46,619 nucleotides of DNA, taken from the NCBI GenBank assembly GCA_000447185.1, contig KE647341.1, positions 4,220-50,838 on the forward strand. The letters are read 5' to 3'. The position numbers and the translations under genes were made by a program. Below, in pieces: positions 1 to 46,619 of the stretch. The stretch's first letter is position 1; each line of letters begins with the position of its first letter. Origin of the DNA: Vairimorpha apis BRL 01 (lineage: Eukaryota; Microsporidia; Nosematidae). The notes under the pieces are model-generated. The model saw only the letters and a program-made list of their open reading frames with translations, was not told the DNA's origin and searched no databases.

Positions 1-1291
1 GCTTTGTAAAACCAATCTAAATGGTACAAATCTTATGAGAGCAATTAATGAATATGCAATGTCGCTGTTAAATTATTATATAGGTTTACTAGACATTGAG
101 CCGGAATTTTTTAAGAAATTTAGACCACGAAATTAGACAAATTTTAATATTACATGGAATTCATTTACAACCTGCTTGTAAAGAAAGATTATATCTTAAC
201 AGAAAAGAAATAGGACGAGGACTTGCATCAGCCGAGTATAAGTCAGAAACGATGCTTCTCAAATTAAAACTACAATTTGAATCAACAAGGAAAGTTTACT
301 TGAGAAGAGACGCGATTTTAAAGATACAATCAGAGGGAAAGACACATTTTTCAACAATTGAAAAATTTATCAGCGAAAAATAGAGCCTTAAAGGTAATTT
401 AATTGAGCAATTAGAAGACGCTCAACGCTCCAAACTTATTAACGAAATAAAAACCAGATTTCATCATAAAAAGTTAATAGTGGGGCTTGAAAACGAATTA
501 GTTTCGCCAAAGAACTCGTCGATGTGGATACACAAAGGAAACAATTCTGCAAGACAGGAAGGTAAGCTGTGTTTTTTACAAGATAGAAACATCTTTTTTA
601 ATGATAGCAATATGTGTCCACATTGTAATCAAGCAAAAAGAACAGTCGATCATATGGCTACGCGTTGTGAAAAGATGTTAGGACATGATTATATGAGACG
701 CCACAATGAAATTGTAAAGTGTTTGCATTTACTTTTATGCAAAAAATACAATATCAAAATATCAGGAAAAAGGCTTAGAACACATTCAGTTCAACAGGTA
801 GTAGCCAATAAATTTATTGAAATACGAGTCGATACTACCATAAAAACTGATGTAAAAATTAAATATAATAAACCAGACATTGTGGTAATAGATAAGAAAA
901 CTAAAGATATTCTTATAGTTGAAATAGGTGTCACATCTATTGACAACCTTCAACAAGTAGAGACAGAAAAATTAAGAAAATACGATCTGTTAGCTAATGA
1001 GTTAGGATTAATACACGGGTGTAAAACAAGGATAATTCCATATGTGCTAACATGGGATGGTATAGTCACTAAATACCACGCAAAATACAGAAAGGCGCTA
1101 GAAATCTCGGACCGAATCGAAGCGTATATCCAATCAGTTACTCTAAAGAAAACTTTAGAGAGTGTGTCGTTGGAGTACAAAAGAGGAGGAGACTTAATAT
1201 TAGTGGAGAGCGAGAGGAACGAAAACGTACATCTAAGTGAACTCGTTTGATGCGGAAGCGAAAAATAATAAAATAATGAAATTAACCCTTA
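1..1291 (+). mobile_element. 3' part of a non-LTR retrotransposon with restriction-like endonuclease (copy 1)
   Basis: The window opens inside an element whose 3' part aligns throughout with the copy at 42186-45611. Both end in the same short 3' untranslated tail after the coding part, with the shared motif gaaattaacccttaaata (1274-1291 here). The gene order, a connector after the reverse transcriptase, then a CCHC zinc knuckle, then a PD-type endonuclease, is that of the R2/R4/Dong-like group of LINE elements. The reverse transcriptase lies outside the window on the left. No poly-A tail is obvious in this AT-rich background, and target-site duplications cannot be judged because the 5' end is missing. 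Confidence 0.85.
2..1250 (+). pseudogene. Retrotransposon polyprotein C-terminal part: connector, zinc knuckle and restriction-like endonuclease
   Basis: Reading starts in frame 2 (CKTNLNGTNLM and NYYIGLLDIEPEFF), then shifts by one base near 105-120 into the frame holding KERLYLNRKEIGRGLASAE, a block typical of R2/R4-like elements. A single in-frame TAG at 381-383 (Tyr in the copy at 44.7 kb) interrupts it, and the same frame then stays open to 1250. In the open 480-1250 part (256 codons; 480 is GTG, not a true start) there is a zinc knuckle C46-C49-H58-C63, an RHN at 74-76, and the endonuclease core P132-D133 with E148 after a beta-strand-like spacer. The enzyme would nick target DNA for target-primed reverse transcription. 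With a frameshift and a stop it is inactive as it stands, but the endonuclease part is far better preserved than in copy 2. Sequencing error could explain one of the two lesions. Confidence 0.85.
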
Positions 1292-3221
1292 AATAAATAA
1301 GTTTTATAGTTTTGTATTTAATTTAGTTATAATATTTATAATAATTTTATTTTTTAAATTCATTTTAAAAGATAATATTATTTATATTATTTTACAGTAC
1401 AATTTTAATTTAAAGAAATTATAATCATTATTATATTTTTTTAACGAAATTAATTTTGTATATAAATTTAAATAAAAATTGTGACATATTTTGTATTCAA
1501 ATAATTTTTTTTAAAAATTCAGCACAATTGTAATAATTCATAAAAATTATCAAAACTAAATAAAAAATTTAAATTTAAAATAATCTATATTTCAATCTAA
1601 AAAATATATTTTATGTATTTTTTGTAATCATGTAAGTCAAATAATATATTGAAATGTTTAATTATAAAATATAAATCTTATAATACAAGTATCAAACTAT
1701 AGGCTATAGACTGTATTCTTAACATAACATTTTTTTTCGGTTCTGTATTTTATATTGTATAAACAAAAAAATAGAAATTTTTCTGTAAATAACTAATATA
1801 TGAACTTTATTTTAGACTGAATAAATTTATAAAAATATAAGAGATATTTTAACCTATATAACTAGATTATATTTGGTTTTTTTAAATATTAGCATCTTTT
1901 TTAGTATTTATTAATAATTTATACACACATGTAATCATTAAAAAAATTATAATTTGCTTAATTTAGTTAAAGAAGATTTTTTATAATTTTTATTATAAAA
2001 CATTATTTAAGAGAAATATTCATATTGTATTCATAATTTATTAATTTTTCATTATTATAAATGATTAACTTATCAATAATACATGATAATATTCACATTT
2101 ATGTAATTTTTGAAATATCACGATTAAGAAAATTTCTTAATAATATAAATTATTGTAAACAAAAGAGATATTTAAATTAAACTAAACATATCTTTAATAA
2201 AATATATTTATAGTAATACTTTATTCAACAATAATTTTATTTTTTTAGCACTATTAACAATTAATTTGACATCCTTAATTTATAAGATAAAAATTATTCT
2301 ATGAAATATATTTTAAAAAAAATATTTGTAATAATATATACATTAAAAAATTATAATTTAACTTTTTGTAGATTTTATAATATTTTTGTATATTTAAATT
2401 TTAATTTTAAAAAAATTACTATTAATAAATAGATGTTGTAAACAAAATAAAAAAATAAATTAAAATTCCAAATTATTAAAAAATTATAATTTTTTGTAAA
2501 TTAAAATACCATATGTAAACAAGAATTTTACACATCATTGCTATTAATCAATTTAATTTTTTTTACGTTAATTAATTATTAAATTTCGATACATTTTAAA
2601 AGTTAAAAATCTGTAACACAAAAAATAAAATTCGTTATTTAAAATTATGTTTTAAAAAATGATCAAAACACACACATAAGCAAATATTTATACAATATTT
2701 CTAAAAAGTTTTTTGATTTAACTTTTTAAAATCATATGTTTTTTTTGTTATAAACAAAAATTAAGATTTAATTTTTAATTTATTTTAATAAATTTTGATT
2801 TTCTTTGTAATTATAAATTTTAATTATTATGAAATAAATAAATAAATTTCTAAAAATTTTATTCTTATAAAATTAACATTTGTAGAAGATCTATTTTAAG
2901 ACTTTTATATTAATTACCAAAAATAACTATATCTGATATCTTTTTTAATTATTAAATTTTTTTTGATTATATTCAAATTTTTATTTAATAATTTAAGAAA
3001 TATGTAAAATAAATAAATTGTTAAATAATTACTAAAAAAAAATTTATTTTACATATATAAATTTTAATTAACATTTAGTGTTCCAAAGAATATAATCATT
3101 TTATTTTAAACAAAATTTAATTTTTTTAAAATTTATTTCTAATTAAATATTATAAAGTATATCAAATATAAATAAATGATTAATTTTAAATTTTAATGAA
3201 AATTAATTAATACTTATATAA
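1292..3221. other. AT-rich intergenic region, no gene seen
   Basis: About 1.9 kb of A/T-rich sequence with dense stop codons on both strands. I found no RNA gene and no repeat long enough to describe. Confidence 0.6.
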
Positions 3222-3746
3222 ATGCAAAAAACAAAATTTTTTATGTTGTTTGGGTTTATTATTTTGAAAATATTTTTATGCGCAAATTTCATCCCGAAAA
3301 ATAAGATAACAACAAGTGATACAAATATGATTTGTGATTATAAAAGAAAAAGTATAAACAAAAAAGAATTAGTGGAAAATTCTAACATAGAGAATGAAAC
3401 TATAGCAAATGATACACTTAGAATTTGTGACTTTGAAAATTCCAAGTCTCAAGATAAAGAATCATCTAAAAATTCTTATTTAGAAGATGAAATTTCAACG
3501 AGTGATACAGATGAAAAGTATAATTTTGAGATGGGTAAATCAAAAGAAATAAAATTACTTAAAAGTTTGCAATTAGAAGACACACAAATTTTGAACATTC
3601 CAAACATTAGAGATGAACCCACTAATTTTGATAGTTATAAAAATCAAACAATATCTGATCAACTAAAAACTATTGAAAATAAACTTGGTGAATTTAGTTT
3701 GGATATAAACGAAAGTATTAAATTCATAAAAATGTTATTGATTTAA
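3222..3746 (+). CDS. Hypothetical secreted protein with three 31-residue repeats
   Basis: 174 residues from an ATG. The first ~21 residues have a hydrophobic core (FFMLFGFIILKIFLCANF) that looks like a signal peptide. The rest is hydrophilic and built of three degenerate 31-residue units at about 31-61, 62-92 and 93-123. Each begins with a variant of TSDTNMICDY or ANDTLRICDF and ends near an acidic ENETI or EDEIS, so a 93-base unit has been duplicated twice and has since diverged. No C-terminal membrane segment is present, unlike the secreted proteins at 38-41 kb. No CCC motif is visible before the ATG. I recognise no family; secretion to the parasite surface or the host is an inference from the leader only. 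Confidence 0.6.
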   Translation: MQKTKFFMLFGFIILKIFLCANFIPKNKITTSDTNMICDYKRKSINKKELVENSNIENETIANDTLRICDFENSKSQDKESSKNSYLEDEISTSDTDEKYNFEMGKSKEIKLLKSLQLEDTQILNIPNIRDEPTNFDSYKNQTISDQLKTIENKLGEFSLDINESIKFIKMLLI

Positions 3747-4715
3747 TAGCATAATAATTAAATATTTTAATTATTTGAGTAAAATATTCTTTTTTTATTA
3801 AAAAGTTGTAAGAAATAAAAATATCACTTTTGAAAAAAACATGTAATTTTTATTAAATGGTATAATATTGAATTAATTAAAATAAATATATGTTAAGGTT
3901 TGTTTTTTTTTAATTGTGATTAAAATTTAAAATAATTTACAATAATAAATTTAAAGAATTCTAAAATTAATTAAAATCTTTAAAATTATGTTTTTTTTTT
4001 ATTTAATTTAAAACAAATTTACAACATTTAATACAAGAAATAAATGAGAAACAATAAAATAAACATTATTAGGTATAGTATCAATATTTTATGTTAAAAC
4101 ATCAGAAGAAATTTCAATAAAAAAATGATTTTAATATTTTGTTAAAATGCGAAAAAACCTTGATTTTTTTTAAAATATATAAAATGAAAACATCGTTCAA
4201 AAACACAAATAATTAAATTTAAAGTATGAATAAATGTGCATTGTAAATTCTAATAAATTTTATAAAAATAATAAATTGATAAGAAAACAAAAATTATAAC
4301 TAAGTTTTTATTTAGATCTGATTAATAAAGTTTAAAAGTTCAAAATTTTTATATGTAAATCTTAATCAAATTATTTATTTAAAATAATATATTAATAGAA
4401 TTTTTTAACGATTAACCAATTTGATAAAATGTATATATAATATGATTTTAAAACAAATTGATTTACAACAAAAATTTCTCATATGTTTCTTACATAATAA
4501 ATATTTAAAATTTTAAATAAATGTTATTTGTAAACAATAAAAGATACAATTTATCAATTATGAAAACAAAAACATTTAAAACAAAAAAAGTCTAATTCCA
4601 GAAATTTTATATATCTAACATTATTTATATCTATAAAATGTATAATAATTTATAAAAAAGTAATTTTACATTTATTCAGCTATAATATATTAAACATTTT
4701 ATTTTTAGCCCTCAA
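3747..4715. other. AT-rich intergenic region
   Basis: No coding or RNA signal seen. It ends with the CCC at 4709-4711, five bases before the CCT delta start. Confidence 0.5.
4709..4711 (+). promoter_or_regulatory. CCC start-proximal motif of CCT4
   Basis: CCC in tttagccctcaaATG, an isolated C run in AT-rich DNA. Microsporidia are known to carry CCC-like motifs just upstream of start codons. Confidence 0.5.
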
Positions 4716-6172
4716 ATGAAGGAACAAAGAGAAGTATCAATAAAATCATCTATATTTGAAAGCGCAAATGCATTACTTATGACTTTATCTACTTCATTAG
4801 GTCCAAAAGGTTTAGATAAAATGTTAATAAAAAATAATAAAACAACAGTAACAAATGACGGTGCTACAATTTTAAAATTTTTTACACAACATCCTATACA
4901 TTCTATTTTGAGCAATGTATCAAGTTCGCAAGATGATAAATGCGGAGATGGAACAACAAGTGTAATAATATTAACATGTAGTTTGTTGAATGCACTTCGT
5001 AAACTTATAGAAATGGAAATACATCCTTCAATTATTTGTGATCATTTAGAAAAATGTAAAGAAATTGCTATAAATTATATAGATTCTGTTAAAATACCTA
5101 TTAACAGGTCAAATATTTTTGATACTGTTATTACAACATTAAATTCAAAAATAGTTGGAAATGCTGTAGAAATGGCAAAAGCGGCTATATCAGCTATGGA
5201 TGGTTGTGGTTATAGAAAAGAAAAAATTAGAATATTAAAAAAATTGGAGGTTCTATTGACGAAGTAACATATTCTCAAGGAATGCTGTTTACTTCTGACA
5301 TTAAAACAGAAAAGAAAAAAGTAAAGGTTGGAGTTATACAGTTTTGCATAAGTGCACCTAAAACAAACATGGACAGCAAAATTTTAGTTAACAATCCAGA
5401 ATTAATGGATAAAATTATACAAGATGAAAGAAGATATATTTTAGACATGTGTAAAAAAATCAAATTAAGTGGTTGTCAACTGCTTATAATTCAAAAAAGT
5501 ATTTTAAGAGATAGTTTATCAGAACTTGGTAAACATTTTTTGAAACAGCTTAATGTATTAGTTATTGATAAAATAGACAGAAAAGAAATAGAATATATAT
5601 GTGATGCTTTAAAAATCGAACCTATTGCTGATGTTAATTTAATGAATAACAATAATCTTAAAGAAGTTGAGATTAGAAACAATGAAGATATGATTGAAAT
5701 AGTAGGCTTTGGTTCAAGTATAATTTTAAGAGGATGTGACGATATGATTTTGGATGAAGTAGAAAGAAGTTTAAATGATGCACTATGTGCAATTAAATGT
5801 TTACATGATGAACCTTATGTTGTACCTGGTGGAGGCGCTTTAGAAATTGCAATATCTAATAAAATTTTAGAACTAGATCAAGGTAATATTGTTATAAATC
5901 GAGAAATAAGCAAAGGATTTGAAGCTATTCCATATTTTTTAGCTAGAAATGCGGGATTGAATGAAATTGAAGCTGTGTCTGAGTTAAGAAAAGCTATTTA
6001 TGACAACCCTAATTATGGAATTAGTGTTCGGGGAAATAATATAAATGATATGCTAGAAGATGATTATGTTGTTCAACCTCTTGCAACTACCAAGTCCATA
6101 ATTAACTTGGCAGTAGAGACTGTTATTTATTTATTAAAAATAGATGATATTTTACCTTCAAAAGGATATTAA
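4716..6172 (+). CDS. CCT4: T-complex protein 1 subunit delta (CCT4), with a one-base frame break
   Basis: Subunit of the cytosolic CCT/TRiC chaperonin, which folds actin, tubulin and other proteins. Group II chaperonin motifs are in order: TSLGPKGLDKM (LGPKG at 28-32), VTNDGATILK (NDGAT 47-51), GDGTTSV (77-83), then VIQFCISAPKTNMD, IIQKSILRDSLSELGKHFL and VPGGGALE. The IQFC..APKT.MD and QKSILRD.LS blocks and the closing KIDDI identify delta rather than another subunit. Joined length is about 485 residues, shorter than the ~530 of yeast or human, as usual in microsporidia. The frame breaks at the A7 run 5237-5243. One more A continues into the GGSIDE region conserved in CCT4; without it the first part stops at 5265-5267 and the second is open from 5282. 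A CCC motif five bases before the ATG supports the start. Either an assembly error or a slippage site; a pseudogene is unlikely given the conservation. Confidence 0.93.
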
Positions 6173-8010
6173 ATTGAATTTTTAGTATATTTTTAATGAA
6201 AAATTAATTTTTTAAAAACAATTTATGTTAAACGCAATCATTTCTTAGTATTTTAAGAAAAAAAATGTTTTTTTATGAATACGCATAACAATGAGAATTT
6301 ATAAAATTTTTAAATTCAGATATTTATTAATTTTAAAAATTTAAGTCGTTTAAATGCAAAAAACACAATTTTAATATAAAAAAATACATCATTTAGTTTT
6401 AAGAAATGTATGCTTTATAAAGATTAATCTTTTTTTAATAATATATAATAGTCAGATTTATTGTTTAACAATAATAAATTTTTAAATGTTATTTACTTAA
6501 AATCTTAAAATAAATAATATTATTTTTGATATGTTATTGTCAGTTAAAACATTTTTCATTATAAAAAATTATACTTATAAAACTTCTATGAACTAGAAAT
6601 TGGTTTTTTTTAATTGAAAAGGATTTAAAATTAAAGGAAAAAATATTGATGTCTAAATCTAAATTATTATTATTTAAAATTTTGGGATTATGATTTTAAA
6701 TTTACAAGTATTATTTGAAGTTTTAAAATAATATTTTTATACTAAAATATATTTTATAAAAAATAAAAAATTCATACATTAATCATTTTTGATATTATTC
6801 TACTTTATTTTAATTTGTTACAAATCTTGTAATAAAAAACATTAAATTTGTTCATTTACTTCTATTTTTCAAAAACTCATATAAAATGTTTTACTATAAA
6901 GTTTTTTAAATAGCAGATAATTTAAGTGATATTTAAAATTTAAAACATAAGTTGAATTTATTTTTGAAAAACTCGAAAAACAATTATAAAATGTTAATTT
7001 TGTATAATTAAGCTATTTTAAATACTATAATTAATATTGTATCTAAAGTAATATTTTTAAAAATTTATAAAAAAACAAAATAAATAATAAAAACGTTATA
7101 CATAAATAAAAAAGTATTTTCTGAAAACTAAAACTGATAACATTTAAATTATATTCTAATTTACTTTATTAAAACAGAAATCGATAATTATAAATTCTAT
7201 ATATATAACATAAAAAAATTAGATTATAAAATCGAGTTTTTTCTTAATATTTACTTTTTTATTAATAAATTATTACTAATTTAAATTTTTATTTGAATAT
7301 TTATGTAATCAATTATAATTTTAGTTTAAATTTTTAATAATACTGTTTAAACCATGTTATGGGAAATTTTTCCCTAAATATTAAAAAAAAATTATTATAT
7401 TGATTATTAAAAAAATCTTAATACATGAAAACATAATGATTATATTTTTTTTAATATTTAATTAAATCAGTAAAATTTTAATTTAATGTAAAGTATTTAA
7501 AAACTTTAATTCTTTTATTAATTTTTCTGTATTCTATCATTATAATTACCTTTTATCTTTTTTTCTAAATTTTAATAATTTTAACATTTTAAATTAAACC
7601 ATATTAAAAGTTACTTTTTTTGTTTTGTTTATAAATATTAGAAGAAAATAAAATTTAAATATAATTAAAAGTTTATTATATATCTTTAACAAATTAATTG
7701 TTTTATTAATATGTTGTTGCTATATTTTTTAATAAAAAAACATTTTCATTTAGTACTATTTTTCATTTTATATATACATTTAATTTCTGATTATTATAAA
7801 ATAAAGTAACTTATTTTAACTTTTTTTTGAATACAATATACTTTTATTCTATAAAAACTGTTTTATAATTAAATAAAAATTTACAAAATTGTCCAATATA
7901 AAATAACAAATGAAATTTTTGTAATATTTTTCAAAATTTAATTTACAAAACCAAAATATAAGAAATTACATATTTTAAACAAATTTTTCTTTTTTTAGTT
8001 TATCTAAAAT
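6173..8010. other. AT-rich intergenic region, no gene seen
   Basis: About 1.8 kb of stop-rich A/T sequence. I saw no coding signal, tRNA or clear tandem repeat. Confidence 0.55.
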
Positions 8011-8151
8011 TTATTCCATATTAAAATGTTTTTTGTAATATTCTAAAAGTTCTTTGCTTAATTTGTCGTCTCGTTGTTTTAAATCTTTAAATGATACATT
8101 TTTATTCATTTCATTGTCTTTATCAGAAACATTTTTTAAATTATTTGACAT
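8011..8151 (-). CDS. Small hypothetical protein, 46 residues
   Basis: An ATG-to-TAA frame on the minus strand, beginning MSNNLKNVSDKDNEMNK and ending YYKKHFNME. It is hydrophilic, with a charged helical-looking second half (DLKQRDDKLSKELLEYYKK). Three points favour a real gene: the ATG is directly preceded by CCC (aaacccATG), matching the start motif of neighbouring genes; base composition over the frame is clearly less A/T-rich than the flanks (CAACGAGACGACAAA); and codons are balanced rather than homopolymeric. It is isolated between two long empty regions. I do not recognise the family; it could be a conserved microsporidian small protein or a small subunit of a complex. Confidence 0.55.
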   Translation of the reverse strand: MSNNLKNVSDKDNEMNKNVSFKDLKQRDDKLSKELLEYYKKHFNME

Positions 8152-9097
8152 GGGTTTAATAAAATATTGAAATTAAATAATAAATATTTACAAAAATTAA
8201 AGATTTAAAATTTGATTACATATGTAACATATTATAAGAAGTTATTACAATTTTTTTCAAAATTTAATAAAGAAGACATATATTTAAGAAAAGAAAATAT
8301 TAATATTTTTATAAGCATCATTTCTTATATTTTACAATATTATTTTATTATGAATTTACTTTTTAATTTTTATTATTATATATAAAGTGTGATTTTGTTA
8401 ATAACGATATTTTATAAAGATATGTATTTTTTATTTAACTAATGTAAAAAAAATTTAATAATTATTTATATGTAATGCAAATGAAATTGTTAAATTAAAT
8501 TTTTATAAAATTTAATGAATTCATGTATTTTTTATAAATAATAATAATAAATACATGTAAAATATATTTTCACATTATTTTCGATATTATTAAAAAATAA
8601 AAAATTAAAATAAATTTTTAAAAATTCAGTTTATCAATTAAATATATAAAATAAATATAATATGTTACTTCGGCATGTAAAACGATAATCTTTAGTTATT
8701 ATAATACAATTAAAAATATAAAAAAGTTGTGTTTAATTAAATTTTTAATAACTTATTAATTTTTTTAATTTTTTAAAATCGTTATCTTTAATTTAATATT
8801 TATTTACAGTGTTTTATCTATGAATGGAATATTTTTTTGATTTCAATACTTAAAAATATGATAATAGTAATTTATATGTTTTTTGTATTAAAAATCAAAT
8901 TAATTATTTGTATTAATCAATTTTAATTTATAAATATGATATTTTTAAAAATTTTATAAAGAATAATTATAAAATACTAAAATTTTAAAAAACTAATAAA
9001 TTTATCATGATACTAAAATAAAATTATATATAAATATTTATCAATATTACAAATATGATAAATTAAAATTATTTTTATAAAAAATCCGTCAAATTAT
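8152..9097. other. AT-rich intergenic region
   Basis: No gene or RNA seen. It holds the CCC at 8152-8154 belonging to the small minus-strand gene. Confidence 0.5.
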
Positions 9098-10228
9098 ATG
9101 GCGAATAAAACAAAATATGTTCTTATATGTGTTTTAAGTTTAATAGTTATATTTGTATTTAAAATCTTTTTTGAGGAAATAAACAATGCAAAAGATGATA
9201 ACCAAGATGATAATACTCAAGTAGATACACAAAAATCTAAACTAAGAAATATTTATGATAAAAATAATTCGAAATCCGATTGTATTACCAAAACTAATAT
9301 AAATAAAAAATTTAATAATACTGTTAAAAATAATAACTACAAAGATTTTATAAAACAAAAAGCTAATATAAAAAAAGATATTGAACAAAAAAATAATAAA
9401 ATGGATGCTTTTGAAAAAAAAATAGAATATGGAAGTAGTTTAAAGCAAAAAATAGATCAAAAAAACTCTTTAAACGAATTAACTAAATTGACAGATAATA
9501 AAATTGAAGAAATTGACATTTATTCTCTCACTAGTTCTAATAATACAACACAAAAACAATCAAGTGATGAGTCTTATAATATGTATAATGAAAGTAAAAT
9601 TTTGAAAAAACATGAAACTGATTGTGAAAATCTAGTAAATTTCGAAGTAATTCAAGATAACAACAAAGTAATCTTTCAAATGGCAGCAAATAAACAACAA
9701 AGAGCAGATCTTTTATTATATGTATATCTATTATACAATAATATAACAGATGAAAAAAATTTTCAATTTTTAGATTTTCCATGTCAAAATGATTCTGTGT
9801 ATTATTTAAAGATTAAAGATTTTTTAATTCAATCTCAAGATACTTTTTTTTCCAAATTTAAAAAAATGGGAAGTAAAAGATTATACACTGCTTTAGTCCT
9901 TAGTATAAATTTATTATTTAAACATGATAGTAAAAAATTTTTTAAATTAAAAAGAGATACACAAATTTTTGATAACAGTTACAATTTTAGTAAAGAATAT
10001 TATGAAATGTCAGATCTTTTGCATAATTTTTTTTATGCATTTAAAAAAAATGATTTTTTCAGCAAACTTAGTAAAGTTTTAAAATCATCAAAATTTTTTA
10101 CATATAAAAAACAACTTATTGAAGATGTGTTTTTATCAAGTTTAGATAAAAATGTAATTTATCATAGTAATATGTCTAAATTATCTATTTTAGATTACAT
10201 TATTTTTATAATATGTGTTTCATTATAA
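9098..10228 (+). CDS. Hypothetical membrane-anchored or secreted protein, 376 residues
   Basis: The N-terminus is a strong hydrophobic segment (about 8-25, YVLICVLSLIVIFVFKIFF), either a signal peptide or a type II anchor. Residues ~30-190 are low-complexity and rich in Lys, Asn, Asp and Gln. Residues ~190-360 look folded and helical (QQRADLLLYVYLLYN; KKMGSKRLYTALVLSINLLF), and the end is hydrophobic (YIIFIICVSL). No known family is recognised. The reading frame runs cleanly through a T8 (9844-9851) and an A7 (9860-9866), so not every homopolymer here breaks a frame. The gene at 11618 has the same N-terminal plan and may be a diverged or shortened relative. Confidence 0.65.
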   Translation: MANKTKYVLICVLSLIVIFVFKIFFEEINNAKDDNQDDNTQVDTQKSKLRNIYDKNNSKSDCITKTNINKKFNNTVKNNNYKDFIKQKANIKKDIEQKNNKMDAFEKKIEYGSSLKQKIDQKNSLNELTKLTDNKIEEIDIYSLTSSNNTTQKQSSDESYNMYNESKILKKHETDCENLVNFEVIQDNNKVIFQMAANKQQRADLLLYVYLLYNNITDEKNFQFLDFPCQNDSVYYLKIKDFLIQSQDTFFSKFKKMGSKRLYTALVLSINLLFKHDSKKFFKLKRDTQIFDNSYNFSKEYYEMSDLLHNFFYAFKKNDFFSKLSKVLKSSKFFTYKKQLIEDVFLSSLDKNVIYHSNMSKLSILDYIIFIICVSL

Positions 10229-11617
10229 TATATATAGTTTTTGAAATTAAAATATTTTTTTGAAAATTTTTTAATAACTATAGTTTAAATATAAAATGTA
10301 TATATTTTTATTTTTTATATAAACTTTGTATTTTATATCATTTTATAATATATTATTGATTTTAATTTAATTTTTATTAGAATACATAATTATATGGTTT
10401 TAATTATTTTTTTTACAAAGCATTATGTTTTTAAATTTTAACACTTCAAATTTTTTATAAATTTACTTTAAAAAATTTGAATATAATTTTCTAAAATGCA
10501 TCTATATATAAAATGTTAAATTTAAATATTAAAACAATATTAAACTTTTTTTATTGGTATTAGATAAATATACTCGAAGTTATTTAAAATATATTTAAAA
10601 ATTTAACATTTACATCATATAATTAATTTTATAATCAAAATTCATGGAACTATTTTAAAAACGTAAAAAACAGTAATATAATTTTATTGTTTATGTTATT
10701 TATAAATTATAATTTATATTTTTAAATGTTTTAAATTATTTTATTTTATGTCTTTAAAATATTGGTATTAAGTTTTTTATAATATTTAATTTAAATGAGA
10801 TAAATTGAAAATTTTATTTTTATAAATAATCTTAGTTGTTTTATAGATTAAATTTTTTTATCATGAAATATTTTTTAAATAAAAATAATTGTAACGAAAG
10901 TTTAATTTATCAATTTATAATAAAAAAGTGTTGTAATTTCACTATTTTAATTTAGAACAAAATTCAATATTTTATAGCATAAAATTGGCATGTAAAAATA
11001 TTAGATTACACAATATAATTTTATTGATTATAAAATTTAATTTGAATAAAATAAATAATTATGCATAAATTACAGAATTTTGAGCTATATTGTTATTAAT
11101 ATTTTTTAGGTTTATAAAAATTATACTAACAATACATTATTTAAAAAATACACTCGAAAGAAACTGAAAAATTATATATATATTTTTATTATATATAGTT
11201 AAAAAAAATATCACAAGAATTGTTTTTAAACAAAATTATCATTAATTTTAATATGTTCTGTGAAAATAAGATTTTTTAATATTTTGACCAATATTCAAAT
11301 TAAAGTTGTTTTATAGGTATTTTTAAGTAAAATTTATATCAAATTTTTAAATTTTATATAAATACTTTAATTTTTTTCTTGAAAATTTAAATGCTGCAAA
11401 TAATAAAATTCTCCTTAAAATTTTATTTTTAAGTTATAACTAAAAGTATGTATATTAATTTGTGTGTCAAGTAATTTTTAAAAATTAACATTGACAAAAA
11501 CAATTATTTTTATTGAAAAAAATTATAAAAATTTTGTTTTCTTTTGATTAAAGTTATTATCACTGATTTAACTGTTGATTCAATGGCATTATTTATCTCA
11601 ATTTAATCCCAAAAATC
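10229..11617. other. AT-rich intergenic region
   Basis: No gene or RNA gene seen. CCC at 11608-11610 belongs to the next gene. Confidence 0.5.
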
Positions 11618-12012
11618 ATGTTTTCAAAAAAAACTAAAATAAATATTATAATAATCATTGGTATTATAATTTTGATCTATATTTGTATAATAAAACTTAA
11701 AAATGATAACAACTCTGAAAATGATTCTCCAAATTCAAAAAATATTAAATACGATAGTTCGGGTTTTAAAAAATTCAAATGTTCAAAAGATACATTAAAT
11801 TTTTTGGAAGATCAAAAAAATAATCGAATAAATACTATTTCAACTATTACAAATAAAGAATTAATGAATTATAATAAAATACAATCATATAATAATGCAT
11901 ACATTAATGAAAAACAATTTGTTATTGAACAAAAAAATTTCCATTTCCATTCGCATGTAAAATGAAAGATAAGATTTTAATTAAAACAAACAAATCAAAG
12001 TTTGATGTTTAA
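11618..12012 (+). CDS. Hypothetical short protein with N-terminal membrane segment
   Basis: The ATG is preceded by CCC (11608-11610). Residues 1-30 hold a near pure Ile/Leu membrane segment (INIIIIIGIIILIYICII) after MFSKKTK, then a hydrophilic Asn/Lys-rich part. The frame stops at 11963-11965 after 115 residues. An A7 run at 11931-11937 lies just before that; with one more A the frame would read QKKFPFPFACKMKDKI and stop at 12010-12012, which is the end given here. That ending loosely resembles FLDFPCQND...YLKIKDF in the protein at 9098-10228, which also starts with an N-terminal anchor. The relationship is weak. It may be a truncated paralogue, and function is unknown. Confidence 0.45.
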
Positions 12013-13063
12013 AAAGGAAAAAAATAATAATTTTAACAATATAAAAAGATAAAAATATTTATATTTATGTTATTTAATAAAAAAAATTAAAACATTTGAT
12101 AAAATTTTAATATTGTTGAATATAATAATTAAGAAAAAGAAAACTAAAATATTTCAAAAATATTATTATTACATTAAAAAGTTTTTTATTTTACAAAAAA
12201 TTATAAAAAATATATAATATACTCTATAATAAATCTTAGTCATGCTAAAATGTTATAATATATTAATCTTAAAATATTACACATTAAGATATAGATAATA
12301 AAAACCATTAATGTTATTAGATAATATATAGAATATTTAAAACTTTAAACAATTTTATAATCACTACCATAAAAAATTTTGATTTTTTTAATAATTTAAA
12401 AATAACAGAAATAGATATAATAATTACAAATATTTTTTATTTATATAATATAATATTATGAATAAAATTATATTCTTTTTTTATTATAAAACTAATAGTA
12501 GATTGATTTAAATTATAATTTTAAAATATATAAAATTGGTATCAAATGATTAATCATAAAATTTTGAATATTATTATTTTTATATTTTAAATAATATACA
12601 TGTTTTAAATTTTTTATATTGATACATAAAATAATATTAAATCTAAAAAAAATTTAATGATTTTATTTTTAGATAATATAGTAAAATCACTAAATATAAA
12701 TTGTTAAATAGTTATATCATTTAAATTTAAAAAAAATTTTGAATTTTATTATTTTAAAAAATAATAGTCTATATATAGCTATTAAATTATAATTTTGACT
12801 TATATTATTTTAAAATTTTAAAACATAAAATATACATTTAATAGCGAAAACTTAAAATATCATTTTATTAAATCCTAAAAACTATTAAAATAGTTAATTC
12901 TATATAAACACATCTCAATATTTTCATATTCTACACTACGTTTATATTATAACTGATAAATCTGAAATAATTTAATATAATGAAAAATATCATTCGTTTT
13001 TTGATAAAAAAATTAAAATTTATTATTAAATATTTTTTAAAGCTATAGTTAAATTTTTTTTGG
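12013..13063. other. AT-rich intergenic region
   Basis: No coding or RNA signal found; many short A/T runs. Confidence 0.5.
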
Positions 13064-14437
13064 TTGGTAAGTATATTAATATATCATAAAATTATAAAAA
13101 TAAATTTTTTTAAATGGTTATATGTTTTTTTAATTATATATATATATATTTGTGTTAATTCAATAGAAAAATCTGAAAATATTATTAAAAAGTTCTTGAT
13201 AAAAAGAATACAGCGAAATCATAACTGGAATATTCAAAAAGAAGAAATTGAATACAATTTATTTCAAAAATGCATTGATCTTGAAACATGGATCAACTTT
13301 TTAAAAAAAAGTTTAAAGCCTGAATATGAATTTTGTACTTATATACAAGATCCCAATAATAAAAAACTATTATATGTCTTTATAGAAAATTTAAAATCAA
13401 AAAATATTGAAAATTATACAATTAATTATAAGGATTTTCATAGTGTCAATAATTTTTTTGTGAATTGTTTATAAAAAATGATTTTACAAATGAATTTTTT
13501 AAAATCATTATGTCTTTTTCTGATGATATTATTCCGTACACATTATCTTTAATTAAAAATCAAAAAACAATTTGTTGTAAAGATTTTATAGATAATTTTT
13601 TGGATGTTTTTGATGATCTGACTGTAAATTTAAAAATAATTGATAGTAATAATAATATTTTATCTAAAAATTGTTACACTCTATTATTTTTATATAACTC
13701 TACATATGATTGTATTAAAAATTTTAAACAAATATATTTATATGTTATAACTTGTCAGAGAATTATTTTTGAAAATAAAAAAATATTGTATTTTGATATT
13801 TCAGATAATTTGTTAGAAAAATTAAATAAACAATTAAATGATTATTTAAATGTATTATTTAAAAAAGGTGAAATTTTTAATAAATTTTCACAAGAAGAAA
13901 AATTATTAGAATTATTTAGATTAGCTAAATGTTTATATGCTTTCTTTAATCGTTCAAATTTTACTAATGATCAAATTTTTTATCTTTTACATGATGAAAT
14001 TGACAAAATAAAAGACAAACTTATAAAGCTATCGTTAATACTTTCATTAATTAATATTCAAAGAAATATGACAAAAGAAAATTTTGTTCCTAAAATAACG
14101 AAATTAATTATTTTTACATATGCACTTAATATGTTCAAAATAAAAAAATATAATGAAAGAACAGATTTTTTAATTTTTCTTCTTTGTTTACATAAAAATA
14201 AAAAAGTTATTCCAACAAATTTTAGAAAATTTAATTATTTTTTTATCCAAAAATTGAAATAAGAAAGCTTAATGTGCTTGTTCTTGAATTATATTATTTT
14301 TTTCTATTGATAAATTATATTTTGATTTTGATCGGTTTAAATATTTTGATTTGAATAAAAATTATAATCGTTTACTATGTAAAATTGTTTGCCAAGCCAT
14401 TAAAATGAAATATAAAATGTTGAATTTTTCATTTTAA
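13064..14437 (+). CDS. Hypothetical secreted protein, family member 1 (paralogue of 18850-20165), frame broken at three T7 runs
   Basis: An N-terminal leader with a hydrophobic core (WLYVFLIIYIYICVNS) is followed by a helical protein of unknown function. Paralogy with the minus-strand gene at 18850-20165 is clear: EFCTYIQDPNNKKLLYVFIE against ELTTYLEDPNKK then NLVYVFIENIKTK, and a shared C-terminal VCQAIK / VLQAIK. The gene is in four reading-frame segments, broken at T7 runs 13453-13459, 14238-14244 and 14297-14303. One extra T at each gives a continuous protein matching the paralogue (for example CELFIKNDFTNEFF against SELYKTNDTKNEIF) and moves the stop from 14262 to 14437. The start is unresolved: 13064 is TTG, while the nearest ATG (13114) is out of frame across another T7 (13125-13131). 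Assembly error is the simplest reading; decay or slippage remain possible. Confidence 0.65.
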
Positions 14438-15111
14438 ACAAAAATAAATTAATTTTATTATATTCAAAATTTAAATGAAATTTCTTGTATACATTATTAT
14501 TCAAATAAAAAAATTATATAAACAATATTCTTTATATTGTAGTTTTTATACTTTTATATCAACTTAAATATACTTTTTATGGAAAAATTTTTACAAGCAT
14601 GTATTAAATTAAAGGTTATTACATAATTTATTTTAAACTATTAAAATTTGATTTTTTGCAAGAATATTTCTTATAAATTTTTTTTGATATAGTTGCTTAT
14701 ACTGCAAAAAGATTTTAGAAAGATACACAAAATACATTTTTTTTAAGTACTAATAAAAAAAGTTTTAATTAATATGAAAGTGTTTTTAAATCAAATATAT
14801 TTTTATTATATAGAAAATCAAAAGTTATTTAAATGATAAAAATAATTAACATGATATAAATTTTTATAAATTAAAATGAAATTAAAAGTAATATTTTATC
14901 AAAGAATATAAATTTTAAAATTTTTTCGAAAAATTAAGTTTAAAATATGGTTAAAGCAAATATATTTATATACTCTTTTGTTTATTTTTGTGGTTATTAA
15001 ATTTAATTCCAAAGTAAATTATATTATGATCATTTATAAAATTTTACAATCCTCTAAATCAAAAAAAATAGTTTTTTTACATGCACAAAACAAAAACATT
15101 TTAATTTATAC
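14438..15111. other. AT-rich intergenic region upstream of the tRNA gene
   Basis: No coding signal. A short open frame from 14978 merely runs through the tRNA gene and is not considered a gene. Confidence 0.5.
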
Positions 15112-15194
15112 GGCAGTGTGGCCGAGTGGTCTAAGGCGGTTGATTCGAAATCAATTGAGCGTGTCTCTCGCTGGTTCAAATCCAGTCACTGTCG
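15112..15194 (+). tRNA. tRNA-Ser, anticodon CGA
   Basis: A complete cloverleaf can be folded by hand. The acceptor stem GGCAGTG pairs with CACTGTC (one G-U pair), with discriminator G. The D arm has the A-box-like TGGCCGAGTGG, and the anticodon stem-loop GTTGA-TTCGAAA-TCAAT has anticodon CGA. A long variable arm (GAG...CTC) gives class II type, and the T arm GCTGG-TTCAAAT-CCAGT carries the B box GGTTCAAATCC. No CCA is encoded, as in eukaryotes. A TTTT follows immediately (15195-15198) and would stop RNA polymerase III. The gene reads UCG codons, which are rare in such AT-rich coding sequence. No intron is present. Confidence 0.95.
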
Positions 15195-15198
15195 TTTT
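15195..15198 (+). terminator. RNA polymerase III T-run after tRNA-Ser
   Basis: Four T residues directly after the discriminator base, the usual pol III termination signal. Confidence 0.55.
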
Positions 15199-15249
15199 AA
15201 AATTAAAATTTTTACATGTAAACCCATAACAAAATATTTTTATTTTACA

Positions 15250-16709
15250 TTATTTTATACCAGTTATAAATTCATCATTTAGTAAATCATTAACTGTTGG
15301 TCTCTTCTTACAATCTTCATTTAAACATTTATAAATAACAACATCAACTTCATTTTTAATTACAATATTTTTTCTAATATTATTAATATTTTCTTTCTTC
15401 TCTGCATATGTTTTAAAAGGATCTAAAGGATTTTTCCCATACCACATTTCATGTAAAATAATACCAAGAGACCAAACATCACTTGATCTTCTTTTTGTAT
15501 AATCATTTACTAGTTCTGGAGCACAATAATTTATAGTTCCACATATTGNNNNNNNNNNNNNNNNNNNNNNNNNNNNNNNNNNNNNNNNNNNNNNNNNNNN
15601 NNNNNNNNNNNNNNNNNNNNNNNNNNNNNNNNNNNNNNNNNNNNNNNNNNNNNNNNNNNNNNNNNNNNNNNNNNNNNNNNNNNNNNNNNNNNNNNNNNNN
15701 NNNNNNNNNNNNNNNNNNNNNNNNNNNNNNNNNNNNNNNNNNNNNNNNNNNNNNNNNNNNNNNNNNNNNNNNNNNNNNNNNNNNNNNNNNNNNNNNNNNN
15801 NNNNNNNNNNNNNNNNNNNNNNNNNNNNNNNNNNNNNNNNNNNNNNNNNNNNNNNNNNNNNNNNNNNNNNNNNNNNNNNNNNNNNNNNNNNNNNNNNNNN
15901 NNNNNNNNNNNNNNNNNNNNNNNNNNNNNNNNNNNNNNNNNNNNNGAATATTTATTGTTATTACCAGTAGATGGCGTATTTAAAAAAATTTTTTTTTAAC
16001 AGTGGTGAATAACTAAAGTCATCAAAATTAATGTTAATATTAACATTTTTTTCAAGCAAACTATTTTCATTTGATTCGTTTAATTTTTTTCTATGTAATT
16101 AAAATTATAAATATTTTTATCATTTCCATCATTTTTAAAATTTTCTTTTTCATTACCAAAATTATCATTTTTTATTTTTAAACTCAAATTGTTAATTTTG
16201 TTTTTCTCATTCGAATTATCATATTTTTTATTTTTAATTTTATATAAAAGCAAATTATTGTCACAAATATCTTCAATTTTCATCCATTCATTTTCCCATT
16301 CGAAAATAAACTTAGTTTTATCTTCACTTTCTTTAACTATTTGTAAAAATTCAATTATCTCTAATTTACCATCAAATTCTTTGACATTTAAAAATTTGAT
16401 ACCTTCATTTAAAATTTTTTCCATGTTTGAATTAAATTTAACAAGTTGATTAATATACTCTCTCCAAAAACAAAAAAATTTAAAATATTTCATTTTACTT
16501 GTTTTAAAAATTAATAAAATATCATCACTTTCTAATAAATTTAGACATTTTATATAATTAAGAAAAATAACCGCCATAAATTTATCGACAGTAAAATCTT
16601 TTTGTATAGATTTAAATAAGATACTTAATTTCTGTGATAAACTTATATCTGTTTGTAATTTTGTATTAACATAATCATACAGTTCTTTTGATGTAAAAAT
16701 TGATTCCAT
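15250..16709 (-). CDS. Protein kinase, possibly Mps1/TTK-like, interrupted by an assembly gap and homopolymer frame breaks
   Basis: Two visible parts lie on either side of a 397-base N gap. The 3' part (15250-15548) encodes the C-lobe of a protein kinase: CGTINYCAPEL (subdomain VIII), RRSSDVWSLGIILHEM (IX), GKNPLDPF and KKRPTVNDLL (XI, with its Arg). The 5' part (ATG at 16709, CCC at 16719-16721) has helical pairs such as FFCFWREYINQLVKF, like the TPR/HAT-type units at the N-terminus of Mps1 and Bub1, followed by a Lys/Asn-rich linker. The 5' frame stops at 16080, next to a T7 run (16084-16090). One extra base continues it, and two more homopolymer corrections near 15982-15997 (A7 and T9) carry it to the gap. 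The GT-NY-PE activation segment and SDVWSLG fit Mps1, a spindle-checkpoint kinase, but the catalytic loop and Gly-rich loop are hidden, so the subfamily is tentative. Confidence 0.7.
15549..15945. other. Assembly gap (397 N)
   Basis: A run of unknown bases inside the kinase gene. True length is unknown; the flanking homopolymer frame breaks suggest a poorly assembled locus. Confidence 0.98.
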
Positions 16710-16718
16710 GTTTATGCA

Positions 16719-16721
16719 GGG
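16719..16721 (-). promoter_or_regulatory. CCC start-proximal motif of the kinase gene
   Basis: Minus-strand aatccctgcataaacATG, with CCC ten bases before the start codon. Confidence 0.4.
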
Positions 16722-16937
16722 ATTATAAATTTAGAAGTGGTTAAAAATTTAAAGTTTTTGATATTTTTAGTTTGACTGAAAAAAAATTAAATTGTAAATT
16801 AAAATGCTTATGTAATAAAAAAACAGAACAATTTATATTTATAAAATAAATAATTTTATATTCTTTTAAATATAAATTTGATTTTGTATTTAAAAAAAAA
16901 TTTAGATGTATGATAAATTTAAATACGAAAAATAAAT

Positions 16938-17060
16938 ATTTAAATAATCATAAGGTTATTTATTTACAAGTTAAAAAAACATTTAAATAATCATAAGAAA
17001 ATTTATATATAAGTTAAAAAACATTTAAATAATCATAAGAAAACTTATATATAAACATAA
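16938..17060. repeat. Tandem repeat, unit about 42-43 bases, three copies
   Basis: The core atttaaataatcataag starts at 16938, 16981 and 17023; the second and third copies also share the following aaaa-ttatatata stretch. Intergenic between the kinase and Dre2 genes. Confidence 0.75.
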
Positions 17061-17240
17061 AAATATTATATATATAAACAAAAAATAAATTTAACAGTAA
17101 AAAAATATTTATTTTAACATAATGTTATACAAAATTTATTCTGATATTTTATTTTCAAAACAAACAAAATTTTATAAAAAACTCCAAATAAAATATAAAA
17201 TTTTCAAAAATAACAAATTATATTTTTTATAAAAACCCAA

Positions 17241-17522
17241 TCAATCAAATTTTATAACATCACCAGTTTCATATGCTGGCAACCCTCTAGATGGACAATC
17301 ACTACACCTAAATGCATCTCCTTTCCCACAATTAACACAAGAACTGTTATCCCATACATTATCTTTCATCTCACATGTACAATTATCACATTTTCGTTTA
17401 ACTTTTTGTTTAGGTTTATATTCTTTTTGTATTTTATCTGTTTCTGTTAAAAATTCTTCGTCATTTGATTGTATTGGCTTTTCTATAGCTTCTAACATTA
17501 ATTTACGTAAATCGTCTTTCAT
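17241..17522 (-). CDS. DRE2: Dre2/anamorsin (CIAPIN1) reduced to its C-terminal Fe-S domain
   Basis: 93 residues. Dre2 works with Tah18 as the electron donor at the head of cytosolic Fe-S cluster assembly. The C-terminal signature is unmistakable: C62-x2-C65-x7-C73-x2-C76 within [17 protein letters not shown], then [16 protein letters not shown], matching the GDAFRC..CP..G.P.f..G pattern of the family. The upstream motif [13 protein letters not shown] keeps C45-x2-C48-x-C50, but the extra Cys that begins the first cluster-binding motif in yeast and human is absent, as no Cys occurs before residue 45. The methyltransferase-like N-terminal domain is missing entirely, consistent with microsporidian reduction. 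CCC (17529-17531) precedes the ATG. No homopolymer break is seen. Confidence 0.88.
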
Positions 17523-17626
17523 TTTAATGGGTTTTTTTAAATTGTTTTATTTAACTAAAATAAATAATTTATTTTTAAATTGTAATTTGTTAATTTATTT
17601 TAAAAAATTAGATAGTGCATAAAAAA

Positions 17627-17805
17627 TAAAAATTAAAATAATTTATAAATTACTTAAAAATTTTATTTATATGTATTGAATGTTGAACAAAATTAAAATA
17701 ATTTAAAAAATACATAATAATTTTATTTAAATGTATTGAATGTTGAACAAAATAATTTATAAATTACTTAAAAATTTTATTTATATGTATTAAATGTTGT
17801 ACAAA
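17627..17805. repeat. Tandem repeat, unit about 60 bases, three imperfect copies
   Basis: Repeated block containing aattttatttatatgtattg followed by aatgttgaacaaaa; the middle copy has diverged (aaaaaatacataataatttt). Confidence 0.7.
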
Positions 17806-18076
17806 ATTAAAATTAATTACAATTTATATATTATGTAAAAATGATTTATTATATTAGTTTTGAATTTAAAAATAAAATTAATTACAATTTATATATTATA
17901 TAGAAAATTTAAATACTTATGTTTTAAATTTAAAAAGATTATTATAATTTTATGTTAAACATAAAATATTTTTATATAGTTTATTTAATTTTTATAAAGT
18001 TAATTTATTTTTATGAAATCTTTTAATAGTATCTTATATTGTAATATCTTAATGTTTTATAATATTAAAATTATTT

Positions 18077-18220
18077 TTACTTAAAAATACATCAATTTTA
18101 AATTTATATACTTTTATAAAGAGTTTATTTATAAGTATCATTTAATTTACTTAAAAATACATCAATTTTAAATTTATATACTTTTATTAGGAGTTTATTT
18201 ATAAGTATCATTTAATTTAT
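18077..18220. repeat. Direct repeat, unit about 70 bases, two near-identical copies
   Basis: The copies start at 18077 and 18147 with ttacttaaaaatacatcaat and end near gtatcatttaattta; they differ at the centre (ataaagag against attaggag). Confidence 0.75.
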
Positions 18221-18499
18221 TAAGAATTTAATAATAAAGTATATTTTGCATTATATTTAAGTTACGAATTTAAAGATATATTTTACTAAAAAATTATATT
18301 GAAATATTACATAAAATATTATTTTTAAATAGATAACTTAATACACACAATCTAAAAACTTCACTTTTCTGTAATTTTTTATTTTATTCATTACATGATC
18401 ATAAAATCTTTAACTCAAACATTTTTATAATATTCTTTTTTAATATATTTTAAAAATCTCTACAACTTTGTAAACATTTTTCTCATATATATTTGATAA

Positions 18500-18790
18500 T
18501 CTTGAAATCTTACAAAACAATAATATTCTTCAGTATATATTTATAAAACTTCTTAAACTTAATACAACATTATATTCTTCAATAATATTTATAAAAACTC
18601 TTAACATTCTTCTCACATATATTAATAAAACTTTTTAAACTTAACACAACATAATATTCTTTACTAATATAATTAAAAAACTTCTTAATTTATAACATCA
18701 TAACATTCTTCTCACATATATTTATAAAACTTCTTAAACTTAACACAACATAATATTCTTCATTTATATATTTATAAAAACATCATAACA
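18500..18790. repeat. Imperfect A/C-rich repeats with aacttcttaaacttaacac
   Basis: The phrases ataaaacttcttaaacttaa, acaacataatattctt and cattcttctcacatatatt recur several times in changing order, as in an old, rearranged tandem array just downstream of the minus-strand gene. Confidence 0.6.
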
Positions 18791-18849
18791 TTCTTCACTA
18801 ATATTTTTTAAATCCACATACCAAAATTCTATAAACATACATTTCAATT

Positions 18850-20165
18850 CTAAAAATAATAAAAAGCTCTACAACTAACTTTAATAGCCTGTAAAACCAT
18901 TTTAATAAGCACATGATCACAAAAATTAAAATTACGAACAACCAAATAAGGACCAATAGGCAACAACGGATGAATATCAGCAACATGAAAATAAATTTCA
19001 ACAACCAAATTTTCAATAAAATTATTAAACTTATTAACTCCATTATCCAAATAAACCAAACTAAATAATTTAAGTTCAACAAAAGAAACTTTTTTATGAA
19101 CACAAATCAACATCAATAAATTTTCTTTCCATTCATCAAAATTTTTAATTCTAAATATATTAAAAAACCAACAAAATATAATCAACTTAGATTTAGAAAA
19201 CGAACTAGGATAACTTTTATATTCTTGTGAATTTAAATAACATAAAATAAAAGTAAATTTAAATATTTTATCATTAACTTCAATTAATTCTTTATTAAAT
19301 ATATATAATAAATGATCTGAATCAAAATTATGTCTATAAAAAAATCGTTGTAAATTTTTTGAATAAATTTCTAATAATTGAATAACGTTTTTAATTTTAA
19401 TATTATCTAATAAATATAATTCTCTAAATATTTTAATTTTATAAAAAATGTATTTTTGTTCTAAATATTTAAATTTTTCTTTATTTATTATAATTATATT
19501 ATCTATTTTAAATTTTTTTGACAAAATTGTGTCACAAATTTTTGTATATTCATTTAAATTATTTAAATCGTAAATGTCATTTTGTTTTAATAAATTTTTA
19601 ATTTTTAAATAACATTTTGGTAAATTTATATTATAATTATTTATAATTTGTAAATTTGTAAAAGTATTTTTCATTATTTGTTGATAATAACAAAACATTT
19701 GATCTGATATTATATTTTTGTTATTAATTAATATTAAGATTTTTTCTACTAAATCTATTGAATATAATAAAACGTAATCAAATATTTCATTTTTTGTATC
19801 ATTTGTTTTATATAATTCTGATAATAAATGTGAATAAGTAAACTTAAATTTTAAATTGATTGTATAATGTTTAATTATTTTTGTTTTTATATTTTCTATA
19901 AAAACGTATACTAAATTTTTTTGTTTGGATCTTCTAAATATGTAGTTAATTCGAAATTTGGATAAATGTCTTTGTTTAATTGTTCTAAACATTTTATTAA
20001 AGATATAGATTTTTTTCTTTCAAATAGTTCGTAGTCGTTTAAAATGTAATCTTTTAAATTGTAATGTACTGGTTCTTTATCTTGGTGTATTATTTTGTCG
20101 TTTTTGTGGTGTAAAGTGTTTAAAGAGAAATTGATTAATAAGGTGAATATAAAAAGGAATGTCAT
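18850..20165 (-). CDS. Hypothetical secreted protein, family member 2 (paralogue of 13064-14437)
   Basis: An ATG start with a clear signal peptide (MTFLFIFTLLINFSLNT), then a long helical protein of about 438 residues. The first segment stops at 19911-19913, but one extra base in the 7-base run at 19916-19922 (A7 in the gene sense) joins LEDPNKK to NLVYVFIENIKTK, exactly as in family member 1, where DPNNKKLLYVFIENLK is uninterrupted. The C-terminus has PLLPIGPYLVVRNFNFCDHV and VLQAIK. The last 300 bases are A/C-rich on the plus strand, while the first 250 are G/T-rich. The two relatives lie in opposite orientation around the tRNA-kinase-Dre2 block. The family is not recognised; secretion is inferred from the leader. 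Confidence 0.68.
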
Positions 20166-20251
20166 TTTTAGGTTATGTTATTTATATTTTTATAAATTAA
20201 TATTGTTTTATTGATAAATTGTTTTTAGATGATTTAATATAAAAAATTAAT

Positions 20252-20470
20252 TAATTTATTTGATTGAATTATTTTAAGTAGATTTAAAAATTAAAAAATC
20301 ATATTTATAATTATTTTATGTAGAATTATTTAAAAATTTATATTAATTTATTTGATTGAATTATTTTAAGTAGATTTAAAAAATAAAAAATCATATTTAT
20401 AATTATTTTATGTAGAATTATTTAAAAATTTATATTAATTTATTTGATTGAATTATTTTAAGTACTTTAA
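20252..20470. repeat. Tandem repeat, unit 91-92 bases, about 2.4 copies
   Basis: The copies begin taatttatttgattgaatta at 20252, 20344 and 20435. The phrase ttgaattattttaagtagat echoes further downstream to about 20650. Confidence 0.8.
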
Positions 20471-22060
20471 TTTAGATTTATATATTTTCTTGTTTTATTA
20501 AATATATTTATTTATTGTATTGAATTATTTTAAGTAGATTTGTTTTATTAAATTAATTTAAATAGATTGATTATATTTTATATTTTCTTGTTGTATTAAA
20601 TTGTTCATTTAATATATTTTAAGTAGATTTCTTTTATTAAATTATTTTAAGCAGATTTGTTTAATAATTTTATTTTATCTATAAAATGATTTTTTTAAAT
20701 AACTATTTAAATATCATATAAATATTTTAAATTAATTCGTTTATAATTTACAGATTTAAATTAAATCATAAAAATTTAATAAATTTTTGATTATAATTTT
20801 TAATTAATAAAATTATTTTTATATATATTTAATAAATCTTTTATCGAGATAATCAAAGTGATTAATATGAAGATGAAATTGTTTTAAATAACCCACGAAT
20901 TGAAAATACTAATAATAATTAACAACTTTCAAATAATAATCCAATAACCCTTTTTATCATAAATCTTCTATTATATATTTAATATAATTATGTAAAAAAC
21001 ATTTTAAATTTAAAGTAATAAGTTTTATAAGATATATAAATTCTTTAAATATTTATACAGTATAAAAATAAAATTTATTGTAAAAACATTTTAAATTTAA
21101 AGTAAATTTTTTTAAATGATTATTCTATATATTTTTTATAGAAAAATGAAATTTTTTTATTTAAAATACAAACATTTAAAATAATAAATTAATTAACTAT
21201 ATATTAACTTTAAAAAAAAATACATTAAAAAGCATTTTAATTTGAAATAATAAGATTTAATTATTTAAAAATTTTAATTTTTCAATTAAAATAATACTTT
21301 AAATGTATTTACAAATATAATTTATACGATTTTAATTTGAAATAATAAGATTTAATTATTTAAAAAAGATAGAAAGATAAATATCGTACACTTTTTTAAG
21401 TGCATTTGAAATATTTTAAATTCATTTATTAATAATAAGAATATTTAGAAAATAGATGATTTTTTACAAAATCAATTTTCATATTTTTTTCATTATTTAA
21501 CTATTCTCTTATTCAGATTAATTACTTATTATATAGTGTTCTTCTATCTTTTATAAATATTAGTTATAGATATCCTTAATATAAATATGACTTAATAATT
21601 ACTTATAGTAAATGCTTTCATTTACATAAATTTATAATTAGATTTAACTAACTCTTTATTGTGCACATCATTTCTTCTTTAATTACAATCTTTGTAATAT
21701 TTTTGATTTTGTTCAAGAGAGATACTTTCAAAAATAATTTAAATTTAAAAATATTTAACTTGAAGTTTATTATCAAATACATTGTTAATTAAAAATATGT
21801 TTATAAATAATTAAAGATTTTTATATATTAATAAAAAATATGTTTATAATTAAAATATATTGTCTTTATTTATCATAATGAGGGTTTAGAATTATTCAAA
21901 TATATAACATATATTGTTTATAATAAATTTAAAATAAAAAATATTTTAACAATAAACAATATATTATATTATTAATAATATAAAAATACCATTTATTTAA
22001 ATATACAATAAATTTAAAATTATTAACATTTTTACAACATATAAATTTTTTTCATTTTTA

Positions 22061-22065
22061 CACCC
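22061..22065 (+). promoter_or_regulatory. CACCC start-proximal motif
   Basis: tttttacacccatatATG; the same TTTTACACCC(CC) context occurs upstream of the gene starting at 26035 on the other strand. Confidence 0.5.
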
Positions 22066-22069
22066 ATAT

Positions 22070-22675
22070 ATGAAAATCATAAGTTGGTGTAAACCTCCAC
22101 TTAAAGATCAATACAATGTTCCGTCTATACCATCTAAATTCAAAATCTTTGGAATTGAATATACAACTAATAAAGAAGTATTAGATAATAAAATGATAAA
22201 CAATAGTAATTCTTTAAGTACTGAACTTACATTAAATAATGATCAAAATGTAATTGCTAGTCATATAACAAACAATGATCAAGATTTTAATACTGAACCT
22301 ACATTTAATACTGATCAAGATTTAAATACAAACTTTACATCAAATAACATTCAACCTATAACTAATCATATTTCATCCAACACCCAACATATAAATAACA
22401 TTTCATCCAACACTTCAAATAACACTCAATCAATCAACACATTAAACAAACAAAGACTAAAATCTTTAATAAAAAAAAGCTACACAAGCTTCCTCACTTT
22501 ACTAGACACATTCGACACTAACATTATAGAAGATATAGAACATATCCATCTTAAAATAAACGAACTCTTAAACAATAATAAAGATAAAGAAGTTAAGACT
22601 GAACTTATTAGACTTAGGAATGTTAATATTAAGAATGAGATTATTGATATGTTAGAACGAATTGTTTTTGAATGA
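22070..22675 (+). CDS. Possible Mediator subunit 7 (MED7)-like protein
   Basis: 201 residues. The N-terminus has a short proline-containing part (WCKPPLKDQYNVPSIPSKF, then FGIEY), like the Pro-rich start of MED7 with its following FG. Residues ~40-125 are a Thr/Asn-rich low-complexity insert with loose repeats (NNDQDFNTEP, FNTDQDLNT). The C-terminal helices LKSLIKKSYTSFLTLLDTF and HIHLKINELLNN resemble the MED7 hallmark of LkkL..S...FL.LLd...... followed by iNmHhLlN, but the invariant EYRPHQAR block is not present. MED7 sits in the middle module of Mediator and supports RNA polymerase II transcription. The call is a pattern judgement only; an unrelated coiled-coil protein is possible. The start is backed by the CACCC motif. 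Confidence 0.45.
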   Translation: MKIISWCKPPLKDQYNVPSIPSKFKIFGIEYTTNKEVLDNKMINNSNSLSTELTLNNDQNVIASHITNNDQDFNTEPTFNTDQDLNTNFTSNNIQPITNHISSNTQHINNISSNTSNNTQSINTLNKQRLKSLIKKSYTSFLTLLDTFDTNIIEDIEHIHLKINELLNNNKDKEVKTELIRLRNVNIKNEIIDMLERIVFE

Positions 22676-23527
22676 ACTTTTTTTGTTTTTGAGAAAAGTT
22701 TATTTATATTTAAATATGCTTACTTGTTTTGTAATTTTGTGATATTAATATTGTATTTGTATATATTTAATAAATTGTGTTTTTTAAATTAATATATAAA
22801 TAAAATATGTTTTTATATTTTTAAATATTAGTATATAAATTTATATTTTTTTATATTAGTATATAAATAAATTGTGTTTTTTTATATTAGTATATAAATA
22901 AATTATATTTAATAAATTATGTTTTTTAATTATCATTTTTTAATTATTTTATATTAGTATAAAAATATATTTAATTATGTTTTTTAATTATCATTTTTAA
23001 TTATTTTATATTAATATTTAAAAATCTATTTAATTTTTAATTATTTTTTTTATATCTAGTTAATTATTTAATTATTTTATTATATATAAATAAATTCATG
23101 TACATATAAATTTATATACAAAAATATCATTTTTTATATTATATTTTTAAATATTTTATTATATATAAATAAATTCATGTACATATAAATTTATATACAA
23201 AATAAATCTAATATAATTAAATAAATTTTTCTTTTTTATAATATTCTAATTAATTTTTATTAAATTGTTTATTTAGAAGTTAATTTTATAATTATATTTG
23301 TTTATGCTATTTATTTATTTTGTAATTTATATAAAATAATATAAAAAAGTGATTTACTTTAATAATGTTTAGTTTAGTTAAAAAATATAACACAATTTAA
23401 AGATATTTAATATACAAATTAAAAATACTCTAAATACAACACAATTTTAAAATACTTAATATACAAAATATAATTTAAAAATACAATTAAACATTCATTA
23501 CATTAAAAAATACTAAAATCTCCATAT
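22676..23527. other. Intergenic region with short AT-rich repeats
   Basis: No gene. It holds many iterations of tatattagtatataaataaa between 22790 and 23000 and the 80-base direct repeat at 23073-23210. Confidence 0.5.
23073..23210. repeat. Direct repeat, unit about 80 bases, two copies
   Basis: attttattatatataaataa followed by attcatgtacatataaattt begins at 23073 and again at 23153. Confidence 0.75.
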
Positions 23528-23908
23528 TCACAACCTATCAAAACACATCTCATACCAAACATCTTTAATAACTTCAAACTCATTAACAACCCGATTCCTC
23601 AACACTAAATTCTCTTTCTCCAACTCCTCCATAATTTCCAACTCACTACACATATTATTATACAACACATCAAAATAAAAATCAATTACTTCATTATCAA
23701 CAACAATATTATTTATATCACAATATATAACAAGACATAGTCCAAGAAAATGCTCTTGTGGTATTTTAGTTGATAAATGTATTTTGTATTTAGTTTTGTA
23801 ATATGTTTTTGTGTATGTAAATAGTTGTAGTGGGTTTGTGTTTAGAATTGATGAGATTTTTGATGGTGTTGCTTTTATGTTTAGATGATTTTCAAGTTTT
23901 TTTAGCAT
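23528..23908 (-). CDS. Hypothetical protein, 126 residues
   Basis: The frame is open further upstream to 23998, but the start at 23908 (MLKKLENHLNIKATPSK) is preferred. Ten bases before it lies CACCCCC (23919-23925 on the minus strand), the same motif found before Rpn2, and the extra upstream residues are a Tyr/Ile-rich non-coding-like run. It is a helical protein with QEHFLGLCLVIYCDINNI and a charged C-terminal helix (ELEIMEELEKENLVLRNR). The coding strand is A/C-rich in the first half and G/T-rich in the second. No family is recognised with confidence. A small replication, transcription or kinetochore subunit would fit the size, but nothing in the sequence decides. Confidence 0.6.
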   Translation of the reverse strand: MLKKLENHLNIKATPSKISSILNTNPLQLFTYTKTYYKTKYKIHLSTKIPQEHFLGLCLVIYCDINNIVVDNEVIDFYFDVLYNNMCSELEIMEELEKENLVLRNRVVNEFEVIKDVWYEMCFDRL

Positions 23909-23918
23909 TTCTTTTATT

Positions 23919-23926
23919 GGGGGTGA
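23919..23926 (-). promoter_or_regulatory. TCACCCCC start-proximal motif
   Basis: Reads TCACCCCC on the minus strand, ten bases before the preferred ATG; identical to the motif before Rpn2. Confidence 0.6.
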
Positions 23927-24189
23927 TTTATTATATAATATTATATTAAATGTATGTATATTGAAGTAGATGTAGTATATTAAATAATAGATGTACAATA
24001 TAAATTTTATAAATGTAATATATTGTTATAAGTTATATTTTTATATTATATTATATTAAAATAGATGTATATATATGTAAATGATTTTTTATTGTTCTTA
24101 TATACAATTTTATTTATATCATATAATAAATAACATTTAATTATAAATCACAATTTCCATAAAATCTTAAAATAAATTACACATATTAA

Positions 24190-24250
24190 TAAATACAATC
24201 TTATACATTCCAATACAATCTTATACATTCCAATACAATCTTATTCATTT
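24190..24250. repeat. Short tandem repeat, unit 20 bases, about three copies
   Basis: acaatcttatacattccaat repeated, the third copy altered to cttattcatttcc. It lies in the A/C-rich block downstream of the minus-strand gene ending at 24325. Confidence 0.75.
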
Positions 24251-24324
24251 CCATAACATTCTATCATTATATTCCAATCTCATATCTACATTCATTCCAA
24301 CAAATATATTCTTATACACTCATA

Positions 24325-26035
24325 TTACAACATCCTCTTAAGAACATCCCTCTGCAACTTCAAAACCCTCACAAACTTATCTTTATTAAAACAACATTGA
24401 CTTTTAAACAATTCAATCTCATTTTGAAGTTCATCTACCATTTTATAAATACGACTTCCATCAATCTTAACTTTTTTTAATATTAAATCATATTTTAAAC
24501 TAAGTTTTAATATTCTCTCATTTACTTTTTTTGTACTTGCTCGTATTTTTCTATACGTTTTCTTATTTCTAAATTTATATTTTGTAGATTCTGTTTCTTT
24601 ATTTTGAGAGATTCGTTTAGTGTAGATATTTTTGTGTAATATGATCTTATTTTTGATAAGTATGTTGTATCAAATGTGTGAATGAGTTTGTTTAGAGTAG
24701 ACTCGTTTATATTTTGTGGTATTTTTATATTATTAGTGAATGTATCTATATTATTTATATTATTAGTACTTGTATTATTAGTAAGTGTATTGTCTATATT
24801 CAATTTATTATTGATATTATTCAATGTATTATTAATATTATTATTATTTAATATATTGTTATTTTCTATATTATTTATATTTAGTGTATCTAAAGTATTG
24901 TTGTTATTATTTAGTATATTGTTACTATCATAACATATATCATTAAATCTATCATAACATCCATCATAACATATACTACTATAATCAATACCACTACTAT
25001 CAACATATCTTCTATTAAAACACCCACTATACATAAATACACCATCACAAACAACTAAATCATTTCCATCTTCATCAACAAATATTCCATCAACTTGTCC
25101 ATGTTTTATTATTTTAGGATACTCATTTAATTCTAGTAAATTCTCATTCTGTAAATAAAGTTTGTTACAATTAAACAGTTTGTAATTTGATGAAGTGTTT
25201 AGAGTGTATTTTAGTACGATAATTGTGTCGTATATTTTGTATGCTTCTATCTTTTTAGTGTAGCATAAAAAGAGATATTTATTTACTATTATATTTTTTA
25301 ATGTGTTGTTATCTATAAGTGTATTGTTATTATTTATATTATCTATATTGTTATTTATATTATTATTATTTGTAAGTGTATTTTTATTATTTATATTATT
25401 TATATTAATGTTATTTATATTAGTATTGATGTTATCTATAGTGTTATTTATATTAATGTTATCTATATTATTGTTAATGTTATATTTACTATTGTTTAGA
25501 TTATTAATATTATATTTATAAGTATATTTACTATTATTATCAATTCTTCTACTATCTAATTTATCAATTCCATTTCTATTACCATCTCTAATTCCAACTA
25601 CACTCATAGGCACACGCATCCTACACACACCACTACTCACAAAACTATACTCCCTATAAACATCAAACACCTCATCAACCAAATAAACATACACACTCCC
25701 AACAAAAAAACAGATAACACGTCTCCCAACTTTAATCTCCCTTACAATACACATATTATCTACTACAAACACATTCTCATTTAAAATAAATAACAAGTTA
25801 TTACAAACTTGATAAGATTTTATTTTTATTTCAAGTATCTGATTTGTTGTTAAGTTATGTATTTTATTATTGTATATTAATAAAATGTTATTTTTATTTG
25901 TTACTAAAATGTTTAATAAGTTTGTTGTTGAGATGTTTTTTATTAATGGTGTATTTATGTTTTGTTTGTATAGAGTTGTGTTTGAAATGAAGTAGAGGAT
26001 TTTGTTTTTAGGTATGAGAATTTTAGATTTAGCAT
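24325..26035 (-). CDS. Probable beta-propeller plus coiled-coil protein with Asn-rich inserts (nucleoporin-like architecture)
   Basis: The largest open segment is 24522-25796. Upstream the same frame continues to about 26033, and the ATG at 26035, preceded by CACCCCC (26041-26047), joins it with one extra base (the T5 at 26005-26009 is a likely site). Downstream, one extra base in the T7 run 24526-24532 removes the stop at 24522 and adds about 65 coiled-coil residues (VNERILKLSLKYDLILKK to QRDVLKRML), ending at 24325. The joined protein is about 570 residues. The N-terminal two thirds show short beta-strand pairs with turns (NNKIHNLTTNQILEIKIK; VGSVYVYLVDEVFDVY; GIFVDEDGNDLVVCDGVF), interrupted by two Asn/Ile/Asp inserts; the end is helical coiled coil. 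A propeller followed by a coiled coil is the plan of Nup82/Nup88, but no diagnostic motif was found, so function is open. Confidence 0.6.
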
Positions 26036-26040
26036 TTTTT

Positions 26041-26048
26041 GGGGGTGT
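26041..26048 (-). promoter_or_regulatory. ACACCCCC start-proximal motif
   Basis: ACACCCCC followed by six A and the ATG at 26035 (minus strand). Confidence 0.55.
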
Positions 26049-26094
26049 AAAAAAAATTGTAATTGTGGGATTTAGATGAGGAGATTTATACTAT

Positions 26095-26275
26095 GTTGTA
26101 GTATTGTTAGTATATTGTAGTATTTATAGTATAGTGTGGGTATTTATAGTGGTGTTGGATTTAGATGGGGAGATTTATTGTGGTGATTTATACTATGTTG
26201 TAGTATTTATAGTATGTTGTAGTATTTATAGTATATTGTAGTATTTATAGTATGTTGTAGTATAATGGTTTGATA
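26095..26275. repeat. G/T-rich short repeats, unit about 21 bases
   Basis: tgtagtatttatagtatgt and variants (tattgtagtatttatagtat) recur many times, in the interval between Rpn2 and the propeller gene. Confidence 0.7.
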
Positions 26276-26851
26276 TGGAGATTTATTGTAGTATTGAAAG
26301 TGCATTTAAATAGTATTTGATATTTCTACTGTTTTTATATCTACATAGTATTTTATATATAGAAAATATAGTAATAGAATAAATTATTATATATATTAAA
26401 AATATTTTAAATATAATAATTTAAAATATGAAAGTACTGTAGAAATAATACATAGTAATATTAAATATAGTAATAGAATAAATATAAATATAAATAAAAC
26501 AAGTAGAAATATAAATAGGAAAATACTGTAGAAATATTAATACATAAATAGAAATATAAATACAGTAGATATATTAGAAATATTTTAAATATAATAATTT
26601 AAAATAGGAAAGTACAGTAGAAATATTAATACATAGTAATATAAATACAGTAGAAATATTAAATACAGAACTACAATATGAATATATTAAATAATAAGAA
26701 AATATAATATAATCAACCATTTTATTCACTACACAATAACATATCTCAACACACATATCATTCCACATAACATATCAACATAATAACATATCTCCTCACT
26801 CTCCAATTCACATCCACACTCCATCTCCACAACACCACTCCATCATTTCAC
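26276..26851. other. Intergenic region with imperfect A-rich repeats
   Basis: gtagaaatattaatacatag, ataaatacagtagaaatatt and related phrases recur from 26300 to 26690; from 26700 the sequence turns sharply A/C-rich. No gene seen. Confidence 0.5.
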
Positions 26852-29800
26852 TCACTCCCCATCAAAATAAACACACGGAAATTCAACACCTACTTCGCCC
26901 ATCTGAATCAACGTACACCTTTGCCCACTCTCAACTTTATTACAACACTTAACAACAATATCTTGTTCAACAACATTCTTTTTAAATTTCCTACTCTTTT
27001 TAAATTCAGGTACTTTATAAATATAATTATCATAATTTTTAACATACACTAAACTATTTTCAATCACTTCTAAATTTTTATTAAGTTTTAAATAAACAGT
27101 TGGTAAACTGCATAAACTTAAGAACATTAAATTTGGATACCAGTACCAATAATTCATAAATAATAAAACTGACATTACTCTAGTATTATCAATATTTCCA
27201 GTTTGGTTAAATATACTAAATATTATATTTCTACCTCCTGATTCACTTATTCCTCTTCCTATAATAGCTCCATATTTTACACATTGATCTTCTGATCGGT
27301 CTATTATTATTTTATTTATATTTGTTATTATTCTTTTGTAATCTGTTACTAAATGTTCGTTACATTGCATTATTACAAAACTTATTCCTATTATTGCATT
27401 TTGTCTTACTAAATTATTGTAGTCGTATATTAGTTCATCTAATATTTCTATTACTTTTTCTTTTCCTGTTCCACTATAATAAAATCCTAGTACAAGTGCA
27501 CATGTAGATCTTATATGGATATTATAATTTGTACATAGTGGATGAAGTACTTCTAAAAGTAAAGATGTATCTTTACAACAAATTAGTCCTATACTTATTA
27601 TAGCTCCTCTTTTTATATCATCATCTAGATTTGTTGTATATGTTAATAATAAGCGTATTATTTCTAGATTTCCTGTACCTACGAAGGAGGTACCTAAAGA
27701 AAGAACACCTCCAAAAGTGTCATAAGATAGTAAATTGTGATTTATTTTTCTAGAGTTTATAGAAACAATAGAAGCACCAATTCCGCAATTTCTTTTTACT
27801 CTTTCGTATTCTGTGTTTTTATAAGTTTTGTGGATTAATTTTAGGATGTCTAATTTGTTATTAGAATGGGATTTAGATGAAGAAGAAGAAGAAGATGTAT
27901 TGTTGTATGTATTGTTATTAATAGATGTATTGTTAGAATGGGATTTGTTAGTAGTAGTATTATTATATATATTATTGTTGTATATATTATTGGTAGTAGT
28001 ATTAGATATATTATTAGTATTAGATATATTATTAGATGTAGTTGTATTGCTATACATATTATTAATGTTACTACTGTTATTGTTAGATATATCATTAATA
28101 TTATTTATAGTTTTATTATCTACATTATTATCTTTTACATTCTCCATATTACTATACACATTACATCTATCTAGATTCCCTTTACTACCTACATTTTTTC
28201 TACTCTCCATACCATCATTCCCTTCACCATCAACACTACATATATCAACATATCTCTCCTTCACATCACCCTCACTCCCTTCACTTTCACTCCCACAACA
28301 CATTATACACAAAGCTAATATAGACCCCTCTACAAATACAGTATTCTCTTCATACAACAAATCTTTCAATTGTTTAACAACACTCTCTTTATAATTATTA
28401 TCTTTACAACTTCCATTACAATTATCATTACACATATTAATTAATCCTAGTCCTATACAAGCACCATAAACAATTTGTACATTACTACTTTTTATATGAT
28501 ATAATAATATTTCATTAGATACAATATCACAACTTCCTATCTTATTAAGTCCTAGTGCTATAAAAGATCCTCCTTCTTTCATATTATTTTCACTTGGTAA
28601 ATAATTCTTTAATACTTCAAGTATGTCTGGATTATTTAAATGTATCATTCCTAGACTTGCTACATCTAAAAATCGTGTCCATTCTTTTGTATTGTTAAAT
28701 ACGTCTGAATTGTTTCTGTAGAACGTGTCATTTGTTGTTCCTAGATTTATTAATGAATTTGTTATCGTTAAATATTGGCTTCTTGATTTTGTAAGGGAGT
28801 CTATAAATTTGAAACTTGTTATGTTATTTTGTACTAAAATGTCTTTTATAATTGTGTATACTTTGTGGATGTTATTTATTATATAGAGAGTGTATTCGAT
28901 GTCATTAGTAGAATGATTGTTATTATTATTGATAGAATGATTGTTATTATTGGTATAAGTAGAATGATTGTTATTATTGGTATAAGTAGATTGATTATTG
29001 ATAGATTGATTGTTGTTATTGTTATATATATTATTTATATTATTACTTATATTGTTATTAGTAGTATTATTATCATTTGTACTATTCAAATTATCTACAT
29101 ACTTATTATTATTTCCATTACTATGAAACCCACTATTATTATTATTTCCACTACTATTACTACATCCACTATTAAACCCACTACTAATATTCTCTCTCAA
29201 CCCATTATTTAATCCACTTTTAATCATATCAAGTACAAATCTATAATTATAAAACAAATATAAACAAATAGAACAAGTAAATTTACCACTGAAAATTATA
29301 TAAAATAATTTATCATATTCCTGATTGTAAACAAGTCCATCTATTACCATGTAGAGATTGTCTCGATTTATTTCTATGTCTTTTATAAATTTAAAGAACC
29401 GTGTTTTTATATTTTGAGATTCTGATAATTTATAGAGATATTTAATTAATTTTATATTTACTTTGTTAATTAGTGGGTTGTTAGAAGATAGATTGTTGTT
29501 ATTATTAGAAGAAGAAGAAGATGTATTGTTGTTGTTATATATATTATTGTTATTATCAATGGTAGAAGATGTGTTGTTGTTGATATTATATATATTGTTG
29601 TTATTATTAATAGTATTGTTGTTGTTGTTATATATATTGTTATTATAATTATCTACACTTCTATCTACACTATTATTAACAGAACTTCTATCCACACTTC
29701 TATCCATACTACAACTATCCACACTTCTATTAACACTCCCATCTAAATCAACACACATACTCACATACTCATCAACACCATCAATAAGAAACAAAAATCC

Positions 29801-30175
29801 AACCAAACACTCATCAACAACTTCATTACACATCATCTCTACAACAAACCTCCTACAAAAATGAAATCTATTATAAATTAAAACTTCCATCATCTTCTCA
29901 ACAATAGCTTGATAAAAATAACACTCTTTATCTTTAACAAAAAGTTGTTTGCTGATAATAGCGTGTCTCATAGAATTCTCATAATCTTTATTTAAAAAAT
30001 AAAGTTTTGATAAACACAAACTTGTTTCTAACGAGTTGTCTTTAATTAAATCTATGTATTTTATACAGTACGGACCTAATACAAAAATGTTGTTGTTTAT
30101 TAATGTTAAAGCTTTTGTTATGTTTTTTGTTTTTAGTAGAGATTCTATTATGTTGAATGTTTTTAAAGATTGCAT
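26852..30175 (-). CDS. RPN2: 26S proteasome regulatory subunit Rpn2 (PSMD1)
   Basis: 1107 residues; the non-ATPase scaffold of the 19S base that holds Rpn1/Rpn13 and the ATPase ring. The N-terminal helical domain includes ETSLCLSKLYFLNKDYENS. Proteasome/cyclosome repeats follow from about 500: RFLDVASLGMIHLNN, EGGSFIALGLNKIG, VYGACIGLGLINM, VEGSILALCIMCCG, FGGVLSLGTSFVGTGN, KRGAIISIGLICCKD, RSTCALVLGFYYSGTG, RQNAIIGISFVIM and KYGAIIGRGISESGGRN. The C-terminal WYWYPNLMFLSLCSLPT block is typical of Rpn2. Length exceeds the usual ~950 because of Asn-rich insertions at about 176-235, 330-425 and 685-775, which are simple aat/ata-type DNA repeats. The frame is unbroken. TCACCCCC lies seven bases before the ATG. 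Several plus-strand open frames across this gene are shadows of the Asn repeats. Confidence 0.96.
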   Translation of the reverse strand: MQSLKTFNIIESLLKTKNITKALTLINNNIFVLGPYCIKYIDLIKDNSLETSLCLSKLYFLNKDYENSMRHAIISKQLFVKDKECYFYQAIVEKMMEVLIYNRFHFCRRFVVEMMCNEVVDECLVGFLFLIDGVDEYVSMCVDLDGSVNRSVDSCSMDRSVDRSSVNNSVDRSVDNYNNNIYNNNNNTINNNNNIYNINNNTSSTIDNNNNIYNNNNTSSSSSNNNNNLSSNNPLINKVNIKLIKYLYKLSESQNIKTRFFKFIKDIEINRDNLYMVIDGLVYNQEYDKLFYIIFSGKFTCSICLYLFYNYRFVLDMIKSGLNNGLRENISSGFNSGCSNSSGNNNNSGFHSNGNNNKYVDNLNSTNDNNTTNNNISNNINNIYNNNNNQSINNQSTYTNNNNHSTYTNNNNHSINNNNNHSTNDIEYTLYIINNIHKVYTIIKDILVQNNITSFKFIDSLTKSRSQYLTITNSLINLGTTNDTFYRNNSDVFNNTKEWTRFLDVASLGMIHLNNPDILEVLKNYLPSENNMKEGGSFIALGLNKIGSCDIVSNEILLYHIKSSNVQIVYGACIGLGLINMCNDNCNGSCKDNNYKESVVKQLKDLLYEENTVFVEGSILALCIMCCGSESEGSEGDVKERYVDICSVDGEGNDGMESRKNVGSKGNLDRCNVYSNMENVKDNNVDNKTINNINDISNNNSSNINNMYSNTTTSNNISNTNNISNTTTNNIYNNNIYNNTTTNKSHSNNTSINNNTYNNTSSSSSSSKSHSNNKLDILKLIHKTYKNTEYERVKRNCGIGASIVSINSRKINHNLLSYDTFGGVLSLGTSFVGTGNLEIIRLLLTYTTNLDDDIKRGAIISIGLICCKDTSLLLEVLHPLCTNYNIHIRSTCALVLGFYYSGTGKEKVIEILDELIYDYNNLVRQNAIIGISFVIMQCNEHLVTDYKRIITNINKIIIDRSEDQCVKYGAIIGRGISESGGRNIIFSIFNQTGNIDNTRVMSVLLFMNYWYWYPNLMFLSLCSLPTVYLKLNKNLEVIENSLVYVKNYDNYIYKVPEFKKSRKFKKNVVEQDIVVKCCNKVESGQRCTLIQMGEVGVEFPCVYFDGE

Positions 30176-30182
30176 ATTTTAA

Positions 30183-30190
30183 GGGGGTGA
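30183..30190 (-). promoter_or_regulatory. TCACCCCC start-proximal motif of RPN2
   Basis: TCACCCCC on the minus strand just before the Rpn2 ATG at 30175; identical to the motif at 23919-23926. Confidence 0.6.
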
Positions 30191-31447
30191 TTTTTTTTTA
30201 TTTTTATTATGTTATTTATTGTGTTGTTATTTAAAATGTTTGGTTAGAGTGTAATGTTGTTATGAGATGTTGTTTAATTTGTAATGTTGTGGTTAGAGTG
30301 TTATGTTTAATTTGTAATGTTATTTATTGTGTAATTAAGGTGTTATGTTGTAATTAGTGTGTAATGTTGTTATTTAAGGTGTTGTGTTGTGGTTAGAATG
30401 TAAAGTTGTAATTAGTGTGTAATTAAGGTTATGTGATAGGATAAAAGAGTTTGAATGTTTGATAAGATATAAATTGGATAAGATTAAGTTATGATAAGAT
30501 TAAACATTTTGTATAAGATATTGGATTTTGTGTATAAGATATTGGATTAAGTATATAATGTAAAATATAGATCTTATTTGTGTATAAGTTAAATTACAAA
30601 TAAATTATGTTTGTAATTAATTATTTGAACTACAAATAAATTATGTTTGTTATTAATTATTTGAACTATAAATAAATTATAAACATATTTTAATTAAAAA
30701 ATACAAAAAATTAAAAATAAATTTTTATTGATAATAAACATTTTTATATTAGAAATTATTAACATTTTTTAATTAAAAAAACAAATAATTTTATATAAAC
30801 AAATTTATTATAATATCTACAGTCTATCATCTTTTATGAAATTATTTAAAATTTAAATTATAAATTGATAAAGAATATTATATAATAGATTATCTAAATA
30901 TTTTATATTTTAATTTTCTCTAATACAAATATTTTTTTGATAAAGAATATTTATACAATAGTTTATTTAAATAATTAAATTATAAATTGATAAAGAATAT
31001 TATATAATACGTTATCTAAATAATTTTTAAGATATGGATTTACTTTTATAAAAATAATATTAAAAAATGAGATTTGTTTTTATACTGTAATTATTCAAGA
31101 AAATTATGAAATATTATTAAATAAGTTTAAAAAAATTTAAAATGTAATTTAATTTTTAGATACATTTTATTTAGTATATAATAGTTGTATATTTTATATT
31201 AATTTAAAATAGTTGTTAATTTTATATTAATTTAAAATGTAAATTAATTTTCAGGTACATCTTTTTTAATATAAGATAAATAATAATTTTATTTAATTTA
31301 AAATGTAATTACATATAAAATGGATTTATATTAATTGATAAAATAAAATATATTTCAATTATTAAAATTAATAATTTACATTTAAATTGTTAAACTATAA
31401 AAATATATAATAATTTGTCAATCAAATAATGTATTAAAATAATAATG

Positions 31448-31755
31448 TTAGTTTATAAAAAGAAAATTTAATTGAATTTTTATTAATAGATATATATTTA
31501 GGAGTCTTAATTTAATATTATGTTTAAATGTTTATATTAGTTTATAAAAAGAAAATTTAATTGAATTTTTATTAATAGATATATATTTAGGAGTCTTAAT
31601 TTATATTATGTTTAAATGTTTATATTAGTTTATAAAAAGAAAATTTAATTGAATTTTTATTAATAGATATATATTTAGGAGTCTTAATTTATATTATGTT
31701 TAAATGTTTATATTAGTTTATAAAAAGAAAATTTAATTGAATTTTTATATATTCA
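31448..31755. repeat. Tandem array, 88-base unit, about 3.5 copies
   Basis: ttagtttataaaaagaaaat begins at 31448, 31537, 31625 and 31713 (spacing 89, 88, 88). Units include the unusually GC-containing aggagtcttaatt and are almost identical, so the array is young. Confidence 0.9.
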
Positions 31756-31769
31756 TATATTTTGAAGAA

Positions 31770-32460
31770 TCTTATAATAAAATGTAAATAACTATAATAA
31801 ACTTGTAATTTTTTTGTTTAGATTTAGAAAATTATAAATGTATATATTATAAAAAATAAGTTATTTAAAAGATTAAACAAATTAATATTTGTTGATAAAA
31901 TAAGTTATTTAAGTAGATTAAATAAATTAATATTTTAAATAACTATAATAAACTTGTAATTTTTTTGTTTAGATTTAGAAAATAATAAATTTTTATATAT
32001 TCAAGAATCTTATAATAAAATATATATAACTATAATAAAGTTGTAATTTTTTTGTTTAGATTTAAAAAAATAATAAATTTATATATATTTAAGAATCTCA
32101 TAATAAAATGTAAATAACTATAATAAACTTGTAATTTTTTTTTGTTAGTTTTAAAAAATTATAAATGTATATATTTAAGAATCTTATAATAAAATATAAA
32201 TAACTATAATAAACTTGTAATTTTTTGTTTAGATTTAGAAAATTATAATTTTATTTTATTATAAAAAATAAGTTATTAAAAAGATTAAACAAATTATGAG
32301 AAAATAAAAATAAAGTTTGAAAATATTTACTTTGTTTTTAACTAAATCTAAATTAATATTTTAAATAAAAAATTATAAATGTATATATTTTAAAAAATAA
32401 GTTATTTAAGTAGATTAAATAAATTAATATTTTAAATAAAAAATTATAAATTTAATTAAT
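31770..32460. repeat. Dispersed family built on aactataataaacttgtaat
   Basis: The phrase aactataataaacttgtaat followed by ttttttgtttagatttagaaa recurs at least five times (about 31785, 31935, 32025, 32115, 32205), separated by variable spacers holding agaatcttataataaaat or ataagttatttaagtagatt. Confidence 0.75.
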
Positions 32461-33817
32461 TAATTTAATTTTTATAGAGATTTAATTAATTCTCTTACTT
32501 TTATATAAATTAATTAATATTTTTTACTTTTATAAAGATTTAATTTAGATTTAGTTAAAAACAAAGTAAATATTTTTCAAAACTTTAATTTTATTTTCTC
32601 ATAATTTTTTTAATAAAATTAATTGTTGTTATAAAATATTCATTTAGTTTTTTTATTAATTTTATATTAATAAGGTAAAAGGTATTTAATATTATAAAAT
32701 ATTATAAATGCATTAATATTTAAATGTGTTGTGTAATTTAGTACATGATATTATTTTACAATGTAAACTATTATTTAATCATTTATATGGAATTAATAAT
32801 ATTTTAATTAATACTTCTTTAAAAGAGATTTTATAAATACTTATTTCATAGAGATTTGATTAATACTTCTTTAAAAGAGATTTAATTAATACTTATTTCA
32901 TAATGATTTGATTAATTCATTTTTTATATAAATTTAATTAATACTTCTTTAAAAGAGATTTGATTTAATTAAGATTCATTTAAAAACAAAATTATATATT
33001 TTTTATAACTTGATAATTTTACTTTTTATTTAATTTAACTTTTTATAAGTAATAAATAAAATCAATATTTTTTTTATAAATAAATATATTCTTTTACCTA
33101 TCATAAAATAGATACAAAAATTAAGAATTTGAACTCTTTTACCAATTATAAAATAAATACAAAAATAAATAACTGTTAATAACATTAATAAATAAACATA
33201 TCTTTTATTTTAATTAAAATCACTTTATTTATACAAAAATAAATAAACCAAAATCATTTAAATCTATATATTTTTATTATTAAAATCATTTAAATTTAAA
33301 TATTTCAATCGTTTAAATCATTGAATAAATTTATAAATTTATAAATATATACAAAGATTAAAAACTGTTTTTTTTAAAATAAGTAAGATTTAATAACTGA
33401 TAAACATTCAGGTTTATCTTAAGTTACGAGTTTAACAAATATGTAATAAAATATTTATATGTTTTTTATATTGTAAATATTGTTATATGATATTTTGTTT
33501 AATTTTTTATTTTATTGTATTATGATTTAGTAATTGTTTTTAATATAAATTGTTTTTATTTAGTTTATTTATAATAATATTATATTTAATTGAAAACAGT
33601 ATTTAACTGTTTTTATTTTTATTTTAAATAAATTAAAATATTATATAAAATCTATGTATTGAAAACAGTATTTAACAGTATTTAATTTATTTTTACTTGA
33701 AATTAATTAATATTTTACATATAATTTTATTCTTAAAAACAATTTGTAAAATAATTTTATTTTCTTGGTTTACTTATATAAAAATTAATTTCATTTTATA
33801 TAAAATCTTATCAAAAT

Positions 33818-34050
33818 CAATGTATATAATTTTATCAAATATATCTTAATAAATTCTGTTTTACAATAAATAAATATAATTTCATTCAACAATATCAATG
33901 TATATAATTTTATCAAATATATCTTAATAAATTCTGTATTACATTAAATAAATATAATTTCATTCAACAATATCAATGTATATAATTTTATCAAATATAT
34001 CTTAATAAATTCTGTTTTACATTTAATAAATATAATTTCATTCAACATAT
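33818..34050. repeat. Tandem array, 78-base unit, three copies
   Basis: caatgtatataattttatca begins at 33818, 33896 and 33974 (spacing 78 each). Copies differ at a few bases only. Confidence 0.9.
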
Positions 34051-34280
34051 TTCTATTTTAAACTTAAAAAAATTTAATAAACAACTATTTTACTAAAATA
34101 ATTAAAACAAATTCCTTTAACAAAAAAACTAACACATAAATATTTAATACTTAAACTAACTAGATGATCAATAAATTAGTTATATAATTTTCTTAACCTG
34201 AAACTGTATAAAATTTAAAAACATTATTACAATCATCTAGTTAATTTAAAAGAATAAATCCTGTTTAACTTACACTATAC

Positions 34281-35543
34281 CTAACAATTAATTTGAAAGT
34301 AATACATAATATACATGTAAAACATTAAAGCTGATACTAAGCAATCATCAAAAGTTTCTTTTAGTTTTTTATGACCATTAGATAGAATATCTTTTGCACT
34401 TGTACTAAAATTCTTCGATGATTTAACATTTAAATTTTCCTTACTTAATTTATTTTCTTTTTCGGTGATATTACGAGAAAAATTTAATTTAGAGTTACTG
34501 TCATCTTTTTTTGAAATCGAAATAATTATTTCTTTTAATTTTAGATCATTTTTTTTATCAACTAAGATTTCTTTTTGTAACCATGTAAGCTTAATTTTAA
34601 TTTCTTCAGCTAACTTATTATCTTCTTTAGTAATACTAGCATCTTCTTCAATTAATATATTATCTTCTTTAGTTGTCCTAGTATCTTCTTCAATTAATAT
34701 ATTATCTTCTTTTATAATACTTGTATTTTCTTCAATTAATATATTATCTTCTTTTATAATACTTGTATTTTCTTCAGTAATCCTAGAATCTTCTTTAATA
34801 ATACTTGTATCTTCTTCAGTAATTAAAATACCTTCGTCTTTAACTACATTCATTACTTCATCAAAATTATTAACTTCTTGTTCATCTTCAATAAAATTAA
34901 TCTTTTCTTTTATACTTATACTTAAACCATTCCCTTCTTCAGTATACAAATCAAATTTAAATTTTTCTTCCACATCTTCACCTATTCTCATATTTTCATC
35001 CATTTTTAATTCTAAATTTCCTTGCACTCGATTTTTAATTAAATTAATTTTTAACAAAGGTAACACTAATTTATGTCCAAAATCAACTTCAGTTTCTTTC
35101 TGTACTTCTTTTGATTCTCCATGTTCATAATTATTTGTTTTAAGTGAAATATACATCTCTTTACCTGATTCATTCATCATTATATAACAAGTATCTTGTG
35201 TACAAAGATTTTCATTTAGATCTACTTTCTTATCAATTAAAATATTACAAAGATTTTCATTTAGATCTACTTTCTTATCAAATAAAATATTACAAAATTT
35301 TTCATTTATATCTATTTTCGTATCAAATAAATTACTATTAAACGAAGAAGTCATTTTTTGTGGCTCAAGAACTGGTTTCTGTAAATCTAAACTTTCATTA
35401 TTTTGATTATGAAAATTTATACTTGTACTATTTTTTATATTTAAAATAACGTTACTAAAAGTAGGAGTTAACTTTTGTAACTGTTGAACCGGTTTCGAAG
35501 CATTAATAATGTGTAAATATTTTATTATAGTTAAAATTTTCAT
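34281..35543 (-). CDS. Hypothetical secreted or membrane protein with 14-residue acidic repeats
   Basis: 420 residues. The ATG has CCC two bases upstream (35545-35547). The first ~16 residues are moderately hydrophobic (MKILTIIKYLHIINAS), a weak signal peptide. A repeat of 15 residues (NENLCNILIDKKVDL) occurs two and a third times at about 80-114. A 14-residue acidic unit like DNILIEENTSIIKE occurs five times at about 238-307, with a partial sixth. The C-terminus is a hydrophobic segment rich in Tyr and Met (SALMFYMYIMYYF) that could anchor it. No known domain is seen. Both repeats are encoded by near-identical 45- and 42-base tandem units, so copy number may vary between strains. The leader, repeats and tail anchor suggest a surface protein (inference). 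Confidence 0.65.
   Translation of the reverse strand: MKILTIIKYLHIINASKPVQQLQKLTPTFSNVILNIKNSTSINFHNQNNESLDLQKPVLEPQKMTSSFNSNLFDTKIDINEKFCNILFDKKVDLNENLCNILIDKKVDLNENLCTQDTCYIMMNESGKEMYISLKTNNYEHGESKEVQKETEVDFGHKLVLPLLKINLIKNRVQGNLELKMDENMRIGEDVEEKFKFDLYTEEGNGLSISIKEKINFIEDEQEVNNFDEVMNVVKDEGILITEEDTSIIKEDSRITEENTSIIKEDNILIEENTSIIKEDNILIEEDTRTTKEDNILIEEDASITKEDNKLAEEIKIKLTWLQKEILVDKKNDLKLKEIIISISKKDDSNSKLNFSRNITEKENKLSKENLNVKSSKNFSTSAKDILSNGHKKLKETFDDCLVSALMFYMYIMYYFQINC
34623..34832 (-). repeat. Coding tandem repeat, 42-base unit, five copies
   Basis: Encodes variants of DNILIEENTSIIKE (residues ~238-307). The two central units are nearly identical at DNA level. Confidence 0.85.
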
Positions 35544-36599
35544 AGGGTTAAAGTTTTAGTTTCTTTTTATGTGTTTTTTTTGATTAATTTTAATTTATTT
35601 TTAAAGTAATTTTTAAGTTGTTATTTTTAAAAAATTGTATTTTTTTGTATTTATAATGTATAAATGAAATGAGTTAATAATATTTAATTTTTTAAGATTT
35701 GTTTTATTTATAGTATTTAATTTAATCATTAAATTAAAAAAAGCGATTTATGTATTTATAATGTAAATATAAATTTTTATTTTATTTAAGATAATTTTTA
35801 TTTGTAGTATTAAATTTAATCATAAAATAAAAAAATGCAATTTTCATATTTTTACTTTTATTTTTATTTTTTAAATTTTTTTCATAATTTATTTAAGATA
35901 ATTTTTATTTATAGTATTAAATTTAATCATTAAATTAAATAATGTGATTTCGGTATTTTATATAACTTACTTTTATTTTTTATAAATAGTATTTATTTAA
36001 TTGTGTTTATTTCAAATAAAATTATATTAAATTTTAATTAAATCCATGTCAATTTAAACAAAATAGAAAAAAAATTTATTGAAAGTGTTTAGATATCTAT
36101 TTAATTTTTTTTCTATTTTTAGAAAGTGTTTAGATATTTTAAATGTAAATTTTTAACTAATTTACAAAAAGTATTTTTTTTATTTTTAGATAAAATTTAG
36201 ATATTTTAAATGTAAATTATTAATAATATACAAAAAGTAAAATTGTTTTTTTATAATATTTTTACTTAAATTATTAAAGAATTTTTTTTGTGTTTTCTTT
36301 ATGCTTGTAAAAAAAATTTTTATTAAAATTTAACATATTTAATTAAGATTCTTTATTAAAAAATTTACTATTTTAAATTTTTTTTCAAATTGAAATTTTA
36401 TTTTTCTAAAAATATTTGTCACCATACTGCAATATGTAAAAGAACAATTGTTTTTTATATTAAAAAATATTATAAAAATTCTAAATTTTTGTTAAAGATT
36501 TACAAATTTTAATTTTTTTTAATATTTTCTTAAATTGAAAAAATATTCGAGATATAATAAATATAAAGATTTTGTATTACTTTAATTAATATTCATTTA
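35544..36599. other. AT-rich intergenic region with degenerate repeats
   Basis: tttaagataatttttattta followed by agtattaaatttaatca occurs about three times (35790-35950). No gene seen. Confidence 0.5.
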
Positions 36600-36930
36600 T
36601 AGGCTTACATTGTTAGCATTACGATTTTTAATTTTTTATTATCAACCATATGTTCTTTCATTAAAATTTGACAATCTAGACTATTTTCTATAGTTATGAT
36701 TCATGTTCGATTTTTAAAACTCCAAATTGCAAGTATGCTTGTATGCTGTTGCAATTATCAAATTATTTTCTATAATGTTCATGATAGCATGTTTTGATAT
36801 TTCTCATGTCATGGCATATGATATAATTTTTGTCTAATATATATTTTTATTTACATAGTGATTGAACAATATATATATTTATGTTTTTTCTCTGTTTCTA
36901 CAGCTATTATGTTGTCGAAACTTGTTATTT
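36600..36930 (-). pseudogene. Decayed 3' fragment of a related endonuclease-type retrotransposon
   Basis: Read on the minus strand in shifting frames, this stretch shows ITSFDNIIAVETEKKHKY (about 36875-36930). It aligns with the post-catalytic segment VTSIDNLQQVETEKLRKYD of the endonuclease at 480-1250. Further on, HEKYQNML and LQQHTSILAIW match the spacing of YHAKYRKALEI and YIQSVTLKKTL in that protein. Stops and frameshifts are frequent, and GC content is higher than in the surrounding DNA. It is therefore an old, dead insertion of a related but distinct subfamily, opposite in orientation to copies 1 and 2. Confidence 0.55.
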
Positions 36931-37379
36931 TTAAATCATTAATAATTATTTTTCTTTTCTTTATTGATAATGTATATATCATATATTTGAATTAAAATTT
37001 TTAACTGTTCGTATTCGGATATTTTAATTTCAGCTCATATATTTTATTACATATTTTTAATATTTAATTATCTTCATTTTATTAAATGATTAGTTAATTA
37101 TAATTAATTTACTTTAAATATTTTATAAAATTAAGTTAGTATATCTAAATTAAGATAACAAATGTAAATAATTAATTTGCTTTACTGATTTTCTTTAATC
37201 TTTATTTTATATAGATTTCGTTATGGAATCATAGGAGTATCATAAATTTCAACTATTGAAGATTACTTAATGTTATATTGTTTTTCTTTAAATTATTTCT
37301 TCTTTAATAATTTCTATAACTTAAACAAAATCATTGATTTTACTGTTATATTGTTTTACTCTAAATTAAATCTTCTTTG
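36931..37379. other. Degenerate sequence between the two mobile-element fragments
   Basis: One short minus-strand stretch (EYEQLKILIQIYDIYIINKEK, about 36950-37015) looks coding-like but has no recognised match; probably part of the same dead insertion. Confidence 0.3.
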
Positions 37380-37560
37380 ATAATTTTCCGTAGTTTTACT
37401 AGAAACACAAATCTCACTACCTTTTTGTTTTAATTTATATTGTTTTCCATTGATAAGTTTTGTACCTTCTCTAAGAGACAATTATCTTATTAACTTCTCT
37501 AAGTTTTTCTCTATCTAATCTTCATCAACACTATTCTGGCAATAGCTTCGTATTTTTCAT
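37380..37560 (-). pseudogene. Decayed coding fragment sharing a segment with 46241-46282
   Basis: The minus strand reads a protein-like stretch of about 60 codons (YCQNSVDED, then IEKNLEKLIR, LSLREGTKLINGKQYKLKQK, GSEICVSSKTTENYQRRFN) broken by two in-frame stops. The segment at 37503-37545 is closely matched at 46241-46282, including the same TAG codon after GAT and before ATAGAGAAAAAC. It lies just upstream, in the same sense, of the retrotransposon fragment at 36600-36930 and probably belongs to a related mobile element. Identity of the protein is not known. Confidence 0.45.
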
Positions 37561-38286
37561 ATATAATAAATATTTTGATTCAATTTTTTATATTTTTTAT
37601 ATTTTTAATTTATTTAAATTAGTTTATTCGAAATTAAAAATTGGTTAAAAAATTTTTTGTATGTATGATTCAGTATGATGCATAATTTATCATTTTGAAA
37701 AAAATATTAATTAATTAATTTTTATAATATATAAAGTTTATTTTTACAAATTATTATTTTTGAGTTTTTAAATTTGTTTAAAATGTTAATATAAAATGCT
37801 ATATTTATAATTAATCAATATTAAATCAAATAGTATATGTATAAACATTTAAAAAAATTTTACTCAATTTTTATTTTTTTTATATAGTTAAACAGTTATT
37901 AAATTTTATTTAAAATAGCTTATTTTAATATTTTTAAATATTAGTTTAATTATTATTTATTAAAAGTATTCATATGGTATAAGAAATGATTTAAATGTTT
38001 ATAAGTAAATTTTTTTTAATTCTAAATATAGATGTTAATTATAAAATAAAAGAAGTATAAAAAAAAAAATTTTTTGTTCATGTTTCTATAAAAAAATTTT
38101 ATAAATATAAATAAACTACTAATAATTTATATTTTATATAATATAATACTTCCTTTAAACACTAAAAAATATATATATATTTAAATTTTTGTAAATTTTT
38201 TAACTTTATACAAAAATATCTAAATATATAAACATTTTTTAATATAAATTACATCTTACACACACAATACTATTCTTTTACAATAC
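37561..38286. other. AT-rich intergenic region
   Basis: No gene or RNA seen. Confidence 0.5.
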
Positions 38287-39047
38287 TTAACTAAATGATA
38301 CTATAAATTTATAACATATTAATCCAGATAATAAAAAACACAATATAATTGTACACGTTAACAAATTACATTTAAATTTATTATTATCACATAATGAACT
38401 TTCATTTCTATTACTCTCTTCTAAGATTATTTTTCGTTCAATAAGATTAACCATTTTATTTTCCTTGTTTGGTTCATTTAAATGAACTGTTTGTTCTTCT
38501 AATGAATTTGGACTTACTTCTAATAACCTTTCAGATTGAACATTAATGACTATATCATCATTTATAGTAGAGTTATGTATTTTAGAAATATCTTCTTTAT
38601 TTTCATTAAACTCTTGTAACTCATAAATAACTTCTAATGTAGGACTTGGTTTAAAACCTAGTACTTTTTTTCTACTTCTAAGGATTTTACATTTAAATTT
38701 TTAATAGTCTTACAATTTATGTTTTTTAAATTAAAATTATCTAATTGTTCTTTTGTAATTTCGTCTTTAATATTATTTAAATTGCTTAATAAAGTTTTCA
38801 ATTCTATAATGGCGTTAGCGTTACCTTCATTTTTATCGTTCAAAACTAAATCGTTATTTTTAGTAAGGTTATGTAAAGTATCATGTCTGATCAAATCAGA
38901 TTCATTTAAATTTTGTTTATTTAATATTGATACTAAACTTTGTGATTCATCTTCTTTTTGTATACATATTGTGTTTTTATCAGATTTTAAATTTGTACAA
39001 TTTATCATAAATAAAATAATCATTAATTTTAAAAAACAATTTATCAT
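38287..39047 (-). CDS. Hypothetical type I membrane protein, paralogue of 40299-40870
   Basis: About 253 residues after joining two frames. The first frame ends at 38658 beside the T7 run 38665-38671. One extra base continues it (VLGFKPSPTLEVIYELQEF) through about 125 more residues to a clear C-terminal membrane helix (LLTCTIILCFLLSGLICYKF) and a stop at 38287. The leader MINCFLKLMIILFMINCTNL is a signal peptide and resembles MNIIFKLILVLLIIKCSNL of the next gene, including the following SDKN/SNKI, so the two are a family. An upstream in-frame ATG at 39149 arises from a 102-base duplication, but only the inner start (39047) has an intact CCC next to it. The central part is acidic and Asn-rich. 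Function unknown; surface location is inferred. Confidence 0.68.
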
Positions 39048-39228
39048 ATGGGCGATACTTTTTAAAATATTTATATTTTTAAATTTTAATTTAAACTTTT
39101 GAAAAAATTTAAATAAAGTGATCATAAATTTTAAAAAACAATTTATCATATGGTCGATACTTTTTTAAATATTTATATTTTTAAATTTTAATTTAAACTT
39201 TCAAAAAAATTCAAATTAAATAAATGAT
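39021..39228. repeat. Tandem duplication of the 5' leader, 102-base unit, two copies
   Basis: Copies begin at 39021 and 39123 (cataaattttaaaaaacaat) and include the ATG and signal-peptide start of the gene at 38287-39047. The unit is 34 codons, so the outer copy adds an in-frame ATG and 34 residues. Confidence 0.85.
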
Positions 39229-40298
39229 TTATCAAATATAAATTATTAGTATTTTTAAAAATATTTTAAAGTACTAATAATATAAAAGTATTATTATTTA
39301 TTAAGATTATTAACAATATAAAATATTTATTGAGATATTTTAGAAATTTAGTTTTGAAAAAAGTATTATAAAAAATTATTTTATAAAGATTATTAACAAT
39401 ATTAAATGTTTGTGAAATATTATAGGAATTTAGTTTTTAAAAAAGTATTATAAAAAATATTTATTAAGATTATTAACAATATAAAAGATTTATTAAGATA
39501 TTTTAGAAATTTATTTTATATTTTAAAAAAGTTGTTTTATTTAAAGTACTAAACTTATAATTTCACAATATATTAAAATATTTTTTAAAAAATTATTTGA
39601 ATAAATATTTATTTGAAATGTTACAAAAAGCATAAATAAAACAAATTGTTATTTACATTTTTCAATTCAAACTTAATATAAATATACATTTTAAAAAAAT
39701 TATTTTCCTAATTTTTCTTTATTTAAAATGTTTAGCTTTTATTGATTGAATAAATTCATAACTTTAATTATTTTAAAATAAAAAAGTGTAATTTTTATTT
39801 TTTTATAATTTTTTGATTTAATAAATTCTTTCAAAATTTGATTTAAATAAGAAATACTTTAATAAATTTTAATAAAAAAACATTTTTATTTTTTAAAACA
39901 TCCAATACTCAAATAATTAATTATATTCTGTATAATTATTTTTTTAGAAAAATTATTTTTTAAATTTTTAAGATAATTTGATTTTTTTAAATACATTTTA
40001 TAAATATTACACAACGACATACTTTTGATTTATTTAATGTAAATTTATGAATACATAAAAAAGTATTTTTCTTTTTTAAATATTAAATAAACTTAAATTA
40101 ATATATAAATCATTTAAACTTACAGTAAATTTATAAACATATAATGAAAAAATATTTTTCTTTTTTAGACTTAAATAAAATATAATTAATATACAAATCA
40201 GTTAAACATATTGTAAATTTAAAAACATTAAATAAAAATATTTATTAATTAAAAATCTATTTTTTTCGTTATAATAATATTTTTTCGTTAATTAAAAC
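39229..40298. other. AT-rich intergenic region with short repeats
   Basis: tattaagattattaacaata followed by taaaatatttattgagatat recurs about three times (39298-39510). No gene seen. Confidence 0.5.
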
Positions 40299-40870
40299 TT
40301 AATATATAGTATAAATTAAAAGACCAAAAAAAACTATTAGTATTAATGCATTTAAAAATATAGCCACTCGAATAAATTCATTTAAACAAGGTTCAGCGTT
40401 ATTTTTTTGTAAACTAAGAATTTCATTAACTATTCCTATAACAGATTCACGGTTACATGGTTGTATTTGTCCAGAAACGGTTGGCATATAACCTAATAAT
40501 GTTTGTTGTTCTAATAAATCAAGAGATAGATTTGTATATGAAGTTTCAATAGGTTGAATATCGATTATTGTATCATCATTTGAGATAATATTTATGATAA
40601 AACTATCTGAATCAGAATCGTATAAATTGGAATTCTCTATAATAGAACAATTTTTCTTTTTTTAATTTTAGATTCATCTTTATTTATTTCTTGTAATTCA
40701 ATAGAACTTTTATTTAATGGATTTGTTTCGATGTTTAAGAATTTTAAGTCTGTTTCTTTGATTTTATTTAATTCATTAAAATTTTCTTTGGTAGAATTAA
40801 TTTTATTAGATTCCAAATTCGAACATTTTATAATTAATAAAACCAGTATTAATTTAAAAATAATATTCAT
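40299..40870 (-). CDS. Hypothetical type I membrane protein, paralogue of 38287-39047
   Basis: About 190 residues after joining two frames. The first frame, from ATG 40870 with signal peptide MNIIFKLILVLLIIKCSNLE, stops at 40637. The T7 run at 40657-40663 lies just before; one more base opens the frame through NCSIIENSNLYDSDSDSF and QPIETSYTNLSLDLLEQQ into the frame that holds SGQIQPCNRES and ends in a membrane helix (FLNALILIVFFGLLIYTIY). The resulting protein has a leader, an acidic Asn/Ser-rich middle and a C-terminal anchor, the same plan as its neighbour. The frame is open to a TTG at 40882, but the ATG fits better with the leader. No family recognised. Confidence 0.68.
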
Positions 40871-42185
40871 TTTGTAGGTCAAACGTTAAAAAATTATTTA
40901 AATAATAAAAAATTTAATTAAAGCTTTTCAATTTAGTCATTTTTTTAAAAAAAGAATAATATATATATTTTTTTGTATTAAAATATAAATTATTTTATTT
41001 TAACTAGTTGTAATCATAAATTTATTTTTATTGTTTTATAAATTTTTTTAATATATTAATAAAAAGTTTTTGATTAAATTTAAAATTTTTTAAATTAAAA
41101 TCTAAAATTTTTAAAAAATTAAAACTTTAAAATATACTATAATGTGAATAAATTTTATTAAAGTTTTTTCAGAATGTATGTGATAAAAAAAAATTATTGA
41201 TTTTATAAATATTTAAATTTTCATTTAATGTTCTATATTGATGAATAATTATATATATAATTGAAAAAAATATCTTTTAAATTTTATAAATCAATCTTAT
41301 TGTTTTTTTTAGATAAATAAAATTTTTAAAAAATATATATAAAAAAATATTAAACAAATATTAAGAGCGTCATATTTTTTATTTAAAAAGGTTAAATTTA
41401 ATTTTTATTATTCTAATGTTTTTTCTATTATAATTTTAAATCTGACACTAATTTACTTTTTAATAACATTTTAAATATATAGCATAGTAATGTAATTAGA
41501 TGCATAATTCCTTATTATGAAAGCATAATATATTAAAATATTTTTACTATGTTATATTTAGTTTAAGAGATATATTTAATTACAAATCTGAGATACAAAT
41601 AGATAAAATGATGCAATAAAAAAATTAAATTTATGTGTTAGAAAAAAAAGTAATTCTTTTTGTAAGGATAAATATTACTTTCCAAGATCTTTTCACAATT
41701 ATGTGCAATAAATATTAATAAAAGTCAACAAACTTTTTTAATAATAAGCCGGGTTTAAAATAATTAATTTTGTGTCATAGCATTTCATATTGACGAAATA
41801 CAACAATAAATCAAAAAACAATCATCATTAAAACCTAATATCATGTTAATGTATTTTAATTGCTTTATAATATTTTTCTTAATCAATGACGATACCATAA
41901 CGAGGATAATGTGTAGAGAATGTTCAAAAAACCAATTAAATATTATAATAATACATATTTTAAAAAGAACAGATGATAATATTAGTGATATAAACAACAA
42001 AATATTAAACTATGAACATAAAATATAACAAAGAATGTAAGGTATAAAATGTTGTAAAACTGAAAATGAAACTAATTGAATAAAAAACCCTTAAATGTTA
42101 ACTCAATAAGTTGTTAAGTTTGTAAAATACGATTTTATAAATCAAAAAACAATCATATATATATTTCTAATTTTACATATATAAA
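40871..42185. other. Intergenic region upstream of retrotransposon copy 2
   Basis: Mostly A/T-rich. A less biased stretch at 41640-42060 includes a short open frame (41843-42028; IMCRECSKNQLN, KRTDDNISDINNKIL) and two copies of aaatcaaaaaacaatcat at 41808-41825 and 42139-42156. The phrase acccttaaat at 42088-42097 also occurs at the 3' end of the element. It may be the 5' untranslated region or the tail of another insertion. Confidence 0.35.
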
Positions 42186-45100
42186 ATGGATGGTATAAAT
42201 GAAAAATCAGGAGAAAACAACCATGAACAAAAAACAGATATTAAAAATGCTATAAACTCAGACAAACATGATAAAAATGTAATAAACGAAGAGACTTAAC
42301 AATATAAGCAGTTTTACGCCTTCCCGGTTCTGCTATTATCAATCTAATCTTTCAAAGAATTTTGGTCAACAGAAACATCTAAAATTATACTTAAGAGATT
42401 TGAAAGGATGCCTAGAGGAGGATATAAGATGGCAATAGATGTATTTTGCAAAAATTTAATGACCTAGTTACTACGGATGTGGTAAAAAAAGAGCACATGA
42501 CAATCTTGAGAATGAATTAGAAAGAATTATTTCTAATAAAACTTATAAATTTAAGTAAAGTACAAAATGATTTAAAAAAATAAGTGAGGTTATTGAAGAG
42601 GTTATAGGCCATAATCAAGAAAGGTATATTATTGCCAAAGGCTATGTTTATGATGAAAACGGAAAATCATTTGAACGAAATTTACAAAATTTGGAAAGGA
42701 CTTATAAGTTACCGCGAGATAACATGGATGTCGAGCTAATACAAAACATTAACAATGTGATTGGGGAATATATAAAGACTACCTCCTTCAAATCTGTCTG
42801 ATGTGGCACGTGTGATACAATCAGCATAAAGTACCTATAAGGTAATAAAAAAGAAAACAAGGAAAAAATCAGAATGGTGTAATAATATTGAAAAGAAAAT
42901 TGTGTTGTATATTTAGAAACTTTCTGCACTGGTTAAATATAAAGATCTTACAGAACTAAAAATCAAGAAATAATTAAAAAGGCAAGAAAATTAAAGAAAA
43001 TATGATAGATTACTTATTAAAAAAGGTGATTTTGAGGTTCAAAATCAAAAATTAAAAATATGATTACAAAAAGAACTTAAAATTCTATGGTAAAATATTG
43101 GAATTCAGATACACGAATAGAAAATTCGAATTATATAGAGGTAAATTTTACCGAGACATTGAAACAGTACAATCCAGTATAAATTCTAATATAAAGACGG
43201 ACGAAGTTGTAAAATTTTGGAATAACATGTGGAATGAAGATTTACTAGATAATAGTGATAAATATCAAGAATTTTTAAGCGATTATGTTCCAAAAGAGTC
43301 TCAAAACCAACTTGAGTTTATAAGTGAAAGGTCTTTTTATGAAATTATTTCTTTTTTACAAAACTTGAAGGCAGCTAGATGAGATGATATTTTAAATTTT
43401 TATATTACGTGGATTAGTTCTCTACACGAGACTTCGTATAAATTAATAAAGGAAATATGTTTTTATATGTTACTCAAGTAGAATGATTATATACAGGCAG
43501 CACTTTTTGGTACCGAAAAAAAGAAGTGACAAAAGGGTCACATTTTAGACCAATAACATGCATGTCATATCTTTATAAACTAATGACTAAATAATGTAAC
43601 TAAAACCATGCAATTAGAGCTTGTAGAAAGAGAAATTATATCTGAAAATCAACTGGGCACAATAAGAAATGTACAAGGTGAGAAAAAGCAGGCAATGATA
43701 ATATAGCATTAAACAAGCAATATAATAATAAGCTTAAAACATTGTGTATTAATGTAAAAAAAGCATTTGACTTAATAGATCATAAGTACTTACTTAGATG
43801 CATAGATTCATTAAGCTTTCCAGTATGGGTAAAAAGTTTTATTAGATTAATTATAAAAAATGGACAGTTAATATTATATATAACAACAAAAAAATATTAA
43901 CAAAAAGAATTAAAAAAAGTATATTACAAGATAATAGCTTGTCGCCTCTTCTTTTTATAATAATAATGGATCCTTTAAGCAAAAGACTTAATAGTATGTT
44001 ACCAAAAATACAAATACCATTAAGTGATCAAAAAAGCTATTCTACGAATCATTTACTATTTATAGACGATCTTAAAATCCTTGCGGAGAGCGATTCAACA
44101 CTTCAGATAATAACAACAGAAACAAAAAGATTTTTTATTACAATAAGACTGGAAATGAACGTCGAGAATCTGTCACTTAACCCTTGATATCATCAATTAA
44201 CAACACAATGCTTTTGAGTAATAATGACTATTACAAATATTTGGGAATAATTGAGGACAAAACAAGCAAACCTAAGAAGAAAAACAAGGAATTTATAACC
44301 AAAAAATAAAGAGAAGAATTGAAATGTTTTGTAAAACCAACTTAAATGATACTAACCTTATAAAAACATCAATAAATAAATAATTTTTCTCTTAAATTAT
44401 TATATAGGTTTACTTAATATTGAGCCAAAATTTTTTAATATATTAGAACACAAAAATAGACAGATTTTAATACTACATGGAATTCATTTACAACCTGTCT
44501 GCAAAGAAAAAATATATCTGAACCAAAAATAATAAGGACCAGGACTTGCATCAGCAAACTTAAGTCTGGAACAATGCTTCTTAAATTAATGTACAATTTA
44601 AATTAAAAAAAGATATATTTAAACTAAGCATGCAATTTTAAAGATACAATCAGAAAGACAGACACATTTTTCAACAATTATAAAATTTCTCAACGAGAAA
44701 TATAGCTTAAAGAAAAATTTAATTGAGTAATTACACAATGCACAAAGTTCCGAATTTATAAACGATAGAAAAAACCGGATTTATCATAAAAAGTTAATAG
44801 TTGGGCGTGAAAAGAATTAGTTTATCCAAAAGATTTATCGTTGTGGCTACACAAAGGTAACAATTCTATAAGACAATAAAGTAAGCTGTGTTTTTTAATC
44901 GATAGAAGCATATTTTTCAATGATAGCAACATATGTCCACATTGAAATCAATCGAAAAGAACAGTCGACCATATGGCTAAGCGTTGTGAGAAGATTTTGG
45001 GACACGATTATATAAGGGGCTTCAATGAAATTGTAAAGTGTTTGCATTTGCTTTTACCCAAAAATTTTATATTGAGATATCAGGAAAAATGTTAAGAACT

Positions 45101-45611
45101 CATTTAGTTTAACAGGTAGGAACCAATAAATTTATTGAAATACGAGTCGATACTACAATTAAAACAGACATATAAATTAAATATAATTAACGATATATTG
45201 TAGTAATAGATAAGAAATAAAAAACGATTTAATAGTTGAAATAAGGGTCACATCTATTAATAACATACTACAAGTAGAGACAGAAAAATTAAGAAGATAC
45301 GATCTATTAGCTAATTAACTAGGTTTAATACATTGGTTTAAGACGAGAAGAATTACATATGTGCTAACATTGGATGGTATAGTCACTAAATACCACGCAA
45401 AAAACATAAAGGCGCAAAAATTTCAGACTGAATCAGAGAATATATACAATCAGTGATTCTTAGAAAACTCTAGAGAGTGTGTAAATGGAGTACAGAAGAG
45501 GAGTCGACTTAATATTAGCTGAGAATGAAAGGAACAAAAATTTACTTTCAGAGTAAACCGTTTGATACGGAAGCGATAATATAATATTATAATGAAATTA
45601 ACCCTTAAATA
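42186..45611 (+). mobile_element. Nearly full-length, degenerate non-LTR retrotransposon with reverse transcriptase and restriction-like endonuclease (copy 2)
   Basis: Begins at or before an ATG at 42186 (MDGINEKSGENNHEQKTDIK, open for 37 codons) and ends in the same 3' tail as copy 1 (gaaattaacccttaaata, 45593-45610). From left to right it has an N-terminal region, reverse transcriptase (about 43.1-44.2 kb), a connector shared with copy 1 (44.4-44.6 kb), a zinc-knuckle region (CPH near 44934-44945) and an endonuclease remnant (45.1-45.3 kb). The order marks the R2/R4/Dong-like group. Indels and stops are scattered and not confined to homopolymers, unlike the frame breaks in host genes, so this copy is truly dead. 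Confidence 0.88.
43098..45555 (+). pseudogene. Reverse transcriptase/endonuclease polyprotein, inactivated
   Basis: Recognisable blocks: the pre-RT region with RSFYEIISFLQNLKAAR (43098-43382); YIQAALFGTEKK; ISENQLGTIRNVQG; motif A as INVKKAFDLIDHKYL near 43749-43790, where Asn replaces the first catalytic Asp of the usual DVxKAFD; motif B as LQDNSLSPLLFIIIMDPL, where GD has become DN; and motif C FIDDLKILAES at 44059-44091 with both Asp kept. Then come the NYYIGLLNIEPKFF and KEKIYLNQK connector and a zinc region where CPHCN now reads as CPH followed by a stop. In the endonuclease, the PD of copy 1 is lost. At least a dozen stops or frameshifts are visible. Confidence 0.85.
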
Positions 45612-46070
45612 GCAAAGTTATCCTTTAAATTTAGAATTTTTGAATAATTTTTTTGTTTATTAAATGATAATTATTAAAAAAATTTATCTGAAATTTCGAC
45701 TTTATTTAAATATTTAGAAATTTTAAGAAAAATTTAAAATTTAATTTTTTAATATCATTTGAATATATATGGTAATAAAAGTGTTGTAAACTAGCTTTCC
45801 TGTTGTTTATTATTTGTACAATATTTAAAAGAAATACATGGTAATTAAATAGTTGTAAACAAAATTTTCTTACGTTTATAATGTGTAAATTAATATTAAG
45901 AATATATACTAAAAATTGTTGTATAATTATTAAAATTTAATATTTAGGTTTTTTATTAAAAATAAATTTTATAAATAATAATATAGATTATGAAAAAAAT
46001 CTCTAATGAAAATTCATAATAAAACATATGTTAAATATAGACTTATTATAAGTTATATTGTTCAATTTTC
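45612..46070. other. AT-rich intergenic region
   Basis: Phrases with gtaataaaagtgttgtaaac and gtaattaaatagttgtaaac occur at 45771 and 45840. No gene seen. Confidence 0.5.
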
Positions 46071-46619
46071 ACTCTTTAATTTCTTCGGCTTCCAGTCCAG
46101 CTCGAACAGTCATAAAAATTTCACAATTCATTGATATTATCGGTTTTATTACAGTATATATATATATTGTTTTCATTATATTTAACTCTTATGTTTTTTA
46201 AATGATCACTAGAAGACATAGACTATATTAATTTCTATATGTTTTTCTCTATCTAATCTTCACCAACAATTTTCTGGTAATATCATAGTCTAAGTTTTAA
46301 TGAAATAGACTCTAAGGTCTTCTTAAGTACTATAGACTGGATGTATGCTTAAAAGAACTGTTTGATTTCTGCTCTTTGATGTACTTTCTTTGGTATCAAG
46401 TTTCCACTTCATCTTATGTTATTACTTAGAAAACTAGAAATGTTCGATTTTTTTGATTGCTCCTAGTCATTTGCAAACAGATATTACTTTCTTAGTTTTC
46501 ATTCTCACTTATTGAAAGTTGATCTACATTAATTATTTCAATTTCAACTAAAAAAATTCTTTCTTCTTTTTATCTTAAACAAGAAAACAGTCTTATTATT
46601 GCTAACCTTAATATTCGTA
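46071..46619 (-). pseudogene. Decayed minus-strand fragment of a related retrotransposon at the window edge
   Basis: At 46296-46348 the minus strand encodes AYIQSIVLKKTLESISLK. That is nearly the same as AYIQSVTLKKTLESVSLE at the C-terminus of the endonuclease protein in copy 1 (about 1120-1170). Upstream (46349-46420) is SGNLIPKKVHQRAEIKQFF, in a position comparable to the WDGIVTKYHAKY region. Downstream is the segment shared with 37503-37545, with the same TAG, and finally MTVRAGLEAEEIKE near 46078-46120. Stops and frameshifts are common. The rest of the element lies beyond the window. Confidence 0.55.

Follow-up and report, generated by a model that had tools for sequence, protein, structure and literature searches.

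Alternating A/C-rich and G/T-rich blocks around AT-rich spacers and protein inserts in genomic islands of Vairimorpha apis

Vertebrate mitochondria have a G/T-rich and an A/C-rich strand, a difference commonly explained by changes that strands undergo while single and exposed. Three further systems, each represented here by part of the text of one paper, are closest to the locus described below. In most unicellular fungi, the coding strand is C-biased at the 5′ end of genes and G-biased at the 3′ end; this skew affects amino acids, fourfold sites, and flanks, while AT skew stays flat along genes (McLean and Tirosh 2011, PMC3315797). Candida centromeres show joint flips of GC and AT skew together with raised GC (Koren et al. 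2010, PMC2924309). Human meiotic breaks are flanked by C>N and A>N mutations on one side and by their complements on the other; the central 100 bp on either side show no asymmetry, and indels are numerous (Hinch et al. 2023, PMC7615360). No report of alternating islands like those described here was found among titles and abstract openings.

Alternating blocks in the window and elsewhere in the genome

The window is a stretch of 46,619 nucleotides from V. apis BRL 01, in which strand skew alternates within an island at 22300-30588 (contig C207, about 26.5-34.8 kb). An earlier note had listed A/C-rich and G/T-rich intervals in this region by eye. Base counts bore out the bias claimed for all nine A/C and all eight G/T intervals, the cleanest being 23390-23735 (C 74, G 3) and 25800-26300 (G 110, C 8) and the weakest 28500-29030 (G 81, C 51). 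The list itself needed two corrections: segmentation divided 25150-25530, listed as G/T, into neutral and AT-rich sequence (G 46, C 14), and it called a G/T block at 27812-28049 that had been missed.

Segmentation of 22300-30500, with block emissions fitted on the same islands that it segments, yielded 17 skewed blocks of at least 80 bp with 15 flips, covering 5049 bases (Table 1). All three values exceeded the maxima of 60 codon-preserving shuffles (15 blocks, 11 flips, and 3648 bases; means 12.8, 8.2, and 2919), in which synonymous codons were permuted inside genes and intergenic runs were shuffled. Since these shuffles still show blocks, amino-acid choice also accounts for part of the skew. 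Sixty dinucleotide shuffles of the same region gave no blocks. When tandem arrays (2655 of 8201 bases) were masked, 14 blocks and 11 flips were left; simple repeats were therefore rejected as the cause, 14 of the 17 blocks by number having persisted. These results confirm that the alternation of A/C and G/T blocks is real, as the earlier note proposed. GC skew reached 1.00 across 200 bases (30200-30399), and AT skew was likewise seen to reverse alongside it, but more weakly (about 0.1-0.15 next to centres).

Similar islands, roughly 10 kb each, are present on eight further contigs, among which that on C221 is weak, and block-bearing pieces were found on three more. Nine of ten 10-kb stretches picked irrespective of sequence had at most one block. 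Further similarity matches, which may mark additional islands, occur on contigs C17, C49, C71, C135, and C191, as well as at other places on C99 and C117, so a contig may carry more than one island. A single repeat family was rejected as the source: a mostly non-coding G/T block matched itself alone, and another gave, apart from itself, 12 weak matches, including two close by on the same contig.

Table 1. Features of the island in the window (positions in the window; strand as reported).
Feature	Position	Strand	Basis
A/C block	22324-22523	+	segmentation
G/T block	22614-22759	+	segmentation
AT-rich intergenic spacer flanked by convergent frames, with G/T to A/C centre	22760-23427		ORF listing + segmentation
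A/C block	23428-23733	+	segmentation
G/T block	23756-23975	+	segmentation
AT-rich spacer, mostly upstream of minus-strand frame 23528-24025	23976-24148		ORF listing + segmentation
A/C block, non-coding per ORF listing	24149-24503	+	segmentation
G/T block	24598-24792	+	segmentation
AT-rich spacer within 24522-26090 frame, Asn-rich	24793-24924		ORF listing + segmentation
A/C block	24925-25094	+	segmentation
AT-rich stretch within 24522-26090 frame, Asn-rich	25275-25540		segmentation + base counts
A/C block	25541-25796	+	segmentation
G/T block extending into intergenic DNA	25840-26302	+	segmentation
AT-rich intergenic spacer	26303-26713		segmentation
A/C block across Rpn2 3′ end and beyond	26714-27074	+	segmentation
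Rpn2 (26S proteasome subunit), 1107 aa, three large lineage-specific inserts	26852-30175	-	
Rpn2 conserved core, unskewed	27075-27811		homologue comparison + segmentation
G/T block	27812-28049	+	segmentation
Rpn2 insert 3; G/T to A/C centre at 28084	27854-28282	-	
A/C block	28120-28541	+	segmentation
G/T block	28783-29080	+	segmentation
Rpn2 insert 2; G/T to A/C centre at 29080	28853-29236	-	
A/C block	29081-29268	+	segmentation
G/T block	29401-29652	+	segmentation
Rpn2 insert 1; G/T to A/C centre at 29652	29453-29752	-	
A/C block	29653-29943	+	segmentation
G/T block, Rpn2 5′ end into non-coding DNA; zero C at 30200-30499	30088-30588	+	segmentation + base counts

Block order, spacers, and protein inserts

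Across the islands on nine contigs, an A/C block was followed through an ordinary (neutral) core by a G/T block in 30 cases, with 3 reversed, and a G/T block was followed through an AT-rich spacer by an A/C block in 26 cases, with 3 reversed (transitions set equal; blocks touching N included). The claim that the switches ignore gene borders is thus unsupported, as the order is tied to ordinary cores versus AT-rich spacers. This rule is its own reverse complement and is therefore independent of gene strand. Among 124 pairs of neighbouring blocks, 17 did not alternate.

Blocks are about 250-300 bp long, and skew is high over most of each block without fading away from the centre; cores turn within about 100 bp. 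Tandem arrays were found at 26 of 44 G/T to A/C centres and at 1 of 52 A/C to G/T centres. These profiles, limited to blocks free of N and to neighbours separated by at most 700 bp, retained 44 of 51 and 52 of 56 centres, respectively, and thereby omit the Rpn2 core at 27075-27811.

The spacers are either intergenic DNA or inserts in housekeeping proteins. Rpn2 crosses several blocks and changes composition with them, as had been noted, and segmentation finds four A/C-core-G/T cycles within its frame. Homologues were sought with the conserved region as the query, the whole protein being unusable owing to Asn-rich words that filled the candidates. The most conserved part, 27075-27811, is without skew. 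All three scored G/T to A/C centres fell in residues present in none of seven homologues, and all three scored A/C to G/T centres in residues present in all seven. Over the nine inserts mapped in the islands, the left half was more G-biased than the right in every case; a G/T to A/C centre was called inside only five, the kinase insert being C-biased in both halves and three ValRS inserts G-biased throughout. The name "propeller" given earlier to the 24522-26090 frame is unsupported, the frame having no Pfam or PDB match.

Transcription-linked asymmetry of the fungal gene-end kind (PMC3315797, in part), boosted by AT-rich inserts acting as extra promoters or terminators, would yield an identical block order around any spacer. 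ORFs outside the islands show a related trend, with skew rising from +0.14 in the first tenth to +0.30 in the last (50 ORFs, drawn from the first 7000 bases of L025 and from other stretches, including L009 and L010, whose overlap with the window makes some ORFs count twice). Nevertheless, this effect is weak, and mean skew at the 5′ end is never negative. A single frame such as Rpn2 can contain several complete cycles, and GC and AT skew flip together here, whereas AT skew is flat in the fungal study (PMC3315797, in part). We consider this explanation unlikely.

Replication was also considered, in the form of clustered constitutive starts in cores and ends in AT-rich spacers, as at Candida centromeres. 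The A/C to G/T polarity at a start would be correct, and joint GC and AT flips with raised GC are on record for those centromeres. However, starts and ends would have to lie about 1 kb apart, given the spacing of centres (median 969, 35 intervals), with starts inside conserved coding cores, and multiple origins should blur skew (PMC2924309, in part). This makes replication a distinctly improbable source.

Synonymous sites and the level of action

We examined fourfold-degenerate sites in 14 island frames, chosen from a longer list of open frames and, Rpn2 excepted, read from stop to stop or to the end of the stretch; they may hold some non-coding sequence. In G/T blocks these sites had 117 G and 5 C; in A/C blocks they had 1 G and 49 C. 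All 221 G or C bases at synonymous sites lying 150-250 bp away from an A/C to G/T midpoint pointed in the expected direction. Within 25 bp of the switch, the turn at synonymous sites was sharper for G/T to A/C centres (29 of 35) than for A/C to G/T midpoints (28 of 57). Because fourfold sites follow the blocks, these results indicate a process at the level of DNA and not of protein. Codon or protein composition is rejected as the sole cause by these sites and by DNA outside frames, with a partial amino-acid share remaining. The blocks are real, short, and of DNA-level nature, and the earlier judgement that they do not reflect whole-gene replication or transcription asymmetry also holds.

G or C occupied 122 of 567 fourfold sites in G/T blocks, 50 of 393 in A/C blocks, and 119 of 944 in neutral sequence; A/C blocks thus show no rise. 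Pooled over skewed blocks, fourfold G+C (172 of 960) was up, not down, relative to neutral sequence, and pure cytosine deamination or repeat-induced point mutation was rejected. No clear neighbour-base motif for lost C was found; C survival was lowest beside C.

Selection on RNA or protein, whether by keeping C or G out of stretches or by retaining useful Asn-rich inserts, agrees with the skew that outlasts synonymous shuffling and with amino-acid choice tracking the blocks. On the other hand, fourfold sites and non-coding DNA track them too, and fold-back pairing between a G/T block and the following A/C block showed no general excess (43 pairs, median z -0.07, 3 above 3), for which reason a fold-back origin of the pairs was also set aside. 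Selection is accordingly a highly improbable cause. An assembly or sequencing artefact from strand-damaged or chimeric DNA is hardly credible: damage typically leaves strand-ordered base changes and the genome is in 223 contigs, but all 14 frames, though picked as open, stay open over up to 1107 codons, conserved domains match, and the order rule is repeated on nine contigs.

Composition, synonymous codons, and protein inserts all mark the same centres, so that the sequence records a strand-specific process to within tens of bases.

Recurrent breakage and comparison with known systems

The blocks follow a set order, are of DNA-level nature, are restricted to islands, and coincide with inserts and tandem arrays. 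The explanation we favour, tentatively and at somewhat less than an even chance, is recurrent breakage in AT-rich spacers combined with strand-specific mutation of exposed 3′ strands and growth of inserts. Fixed centres in AT-rich spacers or inserts, about 1 kb apart inside islands of ~10 kb, would be the source of strand-specific mutation, most likely through repeated double-strand breakage, either programmed in meiosis or at AT-rich DNA that is fragile and poor in nucleosomes. Once 5′ ends are trimmed, a 3′-ended single strand would remain, the top strand to the left of the break and the bottom strand to the right. If A were replaced by G and C by T on these strands, by deamination or error-prone fill-in, G and T would come to dominate the top strand left of the break, and A and C right of it. 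DNA may be added at the centre by error-prone joining and by slippage of repeats, and within genes it would appear as in-frame Asn-rich inserts. What we infer comprises the breaks themselves, their resection, the chemistry of the base changes, and meiosis as their setting.

Two Rad51-family genes are present in the genome; two Pfam models for Spo11 had no matches in it, although a divergent Spo11 could escape them. Recurrent breakage gives no reason for the confinement of breaks to islands. The flat skew within blocks, the non-alternating pairs, and the calling of centres in only five of the nine mapped inserts count against it. If the centres are break sites, they provide an example of breakage reshaping essential proteins.

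A rather doubtful extension is that the islands are regional centromeres, one per chromosome and about 10 kb long, lying over housekeeping genes, where breakage and exposure of single-stranded DNA would write the bias and seed Asn-rich inserts. Recombination clusters are another candidate identity for the islands. GC content and repeats gave no centromere signal in the species studied in PMC12449221, as far as the part of that paper used here extends. If the centromere reading is true, the bias would be a sequence-only centromere marker in a phylum without confidently placed centromeres.

Vertebrate mitochondria resemble the islands in having G/T and A/C strands but differ in keeping one polarity per molecule, without short alternation. 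The other comparisons draw on the same portions of the papers as above. Fungal gene-end skew shares C bias followed by G bias in amino acids, fourfold sites, and flanks; it is genome-wide and weak, with one cycle per gene (PMC3315797), whereas the islands are confined and near-total, with several cycles per gene, and Rpn2 departs from a single C-to-G change. The centromere and origin skew of Candida albicans is alike in its joint flips, raised GC, and presence at fourfold and intergenic sites, but the rise in fourfold G+C is lacking in A/C blocks here. In Candida, special sites on each chromosome carry one flip per centromere, over kilobases of intergenic DNA (PMC2924309), whereas the islands have many flips per 10 kb, running through genes (15 in the window island).

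Human meiotic break hotspots show the same polarity about the centre, with C and A changed on one side and G and T on the other, and have a symmetric centre and indels in common with the islands (PMC7615360). The sign change at the centre, C and A being depleted from the top strand on its left, is found here both in block order (26 vs 3) and at fourfold sites. An excess of indels at the centre is represented by inserts, with centres called in 5 of 9, and by arrays, which are fixed differences and not new mutations. The human pattern is a mutation spectrum over flanks of 1-2 kb (PMC7615360), whereas the islands are marked by base composition, with blocks about 250-300 bp long and centres about 1 kb apart.

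Alternating blocks in the window

The window makes up most of contig C207 (50,838 bases), one of 223 contigs of this 5.96-Mb genome. Within the island at 22.3-30.6 kb, GC skew alternated between extremes near -1 and +1 at intervals of a few hundred bases, and it was modest in the rest of the window except for an A/C-biased region at 17.2-19.2 kb and a few single blocks. The earlier note had listed, by eye, 17 intervals as A/C- or G/T-rich, and base counts bore out the bias of all 17. When 22300-30500 was segmented with four states, 17 skewed blocks of 80 bp or more emerged (5049 bases), with 15 flips. By comparison, when synonymous codons were permuted within genes and intergenic runs were shuffled, none of 60 trials exceeded 15 blocks, 11 flips, or 3648 bases; dinucleotide shuffles of the same stretch (n = 60) yielded no blocks. 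Nor was the pattern explained by simple repeats: tandem arrays occupied 2655 of the 8201 bases analyzed, and 14 blocks and 11 flips persisted after they were masked. Features of the window and of one other stretch are listed below; a 296-aa part of the CCT delta protein showed 73% identity with Vairimorpha necatrix and 62% with Nosema granulosis, which places the organism among microsporidia close to Vairimorpha.

Coordinates of features in the window and in L036, a sampled stretch of contig C182
Feature	Position	Strand	Remark
Frame	384-1250		By eye, similar to the end portion of a LINE-type retroelement protein; no Pfam match
CCT delta gene	4686-6172		Reads across two frames that overlap, 4686-5267 and 5231-6172
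tRNA-Ser gene	15111-15195		Anticodon CGA
A/C-biased blocks	17156-17395, 18337-19186		Outside the island; little alternation across 17156-19186
GGGGGTG	~23919, ~26040, ~30183	plus	Seen by eye close to where three minus-strand frames start; similar to the CCC-like start motif known from microsporidia
Frame next to Rpn2	24522-26090		No match in Pfam or PDB
Rpn2 gene	26852-30175	minus	1107 aa; 26S proteasome subunit
Stretch with almost no C	L036, 480-1090		~600 bases; adjoining frame resembles release factor eRF1 by eye

Order of the blocks and synonymous sites

Transition probabilities were set equal, so no order was favored by the segmentation model. Among neutral segments between skewed blocks (cores), 30 were flanked by A/C on the left and G/T on the right, and 3 showed the opposite arrangement; among AT-rich segments (centers), 26 had G/T to the left and A/C to the right, against 3 reversed. 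Another thirteen segments separated two blocks of the same kind, and 21 flips in each direction lacked an intervening segment. In gaps of at least 30 bp, median GC was 0.11 for G/T-to-A/C (30 gaps) versus 0.25 for A/C-to-G/T (35 gaps; p = 2e-10). Neighboring blocks alternated in 107 of 124 pairs, the like pairs being 10 A/C-A/C and 7 G/T-G/T. Median block length was 260 bases for G/T and 308 for A/C, and G/T-to-A/C centers were spaced at a median of 969 bases (35 intervals). Since the order rule is its own reverse complement, gene strand is irrelevant to it.

In 14 island frames, blocks were labeled from the first two codon positions, and third positions were scored afterwards. G:C at fourfold sites came to 117:5 in G/T blocks as opposed to 1:49 in A/C blocks. 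C:T at C/T-ending twofold sites was 40:1236 versus 218:383, and G:A at A/G-ending sites was 260:389 versus 17:215, respectively. Local skew lay above all 200 synonymous shuffles in all 14 frames, and bases beyond these frames followed the same trend less sharply. At 150-250 bp from A/C-to-G/T midpoints, all 221 synonymous G or C bases pointed in the expected direction; within 25 bp, 29 of 35 did so at the AT-rich centers versus 28 of 57 at A/C-to-G/T midpoints, indicating a sharper turn at the centers, although midpoints of wide cores are placed less exactly. Pooled by strand, the G/T strand at fourfold sites had 33.5% A, 0.6% C, 17.3% G, and 48.5% T, compared with 43.7% each of A and T and 6.3% each of G and C in neutral stretches, indicating that A to G is needed besides C to T. 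Fourfold G+C was higher in coding-strand G/T blocks (122/567) than in neutral stretches (119/944), with no rise in A/C blocks (50/393). Taken together, these results confirm and extend the original observation: the strand asymmetry is locally confined, rule-bound, and a property of the DNA.

Inserts, tandem arrays, and a possible origin at the AT-rich centers

Rpn2 measures 756-789 aa in ten microsporidian-like matches (P0121-P0130). Compared with seven of them, the window protein carries four inserts, of which three are large and one is short. All three scored G/T-to-A/C centers in Rpn2 fell in residues without a homologue, and all three scored A/C-to-G/T centers fell in residues kept in all seven homologues. 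Further inserts, with approximate limits from single alignments to solved relatives, were found in thioredoxin reductase, Ufd2, an ATR/Mec1-like kinase, and valyl-tRNA synthetase (three). In all nine inserts the left half was more G-biased than the right half, although both halves of the kinase insert were C-biased and G bias persisted in the right halves of the three synthetase inserts; a called G/T-to-A/C center lay within five of the nine. Tandem arrays contained 26 of 44 G/T-to-A/C centers, 1 of 52 A/C-to-G/T centers, and about a third of block midpoints (33/88 and 32/104).

The best fit, which we put forward tentatively, is a two-sided process that would start at the AT-rich centers and spread outward. 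Resection of a presumed double-strand break would lay strands bare, and changes of A to G and C to T in the 3'-ended strand of each side would produce the observed block order. Human meiotic hotspots, as described in the relevant part of Hinch et al. (PMC7615360), have C>N and A>N changes on one strand-side with complementary changes on the other, no asymmetry within 100 bp of the center in either direction, and a large excess of indels. The genome encodes two Rad51-family proteins, one uracil-DNA glycosylase, and one deaminase-family protein; two Pfam models for Spo11 gave no match in it. A point against a break origin is that skew remains high across most of a block and that cores turn within roughly 100 bp; smooth decay from the center would not simply predict this.

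Islands on other contigs and known systems

Matches to the window island led to C187, C206, C212, C208, C161, C99, C221, and C117, and the fetched stretches of each have blocks; the weakest pattern is that of C221, where 6 kb hold five A/C blocks and a single G/T block, and G/T predominates in C117. Strong blocks also occurred in two 1.5-kb pieces, from C192 and C182. Among ten 10-kb stretches chosen regardless of sequence, of which six lay at the start of a contig, nine had no block or one, the exception being L025 (C200) with seven. Twelve contigs in total bear an island or a block-bearing piece; all islands except L025 were found by likeness to the window island and are thus not a random sample. 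Where both ends are visible, islands measure ~8.3 kb (C207), ~11 kb (C187), and ~10 kb (C206), and the others extend to a contig end, to N, or to the edge of the fetched sequence.

In most unicellular fungi, genes are C-biased at the 5' end and G-biased at the 3' end, according to the cited part of PMC3315797, whereas the rise of skew in ORFs outside the islands is limited, from +0.14 to +0.30 (n = 50, with some ORFs included twice). The similar size of the three fully visible islands justifies testing whether islands may be centromeres, but contigs are not tied to chromosomes, and a contig may hold more islands. In the portions of the sources cited, microsporidian centromeres were not placed by composition (PMC12449221), and candidate centromere regions in Microsporidia sp. 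MB, which has 13 chromosomes, were based on methylation and retroelements (PMC13174016). At Candida albicans centromeres, as the cited part of PMC2924309 describes them, GC and AT skew flip jointly and GC is raised, but each centromere has a single flip.
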